Positions 1 to 64,000 of a stretch of 64,000 bases of DNA are shown here, one piece after another. Within the stretch, counting starts at the first letter, position 1. Every line of letters starts with the position of its first letter. The DNA is from Solwaraspora sp. WMMA2065 (GTDB lineage: Bacteria > Actinomycetota > Actinomycetes > Mycobacteriales > Micromonosporaceae). Location of the stretch: contig NZ_CP128361.1 in assembly GCF_030345075.1 (NCBI RefSeq), forward strand, positions 4,712,001-4,776,000. Reading direction: 5' to 3'. Position numbers and translations under genes: made by a program. The notes below the pieces were generated by a model. The model did no database searches and was not told the DNA's origin. It was given only the letters and a program-made list of their open reading frames with translations.

Positions 1-239
1 GCGATCCAGCACAACGCCACAAAACGCCCCTTCTGCTCCCGGCTCAGCTGCGCTGTGCAACCGGAACTGACCTGCACGAAGTCGTGAATCTGGCCGAACA
101 CGGCCGAAGCGGCCTGTCGCTCCCATGCGGGGGTGGCCTCCCACGGGGCGACGTAACCGGGCTTCGGCTCGCCCGGATAATGCCGGAGCACCCCGGCTGT
201 CCACGCCTCACGGAAGTGGCGACCCCGCTCGTCGGTCAT
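1..239 (-). CDS. Small hypothetical protein, 3' end cut by window edge
   Basis: Reading leftward from an ATG at 239, the frame is open to the window edge, giving 79 residues that begin MTDERGRHFREAW and contain the phrase HYPGEPKPGYVAPWE and, near the edge, LSREQKGRFVALCWI. A purine-rich AGAGGAA lies about 12 nt upstream. I recall similar short proteins beside XRE/TPR regulators in Micromonospora and Streptomyces, but no function is known to me. It follows the regulator at 285-1592 after 45 bp on the same strand, so the two are probably co-transcribed. The C-terminus is missing. Confidence 0.6.
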   Translation of the reverse strand, partial: MTDERGRHFREAWTAGVLRHYPGEPKPGYVAPWEATPAWERQAASAVFGQIHDFVQVSSGCTAQLSREQKGRFVALCWI

Positions 240-284
240 GATCGGCCCTGATTCCTCTCGTCTCGTCATCAGATCATTTCGCCG

Positions 285-1592
285 TCAGGCTGCAGCCGTC
301 AGCAGGCCGGTTATCCGGTCGTTCAGCTGTGCGACCTGAGCATCAGCCAACAGGGCCGGCGTGAGTTGGCGCTGGAAGCCCTGCACCTTCCGGCCCAGGT
401 AACCGACGGAGTGGGTCTGCTCGGCGATGCCGACAGCTTCGCTGCCGTACCGGAGCATCCGATCGATGTCGGTACGTTGAGCGCTCAGCAAAGCAAGATC
501 GGCCAGGATGCCACCCCGACGACGCGGCGACATCGTGCCGTCGCTGGCCGCAAAGAGCGCACGCTCGGCCAGATCGACCTGCCCCAATGCAAGGTGACAG
601 GCGCCTCGCTCCTCACATATCCGGCTTCCATCGAAACGCAGCCAGCCACCAGGACTGGCCGGGCCGTTGAGACCGTGCACCTGCTCAGCGGTATCCAAGG
701 CGTGTTCGCAAGCTTCCCGGTCGCCCAGTCCTGCGAACGCCTGAGCCTGCACAGCTGCGACCCAATGGCGGGTGGACAGTTGACTATCGCCACGTTGGGC
801 GATCCGTGCTGCGGCGTCGAGCACGGTCACGGCCCGGCTGTACTGCTGGTCGTACAGGTTGACGAACGCCTGCCGGGTCAAGGCGCAGGCCCAGCGGTCG
901 TAGGAACGCGACTCACGACCCGCCGACGCCGCCAACGAGTAACAATGTGCGGCCTCGGCGTACTGGTCGGCGTCGAAAAAGATCTCGCCCGCCAGTTGGA
1001 ACAGGTCGCATGCCAGCACGCACAGCCTGCGGTGCTCGGCCCCCGTAGGTGCCCGGTCGAGCCGGTCGACCAGCACGGCGGCCTGCTCCTGGACCAATGG
1101 GTAGACGAGGCGCTTGGGCCTGGTCAGCCCGAAGACCTGCCACAGGTGGGCGTTGAGTTCTGCGTATTGATCCAGGTCACCGGCCTCATGAGCCAGGGTC
1201 GCCGGAAGCAGAGCCGCCCCGTGGCTTCCAGTTGGTAGCGCCGTGAGGGCGCCCGCGACGCTTATCAGGCGGAGAAGTTCGCGGCGATGCATGTCGTCGA
1301 GTACACCTGTCGGCTCTGACCGTACCGGAACCGGGCCGGCGGCGGTTGGTCGAGGTGTAGGAACAGGAGGAGACAGGTCCTCGTCCCCACCCATTAGCCA
1401 GTGGTCGAGCTGCTCTGCCGTTACCTCCAGGATCTTGCACAGCTTCAACCGCGTATACGGATAGGGGGTGGTGACGCCGTGTTCGAGTCGGGCGATCGTC
1501 GTACGGTCCACGCCGATCTTCTCGGCGAGAGTCTCCTGGCTGAAACCGAGCGCCTTCCGACGCTCGACGAACCGGCGGCGCTTGACTGCCAC
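285..1592 (-). CDS. XRE-family helix-turn-helix regulator with TPR-like C-terminal region
   Basis: The 435-residue protein opens with a Cro/C1-type HTH at about residues 8-60 (RKALGFSQETLAEKIG, then DRTTIARLEHG). A Pro-rich linker follows, then a short hydrophobic stretch near residue 110 and a long alanine-rich helical region reminiscent of the TPR-like half of actinobacterial regulators of this size. The GTG at 1592 is preferred over the GTG at 1598 because a GGAGG motif ends 5 nt before it, whereas it abuts the earlier codon. Regulators of this type often control a small adjacent gene; here that would be the gene ending at the left window edge. The ligand and the target are unknown. Confidence 0.88.
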   Translation of the reverse strand: MAVKRRRFVERRKALGFSQETLAEKIGVDRTTIARLEHGVTTPYPYTRLKLCKILEVTAEQLDHWLMGGDEDLSPPVPTPRPTAAGPVPVRSEPTGVLDDMHRRELLRLISVAGALTALPTGSHGAALLPATLAHEAGDLDQYAELNAHLWQVFGLTRPKRLVYPLVQEQAAVLVDRLDRAPTGAEHRRLCVLACDLFQLAGEIFFDADQYAEAAHCYSLAASAGRESRSYDRWACALTRQAFVNLYDQQYSRAVTVLDAAARIAQRGDSQLSTRHWVAAVQAQAFAGLGDREACEHALDTAEQVHGLNGPASPGGWLRFDGSRICEERGACHLALGQVDLAERALFAASDGTMSPRRRGGILADLALLSAQRTDIDRMLRYGSEAVGIAEQTHSVGYLGRKVQGFQRQLTPALLADAQVAQLNDRITGLLTAAA

Positions 1593-1721
1593 AGGCACCT
1601 CCGTCCTTTGGGACTCCCGTTCCAGCGTACGGGAGGCTGCGCTTGACTGAGCCGTCCGTCGCCCCCAGATGCGTCACAGATGCCTCGGAAGCACCCGGGC
1701 TCCGTGTCGTGCCGACGGGTT

Positions 1722-2114
1722 TCAGAGGCGGCGGATCACCAGCCCTGGCTTGACGTCCGAGGCAGCCGACAGGTGCGCGATGTCCTCCGGGTCGCTGGTG
1801 AAGACGATCGCGCCGCAGGCAAGCGCGATGGTGACCACGCTGGCGTCGACCACGTCACGCGTACCGGCCTTCCCGCACAACACCCCGGCCGATTTGGCCA
1901 GTTCCAGACCGACTGGAACGATTTCGCAGCTGCTCAGGAACCGTCCGAGCTGGACCTGCCGGCGGGCATCTCGCCAGGCCTGGCCGACCACGACGGAAGG
2001 GACGAGCAGACGTCGCCCTTCCTCGACGGCCAGATGGTGTATCGCCCAGATCCGTCGGTTATTGCTGCCGATCGCCAGCAGCACCCCTATGTCGTAGACG
2101 TAGGGGATGGTCAC
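1722..2114 (-). CDS. PIN-domain protein, likely VapC-type ribonuclease toxin
   Basis: The 130-residue protein has the length and acidic-residue layout of VapC toxins: an N-terminal Asp in [10 protein letters not shown], a central acidic pair in RDVVDASVV, and a C-terminal [11 protein letters not shown]. Known VapC toxins are Mg-dependent endoribonucleases, often cutting tRNA or rRNA. The GTG start overlaps the TGA of the upstream antitoxin-like gene (GTGA, 2111-2114), so the two are translationally coupled, which is normal for toxin-antitoxin pairs. Family assignment is solid; toxicity and RNA target are inference. Confidence 0.85.
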
Positions 2115-2377
2115 GCGGCGGCCCGGCCGGGCGCGCTGAGCGCCTGGGCGTCGGCGGCAGCCATCTCCGCGCGTGCCGCAGCAATCTCTTCTACGGTGAA
2201 CGCACCGTGCTCGGCCTGCCAGTCGGCGACCAGCCGCCGCCCGACCCGCCGCCGGAGCTCACTTTCCGCAGCGCTCGCCACCAGCCGCGACAGAGGGACG
2301 CCATCCTCGCGAGCAGCCTCGCCGAGCGCCTCGACCAGTTCCTCGGGGAGGGTCACAGTCACCTTCTTCGCCGCCAC
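2111..2377 (-). CDS. Ribbon-helix-helix antitoxin-like protein, partner of the PIN protein
   Basis: An 88-residue protein starting at GTG 2377 ([18 protein letters not shown]). The first 45 residues resemble a ribbon-helix-helix DNA-binding fold ([10 protein letters not shown] strand, then helices with [12 protein letters not shown]). The acidic/alanine C-terminus ([17 protein letters not shown]) is typical of the toxin-neutralising tail of VapB/CopG antitoxins. A longer in-frame reading to 2818 is rejected because it runs antisense into fdhD. A TATGGT-like -10 sits just before the start, and the AT-rich 2376-2400 segment probably holds the autoregulatory operator. Confidence 0.82.
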
Positions 2378-2471
2378 ACATACACCATACAGCGATATGG
2401 CGGCGCCTGAGGCGAGTGCTGCCGCCCTCCCGGCCGGTTCGGCACCTGCGAACCGGGGCAGGATGGGGTGC

Positions 2472-3320
2472 ATGGGCAGGGCGAACGAGCGACGCAGCGT
2501 GCTGCGAATCGACGTCGGCGGCGGGCCGACCCGGCGGGTCCGTCGGATGGACACCGTCGCCGGGGAGGAGCCGCTGGAGATCCGGGTCGGCCCGGCCGGT
2601 GCGGCGCGGCGTCCCCCGCTGGCCGTCACCATGCGTACGCCGGGAAACGATATCGACCTCGCGATCGGCTTCCTGCTGACCGAGGGTCTGATCGGGGTTG
2701 CCGAGGACGTGGTGACCGCCCAGCTGTGCGCCGGCACCGACACACCGAACACGTACAACGTGGTTGACGTGACGCTCGCCGGGCATGTTCCGCCGCCGCA
2801 GACCGACCCGTCCCGCAACTTCTATACCACCAGCTCATGTGGGGTCTGCGGGAAGGCGAGCATCGACGCCGTCCGCACCCGGTCCCGGTTCGACGTGGCT
2901 GCCGACCGGGCCACGTTCAGCCCGCAGACCCTGGTCGGCCTGCCGGACCAGCTGCGCGCCACCCAGCAGGGCTTCGACCGCACCGGTGGGCTGCACGCCG
3001 CCGGCCTGTTCACCGCCGACGGGCAGCTCCGGGCGGTACGCGAGGACGTCGGCCGGCACAACGCCGTCGACAAGCTGATCGGCTGGGCGGCCCGGAAGGA
3101 CCTCCTGCCGCTGCGCGGTCATCTGCTCCTGGTCTCCGGGCGGGCCAGCTTCGAGCTCACCCAGAAGGCGTGGATGGCCGGCATCCCGGTGCTCGCGGCG
3201 ATCTCCGCGCCGAGCAGTCTGGCGGTCGCCCTCGCCGAAGAGGCGGGGATGACCCTGGTCGGGTTTCTGCGCGGATCGACGATGAACGTCTACGCGGGCA
3301 CCGACCGCCTCACCGACTGA
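2472..3320 (+). CDS. fdhD: FdhD sulfurtransferase for formate dehydrogenase maturation
   Basis: FdhD passes sulfur from a cysteine desulfurase to the Mo-bis-MGD cofactor of formate dehydrogenase. The 282-residue protein matches the family in length and shows the conserved cysteine pair in [12 protein letters not shown] near residue 120, plus [16 protein letters not shown] and [13 protein letters not shown] further on. The ATG at 2472 was chosen because a CAGGAT -10-like element ends 7 nt before it (leaderless start); an in-frame ATG at 2463 is possible. The gene diverges from the antitoxin gene across 94 bp. The molybdopterin genes at 6.8-8.1 and 18.8-21.6 kb make the cofactor it acts on. No formate dehydrogenase gene lies in the window. 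Confidence 0.96.
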
Positions 3321-3383
3321 ACCGGACGTGGTCGACGCTGCCGTTCGCCGTACGACCCGCCGGACTCCGCGTGCCCGATAGGT

Positions 3384-3512
3384 TCACGTCTGTCGCCGGT
3401 TCTCCTGGATCCAGCGCTCGACGTCCGACTTCAGCCCACACCGGACCCATTGCGAGGGCTGTGGTCGTTCAAGGTCAAATCCAGCTGGTGCCCGGAATGC
3501 CGGCGTACGACG
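3384..3512 (-). pseudogene. C-terminal remnant resembling an AlpA/excisionase-like HTH protein
   Basis: An open stretch of 42 codons, bounded upstream by TGA at 3513-3515, ends with QWVRCGLKSDVERWIQENRR and a stop. Small excisionase/AlpA-type HTH proteins commonly end with a segment of the form (R/K)xSDVxRWIxENR. No start codon and no HTH core is present in this frame; the bases just upstream are coding-like in a second frame (DDPVAELLTSYAG), suggesting frameshift decay of an older gene. The assignment rests on a short motif only. Confidence 0.3.
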
Positions 3513-3597
3513 TCAGCAACTCGGCTACCGGGTCATCCGGCACGGCTCACCCTGACCGGCGCACCCCGACACTCACGATGCCGGGATCACCATGATC

Positions 3598-3649
3598 AGT
3601 TGAAGGTGAGATACCTTTCCCGTCGGCTGAAGGTATCTCACCTTCAACT
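3598..3649. repeat. 19-bp perfect inverted repeat with 14-bp spacer
   Basis: Arms 3598-3616 (AGTTGAAGGTGAGATACCT) and 3631-3649 are exact reverse complements around a 14-bp spacer. There is no T-run after it, so it is a weak candidate for an intrinsic terminator of fdhD; an operator, a recombinase site or a mobile-element remnant is equally possible. It lies next to the HTH remnant and is more AT-rich than its surroundings. Confidence 0.7.
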
Positions 3650-3757
3650 CGCGGCGTCAGCGATCCGCGAAGCCGGGGAGCAGAGGATCTGTGTCGTCGG
3701 CTCCGTACACCTCACTTGCGGACGTACCCGGACGTGTACTGCGACCGCACGGCCAAC

Positions 3758-3787
3758 GGCGCGCACTCGTGACGCGCGCCGCGTTTT
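3758..3787 (+). terminator. Terminator-like GC hairpin followed by GCGTTTT
   Basis: Seven-bp arms GGCGCGC (3758-3764) and GCGCGCC (3774-3780) are followed by GCGTTTT. It would face plus-strand transcription arriving from fdhD, ahead of the promoter-like element near 3812. Confidence 0.4.
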
Positions 3788-3859
3788 CCCCGCAAGATCC
3801 CTGCCGTGTCTATGCTCGGCCCTGAACAGCGCAGACAGCCTCAGATCGGAGACGGGGAC

Positions 3860-4378
3860 ATGCAGGTCGCCGAAGTCCTGGAGGTGCTCGAAGCACTGTT
3901 CCAGACCAGCAGGCACCCGGAGATCACCGACGTCCGTCGGTACGGGCAGGACACCGAGCCCGGCGGCAATTCGCCAGCCGGGGTACGGGTCTACTACTCG
4001 ACGGGATCGACCGGGATGCTGTGGGCGGCCGTCGGCAAGCCCGCACCGGCACCGGCGTCGTTGCCGGCCGAGATGCCCGCACCTCGCGAGCGGGCGCGTC
4101 GCACGCTCGCGTTCGCCGTCCAGCTGCTGGACTTCGCCCGACCCGAGGAGTTCACCTCGTGGGAGCCGTGCGCTTTCACCGGGGTGCACAGCTCCCCGTC
4201 CGGGGTGAAGATCACCTGCCGGGACGGCGGCGCCGTCTTCCTCCGGGCGACCGCCACCACCGGACCGGGCGGCATCGCAGGCGAACCGCAAGAAGACCCG
4301 TACCCGGACTATCAGATTCCGGAAGGAGTCCGTTCATGGCGCCAGGAGGTAGGTGCTCGGTCTGCGGTCAGCAGGTGA
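3860..4378 (+). CDS. Hypothetical protein, about 172 aa
   Basis: The ATG at 3860 follows GGAGACGGGGAC, a good ribosome-binding context; an upstream in-frame GTG at 3806 overlaps the likely promoter and is rejected. The protein starts MQVAEVLEVLEALFQTSRHP, has a Pro-rich turn (KPAPAPASLPAEMPAP) in the middle, and no membrane segment or signal peptide. I do not recognise a domain. It is followed by, and overlaps, a short zinc-ribbon-like frame at 4336 that has its own strong RBS, so the last ~14 residues may be non-native. Confidence 0.6.
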   Translation: MQVAEVLEVLEALFQTSRHPEITDVRRYGQDTEPGGNSPAGVRVYYSTGSTGMLWAAVGKPAPAPASLPAEMPAPRERARRTLAFAVQLLDFARPEEFTSWEPCAFTGVHSSPSGVKITCRDGGAVFLRATATTGPGGIAGEPQEDPYPDYQIPEGVRSWRQEVGARSAVSR

Positions 4379-4480
4379 CCACCGCCCCCGGCCAGCCCGC
4401 ACCGCTGCACCAGGGCCCGGGGAAGCCGAACCAGATGTGCCGGATCGGGGCAGCCTACGTCCTGACACCGGCGCGACCGC
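4336..4480 (+). other. Short zinc-ribbon-like reading frame with strong RBS but no stop before the terminator
   Basis: ATG 4336 is preceded by GGAAGGAG at a 7-nt spacing. The frame encodes a CSVCG knuckle, a Pro/Gln-rich stretch and HQGPGKPNQMCRIG, which looks like half of a small zinc-ribbon protein. No stop occurs in frame before the terminator hairpin at 4481-4511, and the frame then runs antisense through the DUF4192 gene. A TGA lies one base out of frame at 4462-4464, so a single-base slip may have destroyed the natural end. The end given here is arbitrary. Confidence 0.35.
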
Positions 4481-4511
4481 GGAAGACCCCGGGGCGAGCC
4501 CGGGGTCTTCC
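4481..4511. terminator. Strong bidirectional terminator hairpin
   Basis: Perfect 13-bp arms GGAAGACCCCGGG (4481-4493) and its complement (4499-4511) enclose the loop GCGAG. It separates the plus-strand genes ending at about 4.4 kb from the minus-strand DUF4192 gene ending at 4537, so it fits a shared terminator for convergent transcripts. Confidence 0.8.
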
Positions 4512-4536
4512 GCATCATGCCCGCGCGGTGGCGGGT

Positions 4537-5691
4537 TCACGGGCGGCGTCGGCCGGCGGGGCGGGCCCGGTCGAGCCGCTCGCCGCTGGGTCGACGGCGT
4601 GGGCGGGTGTCGGACCGGCCCTTACGCCCGCTGCGGTCCGGCTTGGGCCATGGGCCAAGTGCCGCCGGCGGAATGCCACGAACCAGGACGTCGTCCATCA
4701 GTTTGGCCATCGAGTAGCCGGGTTCGACGTCGAGCGCCCGGTCGAGGGCAACCCGGGCCAGGGCTCCGTTGCCGGCCCGCCAGGCGGCGAAGGCCAGCAG
4801 GCTGGCCGGCCCGGCGGCAAGCTCCGGCTCGGCCCGGCGGGCGATGTCCTGCCAGAAGGTGACCTGCCACAGCTCGTCGGTGACCCGCTCCCAGGCGTAG
4901 TCGCGCACCTCCAGGTCGGTCAGCAGCAGACTGAGCCAGGCGATGTCCTCGTCGGTCGGGGCGATGCCCCGGCCCTGCCGTTCCAGCAGCATCCGTACCG
5001 TTTTCTCTCCGGCCCGGCGCAGCGTGCGGGCACCGAGCAGGTCGGCCGGCGGGGCGTGGTCGACCAGCGCGGAGCGGCGGGTCCGGGCGCGTTCGGTGGC
5101 GGCCCGCATCGCCGCCCGGGCCGGGCCGGTGACCGGTTCCACCTGGCGACGCAGCGCGGCCCGGTCGGGCAGGGCGACCTGCCCGGCGACGGTGGCCGCG
5201 ACCGCGACCGGGTTGATCTCGGCGTCGAACCGGTGGCCCTCCGGCGGGCAGCAGGTCGGATCGTCGCAGAAGGAGGACCAGTAGCGACCGTCGGCCACCC
5301 GCAGCGCGTCAAGCAGCACGGTGCCCTGTCGGCGCAGCGCGTCGGTGGTGTCCCGCAGGACCGGGTCGACGGTGTCGGCCGGACCGTAGCCGAGCACGAC
5401 GGCGGCGCTGACCTGCTGACGATCGACGATGGCGGTCAGCTGGGCGGTTGCCGCCGCGCGGACGTCGGCCGGGACCGTGGCGTCGGGCAGGTCGGCGCGG
5501 GCGGCGATGACGACCGTGTGGTCGCGCATCCCGACCACCACCACGCTGTCGGCGGGGTGGAAGCCGATCAGGTAGGGCACGGCGGCGATCAGGTCGGCGG
5601 GTTCGCGGACGGTGAGCGCGGCGCCCTGAGACGTCCCGGCGGCCGGGTCGGGAACGGAATCGGGGGCGGGTACCGGTTCGGTAGGTGTCAT
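4537..5691 (-). CDS. DUF4192 domain-containing protein
   Basis: The 384-residue protein matches the actinobacterial DUF4192 family in length and opening pattern: a short disordered N-terminus, then LTVREPADLIAAVPYLIGFHPADSVVVVGM, where the GFHP-DS-VVVG core is diagnostic. It is rich in Ala and Arg, with no membrane segment. Function is unknown. A GACAGT -10-like element ends 7 nt before the ATG at 5691, so the mRNA may be leaderless. A DnaA box (TTATCCACA) lies upstream at 5763-5771 in the gap shared with the divergent kinase gene. Confidence 0.9.
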   Translation of the reverse strand: MTPTEPVPAPDSVPDPAAGTSQGAALTVREPADLIAAVPYLIGFHPADSVVVVGMRDHTVVIAARADLPDATVPADVRAAATAQLTAIVDRQQVSAAVVLGYGPADTVDPVLRDTTDALRRQGTVLLDALRVADGRYWSSFCDDPTCCPPEGHRFDAEINPVAVAATVAGQVALPDRAALRRQVEPVTGPARAAMRAATERARTRRSALVDHAPPADLLGARTLRRAGEKTVRMLLERQGRGIAPTDEDIAWLSLLLTDLEVRDYAWERVTDELWQVTFWQDIARRAEPELAAGPASLLAFAAWRAGNGALARVALDRALDVEPGYSMAKLMDDVLVRGIPPAALGPWPKPDRSGRKGRSDTRPRRRPSGERLDRARPAGRRRP

Positions 5692-5762
5692 GCCGGAAAC
5701 TGTCGCGCCGGACGGTGACCGGTTGTGGCCGTCCCGACCCGACCTGTGGACGACACGCCAGG

Positions 5763-5771
5763 TTATCCACA
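5763..5771. promoter_or_regulatory. Perfect DnaA box TTATCCACA
   Basis: TTATCCACA followed by GG matches the bacterial DnaA box consensus exactly; a weaker TGTGGACGA lies at 5745-5753 in inverted orientation. It is in the gap between the divergent DUF4192 and fructosamine kinase genes. A titration or transcription-control site is more likely than an origin, since only one or two boxes are present. Confidence 0.55.
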
Positions 5772-5866
5772 GGCACGCAGAGTAGTTTCCCTGGTGACGG
5801 CGTTTCTGCTCACCACTGGTTGCGCCACTGAGCTGGACGGCAGGCGGCGCGGGTTACCGTGCCGCC

Positions 5867-6760
5867 ATGGATCTGGCGTACCTGCGGGCCCACCCGGAAC
5901 ACCTGCCGACCTTCCTCACCCATCAGCGGATCCGGGAGACGCCGGTCTCTGGCGGGTCGATCTGCGCGGCGAGCCGGCTCACCCTCGACGACGGCAACTC
6001 GGTGTTCGCCAAGTCCTGGCCGGAGCGGTCCGCCAGGCCGTTGCCGGACGGCCTGTTCGCCGCCGAGGCGGCCGGGTTGCGTTGGCTGGCCGCCGCCGGC
6101 GGGGCACCGGTGCCGGAGGTGCTGGTGGCGCTGCCGCAACTGCTGGCCCTGGAGTGGGTCGAGCCGGGCGACGCGGACCCGGCCGCCGCCGAGCGGTTCG
6201 GCCGGGAGCTGGCGATCACCCATCGGGCCGGCGCGGCCGGGTTCGGGGCGGACTGGCCGGGGTTCGTCGGCGCGCTGCCGCAGGACAACGAACTGGTGAC
6301 CGACCGACCCTGGTCGGCCTGGTTCGGGCAGCGCCGGCTGCTGCCGTACCTGCGGATGTCGGTCGACAACGGCGCGCTCACCGCCGCCGAGACCGGCCTG
6401 GTCGAGCAGGTGGTCGACAACATCGACGGGTACGGCGGCGACGAGCCGCCCGCTCGGATCCACGGCGACCTGTGGCCCGGCAACCTGCTCTGGGGTGCGG
6501 ACGGGCGCTGCCGGCTGGTCGACCCGGCGGCGCACGGCGGGCACCGGGAGACCGACCTGGCGCAGTTGGCGCTGTTCGGCGGCGCCCCGCACCTGGATCG
6601 GATCCTCGACACCTACCAGGAGCAGTGGCCGCTGGCCGACGGGTGGGCGGCCCGGGTGCCGGTGCACCAACTGCACCTGCTGCTGGTGCACACCGCCCTG
6701 TTCGGGGCGGCGTACCGCTCGGCCGTCGCGGACGCGGCCCGCGCCGCGCTGCGGTCCTGA
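5867..6760 (+). CDS. Fructosamine kinase family protein
   Basis: The family phosphorylates protein-bound fructosamines (or low-molecular ketosamines) so that they break down, reversing glycation; the fold is that of aminoglycoside phosphotransferases. The 297-residue length is normal for the family. Visible motifs are ETPVSGGSICAASRLTLDDG (nucleotide loop), VFAKSW with the phosphate-binding Lys, RIHGDLWPGNLLW (Brenner motif with catalytic Asp) and LVDPAAHGGHRETDLA (metal-binding Asp). TACCGT ends 6 nt before the ATG, supporting a leaderless transcript and this start. The gene precedes moaA by 25 bp and may be read with it. Confidence 0.94.
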   Translation: MDLAYLRAHPEHLPTFLTHQRIRETPVSGGSICAASRLTLDDGNSVFAKSWPERSARPLPDGLFAAEAAGLRWLAAAGGAPVPEVLVALPQLLALEWVEPGDADPAAAERFGRELAITHRAGAAGFGADWPGFVGALPQDNELVTDRPWSAWFGQRRLLPYLRMSVDNGALTAAETGLVEQVVDNIDGYGGDEPPARIHGDLWPGNLLWGADGRCRLVDPAAHGGHRETDLAQLALFGGAPHLDRILDTYQEQWPLADGWAARVPVHQLHLLLVHTALFGAAYRSAVADAARAALRS

Positions 6761-6785
6761 CGCACCGGCGCGCTACGGTCGGCGC

Positions 6786-7820
6786 ATGGCATCGAGCGCA
6801 CGGCCCGCCGACGGCCGGCTCACCGATCGGTACGGGCGGGTCGCCACCGACCTTCGGGTGTCCCTGACCGACCGGTGCAACCTGCGCTGCTCCTACTGCA
6901 TGCCGCCGGAGGGTCTGCCCTGGCTGCCCAGCCCGGACATCCTGACCGACGACGAGGTGACCCGGCTGATCGGGGTCGCGGTGTGCCAGCTCGGGGTGAC
7001 CGAGGTGCGGTTCACCGGCGGCGAGCCGCTGCTGCGCCCCGGGCTGACCCGGATCGTCGCCGCTGCTGCGGCGCTGCGGCCCCGACCGGTGCTGTCGTTG
7101 ACCACCAACGGGATCGGTCTGGACCGCTTGGCGCCCGGCCTGCAGGCCGCCGGCCTGGACCGGGTGAACGTATCGTTGGACACCCTCGACCCGCAGCGGT
7201 TCGCCCAGTTGGCGTACCGCCGGCGGCTGCCCGACGTGCTCGCCGGGCTGGCCGGCGCGGCGGCGGCCGGGCTGACCCCGGTCAAGATCAACGCGGTGCT
7301 GCTGCGCGGGGTCAACGACGACGAGGCCCCGGCGCTGCTGCGGTACGCCCTGAACCGCGGCTACGAGCTGCGCTTCATCGAGCAGATGCCGCTGGACGCG
7401 CAGCAGTCCTGGGACCGCGACCGGATGGTCACCGCCGCCGAGATCCTCGACCGGCTGCGGTCCGAGTTCACCCTGCTGCCGGATCCCGCCGAACGGGGTG
7501 CCGCACCGGCCGAGACCTGGCTGGTGGCCGGCGCCGAGCGGTCGGACGGCAGCCCGGCCAAGGTCGGGGTGATCGGCACGGTGACCCGGCCGTTCTGCGG
7601 TGACTGTGACCGGACCCGGCTCACCGCCGACGGGCAGGTACGCGACTGCCTGTTCGCCCGGAAGGAGTCGGACCTGCGTGGCGCGTTGCGGTCCGGGGCC
7701 GACGACGACGAGTTGGCGCAGCGGTGGCGGCGGGCGATGGCCGGGAAGCTGGCCGGGCACGGCATCGACGATCCGACGTTCCTGCAGCCGGCCCGGCCGA
7801 TGTCGGCGATCGGCGGCTGA
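6786..7820 (+). CDS. moaA: GTP 3',8-cyclase MoaA (radical SAM)
   Basis: MoaA converts GTP to 3',8-cyclo-7,8-dihydro-GTP, the first step of molybdopterin synthesis, with MoaC acting next. The 344-residue protein has the N-terminal radical-SAM cluster CNLRCSYC near residue 35, RFTGGEPLLR, a C-terminal cluster CGDCDRTRLTADGQVRDC near residues 270-290, and the family's C-terminal Gly-Gly (SAIGG). TACGGT ends 6 nt before the ATG at 6786, so the start is probably leaderless; the longer frame upstream lies antiparallel to nothing useful and overlaps the kinase gene. moaD starts 2 bp after its stop. Confidence 0.97.
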   Translation: MASSARPADGRLTDRYGRVATDLRVSLTDRCNLRCSYCMPPEGLPWLPSPDILTDDEVTRLIGVAVCQLGVTEVRFTGGEPLLRPGLTRIVAAAAALRPRPVLSLTTNGIGLDRLAPGLQAAGLDRVNVSLDTLDPQRFAQLAYRRRLPDVLAGLAGAAAAGLTPVKINAVLLRGVNDDEAPALLRYALNRGYELRFIEQMPLDAQQSWDRDRMVTAAEILDRLRSEFTLLPDPAERGAAPAETWLVAGAERSDGSPAKVGVIGTVTRPFCGDCDRTRLTADGQVRDCLFARKESDLRGALRSGADDDELAQRWRRAMAGKLAGHGIDDPTFLQPARPMSAIGG

Positions 7821-7822
7821 CC

Positions 7823-8098
7823 GTGGGCGACCCGACACGGGATGGAGCCGAGCAATCGGTGACGGTGCGTTACTTCGCCGGGGCGCGGTCGGCGGCCGGG
7901 CGGACCACCGAGTCCGTTTCGGCCGGGCTGGACCGGGCCGGGCTGGTGGCAGAGCTGACCGGTCGGCACGGCGACCGGTTGGGTCGGGTGCTGGCGGCGG
8001 CGAGTTTCCTGGTCGACGGCGTCGTCTGGCATGATCGTCACACACCGTTGCCGGCCGGTGCCACGGTCGACGTGCTGCCACCGTTCGCCGGCGGCTGA
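7823..8098 (+). CDS. moaD: MoaD/ThiS-family sulfur carrier
   Basis: MoaD is the small subunit of molybdopterin synthase and carries the thiocarboxylate on its C-terminal glycine. The 91-residue product has the beta-grasp phrase VTVRYFAGARSAAG, a late VVWHDRHTPLPAGATVDVLPPFAGG, and ends in the required Gly-Gly. GTG 7823 lies 2 bp after the moaA stop, so the pair is an operon. The large subunit MoaE is encoded 11 kb away at 18834-19271 on the other strand. Confidence 0.92.
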   Translation: MGDPTRDGAEQSVTVRYFAGARSAAGRTTESVSAGLDRAGLVAELTGRHGDRLGRVLAAASFLVDGVVWHDRHTPLPAGATVDVLPPFAGG

Positions 8099-8112
8099 GG
8101 AGGACCGCGTCC

Positions 8113-9396
8113 GTGCTCGCCGTACTCGGGTTCGTCACAACGCTGACCCTGATCACCGGCCTGATCCACGGTTACCTGTGGTGGCGGCTGGTCCGGGACA
8201 CCACCCGGCCGGGGCGGTGGCGACGGGCCGGCACGCTGCTGGCCGTCGGGTTGGCGGTCCTGGTGCCGGTGACGATGGTGAGCACCCGGTCCGCCGGGAT
8301 GTCCTGGCTGGCCTGGCCCGGCTACGTCTGGCTGGCGGTGATGTTCTACCTGCTGGTCGTCCTGCTGGTGCTGGAGCCGCCGATGCTGGTGGCCCGGCTG
8401 GTCGGCCGGGCCCGCAGCCGCCAACTGAGCAGGGTGGGCACGGTGCCGGTGACCGTACCGGCCGAGACGTCCGCCCCGCCGCCGGCCGAGCTGCCCGGCG
8501 GCCGGCCGGCCGACGACTCGGTGCCCGACCCCGGCCGACGGCTGTTGCTCGCCCGCAGTGCCGCAATCTTCGCCGGGCTGACCGCGACCGGCGTCACCGG
8601 CTACGGCATCCGGACCGCTCTCGGCCCGCCCCGGCTGGACCGGGTGCAGGTGCCGATCGCCCGGCTGCCCCGGGCCATGGACGGCCTGCGCATCGCCACC
8701 GTCTCGGACATCCACATCGGCCCGCTGACCGGGCCGGCGCACACCGCCCGGATCGTCGAGCTGATCAACAGCCTGGACGCCGACCTGGTCGCGGTCGTCG
8801 GCGACCTGGTTGACGGCACCGTCTCCGAGCTCGGCGGCACCGCCGCCCCGCTGGCCGACCTGCGCGCCCGCTACGGCAGCTTCTTCGTCACCGGCAACCA
8901 CGAGTACTACTCCGGCGTCGAGGAATGGGTCGCCGAGGTGGACCGGCTCGGCCTGCGGGTGCTGGTCAACGAACGCCGGGAGATCGTCACCCCGGGCGGG
9001 GTGCTCGACCTGGCCGGGGTGAACGATCCGACCGCGGAGACCGCGCGGCCGGCCGGGCCGACCGCCGCCGGGTCCGGGCCACTGGCCGGCCCGGACTACG
9101 ACCGGGCGCTCGGCGACCGGGACCCGGACCGCCCGGTGGTGCTGCTCGCCCACCAGCCGGTGCAGGCCCACGAAGCCGCCCGCTACGGCGTCGACCTGCA
9201 ACTGTCCGGGCACACCCACGGCGGTCAGATCGCCCCGTTCAACCTGGCGGTACGGCTGGTGCAACCGGTCGTCTCCGGCCTCGCCACGGTCGACGGCACC
9301 CAGGTCTACGTCACCAACGGCGCCGGGTTCTGGGGTCCGCCGGTGCGGGTCGGCGCGCCGCCACAGGTCTCCCTGGTCGAGCTGCGCAGCGAGTAG
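8113..9396 (+). CDS. Membrane-anchored metallophosphoesterase
   Basis: The 427-residue protein has about four N-terminal membrane helices (residues 1-110), a Pro-rich linker, and a second hydrophobic stretch preceded by RRLLLARS, before a calcineurin-type phosphoesterase domain (about 185-425). The metal-binding motifs are all present: VSDIHIG, VGDLVDG, TGNHEYY, AHQPVQAHEAA and SGHTHGGQ. Such proteins hydrolyse phosphodiesters or pyrophosphates at the outer membrane face, but the substrate is unknown. The GTG at 8113 follows the moaD stop by 14 bp, so it may be read through from the moaA-moaD operon without being part of its pathway. Confidence 0.93.
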   Translation: MLAVLGFVTTLTLITGLIHGYLWWRLVRDTTRPGRWRRAGTLLAVGLAVLVPVTMVSTRSAGMSWLAWPGYVWLAVMFYLLVVLLVLEPPMLVARLVGRARSRQLSRVGTVPVTVPAETSAPPPAELPGGRPADDSVPDPGRRLLLARSAAIFAGLTATGVTGYGIRTALGPPRLDRVQVPIARLPRAMDGLRIATVSDIHIGPLTGPAHTARIVELINSLDADLVAVVGDLVDGTVSELGGTAAPLADLRARYGSFFVTGNHEYYSGVEEWVAEVDRLGLRVLVNERREIVTPGGVLDLAGVNDPTAETARPAGPTAAGSGPLAGPDYDRALGDRDPDRPVVLLAHQPVQAHEAARYGVDLQLSGHTHGGQIAPFNLAVRLVQPVVSGLATVDGTQVYVTNGAGFWGPPVRVGAPPQVSLVELRSE

Positions 9397-9495
9397 GAGC
9401 GCAACGGGTCAGCCGGCGGCGAGTGAGAGTCACGTCTCGCGGGTTTCCGCGCGTGGCGACACGCCGGGCGGCCCGGTCACATGACAGGATGCGGC

Positions 9496-12400
9496 GTGCC
9501 CCCGTACCGCGCCGTGCCCTCTCCCGGCTCCGCCACGGGACCCGGGCCCTTCATCGCCGACCTGCACATCCACTCCCGGTACTCGCGTGCCTGCAGCCGG
9601 GACCTGAACATGTCGAACCTGGCCTGGTGGGCCCGGCGCAAGGGCGTCAGCCTGCTCGGCACCGGTGACTTCACCCACCCGGCGTGGTTCGAGCATCTAC
9701 GGGAGTCGCTGCGCCCGGCCGAGCCGGGCCTGTACCGGCTCAGCCCGGAGGCCGAGCGGGACGTCGCCCGCCGGCTGCCGTCCCGGCTGGCCAGCGAGGC
9801 CGAGACCAACCCGGTGCGGTACATGCTCAGCGTCGAGATCTCGACGATCTACAAGCGCGGGGACCGGACCCGCAAGGTGCACCACCTCATCTACCTTCCG
9901 GACCTGGACGCGGTGGCCCGGTTCAACACGGCGCTGGGCCGGATCGGCAACCTCGGCTCCGACGGCCGGCCGATCCTCGGGCTGGACTCCCGCGACCTGC
10001 TGGAGATCACCCTGGAGGCGAGCGCGGACGGCTACCTGGTGCCGGCGCACATCTGGACGCCGTGGTTCTCCGCGCTCGGCTCCAAGTCCGGCTTCGACGC
10101 GATCGCCGACTGCTACGCCGACCTGGCCGGGCACATCTTCGCCGTCGAGACCGGGCTGTCGTCGGATCCGGCGATGAACTGGCGGGTGTCCAGCCTCGAC
10201 GGCTACCAACTGGTGTCGAACTCCGACGCGCATTCGCCGCCGGCGCTGGCCCGGGAGGCCACCGTGCTGGACAGCGCGCTCGACTACTACGCGGTACGTG
10301 AGGCGCTGCGCACCGGCGACGGGCTGGTCGGCACCATCGAGTTCTTCCCCGAGGAGGGCAAGTACCACGCCGACGGGCACCGCAACTGCGGCGTCAACTG
10401 GGCCCCGGAGCAGACCCGACAGGCCGCCGGTCGCTGCCCGCAGTGCGGCAAGCCGCTCACCGTCGGGGTGCTCAGCCGGGTCGAGGATCTCGCCGACCGG
10501 CCGCACGGGCACCGGCCGGCCAACGCCAAGCAGGTCACCCACCTGGTGGCGCTGCCGGAGATCGTCGGTGAGATCAACCGGGTCGGTGCCCGGTCGAAGA
10601 CCGTCGAGGGCCAGGTGGTCAACCTGGTCGCCGCGCTCGGCCCCGAACTGGACATCCTGACCAAGGTGCCGGTGGACGACATCCGGCGGGTCGGCGGCGA
10701 ACTGCTCGGTGAGGCGATCACCCGGCTGCGTCGCGGCGAGGTCCGCCGGGTGCCCGGCTACGACGGCGAGTACGGGGTGATCACCCTCTTCGCGCCCGGG
10801 GAACTGGCCGCCGGCGGTGGTGCCGGTCAGCCGGAGGCGCTGTTCGACGTACCCGTGCCGGCGCAGCGCCCGGCCGACGGGCCGATGGCCGCCGACGAAC
10901 CGGCACCGGCCGGTGTCCGACGCGGCGGACAGTCCAGGGCCGGGACCGGACAGTCCAGGGCCGGGACCGGACAGTCCAGGGCCGGGGCCGGCCGGTCCGG
11001 TTCCGGTGGGCGGCCGACGCGGCCGGGCCGGTCCGGGCGGTCCGGGCAGGAGCCGGCGGCACCGCCGATCCCGCCGCCACCGACGCCGTCGCCGCACGAG
11101 CCGTTCGAGCCGATGCTGGCCGGCATGGAGGAGGTCGGCACCGGACTGCTGGACCGACTCGACGCGATGCAGCGGGTCGCCGCGTCCGCGCCGGGCGGGC
11201 CACTGCTGATCGTCGCCGGGCCGGGTACCGGCAAGACCCGGACGCTCACCCACCGGATCGCGTACCTGTGCGCCGAGCTGAACGTCTTTCCGGAGCGCTG
11301 CCTGGCGATCACCTTCACCCGCCGGGCCGCCGAGGAGCTTCGCCACCGGCTCGACGGACTGCTCGGCCCGGTGGCCGAGGACGTCACCGTGGCCACCTTC
11401 CACTCGCTGGGGTTGACGATCCTGCGGGAGAACCCGAAGGCGGCCGGGTTGCCGGCGACGTTGCGCATCGCCGACGACACCGAGCGGGAGCTGGCCCGCG
11501 CCGAGGCTGGCGAGGACGACGCCACGTACGCCAAGCTGCTGCGCGCGGCCGGCCTGGTCGACCTGGACGAGCTGGTCACCCTGCCGCTGCGGCTGCTGCG
11601 CGAGGACCAGAAGCTGGTGGCCCGCTACCGGGACCGCTGGCGGTGGATCTTCGTCGACGAGTACCAGGACGTCGATGCCGACCAGTACGAGCTGCTGCGG
11701 CTACTCAGCCCGGCGGACGGCAACCTGTGCGCGATCGGCGACCCGGACCAGGCAATCTACTCGTTCCGGGGGGCCGACGTTCGCTACTTCCTGCGCTTCT
11801 CGGAGGACTTCGTCGACGCCCGGCTGGTCCGGCTGGCCCGAAACTACCGGTCGGCGGCGCCGATCCTGGCCGCCGCCGTGCAGGCCATCACGCCCAGTTC
11901 GCTCGTCCGCGGCCGGCGGCTGGAGCCGGCCCGACTCGATCCGCAGGCACCGCTGATCGGGCTCTACCCGGCCGGCACGGCCGCCGACGAGGCGACGTTT
12001 GTGGTGCGTACGGTCGACGAACTGGTCGGCGGGATCTCGCACCGCTCGTTGGATTCCGGGCGGATCGACGGGCAGACGTCGTCGGTGTCGTTCTCCGACA
12101 TCGCCGTGCTGTACCGCACTGACGCGCAGTCCGGCCCGATCGTGGACGCACTGACCCGGGCCGGTGTCCCGGTGCAGAAGCGGTCGCACAACCGGCTGCG
12201 GGACCGGCCGGGGGTGACGGCGATCGCCCGCGAGCTACGGCACGCCGGTGGCGGGCTGGACGGTTCGCTGGCCGCCCGGGTCCGGCTCGCCGGGCAGGTG
12301 CTGGCCGACCGGCTCACCACGCCGACGCTGGACCTGCCAGCCGGGCCGCAGCTGTCGCCGCCGGACATCTGGTCTGCCGTGGAGTTGCTCACCCCGCTGG

Positions 12401-12819
12401 CCCGCCGCTGCGGCGACGACCTGCCGATGCTGCTGTCCCAGCTGGAGACCGGCGCCGAGGTGGACGCGCTGGACCCACGGGCCGAGGCGGTGACCCTGCT
12501 CACCCTGCACGCGGCGAAGGGCCTGGAGTTTCCGGTGGTCTTCCTGGTCGGCTGTGAGGACGGCCTGCTACCGCTGCGCTTCCCCGGTGCTACGCCGACC
12601 GACGACGACGTCGCCGAGGAGCGGCGGCTGTTCTTCGTCGGCCTGACCCGGGCCCAGGACCGGCTCTACCTCTCGCACGCCCGCCGCCGGGTCCGGCATG
12701 GCAGCGAGCGGGAGACCCGGCCGACGCCGTTCCTGGACGCGATCGACGCGGGGCTGTTCGACCGGCTCGGCGACGAAGGGCCGCGCCGTCCCAAGGACCG
12801 CCAGCTGCGCCTGCTGTAG
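9496..12819 (+). CDS. PHP/EndoQ-like nuclease domain fused to UvrD/Rep helicase
   Basis: About 1,107 residues with two units. Residues about 15-420 are a PHP-fold endonuclease Q-like domain: FIADLHIHSRYSRAC, LLGTGDFTHPAWF, SVEISTIYKRGDRTRKVHH, PAHIWTPWF, VSNSDAHSP, and a zinc-type CG...CPQCGK. Residues about 550-1105 are an SF1A helicase: AGPGTGKTRTLTHRIAYL (Walker A), FVDEYQDVD (Walker B), GDPDQAIYSFRGAD, ARNYRSA, TLHAAKGLEFPVVF, FFVGLTRAQDRLY. Known EndoQ enzymes nick DNA 5' of deaminated or abasic bases, so nick-plus-unwind repair is a reasonable inference. The linker holds three 21-bp repeats. GTG 9496 is chosen because CAGGAT ends 5 nt before it; ATG 9481 is the alternative. Confidence 0.93.
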   Translation: MPPYRAVPSPGSATGPGPFIADLHIHSRYSRACSRDLNMSNLAWWARRKGVSLLGTGDFTHPAWFEHLRESLRPAEPGLYRLSPEAERDVARRLPSRLASEAETNPVRYMLSVEISTIYKRGDRTRKVHHLIYLPDLDAVARFNTALGRIGNLGSDGRPILGLDSRDLLEITLEASADGYLVPAHIWTPWFSALGSKSGFDAIADCYADLAGHIFAVETGLSSDPAMNWRVSSLDGYQLVSNSDAHSPPALAREATVLDSALDYYAVREALRTGDGLVGTIEFFPEEGKYHADGHRNCGVNWAPEQTRQAAGRCPQCGKPLTVGVLSRVEDLADRPHGHRPANAKQVTHLVALPEIVGEINRVGARSKTVEGQVVNLVAALGPELDILTKVPVDDIRRVGGELLGEAITRLRRGEVRRVPGYDGEYGVITLFAPGELAAGGGAGQPEALFDVPVPAQRPADGPMAADEPAPAGVRRGGQSRAGTGQSRAGTGQSRAGAGRSGSGGRPTRPGRSGRSGQEPAAPPIPPPPTPSPHEPFEPMLAGMEEVGTGLLDRLDAMQRVAASAPGGPLLIVAGPGTGKTRTLTHRIAYLCAELNVFPERCLAITFTRRAAEELRHRLDGLLGPVAEDVTVATFHSLGLTILRENPKAAGLPATLRIADDTERELARAEAGEDDATYAKLLRAAGLVDLDELVTLPLRLLREDQKLVARYRDRWRWIFVDEYQDVDADQYELLRLLSPADGNLCAIGDPDQAIYSFRGADVRYFLRFSEDFVDARLVRLARNYRSAAPILAAAVQAITPSSLVRGRRLEPARLDPQAPLIGLYPAGTAADEATFVVRTVDELVGGISHRSLDSGRIDGQTSSVSFSDIAVLYRTDAQSGPIVDALTRAGVPVQKRSHNRLRDRPGVTAIARELRHAGGGLDGSLAARVRLAGQVLADRLTTPTLDLPAGPQLSPPDIWSAVELLTPLARRCGDDLPMLLSQLETGAEVDALDPRAEAVTLLTLHAAKGLEFPVVFLVGCEDGLLPLRFPGATPTDDDVAEERRLFFVGLTRAQDRLYLSHARRRVRHGSERETRPTPFLDAIDAGLFDRLGDEGPRRPKDRQLRLL
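10927..10989 (+). repeat. Three in-frame 21-bp tandem repeats in the PHP-UvrD linker
   Basis: Three copies of a 21-bp unit (10927-10947, 10948-10968, 10969-10989), the last with one change, each encoding GQSRAGT/A. They lie between the nuclease and helicase domains and probably vary in number between strains. Confidence 0.85.
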
Positions 12820-13015
12820 GGGCTGGTCAGACCGCCGCCGGCCCGGTCACTCGCGACCGCCGGACCTGGTGCAGCGTCGGACCATCATGCGGTTGGCCGA
12901 CGGTTGGCGCGCTTCGGGGAGGTGAGCTGCTGGGGTGCTCACGCTACGGTGACGTCTGTCATCGCCGACCCGAGCGGACAGCCGGGGCCGGAACCGCCGC
13001 GCAGGAGGACAGGAA

Positions 13016-13981
13016 ATGTCGCAATACGGACCGCCCGGCGGGCCGTACCCGGGTGAGCAGCCAGACCGGTGGCCCGAGCATCGGCAGCCGTCGGAGCCGT
13101 ACCGGGAGCCGTCCGATCCTTGGGGCGGACCGCCTGGACCCTGGGGTGACGCGCCTACCGAGGCACCAGGCCAGCAGTGGCACGGCGGCGCACAGCCGGA
13201 CTGGCCGACCGGGCAGCCTCCGCCCGCCGCTCCCGACTGGCAGGGGTACGGGCAGCACACGTCGGCCGGCGACCAGAGCTGGCATTCGCCGACCCAACCT
13301 GCCCAGCGCTGGGCCGGGGCCGACGACCAGACGTGGCAGCAGTCCGGCGGTGACCAGCCGTGGCAGCAGCCGGGCGGGGGTCAGCCGTGGCAGCAGCCGG
13401 GCGGGGGCCAGCAGCCGTACCCCGACGGCGGCCAGCAGCAGCCGGGCCCGGCACCAGCGTGGGAGCCGGCTGCAGAGCCACGCCGTTCCGGGCGTGGTGG
13501 GTTGAGCGGTGGACTGCTCGCCGTGTTGATGGGTCTGACGGTGCTGCTCTGCGGCGGCGGCGCGGCCGGCATCTACGTTCTGACCCGCGACGAGACGCCG
13601 GACACCGGGGTGGAGTTGACGGCACCGACCTCCGAGCCGGACGCCGCACCGTCCGCAGCCCCGTCGGAGCAACCCGAGCCGACGGCTGAGGCCGACCAGC
13701 CGAGCCCCACTCCGACACCGACCTCGTCGAACGACGCCCGGTTCGTCGACGTGGGGCAGTGTGTCCGCAACGATGCCGAGGCGGAGGAGGAGACGCCGGT
13801 GCTCACGATCACGGATTGTGACCCCGGCGCGTACGAGGTGCTCGCCCGCTTCGATGGCGTCACCGACGGCGAAGACGACGCGAAGACCAAGTGCGCGGAC
13901 GTCGAGGGCTATACCAACTGGTACTTCTTCAACAGCCAGCTGGACGCCCTGGATTTCGTGCTCTGTCTCAGGCAGCGGTGA
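13016..13981 (+). CDS. LppU/SCO3897-like membrane protein with Pro/Gln-rich N-terminus (paralogue 1)
   Basis: The 321-residue protein has a long Gln/Pro/Gly/Trp-rich N-terminal tail (to about residue 160) containing short repeats of the type QPWQQPGGG, one membrane helix (LLAVLMGLTVLLCGGGAAGIYVL with flanking glycines), an acidic Pro-rich linker, and an extracytoplasmic domain with three or four cysteines (VGQCVRN, TDCDPGAY, TKCADVEGY, FVLCLRQR). That cysteine pattern is what I recall for LppU/SCO3897-type proteins of unknown function. RBS AGGAGG ends 7 nt before ATG 13016, and a TACGGT -10-like element lies near 12945. It is a tandem paralogue of the next gene. Confidence 0.85.
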   Translation: MSQYGPPGGPYPGEQPDRWPEHRQPSEPYREPSDPWGGPPGPWGDAPTEAPGQQWHGGAQPDWPTGQPPPAAPDWQGYGQHTSAGDQSWHSPTQPAQRWAGADDQTWQQSGGDQPWQQPGGGQPWQQPGGGQQPYPDGGQQQPGPAPAWEPAAEPRRSGRGGLSGGLLAVLMGLTVLLCGGGAAGIYVLTRDETPDTGVELTAPTSEPDAAPSAAPSEQPEPTAEADQPSPTPTPTSSNDARFVDVGQCVRNDAEAEEETPVLTITDCDPGAYEVLARFDGVTDGEDDAKTKCADVEGYTNWYFFNSQLDALDFVLCLRQR

Positions 13982-14126
13982 ACTGACCGGTGAGGCTGCC
14001 GCCGGATGGCAGCCGTTGGTTACCGTTCCGGTAGCACAGTTGATCCGCTGGACCCCTGCCCGGCGGGTGAGATCCGTGCCAGGCGGGCAGCGCCCCGTCT
14101 GATCCAGCGACGACGCTAGGGAGATC

Positions 14127-14897
14127 ATGTCCAGCTACGGTCCGCCGGGCTACCCCGGTCCGGGACAGCCCGACGACCCCGCCGGTCAGTCCGGTTACCC
14201 GCCCCCGGGTTCCGGATACCCGCCTCCGGGCTCCGGTGCCCCTGATCCGACCACGCCCTACTCCTCGCCGTACCAGCCCGGCGGTTACCCACCGCCGACT
14301 TCCGGTGGCGGCGCCTACCCACCACCGCCGACCTCGGGTGGCGGTGGCTACCCGCCACCGCCCGGATCGGGTGGTGGCTTCCCACCGCCACCGCTACCGG
14401 GTTGGGGTCCGCCGCCGCCCGGGATGCCCGGTGCCCCACCGCCCAAGAAGTCCCGCACCGGGCTCATCATCGGGCTGGTGATCGGCGCGGTGGTGTTGTT
14501 GCTGCTGCTCTGCGGCTGCGGTGTGATCGGGTTGTTCGCGCTGACCGACAGCAGCACCTCGACCGCCGGCGAGGAACTGCCGACGGTGGACGTTTCGACC
14601 GACACACCCGACGATCAGCAGGGCGAGGACGCCGATTCGGCGCCGCTGCCCGGCGGCAGCGACGACCTGATCGTGGTGGGCGACTGTGTGGTCAACGACG
14701 GTTCGGAAGAGGACGCCGTCCTGCGCAAGGTGGCCTGTGAGCCGGGCACCTTCGAGGTGCTGTCCCGCATTCCGCTCACCACCGACACGGAGCGCTGTGA
14801 CGATCCGATCTTCGGCCACCCGGACACCGACACCACCTACACGCACGACACCGGTGAGCAGGTACTCAACTACGTGCTCTGCATGAAGGAGCTCTGA
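14127..14897 (+). CDS. LppU/SCO3897-like membrane protein with Pro-rich N-terminus (paralogue 2)
   Basis: A 256-residue protein built like its upstream neighbour: a Tyr/Pro/Gly-rich tail (repeats of GYPPPG and TSGGGGYPPPP), one membrane helix at about 113-135, an acidic linker and a C-terminal domain with the same cysteine order (VGDCVVND, ACEPGTFEVLS, ERCDDPIFG, NYVLCMKEL). The RBS AGGGAG lies 3-4 nt before ATG 14127. The shared ends VLCL/VLCM and xxVGxCVxND mark the two as a recent-to-moderate duplication. The tail is probably cytoplasmic and disordered; the folded domain is outside. Function unknown. Confidence 0.85.
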   Translation: MSSYGPPGYPGPGQPDDPAGQSGYPPPGSGYPPPGSGAPDPTTPYSSPYQPGGYPPPTSGGGAYPPPPTSGGGGYPPPPGSGGGFPPPPLPGWGPPPPGMPGAPPPKKSRTGLIIGLVIGAVVLLLLLCGCGVIGLFALTDSSTSTAGEELPTVDVSTDTPDDQQGEDADSAPLPGGSDDLIVVGDCVVNDGSEEDAVLRKVACEPGTFEVLSRIPLTTDTERCDDPIFGHPDTDTTYTHDTGEQVLNYVLCMKEL

Positions 14898-14910
14898 CCG
14901 GAGACGTTCT

Positions 14911-14966
14911 CGACCAGTGACTAGGGCTCTCTAGCGTGACAGCTAGAGAGCCCTAGTCACTGGTCG
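14911..14966. terminator. 25-bp perfect palindromic hairpin rich in CTAG
   Basis: Arms 14911-14935 and 14942-14966 are exact complements around a 6-nt loop. It begins 14 bp after the stop of the LppU-like gene and is the obvious transcription stop, although no T-run follows. The arms contain CTAG four times (14921, 14931, 14943, 14953), a tetramer that is normally scarce in high-GC DNA. Confidence 0.75.
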
Positions 14967-15047
14967 ACCGTCGGGCAGGGCCCGGCGGACGGGCCGTCCG
15001 CGGGGCCGGCAGGACGTCGGCCGACACGATCGGGACCTATACCCGGT

Positions 15048-15065
15048 TCTAGCGCAGACGCTAGA
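15048..15065. promoter_or_regulatory. 7-bp inverted repeat upstream of the AAA ATPase, candidate operator
   Basis: TCTAGCG (15048-15054) and CGCTAGA (15059-15065) are exact complements separated by CAGA. The site lies just upstream of the TACGGT -10-like element (15073-15079 region) of the leaderless ATPase gene, so a protein bound here could block transcription. It shares the CTAG core with the hairpin 80 bp upstream. Confidence 0.45.
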
Positions 15066-15086
15066 CGGCCCGATACGGTGCCAGAC

Positions 15087-16391
15087 ATGGATCCGATCCG
15101 GAATCCGTACGCCCCCGGCGCCGGCCAACGTCCACCCGAACTCGCCGGTCGCGGCCGCGAGCTCGACGTCTTCGACGTGGTCCTGGAACGCGTCGCCCGA
15201 GGCCGGCCAGAGCGCAGCCTGATGCTCACCGGCCTACGCGGGGTGGGCAAGACCGTCCTGCTCAACGCGCTCCGTTCCCAGGCCATCGCCCGGCTCTGGG
15301 GCACCGGCAAGATCGAGGCCCGGCCTGACCAGTCGCTGCGCCGCCCGGTCGCCGCCGCCCTGCACATGGCGGTACGCGAGCTCGCACCCCGGCACCGGGC
15401 ACCCGAGCGGATCGACAACTTTCTCGGCGTACTGAAGGCCTTCGCGCTACGCGCGAACCCGCCGGCCGCCGGCGGACGTGGCAACGCGCAGCCTCGGCTG
15501 CGCGACCGCTGGCAGCCGGGCATCGACGTGCCGGCGGCGACCGGGCGGGCCGACTCCGGCGACATCGAAATCGACCTGGTGGAGCTGTTCACCGACGCCG
15601 CCGCGGTGGCCACCGACGTCGGCACCGGGATCGCGCTGTTCATCGACGAGATGCAGGACGTCGACCCGACCGACGTCTCCGCGCTCTGTGCGGCCTGTCA
15701 CGAGTTGTCGCAGCTCGGCGGGCCGCTGATCGTCGTCGGAGCCGGGCTGCCGCATCTGCCGGCGGTGCTCTCCGCCGCCAAGTCCTACTCCGAACGGCTG
15801 TTCCGCTACCAGCGAATCGACCGGCTGGACCGAATCGCCGCCGACCAGGCGCTCACCGCGCCGGCCGCCCGCGAGCAGGTCGAGTACGAGGCGAAGGCCC
15901 TTGACCTGCTCTACGACAAGTCCGGCGGATACCCGTACTTCGTGCAGGCCTATGGCAAGGCGACCTGGGACCATGCCCCGCGCTCGCCGATCACCGCCGC
16001 CGACGTGCGGGTCGCCGCGCCGGAGGCGGAAGCGGAGCTCGCGGTCGGGTTCTTCGGGTCCCGGTTCGAACGGGCTACCCCGGCGGAGCGCGAGTACATG
16101 CGGGCGATGGCCGTGCTCGCCTCCGCGGACCCGGGGGACGGCCCGGCACCGGCCGTCGAAGGTGCCGACGACGAGACGGGCGATGGACCGCCGGACCCGG
16201 CGGCGACGGCGGACATCGACCCGGCGGTGTCGACCGCCGAGATCGCCCGGTCCCTCGGCCGGAAACCGGCCAGCTTGTCGCCGGCCAGGGACGCCCTGAT
16301 CAAGAAGGGGCTGATCTACTCGGGCGAGCGCGGCACGGTCGCGTTCACCGTGCCGCACTTCGGCCGCTACCTGCGCACCCAGCCCGGCTGA
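15087..16391 (+). CDS. AAA-type ATP-binding protein with C-terminal helical domain
   Basis: A 434-residue P-loop ATPase: NPYAPGAGQRPPELAGRGRELDVF at the start, Walker A LTGLRGVGKTVLLNAL near residue 50, Walker B IALFIDEMQDVD near 185, and a sensor-type VVGAGLPHLPAVLSAAKSYSERLF. The C-terminus has a winged-helix-like TAEIARSLGRKPASLSPARDALIKKGLIY. This layout resembles the archaeal-type/AAA_16 ATPases common in Micromonospora, whose role is not defined. ATG 15087 is preferred over GTG 15078 because the TACGGT -10-like element ends 7 nt before it. A CTAG-bearing inverted repeat sits just upstream. Confidence 0.85.
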   Translation: MDPIRNPYAPGAGQRPPELAGRGRELDVFDVVLERVARGRPERSLMLTGLRGVGKTVLLNALRSQAIARLWGTGKIEARPDQSLRRPVAAALHMAVRELAPRHRAPERIDNFLGVLKAFALRANPPAAGGRGNAQPRLRDRWQPGIDVPAATGRADSGDIEIDLVELFTDAAAVATDVGTGIALFIDEMQDVDPTDVSALCAACHELSQLGGPLIVVGAGLPHLPAVLSAAKSYSERLFRYQRIDRLDRIAADQALTAPAAREQVEYEAKALDLLYDKSGGYPYFVQAYGKATWDHAPRSPITAADVRVAAPEAEAELAVGFFGSRFERATPAEREYMRAMAVLASADPGDGPAPAVEGADDETGDGPPDPAATADIDPAVSTAEIARSLGRKPASLSPARDALIKKGLIYSGERGTVAFTVPHFGRYLRTQPG

Positions 16392-16482
16392 CCACGCCCG
16401 GTGCGGCCCGGCACCCCGCCGCTACCCGACAGCTCACCGGTTTGCCGGGTAACAGACCGCCCAACCGGGTATGACAAGGAGC

Positions 16483-17049
16483 ATGAGACCCGTACGCACC
16501 ACTGCCCGCGCCCTGCTCAGCGGCATCTTCATCGTTAGCGGCGCCCGTGCGGTGACCAGCCCTGCACCGTACGCCGACCGGGCCAAGACGGTCACCGACC
16601 GGGTCGCTCCGATGATCGAACGGGCCGCGCCCCGGCTGCCGACCGATACCGAGAGTCTGGTCCGGCTGCACGGTGCCACCCAGCTCGCCGGTGGCCTGCT
16701 GCTGGCGACCGGCCGGCTGACCCGGCCGGCCGCGGCGGTACTGGCGGCCTCGCTGGTGCCCACCACGGTGACCGGCCATCCGTTCTGGTCGGCGACGGAA
16801 CCGACCGAACGACAACTCCATCAGGTGCACTTTCTCAAGAATCTGGGCCTTCTGGGCGGGCTGCTGCTCGCTGCGGCCGATACTGAGGGTCGACCGGGCC
16901 TACGCTGGCGGACCAGCCGGGCCGTCCGGCAGAGCCGGCGGTCGATGCATCGGAGCCGGCAGTCGGTGCGCCGGGCGGTGCACTCGGCGCGTCGGGACGC
17001 CCGGATCGCGGTCCGGTCCGCCGTCACCGCCCGGCGACTGCCCGGGTGA
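16483..17049 (+). CDS. DoxX-like membrane protein
   Basis: A 188-residue protein with four predicted membrane segments in its first 140 residues: ALLSGIFIVSGARAV, the LHGATQLAGGLLLATG helix, AAAVLAASLVPTTVTG, and HFLKNLGLLGGLLLAAAD. The G-x-x-F-HFLKNLGLLGG pattern is typical of the DoxX/DoxD family. The last 50 residues are extremely Arg/Ser-rich (RQSRRSMHRSRQSVRRAV), a cytoplasmic basic tail not usual for DoxX. ATG 16483 has AAGGAG immediately upstream (short spacing); ATG 16471 is the alternative. The exact function is unknown. Confidence 0.85.
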   Translation: MRPVRTTARALLSGIFIVSGARAVTSPAPYADRAKTVTDRVAPMIERAAPRLPTDTESLVRLHGATQLAGGLLLATGRLTRPAAAVLAASLVPTTVTGHPFWSATEPTERQLHQVHFLKNLGLLGGLLLAAADTEGRPGLRWRTSRAVRQSRRSMHRSRQSVRRAVHSARRDARIAVRSAVTARRLPG

Positions 17050-17296
17050 CCGATAGATCCGCCGAACGACGACCCCGATCGATGGCCGGTAAAATCGGAC
17101 TTCAGCGCGTAGTTGGGCACCGAAAACCACGAAACAGATAGAACACAGCACACAGCGTTAACAAGGTGGAAATATCGCGAACTAGTGTGGGATCGGACAC
17201 GGTAGGGTAACGCGCCCGCCTCCGGACGCCGATGCGTTCTAGGCTCGGACCGGCACTGGGGCAACTCTGCACTCAACGACCGGGGGTGGGTAGATC

Positions 17297-18847
17297 ATGG
17301 TGGCGGACGTCCGTTCCCGGGTCCGTCGTCTCGCTCCGCTGGGTCGGCGTCGTCTCGCACCGCTGCGCCGTCTGGTACGTGACGTCGAGCGCGGCACGCT
17401 CGTGCGCATCGGCCTCGTCGCGCTGACCTGCTACGCCGCCTGGTATGCGATCGGCATGTTCGGCCGACCGTACAACTTCTTCGACATGCGCATCTACCAC
17501 GGCGCGATCATGTGGTGGGCCAACGGCGGCGACCTGTACGCATTCATCGCGCCGGAAACCACCCTGGGCTTCACCTACCCGCCATTCGCCGGCCTCACCA
17601 TGCTGCCGATGGCGGTTGTTCCGATGATCACCGCCGGCTGGCTCAACATCGCATTCGGTATCGCCGCCCTCACCATCGTGCTGGCGGTGCTGCTCAGCCC
17701 GATCGCGGACCGCTGCGGTTGGCCGCGCTGGTTCACCGTCGGTCTCGCGGTGCCCCTCGCGGTGGCCATCGAACCGTCCCGGGAAACCCTCGGCTACGGG
17801 CAGGTGAACCTGCTGCTGTTCGGCCTGATCATCGCCGACCTGGTCGCGTTGCGCTGGCGCGCCGCGCCCACGTCGCACCGGCTGGCCACCGGCGGCCCAC
17901 TGCGCCGGATCTTCTTCAGCGGCATCTGGGCCGGCGCCGGCATCGGTCTGGCCAGCTCGATCAAGCTGACCCCCGCCCTGTTCATCGTCTACCTGCTGAT
18001 CACCAGGCAGTGGCGGGCGGCCGCCACCGCGATCGGCACCGCCGCCGCGGTCACCGTCGGCGCGATGATCGTCGCCGCCGACGAGTCAGCCACCTACTTC
18101 ACTTCGGTGCTGTGGGACACCGGCCGGGTCGGGGTGTCGGACATGACCCCGAACCAGTCGCTGGCCGGTCTGCTGGCCCGGCTCTACGACTCGATGGAGA
18201 CCCCCGGCCTGCTCTGGATCTCTTTCGCCCTGCTGTTGCTGGCACTCGGGCTGTCCCGGGCCGCCCACGCCCACGCCGACGGCGACGAGTTGACCGCGTT
18301 CACCCTGATCGGCCTCACCGCCAACGTGATCAGCCCGATCAGCTGGTCGCACCACCTGGTCTTCGTGATCCCGGCGATCATCGTGCTGGCCGACGCGGCG
18401 CTGCGGCGACGCAGCGCCAGCAAGGGGCTGATCTCGCGGCGTACCTACCCGCCCACTGGCGCCGGTATCAGCGGCGTGGCCGGCCTGCGGACCCCGATCT
18501 GGTTCCCCGCTCTCACCGGGATGCGGCACGCCACCGCCGCGATCGCGCTCTACCTGCTCTTCCTGGTGTCACCGATCTGGCCGTACGAGCACCAGTTGCC
18601 ACAGGTCTCGCACTACCACGACGGTCTGTTCGGCGTACTGATGGAAAACTCGCTCGCCCTGGCACTGATCACGCTCGTCGCGGCACTGCCGTGGCGGCCG
18701 GGAGCCGAACCGGCGTTCTACACCGACCCGCGACCGCAGATCCGGCACCGCCAGCCGGCCGGTCCGACCGGCACCGGGCTTGCCGATGCCCGGACCGGCA
18801 CCAGGCAGTCCGATGCCCGGACCTCCGGTCAGGTCAGGGACAGTTGA
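17297..18847 (+). CDS. GT87-family polyprenol-phosphate mannosyltransferase
   Basis: A 516-residue polytopic membrane protein with GT-C features: FDMRIYHGAIMWWANGGDLY (the D-x-R loop region), TLGFTYPPFAGLTMLPMA, and SRETLGYGQVNLLLFGLIIADL. These are typical of GT87 alpha-(1-2)-mannosyltransferases such as PimE and its relatives, which use polyprenyl-phosphate-mannose to extend lipoglycans. About ten membrane helices are visible, and a hydrophilic Arg/Pro tail follows. The gene's last 14 bp overlap moaE convergently (18834-18847). A TAGGCT -10-like element at 17240-17245 lies in the 247-bp upstream gap. Confidence 0.9.
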   Translation: MVADVRSRVRRLAPLGRRRLAPLRRLVRDVERGTLVRIGLVALTCYAAWYAIGMFGRPYNFFDMRIYHGAIMWWANGGDLYAFIAPETTLGFTYPPFAGLTMLPMAVVPMITAGWLNIAFGIAALTIVLAVLLSPIADRCGWPRWFTVGLAVPLAVAIEPSRETLGYGQVNLLLFGLIIADLVALRWRAAPTSHRLATGGPLRRIFFSGIWAGAGIGLASSIKLTPALFIVYLLITRQWRAAATAIGTAAAVTVGAMIVAADESATYFTSVLWDTGRVGVSDMTPNQSLAGLLARLYDSMETPGLLWISFALLLLALGLSRAAHAHADGDELTAFTLIGLTANVISPISWSHHLVFVIPAIIVLADAALRRRSASKGLISRRTYPPTGAGISGVAGLRTPIWFPALTGMRHATAAIALYLLFLVSPIWPYEHQLPQVSHYHDGLFGVLMENSLALALITLVAALPWRPGAEPAFYTDPRPQIRHRQPAGPTGTGLADARTGTRQSDARTSGQVRDS

Positions 18848-19271
18848 CCCATTCCTCGGTGCCGTCGGCGAAAATCTGCCGCTTCCAGATCGGCAGCCGG
18901 GCCTTCGCCTCGTCGACGAGCCGGGCGCAGGTGGCGAAGGCCGCCGCCCGGTGCGCGGTGCTGACCGCCGCCACCAGGGCCACGTCGCCGACGGCAAGCG
19001 GCCCCAGCCGGTGTGACACGGCGACGGCGTGCACCGCCGGATCGGCGGCCACCTCGTCGGCGACCTCCCGCAGCACGTCCTCGGCGCTGGGATGGCCCTC
19101 GTACTCCAGGCTGAGCACCGACCGGCCGTGGTCGTGGTCGCGGACCACGCCCTGAAAGGAGACCACCGCGCCGGCCCGTGAGTCGGCGACCGCCGCCGCG
19201 TGGGCGGCCAGGTCGAGCGGTTGCGAGGTCACTGACACCAGAACAAAAGGTCGGGTGGTTGGAACGGTCAC
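18834..19271 (-). CDS. moaE: Molybdopterin synthase catalytic subunit MoaE
   Basis: MoaE combines with thiocarboxylated MoaD to insert the dithiolene sulfurs into precursor Z (cPMP). The 145-residue protein contains AGAVVSFQGVVRDHDHGRSV, LEYEGHPSAEDVL, HRLGPLAVGDVALVAAVST, and the lysine-bearing EAKARLPIWKRQIF near the end, followed by ADGTEEWVNCP. GTG 19271 overlaps the moeA TGA (GTGA, 19268-19271), so translation is coupled. It is the last gene of the moaC-mogA-moeA-moaE operon. Confidence 0.96.
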   Translation of the reverse strand: MTVPTTRPFVLVSVTSQPLDLAAHAAAVADSRAGAVVSFQGVVRDHDHGRSVLSLEYEGHPSAEDVLREVADEVAADPAVHAVAVSHRLGPLAVGDVALVAAVSTAHRAAAFATCARLVDEAKARLPIWKRQIFADGTEEWVNCP

Positions 19272-20530
19272 GGCAGACGCTCCCCGGGCAGCAGTGGCAA
19301 CGGTACGACGGGCACATCGTCGTCGGGGCGGCCGCTGCCGCCCGGCGGGATCACCGCGAAGCCGGCGGCGGCGGCCAGCCCGCGCAGCATCGCCGACCCG
19401 ACGTGCCGCAACGGGTACGCGGTACCGGTCACCGGATCGACCCGTACCAGGGCAAGGTGGGTGAAGTCGCCACGGCCCGGTACCGCCGCCCCCAGCCGGT
19501 ACCGGGTCAGCGTCGGCAGCGGCCTGCCCTGCAGTCCGGCGAGCAGCGGCGCGACCAGTGACGCCAGGGCGACGATCGCGGACTGCGGGTTGCCGGGCAG
19601 CCCAGCGACGAACCGGTCCCGCCCGTCGGCACCAGTCACCCGGGCGACCAGCATCGGGAACCCCGGTCGGACCGCGACCGTGTTGACCACGTACTCGGCA
19701 CCGAGTTCGGCCAGCGCCGGATGCAGGTGGTCCACCGGGCCGTGCATGGTGCCGCCCGTGGTGCAGACCAGATCGGCGCCGGCCAGCGCCGACCGCAGCC
19801 CGTCGACGTGCGCGGCGAGGGTGTCGGCGACCGGCCCGGTCACCGCCTCGGCAGGCAGTTCGCAGCCGTACCTGCGCAGCCATCCGGGCACCGCCGGGCC
19901 GAGCGCGTCGCGCACCCGACCGGCGCCGGGCGGCCCGGTGGTCAGCAGTTCGTCGCCGAACACCAGCAGGCCGGCCCGGATTCGCTGATACACCGGCAGA
20001 TCGTCGTAGCCGCAGGAGGCGGCGAGGCCGATCACCCCGGGGTCGACCGGCGTACCGGCCGGCAGCAGCTCCTCGGCGGCCGACGCCTCTTCGCCGGGCG
20101 AGCGCCACTCCGGCTGCGGCCGCGGCTCGCCGCGTACCAGTCCGGTGTCGTCGCGCGTCGACTCCTCGACCCGCAGCACGCTGGTGGCCCCGGCAGGGAC
20201 CATCGCGCCGGTGGCGATCTGCACCGCGGTGCCGTCGTCGGACAGTTCCGGCGGCACTCCGCCGGCCAGCACCCGGCCCACCACCCGCCACGGGGCGCCG
20301 CCGCGTACCGCCCAGCCGTCGACGCTGGCAGTGCGGAAGGCCGGCAGGTCGGTCAGGGTGGTCAGCGGCCCGGCGAGGGTGGTCCCGTCGGCCTGCGGCA
20401 ACGGCAGCCGGACCGGCGGGCGGCGGGCGGCCCGGCCGGCGGCGTGCACCAGGGCGCGGGCCTGCCCCCAGTCGACAGGTGGATGCCCGGCGGCCGGGGC
20501 GGCCGTGCCGGTCGTCGGTTCGGCGCTCAC
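19268..20530 (-). CDS. moeA: Molybdopterin molybdotransferase MoeA
   Basis: MoeA inserts molybdate into adenylylated molybdopterin. The 420-residue length fits. Visible are FRTASVDGWAVRG, IATGAMVPAGATSVLRVEES, RAGLLVFGDELL, CTTGGTMHGPVDHLHPAL (the usual GGVSVG-D loop varied to GGTMHGPVD) and FVAGLPGNPQSAIVALASL. It overlaps moaE at its 3' end and lies 73 bp after mogA. The altered GGTMHG loop is conserved in position but not in sequence with E. coli MoeA. Confidence 0.95.
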   Translation of the reverse strand: MSAEPTTGTAAPAAGHPPVDWGQARALVHAAGRAARRPPVRLPLPQADGTTLAGPLTTLTDLPAFRTASVDGWAVRGGAPWRVVGRVLAGGVPPELSDDGTAVQIATGAMVPAGATSVLRVEESTRDDTGLVRGEPRPQPEWRSPGEEASAAEELLPAGTPVDPGVIGLAASCGYDDLPVYQRIRAGLLVFGDELLTTGPPGAGRVRDALGPAVPGWLRRYGCELPAEAVTGPVADTLAAHVDGLRSALAGADLVCTTGGTMHGPVDHLHPALAELGAEYVVNTVAVRPGFPMLVARVTGADGRDRFVAGLPGNPQSAIVALASLVAPLLAGLQGRPLPTLTRYRLGAAVPGRGDFTHLALVRVDPVTGTAYPLRHVGSAMLRGLAAAAGFAVIPPGGSGRPDDDVPVVPLPLLPGERLP

Positions 20531-20603
20531 CGGCCGAGCCTATCCGCCGGCCGGCCACGGCCGGGGGTGCCGGTGGCGTCGACCGGGCCGGGGTGCGGTG
20601 GCG

Positions 20604-21086
20604 TCAACTGCGGGGGTGGTCGCCGCCGGCCAACTGGTCGAGTGCGTGGCGCAGGATCGGCCCGAGCACGGCCAGGCCGTCGCGGGCACCGCCGGTGGAG
20701 CCGGGCAGGTTGACGATCAACGTACGACCGGCAACCCCGGCGATGCCCCGGGACAGCGCTGCCGTCGGCACCGCCGACCGGCTGACCGCCCGGATCGCCT
20801 CGGCGATCCCCGGGATCTCGTAGTCGAGCACCGAGCGGGTCGCCTCCGGGGTGCGGTCGGTAGGGGTGATTCCGGTGCCGCCGCTGGTCACGACCAGATG
20901 GACCCCGTCGGCGACCGCCCGGCGCAGCGCCTGCGTCACCGGTTCGCCGTCGGCGACGACCAACGGTTCGTCGACCTGGCAGCCGAGGTCACGCAGGCCA
21001 GCGACCAGCAGCGGACCGCTGGTGTCGGAGTAGACGCCGGCGGCGGCGCGGTTGGAGGCGACCACCACCCGGGCATGCGGGCTCAC
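20604..21086 (-). CDS. mogA: MogA/MoaB-family molybdopterin adenylyltransferase
   Basis: MogA adenylates molybdopterin before MoeA adds molybdate. The 160-residue protein contains VVVASNRAAAGVYSD, VVTSGGTGITPTDRTPEA, and TLIVNLPGSTGGARDGL, all standard for the family. GTG 21086 overlaps the moaC TGA (GTGA at 21083-21086). I use the gene symbol by analogy: actinobacterial members are often called MoaB, and sequence alone does not separate them. Confidence 0.93.
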   Translation of the reverse strand: MSPHARVVVASNRAAAGVYSDTSGPLLVAGLRDLGCQVDEPLVVADGEPVTQALRRAVADGVHLVVTSGGTGITPTDRTPEATRSVLDYEIPGIAEAIRAVSRSAVPTAALSRGIAGVAGRTLIVNLPGSTGGARDGLAVLGPILRHALDQLAGGDHPRS

Positions 21087-21574
21087 GACCGGCCCGCCGG
21101 GCGGTGCCAGTCGCCGGTCTTGCCGCCCTCCTTGGAAAGCAGCCGGACGTCGTCCAGCACGGCGGCCGGGTCGACTGCCTTGATCATGTCGATCAGGGTC
21201 AGCCCGGCGGTGGCGACCGAGGTGAGGGCCTCCATCTCGACCCCGGTCCGGTCGGCGGTCCGCACCGTCGCGGTGATCTCGATGGAGTCCGCGGTCAGCG
21301 CCAGGTCGACGACCACACCGTGCAGCGCGATCGGATGGCACAGCGGGATCAGGTCGGGGGTGCGCTTGGCACCCATGATGCCGGCGATCCGGGCGACGGC
21401 CAGCGCGTCGCCCTTGGGTAGGCCGTCGCGGCGCAGCAGTTCGATGACCTCGCCGGTGGTACGCAGTCGTCCCGCTGCCACGGCACGGCGGACGCTCGGC
21501 GGCTTGGCGGTGACGTCCACCATCCGCGCGGCGCCTGTCTCATCGACATGGGTCAGGTTCGGTACCTCGGTCAC
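21083..21574 (-). CDS. moaC: Cyclic pyranopterin monophosphate synthase MoaC
   Basis: MoaC rearranges 3',8-cyclo-7,8-dihydro-GTP (made by MoaA) to cPMP. The 163-residue protein has LTHVDETGAARMVDVTAK, KGDALAVARIAGIMGAKRT, PDLIPLCHPI, and TGVEMEALTSVATAGLTLIDM, with the expected catalytic Lys/Asp surroundings. GTG 21574 was chosen over an upstream ATG at 21643 because TAGGCT ends about 7 nt before it and the resulting length is normal. It heads the operon moaC-mogA-moeA-moaE. Confidence 0.96.
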   Translation of the reverse strand: MTEVPNLTHVDETGAARMVDVTAKPPSVRRAVAAGRLRTTGEVIELLRRDGLPKGDALAVARIAGIMGAKRTPDLIPLCHPIALHGVVVDLALTADSIEITATVRTADRTGVEMEALTSVATAGLTLIDMIKAVDPAAVLDDVRLLSKEGGKTGDWHRPAGRS

Positions 21575-22057
21575 CTGAACGAGCCTATCGAGCAGACCAG
21601 TCGGCCCTGGCTCGACCGCCACGGTTGGCGGCAGAGTTGGCATCGGGCCGGTGGTACCGGCGACCTGCCGGCCCGGATGTCACCTCCCAACTTCTCCACC
21701 GAGCCGCACTTCCGGATTACCTTCGCGGATACCTACCACAGCTCTCAAATCGTGCATGCCTAAGGAATCCATAAGGTTATGAGCGAACCTGTTCGAGTGC
21801 ATTCCGTCGGCGATCAATAACCAACGGTGACAAACTCCCGCCATCTTCACTAATCATGCGCATATGGACATTTATCCGTATGCAAGTGCCATATCGCAAC
21901 TCTATGGTTCTCCTGTCAGCAAGAGCCGGCAGCAACAACTGCCCAATCGAGTGGAGGGGAAGAGCATGCGCAGCAACGAATGGTACTGATACTGTCGTCT
22001 ACCGATGACGAGCAGTAGTTCTGCGGGACACGCAGCGCAACAAGATCAGGAACGGGT
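21575..22057. promoter_or_regulatory. 483-bp divergent gap upstream of moaC and of the GGDEF-EAL gene
   Basis: The segment at about 21710-21950 is much less GC-rich than its surroundings and probably contains promoters for both divergent genes. Near the right end are a strong RBS and a heptapeptide ORF (21966-21989) and a second short frame at 22005 that ends in the GTG start of the GGDEF-EAL gene. Apart from these I see no gene. Confidence 0.5.
21966..21989 (+). CDS. Heptapeptide ORF MRSNEWY with strong RBS, candidate leader peptide
   Basis: GGAGGGGA ends 6-7 nt before ATG 21966, a stronger RBS than most of its neighbours, and the frame ends at TGA 21987-21989 after seven codons. It is 68 bp upstream of the GGDEF-EAL gene. 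Such a short reading frame cannot be proven by sequence, but the combination of a consensus RBS with an immediate stop is typical of translated leaders that control a downstream gene. An unrelated gene product is also possible. Translation is inference. Confidence 0.35.
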   Translation: MRSNEWY

Positions 22058-24592
22058 GTGACCCGCATAGTTCGACGCGACAACGAGACCGATCGGCAGC
22101 TGGTGCTGCTCGTCGGTCTCGTCGCCGTTTGTGCGGTGGCCGTCGGCGCCTCGTCGCTCTACCTTGTCGCCGGGTCACTGGTCAGCACTCCCGACGAATT
22201 GGCGCTCGTCGCCGCCCTGATCTTCCTCGCCGCGGTCGGGGTCACCGTAAAATGGTTCGTCCGTATCCGGTCGACGGCCCACGCCATCGCCTGGAGCGAA
22301 GTCGCCATCCTGGTCGGACTCGCGGTGGCACCCGCCACCCTGGTGGTGCTCTGCACCGGCCTCGGTGTCGGCCTCGCGATGATCGTGCAACGGATAGCCC
22401 GGATCAAGGCGATCTTCGCCGTCGCGAAGAACATGCTCGTCGCCGCCGCCGCTGGTGCCGGCCTGCACACGCTGAACTGGGATCCGGAGCTGGCGATCTA
22501 CAGCGCGGCGTTCTTCGGGCCACTCGTCACCGCATATGTAGTGGCGGTCGTGCTCGACGAGGTGCTCACCATCCCGGTCATCGCCCGCGCCACCGGAACC
22601 GGGCTCTGTGCCATCTTCCGGCACAACCTCGGACTCCGGGTCTCCAGCGCGGTGATCCGGTTCCCGTTGATCGTCGCCATCCTGCTGATCCTCAAGGCGG
22701 ACCAGTGGCTGCTGGTGACGATCCCACCGGTCGTGCTCTGCATCCACCTTGCCTACGCCGGACATGCCAGGGCCCGCGACGACCAGCAGGCCTGGCAGCG
22801 GCTCGCCCGGGCCACCGACGCGCTCAACGTCGTCGACCTCGACGCGGTGCTGTCCATCGCTGTGGTGCAGGCCGCCGACCTGTTCTCCACCGACCGGGTC
22901 GAGGTCGAACTCAACGAACCTGCCCGGCTGGTCCAGGGCAACAGCGACGGTGTGCAGTACGACGGCCCCACCGGCAGCGCCCCCACCCCGCACATGCGGA
23001 CCGTGATCGCCGTACCGCTCGCCGGTCCGGGCAGCACCCTCAGTGTCGGCACCCTGCGGCTCTGCCTGACCGGGCCGGTCAAGTTCTCCGACCGGGAGCA
23101 CTACACGCTGCGTACCTTCGCGTCCGCGCTGTGCACGGCGGTCCGCAACGCCTCGCTCTACCAGCAGTTGAACCAGGTCGCCGAACGGCACGCCCGCGAG
23201 GCCGCACAGGACGAACTCACCGGGCTGGCGAACCGGCGCCGGTTGATGGAGCACGGCGTCGAACTGCTCGGCAGCCGGCGCACCAGCGGGATCACCGCGC
23301 TGCTCCTCGTCGACCTCAACCACTTCAAGGAGATCAACGACACGCTCGGCCACGGCGCCGGCGACAAGGTGCTGATCCAGGTCGCCCGGCGACTGTCCGC
23401 GAACGTGCAGCCCGGTGACCTGGTCGCCCGGCTCGGCGGCGACGAATTCGCCGTACTGCTGACCACACTGCCGGCTCCCGCGATCGCCGCGCACCGGGCG
23501 GACGCGCTACTCGCCGCGATCTGCGAACCGATGGAACTCGACGGCATGCGGATGAACGTCGAGGCCAGTGGCGGCATCGCCGTCGCACCGGGCAGCGGCG
23601 GAATGGCCGAACTGCTGCGCCGCGCCGACGTGGCGATGTACCAGGCGAAGCGGTCCGGCGGCCGGACCGCCGTCTACGCCCGCAGCCGGGACACCGCCGA
23701 CGTCGGTCGGCTGGCGCTCGGCGGAGACCTGCGTCGGGTGGTCGCCCAGCACGAGTTCAACGTCGACTTCCAACCGATCGTCGACCTCGGCACCGGGGAG
23801 GTGATCGCCGCCGAGGCGCTCGCCCGCTGGCAGCACCCCGACCGGGGGCGTCTCGACCCGAAACGCTTCCTGGAGACCGTCGAACGCTCCGGTCTGCTCC
23901 CCGCCTTCGCCGACGCGGTCCTGGAGCAGTCCCTGATCGCCGCCGCCACCTGGCACGAAGCCGGCTTCGCGCTGCCGGTCGCGGTCAACCTGTCCCCGCG
24001 CAGCCTGCTCGACCGGCGGTTCCCCGGTGCCGTACTGGCCCGGTTGCAGGCCCACGACGTCCCGCCCGACCGGCTCATCCTGGAGCTCACCGAGACCCTC
24101 ACCCTCAGCCAGCTCGAAGTGGTCGACCAGGTGCTCGGCCAACTCCGCGACGCCGGAGTACGGCTCGCCCTGGACGAGTTCGGCACCGGCTACTCGTCGC
24201 TGTCCATGCTGTCCCGGGTGCCGGTGCACGAGCTCAAGATCGCGCGTTCGTTCGTAATGAGCATGGAGACCTCCTCCGAGGCGGTCGCCGTCGTCCGGTC
24301 GACCGTCGACCTCGGCCGCAGCCTCGGCCTGGCCGTCGTCGCCGAGGGTGTGGAGAGCGAGCCACAGCGTCGCGCGCTGTGGACGATCGGCTGCACCGCC
24401 GGTCAGGGACATCTGTTCGCCCGACCGATGCCGGCCCACCGGCTGCTCACCGCGCTGCAGTGCGGTTCCGGCGGCCGCCCCGGCAACCTGGCCAGTCCAC
24501 TGCACGACGAAGGCGCCGTGATCCGGATCGGCCAGACCCGCCGGGCCGGCCAACGGCACCGGAACGAGAAGGTACCGCACCTGCCAGCCTGA
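22058..24592 (+). CDS. Membrane GGDEF-EAL cyclic-di-GMP enzyme with GAF-like region
   Basis: 844 residues. About seven membrane helices span residues 15-235, a GAF-like region spans 250-370, then GGDEF (DELTGLANRR near 385, RLGGDEFAVLL near 460) and EAL (AEALARW near 585). The GGDEF signature is intact, but the inhibitory I-site RxxD, expected 5 residues before it, reads QPGD. The EAL domain keeps EAL, NLS, ELTE, LK and AEGVE, but the metal-binding DDFGTG reads DEFGTG and KIDRSF reads KIARSF. It may therefore synthesise c-di-GMP and hydrolyse it poorly, or sense it. The GTG start follows AGGAACGGGT. Confidence 0.9.
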   Translation: MTRIVRRDNETDRQLVLLVGLVAVCAVAVGASSLYLVAGSLVSTPDELALVAALIFLAAVGVTVKWFVRIRSTAHAIAWSEVAILVGLAVAPATLVVLCTGLGVGLAMIVQRIARIKAIFAVAKNMLVAAAAGAGLHTLNWDPELAIYSAAFFGPLVTAYVVAVVLDEVLTIPVIARATGTGLCAIFRHNLGLRVSSAVIRFPLIVAILLILKADQWLLVTIPPVVLCIHLAYAGHARARDDQQAWQRLARATDALNVVDLDAVLSIAVVQAADLFSTDRVEVELNEPARLVQGNSDGVQYDGPTGSAPTPHMRTVIAVPLAGPGSTLSVGTLRLCLTGPVKFSDREHYTLRTFASALCTAVRNASLYQQLNQVAERHAREAAQDELTGLANRRRLMEHGVELLGSRRTSGITALLLVDLNHFKEINDTLGHGAGDKVLIQVARRLSANVQPGDLVARLGGDEFAVLLTTLPAPAIAAHRADALLAAICEPMELDGMRMNVEASGGIAVAPGSGGMAELLRRADVAMYQAKRSGGRTAVYARSRDTADVGRLALGGDLRRVVAQHEFNVDFQPIVDLGTGEVIAAEALARWQHPDRGRLDPKRFLETVERSGLLPAFADAVLEQSLIAAATWHEAGFALPVAVNLSPRSLLDRRFPGAVLARLQAHDVPPDRLILELTETLTLSQLEVVDQVLGQLRDAGVRLALDEFGTGYSSLSMLSRVPVHELKIARSFVMSMETSSEAVAVVRSTVDLGRSLGLAVVAEGVESEPQRRALWTIGCTAGQGHLFARPMPAHRLLTALQCGSGGRPGNLASPLHDEGAVIRIGQTRRAGQRHRNEKVPHLPA

Positions 24593-24614
24593 CCGTTCTG
24601 TCAGACTTGCCGGC

Positions 24615-26054
24615 GTGACCGTCACGGCGGCCGGATCCGCAGCTCGCCAGCGCCGCCCGGCTGGCCCGGCCCGGCGGTGGCGGGCTGCCGCCGCCCGCCG
24701 CTGGCTGCAACTGGACCGGGGCGCCGGTGGCCTCGTCGGCGACCTGACGCTCTATCTGCTCTCCGCAGCCTTCGCGGCAGTCACGGCGGTCGCCTCCACT
24801 CTCGCCCCACACCGAGCCTGGGGGGCCGTCGCCGTTGTCGGATACGCGGCCGCCGCCCTCGTCGTGGTCGGCCAACTCGCCGTCCGACGCACGGCCCGCC
24901 AGCGGCTGACCGGCGGCGGCACCGGCGATTGGCAGCCCACCGGCAGGGCCACCCGGACGTGGCTGACCGGCGGCGCCGCCCGCGCGTGGCTGACCGGAGT
25001 CACCTGGGCGGCGGTGGTCGCGGTGCCCCTGGTCATGCAGGCCGAGCAGCGGGCCGATGGACGCACCGACCGGGCCCAGGAAGAGGTGGTTGTGGTCGAC
25101 GACGGCGGCGCCTCCCGGCTACTCGCCGACGGCAGCCCGTACCTGTCCGAACAGCAGATCGCGGCGCTGCCGGCGGACGAACGGCTGCTCGGCTACCTGC
25201 CGTACCAGCCCGGGATGGCGATCTTCGGGCTGCCCCGGGCGCTGGCCGGCACCGGTTGGTGGACCGACGCCCGGATCTGGTTCGCCGTCGCCACCGTCGC
25301 CGCCCTGGCCGCGGCCCTCGCCCTGGCGCGCCGCCGTGCCGGCCCGGCCGGCGATCGGGTACTCGTGCGCGCCGCTCAGCTCAGCACCGTACTGCCGATC
25401 GCCGCGCTGGCCATGAGCACCGGCGGCGACGACCTGCCGGTGCTGGCCCTCGCCCTGCTCGCCCTGGTGCTCTGCACCGGCGGCCGGTACGCGGCGGCGG
25501 GGACGGCCATCGGCGCGGCGGCCGCGCTCAAGCTGTTCGCCTGGCCGATCCTGCTGGTGCTGCTCTGCCACGCCGCCACCCGCGATCGACGGGCCGTGGG
25601 GCGGGTCGCGGCTGGCGGGATCACCCTGCCGCTGCTCGCCCTGGTGCCGGTGGCGGTGGTCGACCACGCCGCGCTGATCCACAACGTGCTCGGCTTCCCA
25701 CTCGGTGCCGGCATGGTCTCCAGTCCGGCTGCCTCGCCGCTGCCCGGCATGCTGATCTCCACCTGGATGCCCGGCGGGCGGATCGTCGCTGGCGGGTTGC
25801 TGCTGGCCGTCGGGCTGGCCATCGCGGTACGGCTGGTCCGCCGGCCGCCGCGAACCGCCGCCGCGGCGGCCCTGATCTGCGGCCTCGGCCTGCTGGCCGC
25901 GACGCTGCTGCTGCCGTCGACCCGGTTCGGCTACCTGCTCTACCCGGTCGCCCTGTTCAGCTGGGTCCCCGTGCTCCGGGTCGCCGAGGTGCAGGCGCAG
26001 GCATTCGCGCCGGACCGTGACGAGCCGTTGCCGCCGTACGGGCCAGGCCGGTGA
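24615..26054 (+). CDS. Polytopic membrane protein, GT-C/GT87-like
   Basis: A 479-residue protein with roughly ten membrane helices, a cytoplasmic Arg-rich N-terminus, and a hydrophilic loop after helix 3 containing DGSPYLSEQQIAALPADERLLGYLPYQPGMAIFGLPRAL, reminiscent of the luminal acceptor loop of GT-C glycosyltransferases. Later motifs are TGGDDLPVLALALLAL and AAALKLFAWPILLVLLCHA, common in DUF2029/GT87 relatives. The GTG start follows a CAGACT -10-like element by 7 nt. The substrate is not identifiable. Its stop overlaps the start of crcB by one base. Confidence 0.72.
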   Translation: MTVTAAGSAARQRRPAGPARRWRAAAARRWLQLDRGAGGLVGDLTLYLLSAAFAAVTAVASTLAPHRAWGAVAVVGYAAAALVVVGQLAVRRTARQRLTGGGTGDWQPTGRATRTWLTGGAARAWLTGVTWAAVVAVPLVMQAEQRADGRTDRAQEEVVVVDDGGASRLLADGSPYLSEQQIAALPADERLLGYLPYQPGMAIFGLPRALAGTGWWTDARIWFAVATVAALAAALALARRRAGPAGDRVLVRAAQLSTVLPIAALAMSTGGDDLPVLALALLALVLCTGGRYAAAGTAIGAAAALKLFAWPILLVLLCHAATRDRRAVGRVAAGGITLPLLALVPVAVVDHAALIHNVLGFPLGAGMVSSPAASPLPGMLISTWMPGGRIVAGGLLLAVGLAIAVRLVRRPPRTAAAAALICGLGLLAATLLLPSTRFGYLLYPVALFSWVPVLRVAEVQAQAFAPDRDEPLPPYGPGR

Positions 26055-26476
26055 TGCCCCGGGGATCGACGGCACCGCTGGTCCTCGCCGCGGTAGCAGT
26101 CGGCGGCGCGGTCGGGGCGGCCGCCCGCTTCGGCATCGCCGCCGGCTGGCCGGGCCCGGTCGAAGCCGGACCGCCCTGGCCGACCCTGGTCACCAACCTC
26201 GTCGGATGCGCGTTGATCGGTGTCCTGATGCGGGTGGTCACCGCCGTGCCCCGGCCGCACCGGCTGCTCCGGCCGTTCCTCGGTGCCGGCGTACTCGGCG
26301 GCTTCACCACGTTCTCGGTCCAGACCCTGGAGGTCGCCGACCTGCTCGCCGCCGGACGGCCCTGGCTGGCCGGCGGCTACACGCTCGGCACCCTGGTGGG
26401 CGCGCTGGGCGCGGTCTGGCTCGGCGGCGCGGCGGCCCGGCCGCTCGCCGACCGGCTCGCGCGGCGGGTCCGGTGA
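26054..26476 (+). CDS. crcB: CrcB/FluC fluoride channel subunit 1
   Basis: CrcB/Fluc proteins form dual-topology dimeric channels that expel F-. This 140-residue member has four membrane helices; GAAARFGIA near residue 20, WPTLVTNLVGCALIGVLM with the pore Asn, and LRPFLGAGVLGGFTTFSVQTLEV with the central Phe-box/Thr. Its ATG overlaps the upstream TGA (TGATG). GTG 26051 is an alternative start. The next gene is a second crcB, so the two subunits probably form a heterodimer, as in many Gram-positive bacteria. Confidence 0.94.
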   Translation: MPRGSTAPLVLAAVAVGGAVGAAARFGIAAGWPGPVEAGPPWPTLVTNLVGCALIGVLMRVVTAVPRPHRLLRPFLGAGVLGGFTTFSVQTLEVADLLAAGRPWLAGGYTLGTLVGALGAVWLGGAAARPLADRLARRVR

Positions 26477-26504
26477 CCTGCCCCGACCGCTCGGAAGGTA
26501 CGGG

Positions 26505-26876
26505 ATGAGTCTGCTCCTGGTGATGTGCGGCGGGGCGGTCGGCGCGCTGGTTCGCTACCTCACCGACCGGGTCGTGGTGGGACTCGGCCGGCCCAGCTTC
26601 TGGGGCACCTTCCTGGTCAACCTGGCCGGGGCCGCGCTGATCGGCCTGCTCGCCGGAGCCGGACTGGCCGGGGGCGGCTGGCCGGCCCGGCTGCTCGCCA
26701 CCGGCCTCTGCGGCGCGCTGACCACCTACTCGACCTTCGCCTACGAGGTGGTCCAGCTGGCCGGCGGCTCCGGCCGGGAGCGTTGGACGGCCGCCGGCTA
26801 CGCCACCGGAACCCTGCTGGCCGGATTCGCCGCGCTACTGGTCGGCCGCCTGGCCGGCGACATCCTGGCCGGGTGA
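26505..26876 (+). CDS. crcB: CrcB/FluC fluoride channel subunit 2
   Basis: The 123-residue second subunit shows GGAVGALVRYLTDRVV, FWGTFLVNLAGAALIGLLAG, and ATGLCGALTTYSTFAYEVVQL. The paired subunit genes with opposite charge bias are usual for antiparallel Fluc assembly. ATG 26505 follows GGAAGGTACGGG, with GGAAGG as the RBS, 29 bp after the first crcB. No fluoride riboswitch is visible upstream of the pair, because the pair starts inside the preceding gene's end. Confidence 0.94.
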   Translation: MSLLLVMCGGAVGALVRYLTDRVVVGLGRPSFWGTFLVNLAGAALIGLLAGAGLAGGGWPARLLATGLCGALTTYSTFAYEVVQLAGGSGRERWTAAGYATGTLLAGFAALLVGRLAGDILAG

Positions 26877-26923
26877 CGGCGACCGTCGGTGTGGAAAGGG
26901 TGACGCCGACCGTCGGTGTGGAA
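26874..26923 (+). repeat. Two 23-bp near-identical direct repeats after crcB
   Basis: The unit starting TGACGGCGACCGTCGGTG at 26874-26896 recurs at 26901-26923 with one change (27-bp period). Each copy holds the small palindrome CGACCGTCG. The first copy includes the stop codon of crcB. Confidence 0.75.
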
Positions 26924-26973
26924 TCCGCCGACCGCGCGGCGGGCGGGCGGGAAACGGCGTACACCTTGAAGAC

Positions 26974-27606
26974 ATGGAGATGGAGTACCGGGACCGCCGC
27001 GACGCAGGGGAGCAGCTGACCGGGCAGCTGGCGCAGCTGCGGGGACGACCGGACGTTGTCGCCCTCGGGCTGTTGCGGGGCGGGGCACCGGTCGCGGCGG
27101 TGATCGCCGACCAGCTCGACGTGGCGTACGACGTGCTGGTCATCCGCAAACTCGGCCTGCCGTCGGCGGCCGAGGTCGCCTTCGGCGCGATCGGGCCGGG
27201 CGGGGTGCGGGTGCTGAACCCGGAGATCGCCGACCAGCTCGACCCGGGACAGATCGCCCGGATAACCGCCGAGGAGACCATTGAGTTGCGCCGCCGCGAG
27301 CAGCTGTTCCGGGGCGACCGGCCGCCGCTGGACCTACATGGCCGGACCGCCGTCCTGGTTGACGACGGGTTGGCCACCGGCGCGTCGGCCCGGGCGGCGG
27401 TCGCGGTGAGTCGAAGCCTCGGTGCGGACCGGGTGGTGCTGGCGGTGCCGGTCGGCTCGGCCGAGGCGATCGCCACGCTCCAAGCCGTGGTCGACGAGGT
27501 CGTCTGCCCCCTGCGACCGACGGACTTTCGCGCCGTCGGTCGTTACTACCAGGATTTCCACCAGGTGTCCGACGACGAGATCGCCGCGTTGCCAGTCGGC
27601 AGGTGA
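26974..27606 (+). CDS. Phosphoribosyltransferase-family protein
   Basis: A 210-residue type I PRTase-like protein. The PRPP-binding loop is AVLVDDGLATGASARAAV near residue 130, preceded by ALGLLRGGAPVAAVIADQL and VLVIRKLGLPSAAEVAFGAIG, the hallmark of the broad actinobacterial group annotated only as phosphoribosyltransferase. It lacks the flanking motifs that would identify adenine, uracil or orotate enzymes. Substrate is unknown. A -10-like ACACCT precedes the ATG closely. Confidence 0.9.
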   Translation: MEMEYRDRRDAGEQLTGQLAQLRGRPDVVALGLLRGGAPVAAVIADQLDVAYDVLVIRKLGLPSAAEVAFGAIGPGGVRVLNPEIADQLDPGQIARITAEETIELRRREQLFRGDRPPLDLHGRTAVLVDDGLATGASARAAVAVSRSLGADRVVLAVPVGSAEAIATLQAVVDEVVCPLRPTDFRAVGRYYQDFHQVSDDEIAALPVGR

Positions 27607-27631
27607 GGATCGGAGCCGGTACCGTCGAGTC

Positions 27632-28000
27632 ATGCAGATGAACTGTCCCAAGTGTCACGGCGCCATGCGGCAGTACGAGCGCAGTGGGATCACCGTCGAC
27701 CAGTGCACCGAGTGTCGCGGCATCTTCCTGGACCGGGGCGAGCTGGAGCGACTGCTGGACGCGGAGGCAGCCTGGAACGGTGGTGCCGGCGGCCAGCAGT
27801 CGGGTCAACCACCCCGCCCGGCACCGAGTCCGGCCGGCGGTTATCCGCCGCCTCCGCCGCCACCGCCGGTGCACCATCAGCCCGGCTACCCGCCGCCGGC
27901 CCCGGCCTACCCGCCGGCTCCCGCGTACGGGCACCACGGCTACCACGGACACTACCGGCACAAGCGGCAGAAGAGCTTTCTCAACCAGCTCTTTGACTGA
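27632..28000 (+). CDS. TFIIB-type zinc-ribbon protein with Pro/His-rich tail
   Basis: The 122-residue protein starts with a zinc ribbon: MNCPKCHGAMRQYERSG, then VDQCTECRGIFLDRGELERLL, with the CPxC-x(n)-CxxC spacing of the zf-TFIIB family. A Pro/Tyr/His-rich tail follows (PPPPPPPPVHHQPGYPPPAP, and YHGHYRHKRQKS). TACCGT ends 6-7 nt before ATG 27632, so the message is probably leaderless. Such proteins are common and unassigned; a role in metal handling is only a guess from the His-rich tail. Confidence 0.85.
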   Translation: MQMNCPKCHGAMRQYERSGITVDQCTECRGIFLDRGELERLLDAEAAWNGGAGGQQSGQPPRPAPSPAGGYPPPPPPPPVHHQPGYPPPAPAYPPAPAYGHHGYHGHYRHKRQKSFLNQLFD

Positions 28001-28036
28001 GCCTGTTCCCCGGCGGTCCGGAACTGCGCTGGTCCG

Positions 28037-28066
28037 GGCCGCCGCGCGGCCGGCAGCGCGGCGGCC
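28037..28066. terminator. Bidirectional terminator between zinc-ribbon gene and dnaB
   Basis: Perfect 11-bp arms GGCCGCCGCGC (28037-28047) and GCGCGGCGGCC (28056-28066) surround an 8-nt loop. It lies in the 83-bp gap of two convergent genes and can stop both transcripts. Confidence 0.65.
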
Positions 28067-28083
28067 GTCCCGGGCAAGGTGGC

Positions 28084-30426
28084 TCAGATCGCCATGTCGA
28101 CGAACCGGGAGAGGTGCAGCTGGGCGGCGACAGTCACCGTGTCGGTCGGCCCGTTACGGTGCTTGGCGACAATGAAGTCCGCCTCGCCCGCCCGAGGCGA
28201 CTCCTTGTCGTAGTAGTCATCTCGGTGCAACAGAATGACCACGTCCGCGTCCTGCTCGATCGACCCCGACTCACGCAAATCAGACAATTGCGGCCGCTTG
28301 TCGGTACGCTGCTCCGGGCCACGGTTCAACTGACTGACCGCGATCACCGGGCACTCGACCTCCTTGGCCAGCAGTTTGAGCCCACGGGACAGATCCGCGA
28401 CCTCCTGCTGACGGCTCTCGGTGCGTTTCGGTGAGGTCATCAGCTGCAGGTAGTCGACGACGATCATTTTCAGGTCGTGCCGCTGCCGAAGCCGCCGCGC
28501 CTTGGCCCTGATCTCCATCAGGTTCATGTTGGGCGTGTCGTCGACGAAGAGCGGCGCCTCACTGATCTCGCCCATCCGACGAGCCAGCTTCGTCCAGTCG
28601 TCGTCGGAGAGCTGGCCGGAGCGCAGGACATGCAACGGCACCTTCGCCTCGGCGGAGAGCAGCCGCATGACGATCTCCACCTTGCTCATCTCCAGCGAGA
28701 AGATCGCGCTGGCGTGGCCGGCCCGGATCGCCGCGTTGCGGGCGAAGTCCATCGATGCGGTCGAGTTGTGCGTCGGGATCATCGTCCGGCCGGCGAGATA
28801 AAGATGGTCAGGGTTGTCCACGGTGACGCAGCGCACCGGCACGCTGCGGACCGGTCGGATCGAGGTGACCCGTCGCTGCTGGTCGTCATGAGTGTGGATG
28901 GTCACCGTGTAGACGCTGGACGGCGAGGTCATCCGGCCCTGGACGGTGCCTGCCGACACGGTGCAGTGCAGACCGAGGCTCGCCACCAACTCGCGTACCG
29001 TCTCAACCATCAGACGCGAAGTGGTCCGGTACTCGTCCAGCCCGCCGGGGTTGCGGGTGCCGGCGGTGTCCAACAGGCCGGTCAGCAGCGCCCGCCGCTG
29101 CCGCTCGGAACTGCGCAGGTACGCGTCGGGGATTCGCCGGTCGGCCTGGCGGTGGTCGGCAGCCGGGTCACCACCGGCAAGATCGACCCCCAACTGGTAC
29201 GGCGGCACCGGCAGGTCGTCGCGGTCGGGCAGCGCCAAGGCGTGGCAGTTCGTGACGGTGACCTCGGGGCGCTCCGCTGGTGACCGGTCGAGCAGGTCCA
29301 GGATCTCTTCGGTGGTCAGTACCTGGGTGGACCGTGCAGGTGCGGACTGGGCCGGTCGTGGCCCGGACCGGCCGGCCGACGCCAGAGCGGCCGAGACCGG
29401 CACCGGGGTGACAGCAGCCAGCGCCGCGCCGGCCGCTACCGGTACCGGCACGGCGGGCCGATGCGTCACCTGCCAGAGGTGGTCACCGTCGGCGACGATC
29501 ACCGAGCCGTCGGAGAACTCGACCTGGTAGGACCGCCCGCCGAGCAGGACGGCAGAGGTGCCGACGACCGTGGTGGGTCGACCGGTGGCGTCGAGTAGTC
29601 GGTCACCGACCACGACCTCACCCATGGTGGTCCAGCCGGTCGGGGTGGGCAGCGGGGTGTCCAGCGCCAACGCCTTGCCGAGGCCGGGTCGGCCGGCGAC
29701 GATGATCAACTGTCCGGGGTGCAGCCCGTTGAGCAACCGGTCCAGGTCAGTGAACCCGGTGGGCACCCCGGTCATCATGCCGGCCTGGGCACCTACCGCC
29801 TCGATCTCGTCGAGGGTCGGCTGCAGCATGTCGGCCAGGACCGCGAAGTCCTCGCTGACCCGCCGTTCCGTGACGTCGTATACCGCCTGCTGAGCGAGAT
29901 CGACGACGTCGTCGATGTCCCGGCCACCGCCGGCGGCCGAACCGTACCCGAGCTGCACGATCTTGGTGCCGGCCTCGACGATGCGGCGCAGCACCGCGCG
30001 CTCGGCCACGATCCTGGCGTAGTAGGAGGCGTTGGCCGCAGTCGGCACGCTTGCGATCAGGGTGTGCAGATACGGCGCACCACCGATCCGGCCGAGGTCA
30101 CCCGAGTTGGCGAGCGCGGCGGAGACGGTGATCGCGTCCGCCGGCTCGCCTCGCCCGTACAGGTCCAGCACCGCGTCGAAGACCGTGGCGTGGATCGGGC
30201 GGTAGAAGTCATGCGGTTTGAGGATCTCCACGACGTCGGCGATGGCGTCCTTGGAGAGCAGCATTCCGCCGAGGACACACTGTTCGGCGGCGACATCCTG
30301 GGGCGGCGTGCGGTCGAAGGGCTCACCGCCGGTGGGCGGACCGGGTGGCTTAACCGGTGGGCCGGGCGGGCCGGTCGGGCGGGCCGGTGGCCGGGGCTCG
30401 GTCTGCAGGTCGTCCGTGATGGACAT
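28084..30426 (-). CDS. dnaB: Replicative DNA helicase DnaB, interrupted by an intein
   Basis: The 780-residue precursor carries the replicative helicase in two exteins: residues 1-251 (N-domain and first Walker A residues, ending GRPGLGK) and 555-780 (STASMDFARNAAIRAGH, FSLEMSKVEIVMRLLS, IVVDYLQLM, PVIAVSQLNRGPE, GSIEQDADVVILLHRDDYY). Splicing would rejoin GRPGLGK with ST to complete GRPGLGKST. The mature protein would be about 477 residues. The 303-residue intein is listed separately. ATG 30426 follows a G-rich RBS. The N-terminus carries a 30-residue Pro-rich tail not seen in E. coli DnaB. The gene is the last of the rpsF-ssb-rpsR-rplI group, though 3.8 kb apart. Confidence 0.96.
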   Translation of the reverse strand: MSITDDLQTEPRPPARPTGPPGPPVKPPGPPTGGEPFDRTPPQDVAAEQCVLGGMLLSKDAIADVVEILKPHDFYRPIHATVFDAVLDLYGRGEPADAITVSAALANSGDLGRIGGAPYLHTLIASVPTAANASYYARIVAERAVLRRIVEAGTKIVQLGYGSAAGGGRDIDDVVDLAQQAVYDVTERRVSEDFAVLADMLQPTLDEIEAVGAQAGMMTGVPTGFTDLDRLLNGLHPGQLIIVAGRPGLGKALALDTPLPTPTGWTTMGEVVVGDRLLDATGRPTTVVGTSAVLLGGRSYQVEFSDGSVIVADGDHLWQVTHRPAVPVPVAAGAALAAVTPVPVSAALASAGRSGPRPAQSAPARSTQVLTTEEILDLLDRSPAERPEVTVTNCHALALPDRDDLPVPPYQLGVDLAGGDPAADHRQADRRIPDAYLRSSERQRRALLTGLLDTAGTRNPGGLDEYRTTSRLMVETVRELVASLGLHCTVSAGTVQGRMTSPSSVYTVTIHTHDDQQRRVTSIRPVRSVPVRCVTVDNPDHLYLAGRTMIPTHNSTASMDFARNAAIRAGHASAIFSLEMSKVEIVMRLLSAEAKVPLHVLRSGQLSDDDWTKLARRMGEISEAPLFVDDTPNMNLMEIRAKARRLRQRHDLKMIVVDYLQLMTSPKRTESRQQEVADLSRGLKLLAKEVECPVIAVSQLNRGPEQRTDKRPQLSDLRESGSIEQDADVVILLHRDDYYDKESPRAGEADFIVAKHRNGPTDTVTVAAQLHLSRFVDMAI
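28765..29673 (-). mobile_element. DnaB intein, class 3-type, with decayed homing-endonuclease remnant
   Basis: A 303-residue in-frame insertion (DnaB residues 252-554). It begins ALALDTPLPTPTGWTTMGE, so residue 1 is Ala rather than the nucleophilic Cys/Ser of class 1 inteins. It contains W67 (ADGDHLWQVTH), C282 (RSVPVRCVTVDNPDHLYLAG), T301 and the C-terminal THN, followed by Ser of the extein. The Trp/Cys/Thr set is the signature of class 3 inteins. The middle has only one LAGLIDADG-like motif (ALLTGLLDTAGT) and IPDAYLRSSERQRR; the first motif is missing and the linker is low-complexity (VPVPVAAGAALAAVTP...), so the endonuclease is probably inactive. Confidence 0.92.
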
Positions 30427-30856
30427 CCGGGCGCCCCCCTTCACTACATCACTGCCGCGAGTCAACTGCGCGGGTACGACATCGTCTGCTCGTGCGTCGT
30501 CGACGACCTGCGGTCGGCCCACCAGGGACCGGGCGACCGGGGGGCGTCGCATCGGCGTGGGAGGGCTCCGGGAAACGATACGGACTTGCGGCGGCATGCC
30601 CAAACACGGCGGTGGATGAACCTCTGGACAAGCTGTGGACAGGATGGCGCAGGCTGTGCACAACCTTGTGCACAGCCTGTGGAAAACTCGCCGCCAAGCC
30701 GGCGATAAGCCCTCTGAGCTGGGACTTCGCGATCCACAGCCGGTGGACAATAATCTGCACCGGGCTGCCCGCCGGGCTACCGGCTACTATCGGGCGGGAA
30801 CTGATTCGCCGGCCCAGCCGATCACGGCTCGATAGCGAAGGGGCGAGGCTCCGGCG
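30427..30856. promoter_or_regulatory. 430-bp divergent gap with DnaA-box-like cluster upstream of dnaB
   Basis: The segment 30620-30750 contains TCTGGACAA (30623), TGTGGACAG (30634), TGTGCACAA (30655), TTGTGCACA (30666), TGTGGAAAA (30678) and GGTGGACAA (30742), all one or two mismatches from the DnaA box TTATCCACA / TTGTCCACA in either orientation. Between 30650 and 30679 two of them form a perfect palindrome. Promoters of dnaB and of the gene at 30857 are expected here. It is not at the usual oriC location (beside dnaA), so it is probably a regulatory or titration site. Confidence 0.5.
30650..30679. repeat. 14-bp perfect palindrome built from two DnaA-box-like sites
   Basis: Arms 30650-30663 (CAGGCTGTGCACAA) and 30666-30679 are exact complements separated by CC. 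Each arm contains TGTGCACAA/TTGTGCACA, one base from a consensus DnaA box. Confidence 0.8.
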
Positions 30857-32773
30857 GTGGACTACCGGGAGTGGGAGTACGGCGACCGCCCTCCACGCGA
30901 GCGGCGGTCGGCTGCCCGGTGGCCCGACGACACCGATACCGACCCGGTCACACGCTCTCGTCGACCGCAGCGCTACGACCCGACCGAGGATGACGAGGCA
31001 CCACGCGGCCGGCGCCGCTACGAGGACCGACGCGGCCGCTACGAGGACCGACGCGACGGTGCGCGGCACCAGGCCGACCGGGGCAGCCCGGCTACGGACC
31101 GGTGGGCGCTGCCCGCCGGCCCGACCCCGCCAACAGGTGAGCCGGTCCATCGGGATCCGCCGGCTGGCCACGCCGGGCGGCACCGCGACGAATCGTGGCA
31201 GATTCCTGAGCAGCCGGTACGGGGCCGTCGGTCCCGTGACCGTCCGGCGCTGCCAGCGGCCGGGCCCGAGATCGACGCCCACGACTGGGACCGGCCTCGG
31301 CGGGCACCGGGCCGGCGCCGCGCGGCCGAGGACCCGATCTCCGGCAGCCCGGTGTCCGGCGATTCGGCGGGCTGGCGGCGTGAGCCGCCCGATAGTCGTT
31401 CCGGTCCGGTGTCGGGCGCAGGTCCGCTCGACCCGGACGGTCCAGCCACCGCGCCGCCCGCGACCTGGTCGAGCGCGCCAGCTCGATGGTCGACGCCGCC
31501 GAGTGATCCAGGTGACCCTGGTGACCGGGAGGGTTACGGCGGCCGCAGTCGCCGATCGTCTCGTCGTAGCGGCCAGCCGTCCGACGCTGACCGGCCCGGT
31601 CGCCGACGGCGCGACCGCGACGACATCCGGCGTCGCCTCGACGACGACCACGCTGCGCAGTGGCTACGCGACGACGAGCCCGCCAGCAGATGGTCCAGCG
31701 CGACGGACCACACCAGCGAATGGTCCCGGGATGCCGACCACACCAGCGAATGGTCCCGGGGTGCCGACCACACCAGCGAATGGTCCCGGGGTGCCGAGCG
31801 CACCGGCGGGTGGCCGCGAGGTGCCGAGCGCACCGGCGGGTGGCCGCGAGAGGCGGACCAGGCCGGGCGATGGGACCGGCCGGCCCGCCGCGAGATCGAA
31901 CCGCCCCGGCGGGAGTTCACCGACGAGACCGGCACCTGGCCGCGGGCCGCGTCCTCGCCGCGGGCGATCGGCGCGGGCCCGGCGCAGCCGCCCACCCGTC
32001 GGGCCCGGGAGTTGGGCCGCGGGGCGTACCGCCCGGAACCGGTCGACAGCTGGCGCGAGATCGGCGACCAGACCGATCAGTGGCACCGGGGCGACGACCC
32101 GGAGAGCTGGCCGGCCGGTAGCCGCACCGGGGCGCGCAAGAGACGCGCGGCCGAGGTCGGCGACGTCGCCGACGTCCTTCCGCCGGTCGATCCGTGGCCG
32201 CAGGTCGAGCCGGGCCGGGAAGGCACCTTCTGGTCGGGGACCCGGCTGGCCGCAGACGACCCCAGGTGGGTGGAGACGCCGGCTTCGGCACCCCGGTCAC
32301 CGATCGCCCTGCCGAGCGCGCCCCGCTCCCGGGTGCTGCCCGAGCAACGACCACGGCCGCGGTACGAGCCCCCGTCGCAGCGGCGGTTGACGTACCGGAT
32401 CGACGACGAACTGATCGACGCCGACCAGGGCGGCTATCTGTCCTCGCTGCTGTACACGGCTGCCTGGTACGCCCTGCCGGTGGTGGCGTTTCTGATCTGG
32501 AGCCTCACCCTGGACGGCACCCCGGCGACCAACGACTGCGTTCTCGGGGTGGACGGCGACTGCCTCTCCGCTCGGGCACAGGCGATCAACTCGCTACTGG
32601 CCGCTGCTCCGGCCTTCGCGTACGCGTTGATGATCTCGCTGGTCCTGGCGGTGACGATCAGGTGGGTCAGCGGCACGTGGCGCGCCTCGAGTGTCGGCCT
32701 GGCGGCGGCGGTGATCGGCGGCGGCATGTCGACCGTACTCGCCAGCGCTATCACCGGCCAACCGATCGGCTGA
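30857..32773 (+). CDS. Large charged protein with C-terminal membrane helices
   Basis: The 638-residue protein has about 520 residues of highly charged, low-complexity sequence (RRRYEDRRGRYEDRRDG, five tandem units like HTSEWSRGADHT), then a C-terminal hydrophobic part with three to four membrane helices (LLYTAAWYALPVVAFLIWSL, LLAAAPAFAYALMISLVLAV, SVGLAAAVIGGGMSTVLASA). GTG 30857 is the start. No signal peptide. It resembles other actinobacterial proteins with a long Arg/Asp/Trp/Ser-rich tail and a small membrane anchor near dnaB, but I do not recognise a named family. Tandem repeats inside are listed separately. Confidence 0.72.
   Translation: MDYREWEYGDRPPRERRSAARWPDDTDTDPVTRSRRPQRYDPTEDDEAPRGRRRYEDRRGRYEDRRDGARHQADRGSPATDRWALPAGPTPPTGEPVHRDPPAGHAGRHRDESWQIPEQPVRGRRSRDRPALPAAGPEIDAHDWDRPRRAPGRRRAAEDPISGSPVSGDSAGWRREPPDSRSGPVSGAGPLDPDGPATAPPATWSSAPARWSTPPSDPGDPGDREGYGGRSRRSSRRSGQPSDADRPGRRRRDRDDIRRRLDDDHAAQWLRDDEPASRWSSATDHTSEWSRDADHTSEWSRGADHTSEWSRGAERTGGWPRGAERTGGWPREADQAGRWDRPARREIEPPRREFTDETGTWPRAASSPRAIGAGPAQPPTRRARELGRGAYRPEPVDSWREIGDQTDQWHRGDDPESWPAGSRTGARKRRAAEVGDVADVLPPVDPWPQVEPGREGTFWSGTRLAADDPRWVETPASAPRSPIALPSAPRSRVLPEQRPRPRYEPPSQRRLTYRIDDELIDADQGGYLSSLLYTAAWYALPVVAFLIWSLTLDGTPATNDCVLGVDGDCLSARAQAINSLLAAAPAFAYALMISLVLAVTIRWVSGTWRASSVGLAAAVIGGGMSTVLASAITGQPIG
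31706..31855 (+). repeat. Five in-frame 30-bp tandem repeats
   Basis: Units at 31706, 31736, 31766 (near-identical, coding for HTSEWSR-D/G-A), then 31796 and 31826 (a diverged variant coding for RTGGWPRG/E). Length variation between strains is likely. Confidence 0.85.
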
Positions 32774-32853
32774 CGCCGGATCTACCGGGCGGGTCCCGGA
32801 TCCCCGACTGTTCGCGCTGGTCGTCGCGGGTGCCGTGCTCCTAGGATCGACCG

Positions 32854-34116
32854 GTGTTCAGCCGCAGCCAGAGGATCAACCTGACCGTGACCGGGCCACT
32901 GCTCGCCGTACTGGCGACGGTGCTGGTGACCGGGTGCGGCGCGGCCGGCGACGACGCTGCGGTCGATGACGGCCCTACTGCCAGCGGGGCGCCGTCCGAG
33001 GCGTCGTCCGGTACCGCCGTGCCGGCCGCTACCCCGTCGGATGGCACGCCACCACCGTCCGGCGCGGCGGGGCTGGGTGCGGCACCGATGCCGTCGAAGG
33101 CTCCCGACCGGCCGCCGGTGGCCGGTCCGGCAGCCGGCAACCCCGACGGACGAGCTCAGGTGCCGGCGCGGGCCCGCGCGGTGGACACCAGCCGGCCGAC
33201 CCGCACGATCGGCGACGGTACGTCGGCCAGCTGCACCTCCCAGGCGGTCGTCGAAGCGGTCGCGGCCGGCGGAATCATCACCTTCGCCTGCGGGCCTAAG
33301 CCGGTGGTGATCACGATGGACCGGACGGCGAAGGTCCGCAACGCGGCCAGTCGGCAGGTGGTGCTGGACGGCGGCGGGCTGGTCACCCTCAGCGGCGGCG
33401 GACAACGACGAATTCTGTACATGAACACCTGCGACGAGGCGCAGGGCTGGACGACCTCGCACTGCAACGATCAGGACCATCCCGAACTGGTCGTGCAGAA
33501 CCTGACCTTCGCCGACGGCGATTCCACCGGTGAGCAGGTCGACGGTGGTGGCGGCGGCGCAATCTTCGTCCGGGGCGGCCAGTTCCGGGTGGTCAACTCC
33601 CGGTTCGTCGGTAACCGCTGCGACCCGACCGGACCGGACCTCGGGGGCGCGGCGATCCGGGTGCTGGACCAGTGGCAGGACCAGCCGGTGTACGTGGTGC
33701 AGAGCACCTTCGGCGGGGCGCCCGGCGACGGCGGGGTGTGTGCCAACGGCGGAGCGTTGAGCAGCATCGGTGTCTCGTGGACCGTGCTGAACAGTGTGCT
33801 GACGCACAACTCGGCGACCGGCAACGGTGCGAATCCAGCCAAGCCCGGCACCCCGGGCGGCGGTAGTGGCGGGGCGATCTACGCCGACGGCAACCGGTTC
33901 ACCGTCTCCATCGCCGGCACCGTCATCGCCGACAACGAGGCGCGGGAAGGTGGCGGGGCCATCTTCTTTGTCAGCAACGACCGGTCCGGCACGCTCGAAC
34001 TGACAGATTCAGTGCTGCGCCGCAACACCAGTCACGGTTTCGCCACCGCCGGCTACCCGGGCATCTTCTACCTCGGGTCTGGGGATCCGGTCGTCGTCTC
34101 CAGCACTTTGCGCTGA
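32854..34116 (+). CDS. Putative lipoprotein with parallel beta-helix repeats
   Basis: The 420-residue protein has a short positive N-terminus, a hydrophobic stretch and the lipobox LVTGCGAA (Cys near residue 28), so it is probably a lipoprotein. A Pro/Ala/Ser linker precedes a right-handed parallel beta-helix-like region: ILYMNTCDEAQGW, LVVQNLTFADGDSTGEQVDGGGGGAIFVRGGQFRVVNSRFVGN, and GGSGGAIYADGNRFTVSIAGTVIADNEAREGGGAIFFV, with repeated GGGGAIxxxGG motifs as in pectate-lyase/POMP-type folds. TAGGAT ends 6 nt before GTG 32854 (leaderless). A role at the cell surface is inferred. Confidence 0.82.
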   Translation: MFSRSQRINLTVTGPLLAVLATVLVTGCGAAGDDAAVDDGPTASGAPSEASSGTAVPAATPSDGTPPPSGAAGLGAAPMPSKAPDRPPVAGPAAGNPDGRAQVPARARAVDTSRPTRTIGDGTSASCTSQAVVEAVAAGGIITFACGPKPVVITMDRTAKVRNAASRQVVLDGGGLVTLSGGGQRRILYMNTCDEAQGWTTSHCNDQDHPELVVQNLTFADGDSTGEQVDGGGGGAIFVRGGQFRVVNSRFVGNRCDPTGPDLGGAAIRVLDQWQDQPVYVVQSTFGGAPGDGGVCANGGALSSIGVSWTVLNSVLTHNSATGNGANPAKPGTPGGGSGGAIYADGNRFTVSIAGTVIADNEAREGGGAIFFVSNDRSGTLELTDSVLRRNTSHGFATAGYPGIFYLGSGDPVVVSSTLR

Positions 34117-34120
34117 ACAT

Positions 34121-34158
34121 GGTTCAGGGGCCACACCGTCTGGTGTGACCCCTGAGCC
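34121..34158. terminator. Bidirectional terminator hairpin between lipoprotein gene and rplI
   Basis: Arms 34121-34137 and 34142-34158 pair over 17 bp with one G-U and one mismatch and a 4-nt loop, in the short gap of two convergent genes (32854-34116 and rplI). Stable on both strands; no poly-T. Confidence 0.65.
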
Positions 34159-34187
34159 GGATGTCTCGCGCGCTGTGCCTGCCGGAG

Positions 34188-34637
34188 CTACCGGGCCTGC
34201 AGCACGCTGAGGTCGAACTTGGCGGTGACGTCCGGGTGCAGCTTGACTTTCACCGGGTAGGTGCCGACCGACTTGATGTGGCCGGGCAGTTCCAGCCGCC
34301 GCCGGTCCAGGACCGGACCACCAGCGGTACGGACGGCGTCGACGACCTCGGCCGGGGTGACCGAGCCGAACAGTCGACCGCCTTCGCCGGCCCGGGCGGT
34401 CAGGGTGACCTTCAGGCTCTCCAGTTGACCTCTGACCTCGTTGGCGTGCCCGAGGTCGCGGATCTCCCGGGCGGAACGGGCCCGCTTGATCGAGGTGACC
34501 TGCTTCTCGGCACCCTTGGTCCAGGAGATCGCGAACCCTTGGGGGAGCAGGTAGTTACGGCCGTAGCCGTTCTTCACCTCGACGATGTCCCCGGGGGAGC
34601 CGAGCCCAGACACCTCCTGCGTGAGGATGATCTTCAT
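34188..34637 (-). CDS. rplI: Ribosomal protein L9
   Basis: The 149-residue large-subunit protein begins MKIILTQEVSGLGSPGDIVEVK and contains GYGRNYLLPQGFAI, both conserved. The central helix and C-domain (GSVTPAEVVDAVR) are intact. GGAGG ends 7 nt before the ATG. It lies 14 bp after rpsR in the rpsF-ssb-rpsR-rplI operon. Confidence 0.99.
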   Translation of the reverse strand: MKIILTQEVSGLGSPGDIVEVKNGYGRNYLLPQGFAISWTKGAEKQVTSIKRARSAREIRDLGHANEVRGQLESLKVTLTARAGEGGRLFGSVTPAEVVDAVRTAGGPVLDRRRLELPGHIKSVGTYPVKVKLHPDVTAKFDLSVLQAR

Positions 34638-34651
34638 ATCGGTGCCTCCGC

Positions 34652-34891
34652 TCAGCGGGCCGTCGTGGTGTACGGCAGGAGCGCCATCTCGCGGGCGTTC
34701 TTGACCGCACGGGCGATCTGCCGCTGCTGCTGGGAGGTCACTCCGGTCACCCGCCGGGCACGGATCTTGCCCCGGTCGGAGATGAACTTGCGCAGCAGCG
34801 CGGTGTCCTTGTAGTCGATGTAGGTGATCCCGTCCTTGTCGAGCGGGTTCACCTTCTTCTTCGGCTTGCGAAGTGCCGCAGCCTTGGCCAT
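34652..34891 (-). CDS. rpsR: Ribosomal protein S18, zinc-free type
   Basis: A 79-residue small-subunit protein. ATG 34891 ([14 protein letters not shown]) was chosen over the longer frame to 35179 because AGGAG ends 8 nt before it. The segment that in zinc-binding S18 carries a CxxC pair reads [17 protein letters not shown], with no cysteines anywhere; [16 protein letters not shown] and [15 protein letters not shown] are conserved. Many actinobacteria encode the Cys-bearing form here and a Cys-free copy at a zinc-regulated locus; here the operon copy itself is Cys-free. Confidence 0.98.
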
Positions 34892-34934
34892 TGCTCGTGC
34901 TCCTGGTTTGCGATCGCGGGCGTTGGAAGCCATA

Positions 34935-35450
34935 TCAGAATGGAGGTTCCTCGTCGAAGTTCCCGCCGCCCGAACGGGCGGACGAGGCGGCCGGCGCGGC
35001 CGTGGCCCATGGGTCGTCGAAGCCGCCGCCCTGGTTGCCACCGCCGCCAGAGCCGCCAGAGCCGCCGAAGCCGCCACCGCCGGAGCGGGACATCTTCTGC
35101 ACCTTCGCGGTGGCGTACCGCAGCGACGGGCCGATCTCGTCGACTTCCAACTCGATGACGGTCCGCTTCTCGCCCTCACGGGTCTCGTACGACCGCTGCC
35201 GCAGCCGACCCGAGACGATCACCCGGGCACCCCGCTGGAGCGACTCGGCGACGTGCTCCGCCGCCTGGCGCCACACCGTGCAGGAAAGGAAGAGCGGCTC
35301 GCCGTCCTTCCACTCGCCGGAGGCGCGATCCATGTACCGGGGGGTCGAGGCCACCCGGAACTTGGCGACCGCTGCTCCCGACGGAGTAAAGCGCAACTCA
35401 GGGTCATCGGTCAGGTTGCCGATGACCGTAATGGTGGTATCTCCTGCCAT
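34935..35450 (-). CDS. ssb: Single-stranded DNA-binding protein
   Basis: The 171-residue protein has an OB-fold N-terminus ([58 protein letters not shown]), a Gly-rich linker ([15 protein letters not shown]) and the acidic C-terminal tip DEEPPF, which binds partner proteins. ATG 35450 is preferred because GAGGAG lies 6 nt upstream; ATG 35456 would place it too close. Third-party arrangement rpsF-ssb-rpsR is universal. Confidence 0.98.
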
Positions 35451-35550
35451 GACCATCTCCTCGCGCACTCGGTCGACGTCCTCGTCACCAGGCTGCCAGA
35501 GCCGTGTGACAGGACCGACGAAGGCTGTCGGGCGGACCGGTGGGACGCGG

Positions 35551-35841
35551 TCAGCGCGTCTCCGGCCGAATGACCTTGGTGCGCAGCACCGACTCGTTGA
35601 GTCGCAACTGGCGGTCGAGCTCGGCGACAGCATCCGGGGTGGCCTGCAGATCGATGACCGCGTAGATGCCTTCCGCCTTCTTGTTGATCTCAAAGGAGAG
35701 GCGACGGCGGCCCCAGACGTCGAGCTTCTCGACCGAGCCTCCGGCGGTGCGGATCACGTTGAGGTACGTGTCGAGCGAGGGCGCGACCGTACGCTCTTCA
35801 AGGCTGGAATCGAGGATGACCATGATCTCGTAATGACGCAA
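35551..35841 (-). CDS. rpsF: Ribosomal protein S6
   Basis: A 96-residue protein beginning [19 protein letters not shown] and containing [25 protein letters not shown], both S6 hallmarks. The start codon is TTG at 35841, with an excellent RBS AGGAGGTGAG 7 nt before it. A hairpin in the leader (35870-35886) may be part of an S6:S18 autoregulatory site. It heads the operon with ssb, rpsR and rplI. Confidence 0.98.
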
Positions 35842-36070
35842 GACGTACTCACCTCCTGTGGGCTGACGGCCACGGTCCTTCCGTGGCAGGAGGTCCAGCG
35901 TCGTGACGCCGACGACCAGTCAGGCAACTGACGTCGACGTAACCGGACAAGAATAGCCGGCTGAGCGTACGAGCCGCGGGGCGCCCCCTGTCCGCATTCT
36001 TTGGGTGGGACCTGGGGAGGAACGACCACACCGACGAGGTTGGACGTGAGGCGCCCCGCGGAGCCTGTGC

Positions 36071-36123
36071 AGTTGTGCGCTGGTCAGGGCAGGTGCTTGA
36101 ACCTCTGCCCGTGTTGCACAACT
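36071..36123. repeat. Nested inverted repeats (8 bp outside, 6 bp inside)
   Basis: AGTTGTGC (36071-36078) pairs with GCACAACT (36116-36123), and inside it GGGCAG (36087-36092) pairs with CTGCCC (36105-36110). The structure lies at the 3' end of the doubtful frame at 36084-36341 and could be its terminator. Confidence 0.45.
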
Positions 36124-36341
36124 ATAACCCTTATTGCCGCTACAGACACGCCTATCACGGCAATTAGCGCAAGGAGCGCCAATAGTCCGATTGGATGATC
36201 TTGTCCGGTCAGACCGGCGAGCCAGGAGGCCGCCACACCGTGCGCGAGCGACAGTTCTATCGGCACGTACTCTCCCAGCACGAACGTCGGTGCCGGTCCC
36301 AGCACGAAGACGTCGGTGCCGGCGCCGACCGGCGGAGACAC
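36084..36341 (-). CDS. Doubtful small membrane protein, low-GC codon use
   Basis: A GTG-started 85-codon frame with one predicted membrane helix (HPIGLLALLALIAVIGVSVAAIRVIVV) and a basic end (QHGQRFKHL). Third-position GC is much lower than elsewhere in the window (ATT, ATA, GTT and TTG codons in a row), so if real it may be foreign or a decayed fragment. No clear RBS. A nested hairpin overlaps its stop. Confidence 0.3.
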   Translation of the reverse strand: MSPPVGAGTDVFVLGPAPTFVLGEYVPIELSLAHGVAASWLAGLTGQDHPIGLLALLALIAVIGVSVAAIRVIVVQHGQRFKHLP

Positions 36342-36495
36342 CGGGCCGGTTCTCTACCCGGAGCAACGACCGCGGGTGGCGGCGGTGACGCGACCGGCTC
36401 GCCGGACGGGCCGGCCCCTGTCCACCGGTACGAACCGGTGGTCGGCGCGAGCCGCCGGTGCCCGGATCGTCAGGCTTGCCACGTAGGCTCGGCCC

Positions 36496-37287
36496 ATGCG
36501 TATCGGAGCCCACGTCGACCCCAGCGACCCGCTCACCGCAGCCGCCGACCGCCGGGCAGACGCGGTCCAGTTCTTCCTCTCCGACCCGCAGGGCTGGAAG
36601 GCCCCGCAGCCGCGCACCGACGCGGATCAGCTGGCCAGCTCGGACGTGGACCGGTACGTGCATGCTCCGTACGTGATCAACGTCGCCACCTCGAACAACC
36701 GGATCCGGATTCCGAGTCGCAAGCTCCTGCTGAGCCATGCCACCGGTGCCCGCCAGGTGGGGGCGAAGGGTCTGATCGTGCACGGCGGCCACGTCAGCCG
36801 GGGCGACGACGCGGCGGTGGGTTTCGACAACTGGCGCAAGACGTTCGCCTATGCGCGGGACCAGGGCGGCTTTCCGGTTCCGGTACTGATCGAGAACACC
36901 GCAGGCGGCGAGAACGCCTGCGCCCGACGGTTCGACGCGCTGGCCCGACTGTGGGACACGATCGGCGAGTTCGGTCCGGGTTTCTGCCTGGACACCTGCC
37001 ACGCCCACGCCGCAGGTGAGGATCTGCTCGGCATCGTCGACCGGATCAAGGCGATCACCGGCCGGATCGACCTGATCCACGCCAACGGGTCCAAGGACGC
37101 CTTCGACAGCAGCCGGGACCGCCATGAGAACCTCCAGGCCGGCATGATCGACCCGGAACTGATCGTCGCGGTGATCCGATCCGCCGACGCGCCGGTCATC
37201 GTCGAGACTCCGGGTGGCACCGACGGCCAGGCGGCGGACATCGCCTTCCTGCGTGATCGGCTGGGGCAGCAGGACACGACCCGATGA
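36496..37287 (+). CDS. nfo: Deoxyribonuclease IV (AP endonuclease, xylose-isomerase fold)
   Basis: The 263-residue enzyme cleaves 5' to abasic sites using three metals. Zinc ligands are visible along the barrel: VHAPYVINVA, LIVHGGHVSRG, VLIENTAGGEN, FCLDTCHAHAAG, LIHANGSKDAFDSSRDRHEN and VIVETPGG. TAGGCT ends 7 nt before ATG 36496, so the transcript is probably leaderless. Its TGA overlaps the ATG of the next gene (ATGA, 37284-37287), which is therefore translationally coupled. Confidence 0.95.
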   Translation: MRIGAHVDPSDPLTAAADRRADAVQFFLSDPQGWKAPQPRTDADQLASSDVDRYVHAPYVINVATSNNRIRIPSRKLLLSHATGARQVGAKGLIVHGGHVSRGDDAAVGFDNWRKTFAYARDQGGFPVPVLIENTAGGENACARRFDALARLWDTIGEFGPGFCLDTCHAHAAGEDLLGIVDRIKAITGRIDLIHANGSKDAFDSSRDRHENLQAGMIDPELIVAVIRSADAPVIVETPGGTDGQAADIAFLRDRLGQQDTTR

Positions 37288-39296
37288 CCGGCAAGCGAGC
37301 AGCCGCCGACGGCGACCAGGCCAGCACGGCCGACCCGGTCCGCCCCGACCCGGCATCGACCAACGGCACCGAACAACAGCTCGACGAAACGACAGCGGGC
37401 CGGCCGGAGGCCGAGCCGACCGACGACCCGCCGGAAACCAAGCCTGAGCCGACCGACGACCCGCCGGAAACCAAGCCTGAGCCGACCGACGACCCGCCGG
37501 AAACCAAGCCTGAGCCGCCTGCCGATCCGTTCACTGCGTTCGGTCCCGCGCCGCAACGCCCGCCGGGTCGGCTGGTGCGGGCCCGGCGGGCCGTCGTCCG
37601 GGTACTGATCCACGAATGGAGCCTGGCCACCGTCGCGGCGCTCGTCGTCGCGGTGGCGATGACCTGGCCCACGCTGCGCTACCCGCTCTACACGATCCCG
37701 CAGGACACCTGGGATCCGACCTTGCAGGCCTGGCAGATGGCCTGGTCCGGGCACATCCTGCTGACCGACCCCACCCAGCTGTGGCAGTCGAACACCTTCT
37801 ACCCGCAGTCGTGGAGCTTCGCCTTCTCCGACACCCTGCTCGGCTACGCGCCCGCCGGCATGATCGGAGAAGGGCCGGTAGCGGCGGTCCTGCGCTACAA
37901 CATCATCTTCGTGCTGGCCCACGCGCTGGCGGCGCTCGGCGCGTACGCGCTGATCCGCCAGCTCGGCACCGGGCGGACCGCGGCAGCCGTCGGTGCGGCC
38001 GGCTACGCGTACGCGCCGTGGCTGCTGTCCCAGGCCGGGCACCTGCACATCGTCTCCAACGGTGGCATCCCGTTGGCGCTGGCCATGCTGGCCCGGGGGC
38101 ACGGCTGGTCACTGCGGTACGGCTACCGACCGCAGCGGCGCAGCGTCAGCTGGGCGCTGGCCGGCTGGCTCACCGCGGCCTGGCAGGTGAGCCTCGGATT
38201 CGGTATCGGACTGCCGTTCATCTACATCCTGGCGGTCATCTGCCTGGTCTCACTGGCCATGTACCTGGTCCGGCGTACCTGGTTCTGGCCGCAGCGGAAG
38301 CCGTTCGGAGCCGTACTGCTGCTCACCGACCTGGCCGGCGGCGCGCTGTTCACCGCCGTCGGGGTGCTGCTGGCGATCCCGTACTTCCGGGTCGCCGAGC
38401 TGCACCCGAACGCCGCCCGGACCATGGACGACCTGGCCGCGTACTCGCCGCCGGTGTCCGGGTTCTTCACCGCGCCGGCGGAGTCGCTGATCTGGGGCGA
38501 CCGGCACGCCGACGCCCGCGCGGCACTGCCCTGGCATCCGGAGATGACCCTGCTGCCCGGCTTCGTGCTGTACGCGCTGGCGCTCGCCGGGCTGGTGCTG
38601 TCCATCTGGACGTGGCGGCAACGGTTGTTGCTGCTCGCCGGGGTGCTGCTCACCGGGATCCTGGCGATGGGCAGCAGCTTCTTCGACGGCACCTACAGCT
38701 ACGGTCTGCTCTTCGAGTACGTACCCGGCTGGGACGGGATTCGCACACCGGGCCGGATGATGTTGTGGACCACGCTGCTGCTGGCGATCCTCGCCGCCGG
38801 CGCGGTGGCGGCGTTCGTCGGCCGAGTCGACGACATCGCCCGGCAACGGGTTACCGAACGGCCCGGCGCGCTGCTGCGGCTGGCTACCCTGCTGCCCCTG
38901 CTGCTGGTCCTGGTAGAGGGGCTGAACGTCACCCCGCACCCGGAGGTGCCCGAGCAGCCGCAGATCATGCGGGTCGACGACGGTCCGATCCTGGTGCTGC
39001 CCAGCAGCCAGAATCTCGACCAGCACGTGATGCTCTGGTCGACGACCCGGTTCCAGCCGGTGGTGAACGGCGGCAGCGGCTTCACTCCGGACCAGTTGGC
39101 CGAGGTACGGGAGGTCACCCGGACGTTCCCCGACCGGTCCAGCATCGGGTACCTGCGGGAGCTGGGCGTACGCACCGTGGTGCTCCGGCGTGACCAGGTG
39201 CTTGGCACGCCGTGGCAGACCACCGTCGACCTACCGGTTGACGGGCTCGGCATCGACCGGGTCGACATCGGCGACACCGTCGTCTACCGGCTGTGA
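37284..39296 (+). CDS. Polytopic GT-C-like membrane protein with Pro/Asp-rich N-terminus
   Basis: 670 residues. The first 90 are disordered and include three copies of EPTDDPPETKP; the rest has about 12 membrane helices. MTWPTLRYPLYTIPQDTWDPTLQAWQMAWSGHILLTDP places acidic residues in the first extracellular loop, typical of GT-C glycosyltransferases, and the large last loop carries QPQIMRVDDGPILVLPSSQN. The protein resembles actinobacterial GT-C-like membrane proteins beside the PBP/rpsF cluster; substrate unknown. It is coupled to nfo by ATGA, and its last 66 bp overlap the convergent GT gene below. Confidence 0.75.
   Translation: MTGKRAAADGDQASTADPVRPDPASTNGTEQQLDETTAGRPEAEPTDDPPETKPEPTDDPPETKPEPTDDPPETKPEPPADPFTAFGPAPQRPPGRLVRARRAVVRVLIHEWSLATVAALVVAVAMTWPTLRYPLYTIPQDTWDPTLQAWQMAWSGHILLTDPTQLWQSNTFYPQSWSFAFSDTLLGYAPAGMIGEGPVAAVLRYNIIFVLAHALAALGAYALIRQLGTGRTAAAVGAAGYAYAPWLLSQAGHLHIVSNGGIPLALAMLARGHGWSLRYGYRPQRRSVSWALAGWLTAAWQVSLGFGIGLPFIYILAVICLVSLAMYLVRRTWFWPQRKPFGAVLLLTDLAGGALFTAVGVLLAIPYFRVAELHPNAARTMDDLAAYSPPVSGFFTAPAESLIWGDRHADARAALPWHPEMTLLPGFVLYALALAGLVLSIWTWRQRLLLLAGVLLTGILAMGSSFFDGTYSYGLLFEYVPGWDGIRTPGRMMLWTTLLLAILAAGAVAAFVGRVDDIARQRVTERPGALLRLATLLPLLLVLVEGLNVTPHPEVPEQPQIMRVDDGPILVLPSSQNLDQHVMLWSTTRFQPVVNGGSGFTPDQLAEVREVTRTFPDRSSIGYLRELGVRTVVLRRDQVLGTPWQTTVDLPVDGLGIDRVDIGDTVVYRL
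37413..37511 (+). repeat. Three in-frame 33-bp tandem repeats
   Basis: Identical copies at 37413-37445, 37446-37478 and 37479-37511, each coding for EPTDDPPETKP in the disordered N-terminus of the GT-C-like protein. Confidence 0.9.
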
Positions 39297-40859
39297 TTCT
39301 CCGGCTGCCGACCGGGGTTCGCGTTCGTCGTTGAACCAGCGGCGGACCCTGGGCACCCAGCCGGCGTCCGGCGCGCCGTCGAAGACGCCACCGTCCGGGT
39401 CGTCGGAGTAGTTGCGGCGCACGACGTCCTGCTCCGGCTGGAGGATGTCGCGGATCACGAACACGCACAGCGCCACCACCGTGCCGAGCCGCAGCGTGGC
39501 GGCCAGCACGAAGACCCCTTCCGGAATGACCTGGCTGCCGGTCGCGGTGCCGAGCAACTGCCCGTAGAAGGCGAGGAAGTAGCCGACCTCGGCGGCCTGC
39601 CAGGCGAGGAAGGCACCCCAGCGCGGCCGGGCCAGCACGATCAGCGGCAACAGCCACAAGGTGAACTGCTGTGACCAGACCTTGCTGAAGATGAGGAACG
39701 CCGCGACCACCAGGAAGGCCAACGCGGCCAGCCGGGGCCGGCGCGGCGCGAACACTCCCAACGCGCCGATGCCGAGGCAGGCCAGACCGAACAGGACGTA
39801 CGACAGGGTGTTCAACGTCGGAATGTGGTCGCTGAGCCACTGGAACGGGCCCTGGTCGCCGGGCGTGCCACCGGCCCACTTGCCGTCCAGGTAACGTCCG
39901 ATGTACCAGAGCGTTCCCCAGTCGATCGGCCGTTCGGAGTTGAGTTCGAAGAACCGCCGCCACCCGTCGTGGGCGAAGAGGTAGACCGGCAGGTTGACCG
40001 CGACCAGGGTGCCGACCGCCGCGACGATCGCGGTGGCGGTGGCCCGGATCCGGGCCGACCGCAGGCCGAGGACGAGGATCGGTCCGAGCAGAAACAGCGG
40101 CCACATCTTGGCGGCGCCGCCGATGCCGAGCAGTACGCCAGCGAGCAGTGGGCGTTGCCGCACCCAGGCGAACAGGCCGAACATCGCGAACCCGATCGGC
40201 AGCATGTCCCAGTTGACGGTGGCGGTCAGCACCAGCGCAGGGGCGAGGGCGAACATCGCGGCGTCCCACGGCCGGCGGCGGCGCAGGGCGAGGATCGCCG
40301 CCACGGCGGCCACCCCCAGCGCGCAGAGCACCAGGGCGTTGGCGTTGTAAAACCACATCGCCTGGTTGAGCTCGGGCCGGTCCGCGCCGAGCGCGTGCAC
40401 CGGCAGCCCGAGTACGCCCATGAAGTAGCCGGTCACCACCGGGTACTCGACAGGGTGGTCGAAGTAGGGGATCTTGCCTTCGTTGAGCCCTTCGGCGTAG
40501 TAGAGGGCGAGCACGTCGGTGTAGCAGAACCGGGTGTACTGGACGTTGTCCTGCCAGGCACCGTCCATGCAGGGCGACTTCTGCACCCAGTGCGCGGCGA
40601 GACTGAGGCAGATCAGTGCGAGCACGATCCGGGCGGCGGTCCAGAACCGGCCGGGCCGACCGGCGGCACGGTCCTGCCCGGCGGCGTGCCGGCCCAGCGG
40701 ACCACCGATCGCTTCAGAGAGGCCGCGGACGAACCGGTCAGCGCGCGACGGGTGGTCGACTGGCGGCCGCTCGACCGTCTCGCCCTCGGCTGCGGTGGCC
40801 GGTCCGGGTTGCTCGGCCCGCTCAACTCCATCGATACCGTTCGGCGAGTGCACGCTCAT
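39231..40859 (-). CDS. GT-C/GT87-like mannosyltransferase
   Basis: A 542-residue polytopic protein with a long first extracellular loop: WQDNVQYTRFCYTDVLALYYAEGLNEGKIPYFDHPVEYPVVTGYFMGVLGL, where the acidic/Tyr loop plus HPVEYP resembles the Rv0051 family of glycosyltransferases found beside PBP1 in mycobacteria. About ten helices follow, with ALVLTATVNWDMLPIGFAMFGLFAW. The cytoplasmic tail is acidic (RRWFNDEREPR). The gene ends 66 bp inside the convergent gene 37284-39296. ATG 40859 follows no clear RBS. Confidence 0.85.
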   Translation of the reverse strand: MSVHSPNGIDGVERAEQPGPATAAEGETVERPPVDHPSRADRFVRGLSEAIGGPLGRHAAGQDRAAGRPGRFWTAARIVLALICLSLAAHWVQKSPCMDGAWQDNVQYTRFCYTDVLALYYAEGLNEGKIPYFDHPVEYPVVTGYFMGVLGLPVHALGADRPELNQAMWFYNANALVLCALGVAAVAAILALRRRRPWDAAMFALAPALVLTATVNWDMLPIGFAMFGLFAWVRQRPLLAGVLLGIGGAAKMWPLFLLGPILVLGLRSARIRATATAIVAAVGTLVAVNLPVYLFAHDGWRRFFELNSERPIDWGTLWYIGRYLDGKWAGGTPGDQGPFQWLSDHIPTLNTLSYVLFGLACLGIGALGVFAPRRPRLAALAFLVVAAFLIFSKVWSQQFTLWLLPLIVLARPRWGAFLAWQAAEVGYFLAFYGQLLGTATGSQVIPEGVFVLAATLRLGTVVALCVFVIRDILQPEQDVVRRNYSDDPDGGVFDGAPDAGWVPRVRRWFNDEREPRSAAGESQPVDDGVADVDPVDAEPVNR

Positions 40860-40929
40860 GAACAGGCATCCTGCCGTACTCGACCTGCTTTCGTCTGCCC
40901 AGGACCGGCATGTCGAGTTCAGCTAACTA

Positions 40930-40979
40930 CCGCGCCGGCCGGTGACCAGGTCAGTTGACCTGGTCACCGGCCGGCGCGG
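40930..40979. terminator. 24-bp perfect palindrome, terminator of the PBP transcript
   Basis: Arms 40930-40953 (beginning CCGCGCCGGCCGGTGACC) and 40956-40979 are exact complements with a 2-nt loop. It starts 25 bp beyond the PBP stop, reading leftward, and separates it from the GT-C gene start at 40859. Stable on both strands. Confidence 0.75.
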
Positions 40980-41003
40980 CAGTTGCCTATCTACGTCCGT
41001 CGA

Positions 41004-43856
41004 TCAGCGTGTCGGCGGTGGCAGCGTCGGCGGCACCGTGGTGCCGCCGGCACCACCGCCGAAGTCGAACCCGATGCCACCGTCGCCACCCTGGTCGTCA
41101 CCGTCGTTGGGGTCGGCACCGTTACCGGGAGTACGGGTGGGGTCACCTTCGTCATCGTCCTGGTCGCCGTTGTTGTTTCCGCGGCCTGGGCAGAACAGGT
41201 CGCCCAGCGGGCCGTCACAGATCCCGCCCTGTCCCGGCTCTTCCGGGTCCGGCGGCGGCGGTGCCGGGGACTTGCCGTTGCCGGCGTCGACGCTGCCGAT
41301 CTCCCGGGCAGCCGGGAACTGTTCGACGTCCATCCCCTTGTGCGCCTCGTTCATGAAGCGCTGCCAGATGATGGCGGGCAGTCCACTACCACCGATCTTG
41401 TTGTTGTTCTTGTCGCGGATCGCCTCGCGGTCCCCGACGTTGCCGACCCACACTGCTGTCGCGATCTGCGGCGTGTACCCGACCATCCAGGCGTCGCCGT
41501 TCTCGCCGCTGGACTCGTTGAGCTCCCAGGTGCCGGTCTTGCCGGCGACCGGACGCCCGCCGTTGAGGTCCCTGTTGATGTTGTTCGGGATCTGGGTCAG
41601 CACGTCGGTCAGGTCCGCCACCACCTCCTGCCGGATCCGCTGCTCCGGCTTGAGCTGCTCGCCACCGGCCGTCACCCATTCACCGCTGACCAGGTTCTTC
41701 TTCTCCACCGAGATCACAAAGTGGGCCTTGTTGTAGACCCCACGGTTGGCCAGCGTCGCCACCCCGTTGGCGTGGTCGAGCACGGTCACCGGGTACTGCC
41801 CGTACCCGACCACGTTGAAGAACGGCGACGGGGCGACCTCCTTCGGGTCGGCCGTGGTCAGGTCGTACGGCTTGTTGTCGGCGGTGTTCCACATGGTGCC
41901 GACGCCGGCCGCCTTGGCCATCCCGACCACCTTGTCGGCACCGATCTGCTCGGTGACGTGGTAGAAGGGCACGTTGTAGGACTGGACGGTGGAAAACTCC
42001 AGCGAGCACCACTCGCCACAGCTGGCGTTCCGGCCGGCGTTCTGCACCTGGATCTCGGTGCCCTCGACCTTGAACGGCTTGGCCGTCCAGTGCGAGTCGA
42101 CCGAGATGTCGTTGTCCAGGGCGGCGGCCAATGTGTAGATCTTGAACGTCGAGCCGGGTGAGTGGCCGCCGGTCCACTGGCCGTTCTCGTAGTTGCGGCC
42201 GGCGTAGTCATGCCCGGTGCCGTTGTCGCCGCCGAAGTAGGCGAGCACCCGGCCGGTCTCCGGATCGATCGCGACCATCGCCGCCATCAGGTTCTCCGGC
42301 TGGCCCTCCATAGCCGACCCCTTGGCCTTACGCCAGATCGCCTTCTCCGCAGCGTCCTGCATCTTCGCGTCGATCGTCGTGACGACGCGGTAGCCGCCCT
42401 GCCGCAGCTCCTGCGAGCAGGTGTCCGGCGTGCAGATGCCCATCTGCACCATCTCGTCGCGGACGTAGTTGATGACGTTGCCCTCGGGGGTGTTGATCCC
42501 GCAGTCGATGATGCAGCTGTTCGGGTCGACCTGCCGGATCTCCGGGTACTCGGTCGGTCGCTCGGCCTCGGGCAGCCAACCCATCTCGACCATGCCACCG
42601 ATCACGTACTCCCAGCGGACCTTGGCGTCGGCCTCGTTGACTGCCGGGTCGTAGCCCTGGTGCCCGGTGGTTGCGTCCGGCTCCGGCTGCTTGATGACCG
42701 CCGCGATCACCGCCCCCTCGGCGACCGACAGGTCGGCGACCGACTTGCCGAAGTACTGCTGTGCGGCGGCCTCGATGCCGTACGCGCCGCGGCCGAAGTA
42801 GATCGTGTTCAGGTAGAAGCCCATGATCTCGGACTTGTCGTACCGGTCGGTGAGCTTCGAGGCCAGCACCGCCTCGCGGACCTTTCGGGCGTAGGAGACC
42901 TCCTGCAGGTCCATCGCGTTCCGGGCGTACTGCTGGGTGATCGTCGAGGCACCTTGCCGGGTGCCGCCGGTGAAGTTGTTCCAGGCCGCTCGGGCGATAC
43001 CGACGTAGTCGACGCCGGAGTGCTCGTAGAACTTGCGGTCCTCGGCGGAGGCCACCGCCCGCTGCACGTGCTCGGGGATCTGGTCGACGGTGACGAACAC
43101 CCGGTTGAACTCGCCCAGCTTGGCGATCCGGGTGGTGCCGTCGCTGGCGTACATCGTGCTGGCCAGCGGAAGCGGCAGCTCCTCGGGCAGGGCCACTGTC
43201 GTGGAGTAGTAGGTGCCGCCGACGACGGCACCACCGGTGAGCATGATCAGGACCGCGAACGACGCGATCAGCAGGTTGATCCGCCGACGCTGCTTGGCCC
43301 GTTTCGCTGCGGCAGGGTCGCTGCCGCGGCCGCCCCGGCCACGGCGTCCCGGACCGGACGGGCCGTCGGGTCCGCCGGGACCACCCGGACCGCCGGGACC
43401 TCCGCCGAACTCACCGGCCGGCGAGACCGGTCGTACGCTGGCCCGCCCGACGGTCGCCCGGCCGACTCCGGAACGGCCGGCGGCACCGCCGACCGAGGCG
43501 CTGCCACCGACCGGGGCGCCACCGCTGACCGGAGCCCGGCCACCGACCGAGGCCCGACCGGCTGGACCGCCGCCGACCGACGCTCGTCCGGCGGAGGCCC
43601 GTCCGGCGGAGGCGCCGCTGACCGGAGCCCGGCCACCGACCGAGGCCCGACCGGCGCCGGGGTTGGCCGGTCCACGGGAAGCATCTCCGCCGTACCGACC
43701 CGCGTCGGAGTCGCCCCGCGCGGAGGGGCCGCGGGCCGGCCCGGCGTCGTCCGTCCCGGCCCAGTGGTAGTCATCCGGCTCGGATCCGTATCCGCCACCG
43801 CTGCCTGGACTGTAGGCACGCCCGTGGGCGGAGTTGGGGTCGCCGTACGAGTTCAT
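41004..43856 (-). CDS. Class A penicillin-binding protein (PonA-like transglycosylase/transpeptidase)
   Basis: 950 residues. A Gly/Ala/Pro-rich cytoplasmic tail with short repeats (residues 1-185) precedes one membrane helix (LLIASFAVLIMLTGGAVVGG near 195). The GT51 domain shows AVASAEDRKFYEHSGVDYVGIARAAW near 270 and STITQQYARNAMD. The transpeptidase has SPGSTFKIYTL (SxxK near 566), TVQSYNVPFYHV (SYN near 625) and GKTGTWELNE (KTG near 770). A Pro/Gly/Asp-rich tail follows. It polymerises and cross-links peptidoglycan; position between DUF5318 and the GT-C gene matches mycobacterial ponA1. Confidence 0.95.
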   Translation of the reverse strand: MNSYGDPNSAHGRAYSPGSGGGYGSEPDDYHWAGTDDAGPARGPSARGDSDAGRYGGDASRGPANPGAGRASVGGRAPVSGASAGRASAGRASVGGGPAGRASVGGRAPVSGGAPVGGSASVGGAAGRSGVGRATVGRASVRPVSPAGEFGGGPGGPGGPGGPDGPSGPGRRGRGGRGSDPAAAKRAKQRRRINLLIASFAVLIMLTGGAVVGGTYYSTTVALPEELPLPLASTMYASDGTTRIAKLGEFNRVFVTVDQIPEHVQRAVASAEDRKFYEHSGVDYVGIARAAWNNFTGGTRQGASTITQQYARNAMDLQEVSYARKVREAVLASKLTDRYDKSEIMGFYLNTIYFGRGAYGIEAAAQQYFGKSVADLSVAEGAVIAAVIKQPEPDATTGHQGYDPAVNEADAKVRWEYVIGGMVEMGWLPEAERPTEYPEIRQVDPNSCIIDCGINTPEGNVINYVRDEMVQMGICTPDTCSQELRQGGYRVVTTIDAKMQDAAEKAIWRKAKGSAMEGQPENLMAAMVAIDPETGRVLAYFGGDNGTGHDYAGRNYENGQWTGGHSPGSTFKIYTLAAALDNDISVDSHWTAKPFKVEGTEIQVQNAGRNASCGEWCSLEFSTVQSYNVPFYHVTEQIGADKVVGMAKAAGVGTMWNTADNKPYDLTTADPKEVAPSPFFNVVGYGQYPVTVLDHANGVATLANRGVYNKAHFVISVEKKNLVSGEWVTAGGEQLKPEQRIRQEVVADLTDVLTQIPNNINRDLNGGRPVAGKTGTWELNESSGENGDAWMVGYTPQIATAVWVGNVGDREAIRDKNNNKIGGSGLPAIIWQRFMNEAHKGMDVEQFPAAREIGSVDAGNGKSPAPPPPDPEEPGQGGICDGPLGDLFCPGRGNNNGDQDDDEGDPTRTPGNGADPNDGDDQGGDGGIGFDFGGGAGGTTVPPTLPPPTR

Positions 43857-44050
43857 GTGTCACACCCTGCCGGTTGCGGTGGTGCGCTCCAGCGCCACCA
43901 CCGGTCTGCCGTGAGTTGGCCCACTACCGGTGCCGGAGCGACACCAGCAGCCGAAAGCCACTTCATCAGAAATATCGTGACTTGTCCGGTCAACCAGTAA
44001 CCTTGCCCTGCCTACTCTCTGGTGCCTACGCAGCGACCGGGCAATCAGGT

Positions 44051-44515
44051 TCACCGTTGGGCCTCTCGCCTTCGTTTGGTCATCGATGGACGGCCGCCGC
44101 CGGACACGGCGATCGCGCCGTCAGCCTCGCCGTCACCGCCGGCGGCACCTAGACCGTCCCGGCCGAGAAGATACTGCTCCACCAGGTGGTTCCAGTTGCA
44201 GACGCGACACACCTCGACGACGTACACCTGGAACTCACGCAGCGTCATCGCCAGCAGCGACAACTCGGCCCGGTTTCGGGCCTGTCCGGCGGACTGCTTC
44301 AGCTCATCGCCATAGATGTAGTGCACGTGGGTCAGGTTCTCGCGGTGACAGATCGGGCAGCTCTCGTCGGTCGACTCGCCGTGGTACCGGGCAGCACTCT
44401 TCAGGTATGGCGAGGCATCGCAAACCTCATGGCTGCTCACCCGGCCGGCGAACACCTCGCGCAGCACTGCTCGCCGCTGAAGCGAGTAGTCGACGACCTG
44501 ACGCTGCGAACGCAT
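44051..44515 (-). CDS. DUF5318 family protein
   Basis: A 154-residue protein beginning MRSQRQVVDYSLQRRAVLREV, with CPICHRENLTHVHYIYGDELKQSAGQARN and VEVCRVCNWNHLVEQYLLG: two zinc knuckles (CPIC, CRVC) plus conserved Tyr/His, the pattern of DUF5318. ATG 44515 is chosen because TACGCT ends 7 nt before it (leaderless). Its neighbours (PBP on one side, PadR-ino1 on the other) match the mycobacterial order Rv0049-Rv0050. Function unknown. Confidence 0.9.
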   Translation of the reverse strand: MRSQRQVVDYSLQRRAVLREVFAGRVSSHEVCDASPYLKSAARYHGESTDESCPICHRENLTHVHYIYGDELKQSAGQARNRAELSLLAMTLREFQVYVVEVCRVCNWNHLVEQYLLGRDGLGAAGGDGEADGAIAVSGGGRPSMTKRRREAQR

Positions 44516-44624
44516 GGCCACGAGCGTACGCGGTCCCCGCTGACCTTGGCGACTACGGTCACGATCAGTAGCCGACCGTACGCAAGGAACCATTTGCCCG
44601 GTGTCTGGTTTCCGTCTACCGTGT

Positions 44625-44647
44625 CGATGTATCGGCTCGATACATCG
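44625..44647. promoter_or_regulatory. Perfect 10-bp palindromic operator of PadR type
   Basis: CGATGTATCG (44625-44634) and CGATACATCG (44638-44647) are exact complements around GCT, containing the ATGTAT...ATACAT core typical of PadR operators. It is 42 bp upstream of the PadR start and probably controls padR and the ino1 gene behind it. Confidence 0.75.
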
Positions 44648-44688
44648 GGTCGACGAAGCCGGGCAGACCACGAGGTAGGAGGGGCAGC

Positions 44689-45357
44689 GTGCTCGAACTC
44701 GCCATCCTCGGCCTGCTTCAGGAGTCCCCTATGCACGGTTACGAGCTCCGTAAGGAACTCGCCGCCAAGCTCGGGGCGATCCGTGCCGCGATCAGCTACG
44801 GCTCGCTGTATCCCACCCTGCGCAGGCTGCAGGCCAACGGCCTGATCGCCGAAGCCGACGACCCCACGACCACCGACGCGGAGATCCCGGCACTGACCAG
44901 CCGCCGCGGCCGGGTCGTCTACACCATCACCGCCGAAGGCAAGGAACGGTTCGCCGACCTGATCGCCCAGACCGGTCCGGAGACCTACGAGGACACCGGG
45001 TTCGGCGTGCACTTCGCCTTCTTCTCCCGGACCGACCGGGCCACCCGGCTGCGAATCCTGGAGGGGCGGCGGCGCAAGATCGAGGAGCGCCGGGAAGGGC
45101 TCCGCGAGGTGCTCGGTCGAGCCGCGGAACGGCTCGACGCGTACACCCTCGAACTCCAGCGGCACGGACTCGACGCCTGCGAACGCGAGGTCCGGTGGCT
45201 GGAGGAGCTGATCGCCAGCGAGCGGTCCGGCCGGGCCCCACGCACCGGCCACCCCGATCCCATGAAGTTCGAACCCGCAGAGAACGATCCGCCCCCGCCT
45301 GGACAGACCAGGGAGGCTCCGCCCGGACAGCCCGGAGACGAGCCGGAGCGGCCGTGA
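44689..45357 (+). CDS. PadR-family transcriptional regulator
   Basis: A 222-residue PadR protein: [23 protein letters not shown], then [19 protein letters not shown] (winged helix) and [15 protein letters not shown], with a C-terminal dimerisation helix [28 protein letters not shown]. The GTG start follows AGGAGGGG. A Pro-rich tail ([16 protein letters not shown]) is extra. It is 23 bp upstream of ino1, as in other actinobacteria, and a perfect palindrome (44625-44647) lies upstream, so control of ino1 and of itself is likely. Confidence 0.95.
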
Positions 45358-45380
45358 AGAACAAGAAGGAGGCAAACGCG

Positions 45381-46460
45381 ATGGGCTCCGTCCGCGTCGC
45401 CATCGTCGGTGTCGGAAACTGCGCCTCGTCCCTGGTCCAGGGCGTGGAGTACTACCGCAACGCCGACCCCAACGACCGCGTTCCGGGTCTCATGCACGTC
45501 ACCTTCGGCGACTACCACGTATCGGACGTGGAGTTCGTCGCGGCGTTCGACGTGGACGCCAAGAAGGTCGGCATGGACCTCGCCGAGGCGATCAACGCCA
45601 GCGAGAACAACACCATCACCTTCTGCGACGTACCGCCCACCGGGGTGCTGGTGCAGCGTGGCCCCACCCTCGACGGGGTAGGCGAGTACTACCAGGAGGT
45701 CATCCAGGAATCCGACCAGCAGCCGGTCGACATCGCCCAGGCGCTGCGCGACGCGCGCGCCGAGGTGGTCGTCTGCTACCTGCCGGTCGGCTCCGAGCAG
45801 GCCGCCCGGCACTACGCGCAGGCCGCCATCGACGCCGGTTGCGCCTTCGTCAACGCCCTGCCGGTGTTCATCGCCTCGGACCCGGTCTGGGCGCAGAAGT
45901 TCACCGACGCCGGGCTGCCGATCGTCGGCGACGACATCAAGAGCCAGGTCGGCGCAACCATCGTGCACCGGGCCCTGGCCAAGCTGTTCGAGGACCGGGG
46001 CGTCGAGCTGCTGCGCACGTACCAGCTGAACTTCGGCGGCAACATGGACTTCATGAACATGCTGGAGCGCACCCGGCTGGTCTCCAAGAAGATCTCGAAG
46101 ACCCAGTCGGTGACCTCCCAGGTGCCGCACGAAATGGCCAAGAGCGACGTGCACATCGGCCCGTCCGACCACGTGCCGTGGCTCGACGACCGCAAGTGGG
46201 CGTACATCCGGCTGGAGGGCCGCTCGTTCGGTGACACCCCGCTGAACGCCGAACTCAAGCTTGAGGTCTGGGACTCACCCAACTCCGCCGGCGTGATCAT
46301 CGACGCGCTGCGCGCGGCGAAGATCGCCCTCGACCGGGGCGTCGGCGGCCCGGTCCTGTCGGCCTCGTCCTACTTCATGAAGTCGCCGCCGGAGCAGTAC
46401 GCCGACCACGACGCCCGCCAGGCGGTCGAGGACTTCATCGTCAACAAGATCGAGCGCTGA
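45381..46460 (+). CDS. ino1: Inositol-3-phosphate synthase
   Basis: The 359-residue enzyme converts glucose-6-phosphate to 1L-myo-inositol-1-phosphate, feeding phosphatidylinositol, mycothiol and lipoglycans. NAD-binding [68 protein letters not shown] and [21 protein letters not shown] are all present. ATG 45381 has AAGGAGG 8 nt upstream. A bidirectional hairpin after the stop (46500-46530) ends transcription. It is the second gene of the PadR operon. Confidence 0.97.
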
Positions 46461-46499
46461 TCCCGGCCGTTCGCCGGCCGATCGGCACCTCGCGTCGCC

Positions 46500-46530
46500 G
46501 GGCGGTCCCGCTGCTGTAGCGGGGCCGCCC
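46500..46530. terminator. Bidirectional terminator between ino1 and ogt
   Basis: Thirteen-bp arms GGGCGGTCCCGCT (46500-46512) and AGCGGGGCCGCCC (46518-46530) with one G-U and a 5-nt loop, in the 79-bp gap of two convergent genes. Confidence 0.7.
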
Positions 46531-46539
46531 GCGCCGCGC

Positions 46540-47022
46540 TCAGGTCCATGCCTGCCGCAGCGCCACCGCCGCCTCCAGCTCCAGCAGGTGCCGTTTGCGG
46601 GGCAGCCCGCCGCCGAAGCCGACCAGCTTGCCGCCGGCCCCGACGATCCGGTGGCAGGGCACGATCACCGGGATCGGGTTGCGGTTGCAGGCCACTCCGA
46701 CCGCCCGCGCCGCCTGCGGGTCGCCCACCGCCGCAGCGACCGCACCGTAGGTTTCGGTCTGTCCGTACGGGATGTCGGTCATCCGCCGCCACACGGCCCG
46801 CTCGAACTCCGTGCCCCGCCGCACCGACAGCGGCACCGTGAAACCGGTGGACGCACCGGCGAAGTAGCCGCGCAGTTGGTCGAGCGCCGCGCACAGCACC
46901 GGGTCCGTCGGCGCGGTGTCGACCACCTCGTCGGTACGCCCGAACAGCACCCGGCACACGCCGACGTCGTCGACCGCCACCGACAGCTCACCGATCGGTG
47001 AGTCCAGCACCGCCCATCGCAT
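46540..47022 (-). CDS. ogt: Methylated-DNA-protein-cysteine methyltransferase
   Basis: A 160-residue O6-alkylguanine repair protein with the alkyl-acceptor PVIVPCHRIVG near residue 130, MTDIPYGQTETYG and GVACNRNPI before it. ATG 47022 was chosen because GACAAT ends 6 nt before it; a longer start at 47061 lies inside the upstream gene. The start overlaps the preceding GNAT gene, whose stop is at 46988. Both genes share the upstream sequence GGACAATCGGCGG. Confidence 0.95.
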   Translation of the reverse strand: MRWAVLDSPIGELSVAVDDVGVCRVLFGRTDEVVDTAPTDPVLCAALDQLRGYFAGASTGFTVPLSVRRGTEFERAVWRRMTDIPYGQTETYGAVAAAVGDPQAARAVGVACNRNPIPVIVPCHRIVGAGGKLVGFGGGLPRKRHLLELEAAVALRQAWT

Positions 47023-47602
47023 CCGCCGATTGTCCGCCGGTCGGCTGACTGGCCGGGTCACCGGGTGCGGGCGGCACCGCGGCCGACATGAACAGGGCCA
47101 CCTCGTCGGCGTACGGCGGCGGGTAACGGGTGGTGTCGATACCGCTCAGGGTGAAGCCGAGCCGGCGGTACGCGCGTACCGCCGCGACGTTGACGTTCTG
47201 GGTCTCCAACCAGATCTCCCGGGCGGCGTTCTCCCGGGCGGTGACCCGGGCGATGCCGATCAGCTCCCGGGCCACCCCGCGCCGACGGTACGCCGGGGCC
47301 ACGTGCAGCTCATTGACCACCTGCCGCCCGTTCCACCGCTGGTAGGTGGTCGCCATGAAGCCGACCGGCTGGTCGCCGTCGATCGCGAGCGCGTACAGGT
47401 CCCACGGCCGACCGCCCTCGGTGACTCCTTCGGTCAGGTCGTACCGTTTGCGCACCGGCGGCGACACCGGCACCTCCCGCAGCGTGAAACCGTCGGTACC
47501 GGCCACGACGTGGTACATCGAGGTGGCGACGAACGATGTGTCGAGCTGCCGAATCGCGGCCAGGTCGGCGGGGGTCGGCACCGAGCGGACGAGCACCTGC
47601 AC
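46988..47602 (-). CDS. GNAT acetyltransferase, streptothricin-acetyltransferase-like
   Basis: A 204-residue GNAT protein with acetyl-CoA motif VAPAYRRRGVARELIGIA and the later IWLETQNVNVAAVRAYRRLGFTLSG, the sequence typical of the streptothricin acetyltransferase-like subgroup. Whether it acts on an antibiotic is unknown. GTG 47602 has GACAAT 6 nt upstream, the same sequence that precedes the next gene. Its last 35 bp overlap ogt, so translation may be coupled. Confidence 0.85.
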   Translation of the reverse strand: MQVLVRSVPTPADLAAIRQLDTSFVATSMYHVVAGTDGFTLREVPVSPPVRKRYDLTEGVTEGGRPWDLYALAIDGDQPVGFMATTYQRWNGRQVVNELHVAPAYRRRGVARELIGIARVTARENAAREIWLETQNVNVAAVRAYRRLGFTLSGIDTTRYPPPYADEVALFMSAAVPPAPGDPASQPTGGQSADAMGGAGLTDR

Positions 47603-47722
47603 CCGCCGATTGTCCCATCGGACCGGCAGCTGGACGACAGCTCGAGGCCCGACCGATCCCCGCCGGCGTCACCTGGGACGCAGCGCGACCGGCCTGGCAG
47701 ACCTGGGCTCGGCTGGATCTCG

Positions 47723-48067
47723 TCAGCCGATGAACCGTAACCGCTCGCGGGTGCCGTCCGGGTAGGTAACGTGCAGGGCACCGCCCTCACGTTCGACCGC
47801 ATCGAGGATCGCGTCGTAGAGCAGCACGGACCGGTTGAGGATGTCGGTCTTGGAATCGCCGGTCTCACCGGCGATCTTCTCCAAGGCCGAGATCGCCCTC
47901 GGAGTGAAGTTCGCCGTCACGCGGGTCAGCGCTCCGACAGCCGCAGTCCCGGCTGTGGAGGACTCCTCGCGGCGGCCCCCGGTACCGGTGTGTTCGGTCG
48001 AACCGTTCGAGGGCCGACCCGATGCGGCCGATCGCACTCCGTCAGGAGCATTTGGTAGTGGACTCAT
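47723..48067 (-). CDS. Small protein with ribbon-helix-helix-like C-terminal half
   Basis: A 114-residue protein starting MSPLPNAPDGVRSAASG, whose first 45 residues are disordered and Gly/Ser-rich. The remainder reads TRVTANFTPRAISALEKIAGETGDSKTDILNRSVLLYDAILDAVEREGG, close to an RHH motif (strand, then two helices), followed by HVTYPDGTRERLRF. AGGAG ends 8-9 nt before ATG 48067. It diverges from the gene at 48617 across a 549-bp low-GC region. Regulator of that region is inference. Confidence 0.65.
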   Translation of the reverse strand: MSPLPNAPDGVRSAASGRPSNGSTEHTGTGGRREESSTAGTAAVGALTRVTANFTPRAISALEKIAGETGDSKTDILNRSVLLYDAILDAVEREGGALHVTYPDGTRERLRFIG

Positions 48068-48616
48068 GACTGCCTGTCTCCTTTGCGTGACGAGCTGGTC
48101 ACGGACGTCGTCCCGACAATCAGGACCATTGGCCCCACGCACGCCGCCACTCAGGGTAACCGAACGGGCGTACGTTGTAGATGATGCCACATCTGCATCG
48201 AATACGTGCCCCTCTTGCGTATGAGTGATGTACCTCAGACATACGATCTGACATCCACCAACCTGCTAGATCTTGGTCCGGTCAAGCTAGCGCTTCCTGA
48301 GTAGCGAATCAATCTCAAGTTTCACATCCCACAGCCCTCGACCACGACAGGTGTGCCCTCGGCTTTACCCGAAGCGGATGAATACGCTCCGCGACCGGTC
48401 ATCAGGGATCGATTCGACGGCCAACCCAGAGTCCAATCACATTGAGTGACACATCAGTCACCCCTAGATCCGACGAGTTATGGCAGCCAGATACGTGCTT
48501 CATGCGTGTATCGTCAGCGTGTCTCACACACCATGAGGCACTCTCAGTTGCATAGACTGCTACACGAAGACCGATCACGTTCAGTTCACTCTGCTACGAG
48601 GATGCGAGAAGTACGG
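48068..48616. promoter_or_regulatory. 549-bp low-GC divergent intergenic region with small inverted repeats
   Basis: Base composition drops well below the surroundings over about 48180-48600. Features seen: a bulged inverted repeat GCTAGATCTTG (48265) with CAAGCTAGC (48283), a short GTGAC-N6-GTCAC, and several AT-rich blocks that could hold divergent promoters. It separates the RHH-like gene from the small membrane protein gene. No ORF of convincing quality was found inside. Confidence 0.55.
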
Positions 48617-48988
48617 ATGGCAGACGGAGCCCAGCGGGACACCCGGGAGATCGACCTCGCACACGAGGAGCCCAGCGCCAAGGCTGAACAGGTCCCGATA
48701 CAGCCCGACAAGATGACGGTCAGCGTCCGCAACCGCTTGCTGACCCTGCGCGGCGCCGTCGAGGTCAAGGGACAACTCCACCAAACGATCAACCTGGCGA
48801 TTGTCTGCGCGTCGACTCTGCTCACCACGGTCGTGGTGGCTGCGGTCTGCCGTGCGGCGTCCGTACCGTACTGGTGGCTGACCCTGGCAGCGACGGCTCT
48901 GGCCGGTGTCTGCGTCTTCTTCGTCGGGCTGCGTCTCCTGACACCGACGCCGCATCCCCGCACTCGATCCGGCCGGCGCCCCGGCTGA
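48617..48988 (+). CDS. Small two-helix membrane protein
   Basis: A 123-residue frame (MADGAQRDTREIDLAHEE) with a charged N-terminal half and two membrane helices (LAIVCASTLLTTVVVAAVC and WWLTLAATALAGVCVFFVGL) followed by a basic tail. No family recognised. ATG 48602 (MREVRMADG) is an alternative start; the RBS evidence is weak for both. It lies divergently from the RHH-like gene and 70 bp before a 78-residue protein. Confidence 0.5.
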   Translation: MADGAQRDTREIDLAHEEPSAKAEQVPIQPDKMTVSVRNRLLTLRGAVEVKGQLHQTINLAIVCASTLLTTVVVAAVCRAASVPYWWLTLAATALAGVCVFFVGLRLLTPTPHPRTRSGRRPG

Positions 48989-49057
48989 CCAGGCTGGCCG
49001 CCCTCGACGCCCGCCATCTGACGACGGCATCACCAATCTTACGAGAAAGGAACACTA

Positions 49058-49294
49058 ATGTCCCAGACCAGGACGCTTGACCTTAAATTGGGCCGACGGT
49101 GGCGGCTCCAGGTCACCTGGGGCCCACGACGGCTCCTCCGCGAGGACTACGTCGAGAGCATCATCGTGGACAGCGACCACGAGCTGCGGTCACAGCTGAT
49201 GTCGCTCGCTTCCGACCCGTGGGTTCAGGACATCCACTGCGAGCGCTACTACGGGACCCGGCCGGCGCGGCGGTACCGGACGGCGAACTGCTGA
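49058..49294 (+). CDS. Hypothetical 78-residue protein
   Basis: AAAGGA lies 7-8 nt before ATG 49058. The product (MSQTRTLDLKLGRRWRLQVT, ending YYGTRPARRYRTANC) is basic, contains no membrane helix, and ends in Cys. I do not recognise it. It follows the small membrane protein by 70 bp and may share its transcript. Confidence 0.5.
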   Translation: MSQTRTLDLKLGRRWRLQVTWGPRRLLREDYVESIIVDSDHELRSQLMSLASDPWVQDIHCERYYGTRPARRYRTANC

Positions 49295-49314
49295 GTGGAC
49301 TTGTCACCTGACTC

Positions 49315-50115
49315 TCAGCGCTTGGACATCTCTGCGGTGTGGAGCGTCGTGCGCTGTGTCATGGTGTCGCCGTCGCACTGGTAGCTGGCCGGGTCGAACT
49401 CGACGATCAGGGCCTGGCTCTCCGAGTCGACACCCGGGGCGCTCAACGTGACCGTGCCGTCCGCGTCGACGTCGCTGAAGGAGACCGTGCCCTCCAGGGC
49501 ACGGAAGCGGTAGGTGACCCGTCCGCTGATGGTGAGGGTGACGACGGTCCCGGCTACGAATCCTTCGAAGGTGGTGCCGTCGCCGTAGTCGGTGGTGCCC
49601 GATCCGTCCTCGCGCAGCTCGACCCGGGCACCGGGGCCGACGCCGGTGAACGTGGTCCTGCCGAACGGCTCGTCCAGCGCGATGTCCTCCTCGTACGAGT
49701 CCACCTGCCAGCTGCCGACCACGCATGGGTCCACCAGCGGCGGCGAGGCTTCCCTCGGGGTCGGCGAGGCGTCGGGGGTCGGGGAGGCACTCGGATCGGC
49801 CGTGACCCGGTTGCCGTCGCCAGCGCTGCGGACCGCGATCAGCACGCCGATCGCCGCCACCAGTACGACGAACGTCGCGCCGAGGGCCACCAGCGGGACC
49901 AGGTAGGACCGGCCGCGGTCGGGCGGCTGCGGCGCCATCGGGTAGCCCGGATAGCTCGGCGCGCCGCTGCCCGGGTAGACCGGTGCCGGTGGCTGCTGCG
50001 GCGGGTGTCCGGGGTAGCCGGCCTGGCTGGACGGAACACCGCGGTACGTACCGCACTGGAGGCAGTAGCCGGCCTGGTTGACGGACGCACCGCCGCAGAC
50101 CGCACACGGCTGCAT
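49315..50115 (-). CDS. Membrane protein with N-terminal zinc-ribbon-like motif and secreted C-terminal domain
   Basis: 266 residues: a zinc-ribbon-like MQPCAVCGGASVNQAGYCLQCG at the start, a Pro/Tyr-rich stretch (QQPPAPVYPGSGAPSYPGYP), one membrane helix near 80-100 (LVPLVALGATFVVLVAAIGVLIAV), a Pro/Ser linker and a C-terminal beta-rich domain (GSWQVDSYEEDIALD, VELREDGSGTTDYGDGTTFEG). The topology suggests the last domain is outside. No named family recognised. The stop faces the convergent 78-residue gene only 20 bp away. Confidence 0.7.
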   Translation of the reverse strand: MQPCAVCGGASVNQAGYCLQCGTYRGVPSSQAGYPGHPPQQPPAPVYPGSGAPSYPGYPMAPQPPDRGRSYLVPLVALGATFVVLVAAIGVLIAVRSAGDGNRVTADPSASPTPDASPTPREASPPLVDPCVVGSWQVDSYEEDIALDEPFGRTTFTGVGPGARVELREDGSGTTDYGDGTTFEGFVAGTVVTLTISGRVTYRFRALEGTVSFSDVDADGTVTLSAPGVDSESQALIVEFDPASYQCDGDTMTQRTTLHTAEMSKR

Positions 50116-50244
50116 CTGGGCCCTCCCGGTTGATCAGCTGTCGGTGGCGCGCGACCGCCAGCAAGATCGCCGCACCCGTCCGTCCTGCGACGGTAGTCGA
50201 GCGGCACAACGCCCGGTAACCACCGGTCCGGGCGTGACGGGTGG

Positions 50245-51783
50245 CTAACCGGCGTCGGGCAGGATCCCTTCGGCCCGTGCCCACCGCAGCAGCTCCGCCT
50301 CGGCCTCGTCGCGGTCCAGCGGCCCGCGCTCCAGCCGGGTCTCCTTGAGGTGCCGCCAGGCCCGACCGACGACCGGTCCCGGCGGTACGCCGAGCAGCTC
50401 CATGATCGCGTTGCCGTCCAGGTCGGGGCGGACCCGGGCCAGATCCTCCTCGGCCTGGATCCGGGCGATCCGCTCCTCCAGCGCGTCGTAGTCGGCGGCC
50501 AGCGCGGCGGCCTTGCGCCGGTTGCGGGTGGTGCAGTCGGACCGGGTCAGTTTGTGCAGTCGGGGCAGCAGATCCTCGGCGTCGGTGACGTAGCGGCGGA
50601 CCGCCGAGTCGGTCCACTCGCCCCGGCCGTACCCGTAGAACCGCAGGTGCAGGCCGACCAGCTTGGCCACCTGGGTGGTGACCTCCTTGGGGTAGCGCAG
50701 CGCCTTCATCCGGTGCCGGGTCATCCGGGCACCGACCACCTCGTGGTGGTGGAAGCTGACCCGGCCGTCCGACCCGACCGCCTTGGTCGCCGGCTTGCCG
50801 ACGTCGTGCATCAGCGCCGCCATCCGCAGCACGAAGTCGCAGCCGTCGCTCTCCAGCCGGACGGCGTTGCTCACCACGGTCAGCGTGTGTTCGTACACGT
50901 CCTTGTGCTGGGCGTGCTCGTCGATCTCCAGCCGCAGCCCGGACAGCTCCGGCAGGAACCGGTCGGCCAGCCCGGAGTCGACCAGCAGCCGCAACCCGGC
51001 GACCGGGTCGGCGCCGCACAGCAGCTTGCTGAACTCGTCCCGGATCCGCTCGGCGGTGATCCGGTCCAGGTCGGCCGCCATGGCGGCCATCGCCGCGCGG
51101 ACGTCCGGATGCACGGCGAACCTCAGCTGCGCGGCGAACCGGGCGGCCCGTAGCATCCGCAGCGGGTCGTCGCCGAACGAGTCCTGCGGCGTCCCCGGGG
51201 TACGGATGATCTTCGCGGCCAGATCGCTGACCCCGCCGTACGGGTCGGTGAACCGGTGCTCGGGCAGGCTGACCGCCATCGCGTTGATGGTGAAGTCGCG
51301 CCGCCGCAGGTCGTCGGCGAGACTGGTGCCGTAGGCGACCACCGGGTTGCGGGTCACCCCGTCGTAGGCCTCCGCCCGGTAGGTGGTGATCTCCAGGGTC
51401 ATCCCACCCCGCCGGGCACCGATGGTGCCGAACTCACGGCCGGTCTCCCAGATCGCCTCCGCCCAGCCCTTGAGCACCCCCAGGGTCTGGTCCGGGTGCG
51501 CGTCGGTGCAGAAGTCCAGGTCGCTGCCGAGTCGGCCGAGCAGCGCGTCGCGGACCGAGCCGCCGACCAGGTGCAGCTCGTGGCCGGCGGCGGCGAACCG
51601 GTTGCCGAGTTCGTCGGCGACCGGGGAGACCCGGAGCAGTTCGGTGACGGCGTTGCGTTGCACGGCGGTCAGATCGCCCGGGGTCGCCGCGGTGCGGTCG
51701 GACCCGACGGTGGCACGAGCGTCAGGGGCCCGACGATCGGTGGCGCGGGCATCGGTGGCGCGAGGCGCGGAGGTTTCGGACAT
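50245..51783 (-). CDS. cca: CCA-adding tRNA nucleotidyltransferase (HD-type)
   Basis: The 512-residue enzyme adds or repairs the CCA end of tRNA. Nucleotidyltransferase motifs: LVGGSVRDALLGRLGSDLDF, RRRDFTINAMAV and DDPLRMLRAARFAA. An HD domain follows (ALMHDVGKP near 310), as in Rv3907c/PcnA. The first 40 residues are an Ala/Arg/Asp repeat (RATDARATDRR) and probably disordered. TACTCT precedes the start. It begins the mycobacteria-like block pcnA-...-murJ-sigM, but the usual NUDIX gene and the large DUF6049 gene are absent; a 351-residue protein replaces them. Confidence 0.95.
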   Translation of the reverse strand: MSETSAPRATDARATDRRAPDARATVGSDRTAATPGDLTAVQRNAVTELLRVSPVADELGNRFAAAGHELHLVGGSVRDALLGRLGSDLDFCTDAHPDQTLGVLKGWAEAIWETGREFGTIGARRGGMTLEITTYRAEAYDGVTRNPVVAYGTSLADDLRRRDFTINAMAVSLPEHRFTDPYGGVSDLAAKIIRTPGTPQDSFGDDPLRMLRAARFAAQLRFAVHPDVRAAMAAMAADLDRITAERIRDEFSKLLCGADPVAGLRLLVDSGLADRFLPELSGLRLEIDEHAQHKDVYEHTLTVVSNAVRLESDGCDFVLRMAALMHDVGKPATKAVGSDGRVSFHHHEVVGARMTRHRMKALRYPKEVTTQVAKLVGLHLRFYGYGRGEWTDSAVRRYVTDAEDLLPRLHKLTRSDCTTRNRRKAAALAADYDALEERIARIQAEEDLARVRPDLDGNAIMELLGVPPGPVVGRAWRHLKETRLERGPLDRDEAEAELLRWARAEGILPDAG

Positions 51784-51842
51784 GGGATCGCCAGAGTAGC
51801 CGCTGTGGCCGTCGCCGCCCCCGCCGGGCAGGATGAGTCACC

Positions 51843-52898
51843 GTGCCGATTCCCGAACCGTTGGCCAGCCTGACCACCGATCCGACCTTCTGGGCGGCGT
51901 ACCTGCCGCCGGTGGCCGGACCCGCACCGGCCCACCACGCGCAGACCCGGGTGGTGCTGCCGGTCGCCGACGGCTACGGCCTGGTGCTGGAGATCGATCT
52001 CGGGTACGGCGAATGCCTGCTCGGCCTGCGCCAACCGGGGGCGTCCGAACCGCTGCCGCTGGCCCGGCTGGATCCGGGCCGGCCGTACGCGGCGGTGCTG
52101 CGCTGGGCGGAGCTGGACCTGATCGGCCGGTTGCTCGCCCTGGACGATCCGGCGTGGCCGCATCCCGGTCTGCTGGTGGCGCTGCTGCACCGGTACGCAC
52201 CACCGGCCGGTGACCCGCCGGCGGCGGACCGGGCAGCCACCATGCTGGCCACCGCGCTGCGCGCACTGCGCCGCGACGAGCCGTCGGGAACCGAAGACCC
52301 GGCAACACCTGATGGCCCGGCGACCTCTGGCGACGGCCCGGCGGGCGAGCCGGGCGTCGCCGACGCGTCGGCGACGACGGCGGGTCCGGTGCAGCCGCCG
52401 CTGGAGCTGTTCGCCGACCCGTCCTGGTGGCCGGCACCGGCCACGGTCGACCCTCGGATCCTCGACGACGAGTCGGTGGCCCGGCAGGTACGTGACCATC
52501 TCGACCACGGCGCCCGGACACACTGGCGGTACGCCGTCGGCTGGGGGTGGGTGGCCGCCGGGCAGCCGGACGGCCCTGGCGCACCGGCCCGCGTCCTCGG
52601 TGCGGAGTCCTTCCCGTTCGACGAGATCACCGAGTTGGTACGCCGCGCGGCGGCCCGGCACCGCCGGCTGCTCGACACGCCGTGGCGGCGTACGCCGGCC
52701 GTGGCCGAACTGGCCCGGCGGGCCCGCGACACCGGCGACCTGGCGGTGGTGCCGGTACTCGGTCGGACGCTGGCCGAGGCCGGCTGCGACCATCCGACGC
52801 TGCTGGACGCGCTGACCGAGCCGGTGGTGCCGGCCGAGGCCGCCTGGGTGGTCGACGCACTGTCGGGCATCGTCCCGGCCGACGACGACGGCCGATAG
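51843..52898 (+). CDS. Hypothetical 351-residue protein between cca and murJ
   Basis: Begins VPIPEPLASLTTDPTFWAAY and has the strongest pattern in its first half (PVADGYGLVLEIDLGYGECLLGLRQPG), then a Pro-rich linker and a C-terminal Arg/Ala-rich helical part (AVAELARRARDTGDLAVVPVLGR). I do not recognise the family. It occupies the position where mycobacteria have a NUDIX hydrolase and a large membrane protein. A CAGGAT -10-like element lies 8 nt before GTG 51843. Divergent from cca. Confidence 0.65.
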   Translation: MPIPEPLASLTTDPTFWAAYLPPVAGPAPAHHAQTRVVLPVADGYGLVLEIDLGYGECLLGLRQPGASEPLPLARLDPGRPYAAVLRWAELDLIGRLLALDDPAWPHPGLLVALLHRYAPPAGDPPAADRAATMLATALRALRRDEPSGTEDPATPDGPATSGDGPAGEPGVADASATTAGPVQPPLELFADPSWWPAPATVDPRILDDESVARQVRDHLDHGARTHWRYAVGWGWVAAGQPDGPGAPARVLGAESFPFDEITELVRRAAARHRRLLDTPWRRTPAVAELARRARDTGDLAVVPVLGRTLAEAGCDHPTLLDALTEPVVPAEAAWVVDALSGIVPADDDGR

Positions 52899-52953
52899 GC
52901 TCGAGCCTGCGTCCGGCGCGGCGGTTCCGGCGTACCGGCGGGGTGGAGGTCCG

Positions 52954-54735
52954 ATGAGTAGCGGGTTGTACCGGAGCACGAACGCCGACCCCGGTCGGGG
53001 CGGCCCGGAGCCGGACGGCGCCACGCTGATCTCCGTTGGACCGGGCGGCCAGCCGGTAGTGGAGTCGACCGCGCCACCGTCCGAGCCGCCGGCGGCCATG
53101 CCGGACCCGGCGGTGCAGGAGCCGCAGGAGGGCGGCAGCGCCGCCACCAACAGCGCGGTCATGGCGCTGGGCAGCCTGGTCAGCCGGGGCACCGGCTTTC
53201 TGCGGACGCTGGTGCTGGCGGCGGCGCTCGGCGGATCGCTGGTCGGTAACGCCTACACCACGGCGCAGATCTTCCCCGGCATGGTCTACGAGTTCCTGCT
53301 CGGCGGAATCCTGACCAGCGTCCTGGTGCCGGTGCTGGTGCGGCGACGCAAGTCGGACCCGGACCGCGGTCAGGCGTACGCGCAGCGGCTGCTGTCGCTG
53401 GCGGTGCTGGCGCTGGCCGTCGCCACCCTGGTCGCGATGGCGGCGGCACCGCTGCTGACGCTGCTCTACTCCAGTGACCGCACCACGGAGGAGTTCCGTG
53501 ACCTGGTCACTCTGCTGTCGTACCTGATGTTGCCGATGATCTTCTTCACCGGGTTGTCGGCGCTGGTCAGTGCGTTGTTGAACACCCGGGGGCACTTCGC
53601 GGCGCCGATGTGGGCACCGATCCTCAACAACCTGGTGGTGATCGCCACCCTGGGCACGTACATCGCGATCTTCGGTGCCCGGATCATCGAACCGGACGAG
53701 ATGACCCCCGGCCGGATCGTGCTGCTCGGCGGCGGCACCCTGCTCGGCGTGGTGGTGCAGGCCGCCGGCCTGGTCCCGGCGCTGCGCAAGGTCGGTTTCC
53801 GGTGGCGCTGGCGGTTCGACTTCCGCCAATTGGGCCTCGCCGAACTGGGTCGGCTCGGGGTCTGGATGTTTTGCTACGTGGCGGTCAGCCAGCTCGGCCT
53901 GGTGGTGGTGTTCAACCTGCTGAACCGGGCGGGCGACGAGGACGAAGCCGGCCCGCTGATCTACAACAACGTGTTCCTGCTGCTGATGATGGCGCACGGC
54001 ATCGTCGCCGTCTCGGTGATCACCGCGCTGATGCCGCGGATGAGCTCGGCCGCTGCCGACGGCCGCTACGCGGACATGGCCGTCGACCTGGCGCGCGGCA
54101 CCCGGACGGTGACGGCGGTACTCGCGCCGATCGCCGTCTGCTACGCGGTGCTGGCCACCCCGGTTTCCTTCTCCTTGTTCCGGTACGGCGCGTTCGACAC
54201 CGAAGCCGCCGACGCCACCGCCGTGGTGCTGCTGGCGGCGGCGGTCGCTCTGGTGCCGTTCGCGGTCAGTCAGTTGTTCACCTTCGGCTTCTACGCCCTG
54301 CCGGACACCCGCACCCCGGCGTTGATCAACATCCCGGTGGTGGCGCTGCGGATTCTCGTCCAGATCGGGCTGTTCGTCGCCCTGTCGGTGCAGTTCGCGG
54401 CGGCCGGCCTGATGATCGGCAACGGGGTCTCGTACCTGGCGGCGGCGGTGCTGTCGGCCTGGTTGCTGCGTCGCCGGGTCGGTCGGATCGGGTTCGGCGG
54501 AATCATGGTCACCTTCGGCAAGGTGGCGCTGGCGGCCAGCGGTGCCGCCCTGGCCGGGTGGCTTGTCGTCACGCTGCTGCCGGGTGGTGACACGCCGAGC
54601 CAGCCGTTGGCGATCCTGCAACTCGTCGGCGGCGGTGCCGCCGTCGGGCTGGTCTACCTCGGGTTGGCGGTGGTCCTGCGGATCCGCGAGATCGTCGACG
54701 TGCTGGCGATGGTGCGCCGTCGCCTCGGCCGCTGA
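52954..54735 (+). CDS. murJ: Lipid II flippase MurJ
   Basis: MurJ moves lipid II across the membrane. The 593-residue protein has a 65-residue cytoplasmic tail, then 14 membrane helices; SAVMALGSLVSRGTGFLRTLVLAAALG starts the first pair, followed by NAYTTAQIFPGMVYEFLLGGILTSVLVPVL and, later, NLLNRAGDEDEAGPLIYNNVFLLLMMAHG. Its C-terminus stops shortly after the last helix: unlike the mycobacterial MviN, it has no pseudokinase domain, which is encoded by the separate gene at 55275. RBS GGAGG lies 4-5 nt before ATG 52954 and a TAGGCT element overlaps the preceding stop. Confidence 0.95.
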   Translation: MSSGLYRSTNADPGRGGPEPDGATLISVGPGGQPVVESTAPPSEPPAAMPDPAVQEPQEGGSAATNSAVMALGSLVSRGTGFLRTLVLAAALGGSLVGNAYTTAQIFPGMVYEFLLGGILTSVLVPVLVRRRKSDPDRGQAYAQRLLSLAVLALAVATLVAMAAAPLLTLLYSSDRTTEEFRDLVTLLSYLMLPMIFFTGLSALVSALLNTRGHFAAPMWAPILNNLVVIATLGTYIAIFGARIIEPDEMTPGRIVLLGGGTLLGVVVQAAGLVPALRKVGFRWRWRFDFRQLGLAELGRLGVWMFCYVAVSQLGLVVVFNLLNRAGDEDEAGPLIYNNVFLLLMMAHGIVAVSVITALMPRMSSAAADGRYADMAVDLARGTRTVTAVLAPIAVCYAVLATPVSFSLFRYGAFDTEAADATAVVLLAAAVALVPFAVSQLFTFGFYALPDTRTPALINIPVVALRILVQIGLFVALSVQFAAAGLMIGNGVSYLAAAVLSAWLLRRRVGRIGFGGIMVTFGKVALAASGAALAGWLVVTLLPGGDTPSQPLAILQLVGGGAAVGLVYLGLAVVLRIREIVDVLAMVRRRLGR

Positions 54736-55274
54736 CCGTCGAGATCAGCCTGTGGACCAACCTGTGGATAACCGGGTTGGACACGCTCGACACCAGGTCA
54801 GCGCCTGTGGATAACTCAGAACCAGGATCCTCGTTACGGGCGGTGTCGGAGTGTCGGTGGCCCGGTCGCGGTGGGGCGGTCGGGTGGGCTGTCGCGGCGG
54901 GCTGGGAGCGGCACCCGGGCGGTACAACGTATATTTGCGATGGAGGTTATGCGTCCGGCCGTACGGGCAGGGTGGCGTTGACCGGGTCCGGTCGGCGCGG
55001 GTCCGCCAGACGGCAGGTCGACCCCCGGTCGGCATTGCAAGAGCTGCGGGAAGCTGAGATGTTGGTGTTGCCGCAACGCAGGTAAGGTCGTTCTGGACGG
55101 ATACGTGCGACACCGGGTCGTGACCGGTGACGTTCCACCGCTGCGGGGCCGGCCGGTGCCGGAAGCACGACGACCAGCACGGCAGGTGCGACCAGCAGGA
55201 CAATCGGACAACCGGCAGATAACACCGGACGACCAGCACCAGGGTTCGACCGAGACGATCCACAGGGAGGACGG
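54736..55274. promoter_or_regulatory. 539-bp gap with two perfect DnaA boxes upstream of the pseudokinase gene
   Basis: TGTGGATAA at 54763-54771 and 54806-54814 are exact DnaA boxes (complement of TTATCCACA), 43 bp apart; TGTGGACCA at 54751-54759 is a weaker third. The remaining sequence shows no convincing gene. A promoter for the pseudokinase-sigM-rsmA genes is expected near the right end. Confidence 0.55.
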
Positions 55275-56816
55275 GTGACCCAGGTCGGCGAAGGCCAGGA
55301 GGCGGACGAGGCCAGTCCGCCGATGATGGCCTTCGATGCGCCCTCCGCCGGCGAGATCCTCGCCGAGCGATACCAGCTGGCTCAGCACGTCAACAACGAC
55401 AGTGCGGGTCGGCAGGTCTGGCGTGGGGTCGACGTGGTGCTGCGCCGTCCGGTCGCGGTGGTGCTGCGCTACCCCGGTGGCGATTCCGCCATGGAGATGC
55501 TGCAGGCCGCGGTCCGGGCCAGTCGGGTCATCCACTCCAACCTGGTCGGCGTCTACGATGCCATCGACGAGGGGCAGCGGGCCTACGTGGTCCGCGAGTG
55601 GGTGGAGGGCGATTCCCTGCGCGAGGTGATCGCCGCCGCCGGTCCGTTGGACGCGGCCCGGGCCACCATGATCGCCCACTCGGTCGCCTCCGCCATCGCG
55701 GCGGTGCACGCCACCGGCATGGTGCACGGCAACATCCACCCCGGCACGGTGATGATCGGCCACGACGGCCGGGTGGTGCTGGCCGACGCCAGGGCCGACA
55801 GCTCCGACACCTACGAAACCGACATCCGGGCGATCGGCGGAGTGCTCTACTTCGCGATGACCGGCCACTGGCCGCAGCACGAGGCAGGCAGCACCGCGCT
55901 GCCGGACGCGGTCCGGGACGCGACCGGGGCAGTCGCCGCTCCCCGCCAGGTGCGCTCCGGTGTGCCGGCGTACCTCGACGACCTGACCATGGACCTGCTC
56001 GACCCACGGCTCGCGCTGCCCACCTCCGAGGTACTCGCCGCCGAGCTGGGTCGGCTCGACGCCAGCACCGAGGAGCACTACCTCGACAGCGTCGGGCCGC
56101 TACGGTTCTCGGCGGCCGACGACGACGAACCGACCGGCACCCCACTGGCGGCCCGCCGCAAGATCGCCGCCGGTGTCGCCGGCCTGCTGGTCATCGCGGT
56201 GATCGGGCTGTATTTCGGGATCAGTGCGCTCGGCAACGACGGTGACGGCGAGGACGGTCAGTCGACACTGCCGCAGACCCAGGTGACCTCGACCCCGGGC
56301 CCCACCGAGACCAGTGCCCCGGCCCAGCCACAGCCGATCGCCCTCGCCGGCGACCAGGTCCGTATCGTCGACGCCGACGGTGCCCGTGACGAGCTCGACG
56401 GGGCGCAGGCCGCCGTCGACGGCGACACCAGCACCGGCTGGGAGACCGACGCCTACGAGCGCAACCCCAACTTCGGCAACCTGAAGCGGGGCATGGGGGT
56501 GCTGATCGACCTGCAGGAGCCACGGGCGGTGACCAGCGTGAAGGTCGAGCTGTCCGCATCCGGTGCCACCGCCGAGCTGCTGGCCGGTCCGAACGATCCG
56601 GGAGCGACCCGGGAAGGCGACGACGAGATCCTCGAGACGTTCACCGACCGGATCGGTGCCCGATTCGAGAACGCCGACGGCGCAACCCTCACCTTCAGCG
56701 GGTTCTCGCCCGACGAGACCTACCAGTACCTCCTGGTATGGATCACCAAACTGCCTCCGATCGGCAACGACAAGTACCAGATCGGCGTTCAGGAGATCAC
56801 GGTCGAGGGGCCATGA
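55275..56816 (+). CDS. Membrane pseudokinase with discoidin-like C-terminal domain (MviN partner)
   Basis: 513 residues. An N-terminal kinase fold (about 25-270) has lost its catalytic residues: VAIK reads VAVV, HRDxKPxN reads HGNIHPGT, and the DFG reads ADA; it is thus a pseudokinase. A membrane helix follows (AGVAGLLVIAVIGLYFGISAL, near 305), then a linker and a discoidin/galactose-binding-like extracellular domain (DGDTSTGWETDAYERN, TYQYLLVWITKLP). In mycobacteria the same two domains are the C-terminus of the MurJ protein (MviN), so this is the separated form. The GTG start follows GGGAGGACGG. It overlaps sigM by ATGA. Confidence 0.92.
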   Translation: MTQVGEGQEADEASPPMMAFDAPSAGEILAERYQLAQHVNNDSAGRQVWRGVDVVLRRPVAVVLRYPGGDSAMEMLQAAVRASRVIHSNLVGVYDAIDEGQRAYVVREWVEGDSLREVIAAAGPLDAARATMIAHSVASAIAAVHATGMVHGNIHPGTVMIGHDGRVVLADARADSSDTYETDIRAIGGVLYFAMTGHWPQHEAGSTALPDAVRDATGAVAAPRQVRSGVPAYLDDLTMDLLDPRLALPTSEVLAAELGRLDASTEEHYLDSVGPLRFSAADDDEPTGTPLAARRKIAAGVAGLLVIAVIGLYFGISALGNDGDGEDGQSTLPQTQVTSTPGPTETSAPAQPQPIALAGDQVRIVDADGARDELDGAQAAVDGDTSTGWETDAYERNPNFGNLKRGMGVLIDLQEPRAVTSVKVELSASGATAELLAGPNDPGATREGDDEILETFTDRIGARFENADGATLTFSGFSPDETYQYLLVWITKLPPIGNDKYQIGVQEITVEGP

Positions 56817-57505
56817 CCGGACGCCGGGCCGACCTCGGCGACGAGGAACTGCTCCGGGCACACGTCGACGGCGACCCGGAGGCGTTCGCCGAGTTGGTAC
56901 GGCGGCACCAGGACCGGCTCTGGGCGGTTGCCCTGCGTACGCTCAGCGACCGGGAGGAGGCCGCCGACGCGCTGCAGGACGCGCTGCTGTCGGCGCACCG
57001 CGCGGCTGCCCGGTTCCGGGGCGACGCGGCGGTCACCACCTGGCTGCACCGCATCGTGGTCAACGCGTGCCTGGACCGCGTGCGCCGCCGCAAGTCCCAC
57101 CCCACCGTGCCGCTACCCGACGGTGGCCGGGACGACGACGGCGTACGCGGCACCGAGCCGGCGGCACCCCCGGTCGATCACGACACCGCGCTGGTCGTCC
57201 GCCAGGCACTGGCCGAGCTGCCGGCGGAACAGCGGGCCGCGCTGATCCTGGTCGACGTGCAGGGCTACCCGGTCGCCGACGCGGCGGTGATGCTCGGCGT
57301 CGCCGAGGGCACGGTGAAGAGCCGCTGCGCCCGGGGACGGGCCCGGCTGGCCGGTCTTCTCGGGCATCTGCGACCACAGCGGGCGAATGCGCAGGTGGCA
57401 CCACCACGCGCCCAGGTGTCGTCGCTCACCCCACGGAACCCGCAGCGGCTCGACGACGTCCCATCAGGGTCCGCACGTGGCGACGGTGGCAAGGAGGAAC
57501 GGTGA
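56813..57505 (+). CDS. sigM: ECF sigma factor SigM
   Basis: A 230-residue ECF sigma: region 2 (FAELVRRHQDRLWAVALRTL, then EEAADALQDALLSAHRAAARF), linker and region 4 (ALAELPAEQRAALILVDVQGYPVADAAVMLGVAEGTVKSRCARGRARLA). Its ATG 56813 overlaps the pseudokinase stop (ATGA) and its TGA overlaps the next GTG, so the three genes are one translational unit. Position is as in mycobacterial sigM. The C-terminal tail after region 4 is Arg/Gly-rich and variable. Confidence 0.95.
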   Translation: MTGRRADLGDEELLRAHVDGDPEAFAELVRRHQDRLWAVALRTLSDREEAADALQDALLSAHRAAARFRGDAAVTTWLHRIVVNACLDRVRRRKSHPTVPLPDGGRDDDGVRGTEPAAPPVDHDTALVVRQALAELPAEQRAALILVDVQGYPVADAAVMLGVAEGTVKSRCARGRARLAGLLGHLRPQRANAQVAPPRAQVSSLTPRNPQRLDDVPSGSARGDGGKEER

Positions 57506-58449
57506 CTGCCGACCGGTTCCAGGAGGTCGATCGAGAGCTGCTCGCCGACTATGTCGGTGGGGCGCTCGACGGCACCCCGGACGAGGTCGCCGTGGCCCGA
57601 CTGATCGCGGAGCGGCCGTCCTGGCGGGCGGCCCACGACGAGCTGGTCGAGGCCACCCAGCTGGTGCAGACGATGCTCGCCGAGTGGGGCAGCGTCGTCG
57701 AGCCGATCCCACCCGACGTCGCCGACCGGGTGCACGCCGCCCTGGCCGCCGAGCCGCTACCGCAGCCGGCCCCGGAGCCGGCGATCAGCCCGGAGCCGGC
57801 CACCGTCGCGGCATCGGTGCCGCTTGCGGCGGCCCGGGCGCGGCGGGATCGTCGCCGCCGCTGGCAGCGGTACGCCGCTCCGATCACCGTCGCGGCGGCA
57901 GCCGTGGCGTTCGCCGGCCTCGGGGTCGGCCAACTGCTCGGTGCCGGGTCCGCCGACGACGCGAGCACCGCGGCGGGCAGCCCGTCGGACGATGCCGGCA
58001 GCGCCGAAAGCCAGAGCGCCGAGACCCGGCAGGAGGGCCAGCCGGGCACGATGATGGACGCCTCCGCACCACGGCTACTGGCCAGCGGCACCGACTACCA
58101 GCGGGCGACCATCGTGCCGATGTTCGAGGCCGTGGGACGGACGGGCGGCGACGGGGGGCAACCGGGAACCGGCGAGGACACCGTACTGCAGGAGTCGCCT
58201 TCCTCGACGGCGCTGGCCAGACTGGCCGGCCCGGCCGCGTTGGCCGACTGCGTGGCCGCGGTGACCGCCGAGCACGGCAACGGCGTCCTCGGCGTCGACC
58301 TGGTGGACTTCGCGGCGTTCGAGGGTGAACCGGCGCTGGTCCTCTCGTTCAGTGACAGCTTCGGTGCCAGCTGGATCTGGGTGAGCGGCACCGGCTGCGG
58401 TACGCCTGCGGCCGGCGCGGACACCAGGTACTCGGCACAGGTAGGGTGA
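57502..58449 (+). CDS. Anti-sigma factor of SigM (RsmA-like), no zinc motif
   Basis: A 315-residue single-pass protein. The N-terminal 90 residues form the anti-sigma domain (LLADYVGGALDGTPDEVAVARLIAERPSWRAAHDELVEATQLVQ), with the GGxLDGT pattern but without the H-x3-C-x2-C metal site found in many anti-sigmas. A membrane helix follows near 135 (ITVAAAAVAFAGLGVGQLLG), then a Ser-rich linker and an extracellular domain. RBS AAGGAGG precedes GTG 57502, which overlaps the sigM stop. It is expected to hold SigM at the membrane. Confidence 0.88.
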   Translation: MTADRFQEVDRELLADYVGGALDGTPDEVAVARLIAERPSWRAAHDELVEATQLVQTMLAEWGSVVEPIPPDVADRVHAALAAEPLPQPAPEPAISPEPATVAASVPLAAARARRDRRRRWQRYAAPITVAAAAVAFAGLGVGQLLGAGSADDASTAAGSPSDDAGSAESQSAETRQEGQPGTMMDASAPRLLASGTDYQRATIVPMFEAVGRTGGDGGQPGTGEDTVLQESPSSTALARLAGPAALADCVAAVTAEHGNGVLGVDLVDFAAFEGEPALVLSFSDSFGASWIWVSGTGCGTPAAGADTRYSAQVG

Positions 58450-58564
58450 CCCTGCCGGCCGCGTGACGTGGGACACGCGGTAGCGGAGCGGGATTACCCC
58501 CCGGCTCCGTGGCGTTGTCGTCAACGGTCACCGTTGCGCAGAAATCAGACTTTGGGAGTCGGCA

Positions 58565-59521
58565 GTGGACGAGGTCCGCAACCTGATCATCATCGGCTCG
58601 GGACCGGCCGGTTACACCGCTGCGGTGTACGCCGCACGCGCCAACCTGCGCCCACTCGTCATCGAGGGGGTGCAGTCCGGCGGGGCGCTGATGACCACTA
58701 CCGAGGTGGAGAACTTCCCGGGATTCCCCGACGGCATCATGGGTCCGGAGCTGATGGACTCGATCCGTAAGCAGGCCGAGCGCTTCGGTGCCGAGTTCGT
58801 CACCGACGACGTGACGCGGGTCGAGTTGGTCGACACGGGCACCCCGGGCACCACCGAGGCCAGCACGGTGTACGTGGGCGAAACCGGCTACCGGGCCAAG
58901 GCGGTCATCCTGGCCACCGGCTCCGCGTGGCGTCCCTTGAACGTCCCCGGTGAGCAGGAGTTCCTCGGCCATGGGGTGTCCTCCTGCGCGACCTGTGACG
59001 GCTTCTTCTTCCGGGGGCAGCACGTCGTGGTGGTCGGCGGTGGCGACTCGGCGATGGAGGAGGCCACCTTCCTCACCCGGTTCGCCGAATCGGTGACCAT
59101 CGTGCACCGCCGCGACGAGTTCCGGGCCAGCCAGATCATGGCGGCCCGCGCGCTCGGCAACGACAAGATCCGGGTCGAGTGGAACAGTGTCGTCGAGGAG
59201 ATTCTCGGCGCCGACGGTAAGGTCTCCGGAATCCGGCTGCGCAACACGCACACCGGCGAGTCCCGGACCCTCGACGTCACCGGGGTCTTCGTCGCGATCG
59301 GTCACGACCCGCGGAGCGAAATGTTCCGCAGCCAGGTGGAGCTCGACGAGAACGGCTACGTGCTGGTCGACTCGCCGAGCACCCGGACCAGCGTGCCGGG
59401 CGTGTTCGCCGCCGGTGACCTGGTCGACCACACCTACCAGCAGGCGATCACCGCTGCCGGCAGCGGTTGCGCGGCGGCGCTCGACGCCGAGCGTTACCTC
59501 GCCACACTCGAAGAGGTCTGA
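58565..59521 (+). CDS. trxB: Thioredoxin-disulfide reductase
   Basis: The 318-residue FAD/NADPH enzyme reduces thioredoxin. FAD loop [18 protein letters not shown], redox pair CATC in [16 protein letters not shown] loop [16 protein letters not shown] and C-terminal [27 protein letters not shown] are all present. GTG 58565 follows a GGGAG RBS at 7 nt. It is followed by trxA after 37 bp, and a strong hairpin ends the pair at 59914-59959. Confidence 0.98.
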
Positions 59522-59558
59522 CCGCCGGCGCACCGGCGGTCGAGGAGGAGGATTTCCC

Positions 59559-59882
59559 GTGGGAGCTACCCGAGCGGTCACCGAGGCCAGCTTCGCCACC
59601 GACGTACTCATGTCCGACAAGCCGGTACTGGTGGACTTCTGGGCCGAGTGGTGCCAGCCGTGCCGCAAGGTCGCACCGCTGCTCGAGGAGATCGCCACCG
59701 AGATGGGGGACAAGGTGTCGATCGTCAAACTGAACATCGACGAGAACCCGGAGATCGCCCGCCGGTACCGGGTGATGTCGGTTCCCACGCTCACCGTGTT
59801 CAAGGCCGGTGAGCCGGTGCAGTCGGTGGCCGGCGCCCGGCCCAAGGGCGACCTGGTCAAGCTGATCGAGTCGGCCTTCTGA
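59559..59882 (+). CDS. trxA: Thioredoxin with WCQPC active site
   Basis: A 107-residue thioredoxin: VLVDFWAEWCQPCRKVAPLLEEIATEM, then VKLNIDENPEIARRYRVMSVPTLTVFKAGEPV with the cis-Pro SVPT. The active site reads WCQPC instead of the usual WCGPC; the central dipeptide tunes redox potential, so this protein is probably less reducing than standard thioredoxin. RBS GGAGGAGG lies 8-9 nt before GTG 59559. It is paired with trxB directly upstream. Confidence 0.96.
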   Translation: MGATRAVTEASFATDVLMSDKPVLVDFWAEWCQPCRKVAPLLEEIATEMGDKVSIVKLNIDENPEIARRYRVMSVPTLTVFKAGEPVQSVAGARPKGDLVKLIESAF

Positions 59883-59913
59883 ACCTCAGCGGGGCTGCCC
59901 CGTGCGGCACGGC

Positions 59914-59959
59914 GGACCGGCCGGCCCACCCGACAAGGTGGGACCGGCCGGTCCGTTTT
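59914..59959 (+). terminator. Strong intrinsic terminator after trxA
   Basis: A GC-rich stem with a one-base bulge (17 nt arm 59914-59930 against 59937-59954, loop CGACAA) is followed by GTTTTC, a classical rho-independent stop in the plus direction. Confidence 0.8.
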
Positions 59960-60133
59960 CAGGCTGCTGGCGGCGCCGTTACAGGGCTGCTGGATGGTCG
60001 GTTCCCTGGCTGATCGTCCGGACACCGGGCGCTCCCCGTACGGTCCGCTTCGCCGCAACCCGGGTACGGGCACCTGCCGGTCGGGTTACGCTCCGGATCG
60101 TCCGCGCCTGCAGGGGGGGGAGGTCCACGTCCC

Positions 60134-61291
60134 GTGCGCCCGATCCGCCGTGACGACCAAGGTCCCGCCGTGGCCGAGATCCGCTCCATCCTGGTCAACC
60201 TGGAGCTGCTCGAGCCAACCCCGGGGGCCGACGTTTTCGACGCCCGCACCGAGCACGCCGTACGAGCCTTCCAGCAACTCCGCGGCCTGAGCATCGACGG
60301 CCGAGTGGGTGCGGAGACCTGGCGGGCGCTGGACGCCGCCCGCTGGCGACTCGGTGACCGGGCGCTCTACCACTCGATACCTCAGCCGCTGGTCGGCGAG
60401 GACGTCCGGGCGCTGCAGGAACGACTGCTGGAGATGGGCTACGACGTGGGCCGCGCCGACGGCGTGTACGGCGGGCGCACCGCCCGCTCGGTCACCCAGT
60501 TCCAGCGGGAGGTGGGACTGACCGCCGACGGCAGCTGCGGGCCGTACACCATGCATGCGATGCGTCGGCTGGGCCGCAAGGTGGTCGGCGGGCGCCCGCA
60601 GTGGCTGCGGGAAGCGGATGCGTTCCGCGAGTCCGGCCCCAACCTGGTGGGCAAGACGATCGTCATCGACCCTGGGCACGGGGGGCCCGATCCCGGCGTG
60701 GTGGTCACCGACAGCGGCCGGCGCTGGTCCGAGGCGGAGCTGGCGTACGACCTCGCCGCCCGGTTGGAGGGGCGGCTGGCGGCAGCCGGGATGCGGGTGC
60801 ATCTCACCCGTGGTCCGGCCACCGCCACGGTGCTCAACGACCCGGCACGCACCCAGCTGGCCAACGACATCGGCGCGGACCTGTTCATCTCCCTGCACGT
60901 CGACGGGCACGCCAACCCGGCCGCCGACGGGGTGGCCACCTACCACTACGGCACCGGCAACGGGGTCACCTCGACGGTCGGCGAGCGGCTGGCCGGGCTG
61001 GTGCAGCGGGAGATCGCGGTGCGTACCGGCCTGCGCGACTGCCGCATCCACGCGAAGAGCTGGGAATTGCTACGGCTGACCAGGATGCCGGCGGTACGGG
61101 TGGACGTCGGTTATCTGACCTGCTCGGCCGACCGGGCCCGGCTGATCCGGCCCGGGTTCCGTGACCAGGTGGCCGAGGCGCTGGTCGCCGCCGTGCAGCG
61201 GATGTACTACCCGGTGGAGCTGGACGTGCCGACCGGGTCGATCGACGTGCACACGCTGCGGGCGGTGGTCGACGCGACGGCGGAGGCCTGA
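60134..61291 (+). CDS. cwlM: CwlM-like N-acetylmuramoyl-L-alanine amidase family protein
   Basis: A 385-residue protein with two peptidoglycan-binding domains (residues about 5-70 and 80-150; VRAFQQLRGLSIDGRVG and VTQFQREVGLTADG) and an Amidase_3 domain (175-370). The zinc ligands are present (IDPGHGG, WSEAELAYDLA, ISLHVDGHANP), but the position of the catalytic Glu in the usual VExGFLSN motif reads VRVDVGYLTCSADRA, with Asp. In mycobacteria, CwlM is a regulator of MurA with little amidase activity. The GTG 60134 follows an 8-G tract plus AGG. Synteny (trxB-trxA-cwlM) matches M. tuberculosis Rv3913-Rv3915. Confidence 0.93.
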   Translation: MRPIRRDDQGPAVAEIRSILVNLELLEPTPGADVFDARTEHAVRAFQQLRGLSIDGRVGAETWRALDAARWRLGDRALYHSIPQPLVGEDVRALQERLLEMGYDVGRADGVYGGRTARSVTQFQREVGLTADGSCGPYTMHAMRRLGRKVVGGRPQWLREADAFRESGPNLVGKTIVIDPGHGGPDPGVVVTDSGRRWSEAELAYDLAARLEGRLAAAGMRVHLTRGPATATVLNDPARTQLANDIGADLFISLHVDGHANPAADGVATYHYGTGNGVTSTVGERLAGLVQREIAVRTGLRDCRIHAKSWELLRLTRMPAVRVDVGYLTCSADRARLIRPGFRDQVAEALVAAVQRMYYPVELDVPTGSIDVHTLRAVVDATAEA

Positions 61292-61301
61292 ACCTCGTCA
61301 G

Positions 61302-61952
61302 TCAGTTCGTCACCGCGCGGGTGGCCGGGCGCAGCAGGCTCTCCGGAGTCATCGAGCCGAGCAGCTTCTCCAGGGCGTACTCGACGTCCGACTTCCACGA
61401 CAACGCGGTCCGCAACTCCAGCCGTAGCCGGGGGAACCGGGGGTGCTGCCGGACCGTCTTGAAGCCGACCGACAGGTAGAAGTCGGCTGGGGCGAGACAG
61501 CCCCGACCGGCCGTCTCCTCCGGATCGGCGGCGGCGTCGCCGAACGCCTCGATCGCCTTGATGCCCCGCTTGGTGAGATCCCGGGCCACGCCCTGCACCA
61601 GCATTCGCCCGAGGCCACCGCCGGCGAACGGCTGCACCACGTGCGCCGTGGTCAGCAGTACCGCATCGGCGGAGACCGGGGACGTCGGGAACGCCATCGA
61701 CCTCGGTAGGTAGGCCGGCGGCGCGTACATCACGAAACCGGCCGGCATGCCGTCGACGTAGGCGAGCTTGCCGCAGGAACCCCACTCCAGGAGAGTCTGG
61801 GAGACCCACGCCTCCTTTTCCAGCGCCGGGTCGCCGGAGGTCCGGGCGCGGTCGGCCGCCACCGGATCGAGCTCCCAGAAGACACACCGCCGGCAGGATC
61901 TGGGCAGCTCCTCCAGCGTGTCCAGCGTCAGACTGACCAGACGTCGCGACAT
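61302..61952 (-). CDS. GNAT-family N-acetyltransferase near parAB-type position
   Basis: A 216-residue GNAT protein starting MSRRLVSLTLDTLEELPRSC at ATG 61952; RRCVFWELDPVAADRA follows. Acetyl-CoA motif VQPFAGGGLGRMLVQGVARDLTKRGIKAIEAFGD is clear near 110, and the C-terminus contains FYLSVGFKTVRQHP. It is the homologue (by position) of the gene next to cwlM and parB in actinobacteria. A longer in-frame start at 62159 is rejected for lack of conserved features. The gene's stop faces the cwlM stop 10 bp away. Confidence 0.88.
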   Translation of the reverse strand: MSRRLVSLTLDTLEELPRSCRRCVFWELDPVAADRARTSGDPALEKEAWVSQTLLEWGSCGKLAYVDGMPAGFVMYAPPAYLPRSMAFPTSPVSADAVLLTTAHVVQPFAGGGLGRMLVQGVARDLTKRGIKAIEAFGDAAADPEETAGRGCLAPADFYLSVGFKTVRQHPRFPRLRLELRTALSWKSDVEYALEKLLGSMTPESLLRPATRAVTN

Positions 61953-62179
61953 TGGCGATCCCCCACCACCGAACCGGTCAAGCGTTGAAACCCGCCGAGC
62001 TTCACCACGCGCCGTCTCCTGTCCCCAACGAGCGATCGTACGCCGCAACCTCGCGTCAGGGGAGAGGTCGGGCACCCGCCGCAGGTGTTCCCAGGCCAAT
62101 CCGGGTTCGCTGGTCCGACATGTGGTCGGTGTGGTAATGCCCACGCCGGGCGGCGACACGCCGGACTACCATCAGACGA

Positions 62180-63457
62180 TCAGTGCGTGTCGCGGCCCGA
62201 CCCGGCACCACCGGTGCGACGCGTTTCGAGGGTGAGGTCTTGACTTCCTCCCCGCACTAAGGGACGGGGATTCCCTGGGTCGCCCCCAGGGGGTTCCTGT
62301 TTCACCGACGACCGCCCCGTCCGAGAGGAGGACTCCCGGTGAGGTCTTACACCGCCTCCACAGGCAATCACGGAGAGCCCCTCCGCGAGAATGTTCCGGG
62401 CCGCGTTCACGTCCCGGTCATGGGCCTGCCCGCACCGGCAGGTCCACGACCGGACCGCCAACGGCATCCGCTCGGCCAGTACGCCACACGCGGAGCACAG
62501 TCGGGTCGACGGGAACCAGCGGTCCACGACCACCAGATCCCGGCCGTACCAGTCCGTTTTGTACCCCAGCATGCTGCGGAACTGCCGCCAGCCCGCGTCC
62601 GAGATGGCGCGGGCCAGACGGTGGTTGGCCGTCATGTTGCGGACGGTCAGGTCCTCGATCACGATCGTTTGGGTTTCACGAACGAGCCGGGTGGTCAACT
62701 TGTGCAGGTGGTCGCGGCGGCGGTCGGCGATCCGGGCATGAATCCGGGCCACCGACAGCCGGGCCTTGGCCCGGTTCGCGGAGCCTCTGGCCTTGCGTGC
62801 GAGGTTCCGCTGGGCGCGGGCCAGCCGCCGCCGGTCACGGCGTTCATGTCTCGGGTTGGGGATCTTCTCCCCGGTGGACAGGGTGAACAGGCTGTCGAGG
62901 CCGGCGTCGACCCCCACCACGGCAGTGGTGGCCGGGGCCGGTTCGATCCGGTCGTCGCAGAGCAGGGAGACGAACCAGCGGCCCGCCGGGTCCTGCGACA
63001 CGGTCACCGTCGACGGCGCCGCGCCCTGCGGGAGCGGTCGGGACCACACGATGTCCAACGGTTCGGACATCCTGGCGAGGGTGAGGCGGCCGTCGCGCCA
63101 GCGGAACGCGCTGGCGGTGTACTCCGCCGACCGCCGCGACCGCCTCCTCGACTTGAACGTCGGGTACCGGGCCCGTTTCGCCCAGAAGTTGGCGAACGCG
63201 GTCTGCAGGTGCCGCAGCGCCTGCTGCAGAGGGACGCAGGAGACGTCGTTGAGGAACGCCAGTTCGTCGGTCTTCTTCCACCCGGTGAGCATCGCCGACG
63301 TGGCGTTGTAGGTGACCCGTTCCCGACGCAGGGTCCACGCCTCGCTGCGGGCGGCCAGCGCCATGTTGTACACCAGCCGGACACAGCCGAACGTCCGGGC
63401 GAGCTCGGCGGCCTGCCCGGGGGTGGGGTGGAAGCGGTACCTGAACGCCCGCTTCAC
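62180..63457 (-). CDS. tnpB: TnpB-type RNA-guided endonuclease (IS200/IS605 or IS607 group)
   Basis: A 425-residue TnpB. N-terminus MKRAFRYRFHPTPGQAAELARTFGC; RuvC triad D184 (VVGVDAGLDSLFTLS), E269 (IVIEDLTVRNM) and D349 (HDRDVNAARNILA); zinc finger C321, C324, C340, C342. All catalytic residues are intact. No TnpA gene accompanies it. GTG 63457 was chosen for the MKRAFRYRF start; ATG 63502 is an alternative. The frame ends at 62180, about 60 bp beyond the apparent right end of the element, so its last ~20 codons come from host flank. Confidence 0.93.
   Translation of the reverse strand: MKRAFRYRFHPTPGQAAELARTFGCVRLVYNMALAARSEAWTLRRERVTYNATSAMLTGWKKTDELAFLNDVSCVPLQQALRHLQTAFANFWAKRARYPTFKSRRRSRRSAEYTASAFRWRDGRLTLARMSEPLDIVWSRPLPQGAAPSTVTVSQDPAGRWFVSLLCDDRIEPAPATTAVVGVDAGLDSLFTLSTGEKIPNPRHERRDRRRLARAQRNLARKARGSANRAKARLSVARIHARIADRRRDHLHKLTTRLVRETQTIVIEDLTVRNMTANHRLARAISDAGWRQFRSMLGYKTDWYGRDLVVVDRWFPSTRLCSACGVLAERMPLAVRSWTCRCGQAHDRDVNAARNILAEGLSVIACGGGVRPHRESSSRTGRSSVKQEPPGGDPGNPRPLVRGGSQDLTLETRRTGGAGSGRDTH
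62240..62420 (-). ncRNA. Predicted reRNA/omegaRNA overlapping the tnpB 3' end
   Basis: TnpB proteins use an RNA transcribed from the 3' end of their gene and the element's right end, with a guide taken from the flanking DNA. The relevant scaffold (62240 to about 62420) contains the GGGGATTCC.. and CCCCGCAC..GGGACGGGG hairpins. The guide would be the flank just outside, at about 62220-62239. Exact start is a guess. Confidence 0.45.
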
Positions 63458-63610
63458 GGTCCTGGACACAGTCCACAGTCTAGCGATTCGGTCGTGAGCC
63501 ATGGGGTCGCGTGTGCGGTGGACGCCGATCCGCCCCGGCGGCGAACCGGCTTTCCCTGCCCTGCTCCGCAGGAGTTCCGTTTCCTCCCCGGCCTCAAGGC
63601 CGGAGTATCC
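62240..63610 (-). mobile_element. Standalone TnpB insertion sequence
   Basis: The element contains tnpB and no tnpA. The right end (on + coordinates near 62240) shows the hairpin CCCCG-N10-CGGGG typical of these elements next to AGTCAAG; the left end near 63600 shows CCGGCCT-CA-AGGCCGG. Exact boundaries are estimated from these end structures, not proven. It sits between the GNAT gene and the PLP aminotransferase gene; the latter's RBS (AAGGAAGG) lies at the junction. Confidence 0.7.
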
Positions 63611-63624
63611 AAGGAAGGACTCTG

Positions 63625-64000
63625 ATGACCGGCACGACGCTCGACGACTACACCGACCGCTATGCCCGCCGGGTCCGGGGGATGACCGCCTCGGAGATCC
63701 GGGCGCTGTTCGCCGTCGCCAGTCGGCCGGAGGTGGTGTCGCTTGCCGGCGGAGCCCCGTACGTCGCCGCGCTGCCGCTGGACGCGGTCGGCGAGATGCT
63801 CGGTCGCCTCGCCGCCGAGACCGGCACCTCGACCCTGCAGTACGGCATCGGCCAGGGCACCCTCGACCTGCGGGAACGGATCTGCGAAGTGATGTCGCTG
63901 TCCGGGATCGACGTCTCATCCGGGGCCTCCCCCGAGGACGTGGTGGTGACCGTCGGCGGGCAGCAGGCCCTCGATCTGGTCGCCCGACTCTTCCTGGACC
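63625..64000 (+). CDS. PLP-dependent aminotransferase, class I/II, 3' part cut by window edge
   Basis: 125 residues visible, starting MTGTTLDDYTDRYARRVRGM and containing ASRPEVVSLAGGAPYVAALP, TLQYGIGQGTLDLRERICEVM and DVVVTVGGQQALDLVARLF: the N-terminal part of a 2-aminoadipate/LysN-type aminotransferase, where YG-GxxxLR and TxGxQQALDL are conserved. The lysine and rest of the active site are beyond the edge. The RBS AAGGAAGG lies inside or at the edge of the IS element. Confidence 0.85.
   Translation, partial: MTGTTLDDYTDRYARRVRGMTASEIRALFAVASRPEVVSLAGGAPYVAALPLDAVGEMLGRLAAETGTSTLQYGIGQGTLDLRERICEVMSLSGIDVSSGASPEDVVVTVGGQQALDLVARLFLD

Follow-up and report, generated by a model that had tools for sequence, protein, structure and literature searches.

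The dnaB gene of Solwaraspora sp. WMMA2065 is interrupted within the Walker A motif of its product by several hundred in-frame residues. This raises the question of what the insert is, whether the helicase can be freed of it, and whether it still moves or responds to oxidation. The window analysed comprised 64,000 nucleotides of contig NZ_CP128361.1 (Table 1). Pfam matched the open reading frame to DnaB (2.3e-34) and DnaB_C (8.9e-99), the TIGR00665 score was above the cut-off, and Pfam and NCBIfam called DnaB on both sides of the insert. The ATG start is preceded by a G-rich stretch. Reading of the DNA bore out the original prediction to the base: the insert lies at 28765-29673 on the minus strand between GRPGLGK and ST, and the codons for Ala1, W67, C282, T301, the terminal HN and Ser+1 are all present. 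Residue 48 and the remains of an endonuclease, treated below, formed no part of that prediction. Neighbours of dnaB (window 26974-28000 and 30857-32773) were a phosphoribosyltransferase-domain gene, a TFIIB-type zinc-ribbon protein and a plus-strand open reading frame of 638 aa, for which Pfam gave no match. Our overall reading, held with high confidence, is that of a class 3 intein that is competent to splice, sits at DnaB site b and is inherited vertically in its genus, no longer homing by an endonuclease of its own and without a disulfide of the Cys48 type.

Table 1. Positions of the dnaB precursor gene, its exteins and the predicted functional sites of the insert in the window
Feature	Position	Strand	Remarks
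dnaB precursor gene	28084..30426	minus	ATG start, 780 codons and stop; host protein of the intein
N-extein	29674..30426	minus	251 aa; its last residues, GRPGLGK, open Walker A
Class 3 intein, DnaB site b	28765..29673	minus	303 aa, exactly 303 in-frame codons
C-extein	28084..28764	minus	226 aa and stop; starts with Ser+1-Thr of Walker A
Ala1 of the intein	29671..29673	minus	codon GCG; no nucleophile at position 1
Ser48 of the intein	29530..29532	minus	codon TCC; Cys in 166/173 distinct copies
Block B, D62..H65..W67	29473..29490	minus	DxxH and Trp of the WCT set; W67 codon TGG
Degraded first LAGLIDADG motif (presumed), YQLGVDLAGG	29170..29199	minus	full-length relatives: YTLGxWLGDG
Degraded second LAGLIDADG motif (presumed), GLLDTAGT	29056..29079	minus	full-length relatives: GLLDTDGT
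Cys282, block F, predicted first nucleophile	28828..28830	minus	codon TGC; aligns with Cys of 6rix and 6bs8
Thr301-His302-Asn303, block G	28765..28773	minus	codons ACG CAC AAC

An insert of this size might be an extra domain of a normal DnaB, retained in the mature protein. It would then split Walker A, and its two ends carry the hallmarks of an intein. When 61 genomes of the family were searched with the C-extein, 59 gave matches at 1e-60, and the best 30 loci were read, among them that of the window and two more of its genus. The P-loop site was empty in 18, occupied in 10 and outside the resolution of the pattern in two; the empty loci passed directly from GRPGLGK to ST, one of them to SA. 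Comparison with intein-free dnaB confirmed the insertion point. The joined flanks (477 aa) were aligned to DnaB proteins from eight of the 18 empty loci; identity was 82-91 % over 455-477 columns, and the junction was gap-free in 8/8. Retention as a domain is contradicted by these empty alleles and so improbable that it can be set aside.

Class 3 inteins have no nucleophile at position 1 and share a Trp-Cys-Thr set in blocks B, F and G, according to the accessible parts of PMC5050341, PMC7664689 and PMC6195587. The insert has Ala and thus none of Cys, Ser or Thr at position 1, and so does not qualify as class 1, which uses Cys1 or Ser1. W67 represents the Trp of block B, C282 the Cys at position 4 of block F and T301 the Thr at position 5 of block G, in alignment with 6rix and 6bs8; H302 and N303 are followed by Ser+1. 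The insertion lies in the P-loop between Lys and Ser, and DnaBi1 of Mycobacterium smegmatis is placed in the P-loop at "insertion site b" in the available text of PMC6195587. With phmmer, the 303 residues matched the solved structures 6rix (2.1e-35), 6riy (9.4e-35) and 6bs8 (3.7e-34); the matches fell on residues 1-83 and about 268-303, which form both halves of the splicing domain. TIGR01443, the model of the intein C-terminal splicing region, scored 17.8 bits on the same residues, the cut-off being 15.6. An AlphaFold model based on 52 aligned sequences had a mean pLDDT of 82.3 and a pTM of 0.80, with values below 50 for residues 1-15, the N-junction end. The HINT fold was present in this predicted model: Foldseek retrieved the LAGLIDADG intein PI-SceI (2.5e-11) as well as 6riy, 6rix and 6bs8 (6e-7 to 4e-6; TM by target 0.65-0.73). 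Judged by its sequence, the insert belongs to the class 3 inteins of DnaB site b, a type already known. The class assignment of the original prediction held, since the defining residues are present and the nearest matches among solved structures belong to class 3 DnaB inteins. Its statement that the class was first described in the DnaB of a mycobacteriophage agrees with a title naming the Bethlehem DnaB intein in a reference list, the part of the source available.

The closest characterized counterpart is DnaBi1 of M. smegmatis (6bs8; PMC6195587), which shares with the window intein the host DnaB, site b after the P-loop Lys, Ala1, DxxH, W67, the block F Cys, THN and Ser+1. DnaBi1 is a mini-intein of 139 aa, whereas the window intein, at 303 aa, includes a LAGLIDADG domain in degraded form; Arg46-Pro47-Cys48 of DnaBi1 stands against Gly46-Arg47-Ser48. 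The M. chimaera DnaB1 intein (6rix/6riy; PMC7664689) likewise is of class 3 with the WCT set; it was solved in a mini form with chains of 145-146 residues and has Cys at 48, unlike the window intein. A full-length DnaB-b intein of 407 aa in Spirilliplanes yamanashiensis (L050) agrees in site and splicing blocks and differs in its intact YTLGAWLGDG and GLLDTDGT, a cysteine-rich middle stretch and Cys48. More distant are class 3 inteins of phages and of a PhoH-like site (e.g., the terminase of Clavibacter phage CN1A; L234), in which the splicing blocks are recognisable but host proteins or sites differ. Among the 15 matches listed, phage relatives had 30-34 % identity over the intein.

In the class 3 mechanism as the accessible parts of PMC5050341, PMC7664689 and PMC6195587 describe it, the Cys of block F attacks, Ser+1 takes over and Asn cyclises. 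From the work on M. smegmatis and M. chimaera we infer the same chemistry for the window intein. Cys282 would attack the Lys-Ala1 bond at the N-junction and take up the N-extein as a thioester, the branched intermediate, from which Ser+1 would take it over. Asn303 would then cyclise with the help of His302, and rearrangement of the ester to a peptide bond would rebuild GRPGLGKST.

The original prediction had called such inteins rare, which is too strong for the DnaB niche. Protein matches with E up to 1e-3, weak ones counted, occurred in 138 of 300 genomes of the family, and the exact junction GRPGLGK/AL was found in the DNA of 96; the same pattern read backwards, as a control, hit two of the 300 (G012, G035). 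This kind of intein is known and common in DnaB of the family. In a phylum-wide sample, a profile at 1e-20 matched 23 of 296 genomes, the window's own included. Some of these matches lie at PhoH-like or other sites, PhoH being our reading of the flanking letters. Relatives are encoded in at least 221 stretches of named genomes, of which 80 were kept. The class is not limited to helicases: class 3 relatives also occur in phage genes annotated as terminases and at the PhoH-like site. Three DnaB-b-type class 3 inteins with Cys48 (L100 in G166, L220 in G570, L226 in G577) follow GK in proteins other than DnaB, which suggests, from the sequences, movement between host genes. In the host protein of L100 Pfam found endonuclease domains only and no DnaB domain; for the open reading frame of L226, perhaps in a wrong frame, Pfam gave no match.

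Several loci were observed beside these. In Actinoallomurus purpureus, L046 (4001-4987) encodes a class 3-like intein that ends in Thr-Cys-Asn instead of Thr-His-Asn, with flanks APQK/TGKG read from the letters as a putative terminase Walker A; the place of Cys48 is taken by Thr. The C-extein of dnaB in G003 (L088) has a second insert after RESG that begins with Cys (CLTAATRL...), as would fit a class 1 intein at a different site. In L209 (G094) both ends of a site-b intein are recognisable and the reading frame breaks between them, by real decay or an assembly error. A second match in the window's own genome (L002; 34 %, residues 40-115, E 5.7e-4) was attributed to chance, no intein ends being found, and so was L090, with one stop inside and no intein ends found. 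TIGR01443 had five further matches in the same genome; two were examined, and both were pretoxin-HINT proteins. They are very large open reading frames at about 2.49 and 6.11 Mb of G000:C1 (L245, L246), one with Ntox27 and the other with DUF3990.

For the residue counts 175 copies were assembled, 173 of them distinct (two exact repeats) and nearly all in DnaB; L100, without a Pfam DnaB domain, was included in the 173. From L001-L113, 103 entered a first count. L002 and L090 (chance matches), L089 (from the genome of L088) and L046 (other site, TCN end) were excluded; L023, L026, L053, L057, L058 and L101, all with Cys48, stood outside the first 103 and inside the 173. Another 67 junction loci of the family had a closed intein in 66, and L209 (Cys48, broken frame) was excluded from the 175. 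The extraction patterns required G together with either Arg or an aromatic residue near position 14, the block F Cys and HN, or else Ala1 and PTHN. Conservation of Ala1, the block F Cys and HN is therefore partly by construction: Ala1, for which the patterns asked, was present in 173/173 distinct copies, the block F Cys in 173/173 (in L027 and L042 one place nearer the end), and THN, with HN required, in 173/173. W67, D62, H65 and residue 48 were free of this selection. D62..H65..W67 was found in 103/103 copies of the first set and 67/67 further family copies, and W67 in 173/173 distinct copies.

Full-length relatives of 400-509 aa typically carry the motifs YTLGxWLGDG and GLLDTDGT. The window intein has YQLGVDLAGG and GLLDTAGT, which we take to be the LAGLIDADG motifs, with the acidic residue of each replaced, so that two intact motifs as in homing enzymes are lacking. 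About 100 middle residues of the full-length form, the cysteine-rich stretch included, are absent as well. Of the 173 distinct copies, 107 matched both motif patterns, 21 matched one and 45 neither; decay of the motifs is thus common. The endonuclease of the window intein looks dead, its nuclease activity presumably lost with these residues. An active homing element would be expected to resemble LAGLIDADG inteins in its fold, as the predicted model still does, and Pfam LAGLIDADG_3 gave a weak match of 15.8 bits, below the cut-off of 22.5. Both altered motifs, the shortened middle part and the pattern of inheritance in the genus argue against a working endonuclease, which we consider very improbable.

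All seven genomes of the genus, that of the window among them, carry the intein with an open frame, and W, C, T, H and N were retained in every copy. In every part of the gene, pN was lower than pS in all seven genus pairs compared; dN/dS was 0.2-0.6 for the middle, 0-0.06 for the exteins and 0-0.39 for the two splicing ends. Among G000, G001 and G004, intein and exteins showed similar synonymous differences, which leaves a recent horizontal gain by the window species unsupported. Together, these values fit vertical inheritance of an element that is no longer homing, and from the sequences the intein looks vertically inherited in the genus.

Residue 48 sets the window intein apart. In M. smegmatis DnaBi1, oxidation joins Cys48 to the catalytic Cys118 and splicing stops, and seven replacements tested at 48, Ser among them, all abolished splicing, as stated in the accessible portions of PMC6195587; both cysteines are called "required" in those of PMC7360933. 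Cys48 was found in 96/103 copies of the first set, 67/67 further family copies and 166/173 distinct copies. The exceptions are Ser in six of the seven genus copies and Thr in Pseudonocardia humida (L048). All six Ser48 copies read Gly-Arg-Ser at residues 46-48, whereas the other 167 distinct copies have Arg46 in 166, Pro47 in 162 and Cys48 in 166; the seventh member of the genus, G003, has Ser-Thr-Cys. In a tree of the intein without residues 46-48 (17 rows), the six Ser48 copies grouped together (99/96) with G003 beside them, while a tree of the exteins (38 rows) nested G003 with G002 and G005 at middling support (91/75). This mild conflict on G003 could mean that Cys48 was lost twice, or an exchange; from the sequences, one origin of the loss in the genus is likely.

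The endonuclease region is degraded, and Ser48 equals a replacement that, by the available text of PMC6195587, abolished splicing in M. smegmatis. The window intein could thus be dead or nearly dead and the gene a non-functional dnaB; Ser48 could also mean poor splicing, unless compensated by other changes. DnaB_C matched three times in the single-contig genome of 6.74 Mb (99.4 % complete). Two of these matches are the halves of the window dnaB, and the third, which at 30.5 bits exceeds the cut-off of 27, spans 64 of the 255 positions; a second full DnaB was not found in this genome, and therefore the cell presumably needs splicing for growth. The strong constraint on the exteins in all seven pairs and the retention of the five splicing residues throughout the genus likewise oppose a dead intein, which we judge highly unlikely. 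Among more distant relatives, five phage class 3 inteins have, at the place of residue 48, Cys in three cases, Ser in the terminase of Clavibacter phage CN1A and Thr in a mycobacteriophage terminase, and two PhoH-like class 3 inteins have Ile. Class 3 chemistry probably does not demand Cys at this place, and splicing with Ser48 becomes plausible, less astonishing than the mutagenesis alone suggests.

With Ser at 48, Cys48 cannot pair with the block F Cys, hence the disulfide trap of the DnaBi1 type cannot form; we infer that this redox trap was lost in the window intein. A splicing intein might nevertheless be kept as a conditional replication switch like DnaBi1, sensing metals or oxidants by Cys282 alone or with Cys143 or Cys237 in place of Cys48. 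The accessible text on mycobacterial relatives describes inhibition by H2O2, zinc and reactive chlorine, with zinc binding the catalytic Cys itself, a residue retained here, and the presence in all seven genomes of the genus would suit a maintained function. Such persistence is predicted equally by a relic in an essential gene, however; the sole cysteine whose redox role has been demonstrated is replaced by Ser in the window intein, and Cys143 lacks an equivalent in the copies of G005 and G002, two of the seven from the genus. A switch of this sort is thus rather unlikely, though less so than a dead intein. For the splicing intein without the trap, a further reading can be offered tentatively and is in our estimation quite possible: the six species may represent a natural escape from the redox switch of DnaB inteins, in which Gly-Arg-Ser replaced the near-invariant Arg46-Pro47-Cys48, probably in a single ancestor, without loss of class 3 splicing. 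A search of the open-access literature found no paper joining a DnaB intein with Micromonospora and none pairing "class 3 intein" with "cysteine 48"; of nine listed on Cys48 and inteins, two concern this intein.

As an intein, the element is one more member of a well-populated family, and its useful part is the comparison at Ser48. Cys48 was labelled "non-conserved" by the authors in the available text of PMC6195587, which contrasts with its occurrence in nearly all distinct copies; the chief exception is the Ser48 clade. If the escape is real, Cys48, described both as required for splicing and as the redox partner, would be separable from catalysis, and related genera would harbour, at one site, redox-controlled and uncontrolled forms of a single intein. 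Normal splicing of the Ser48 intein would separate a catalytic from a regulatory role of Cys48 and provide a class 3 intein with possible tolerance of oxidation. The clade thereby bears on whether DnaB inteins are kept as stress sensors or are relics trapped in an essential gene.
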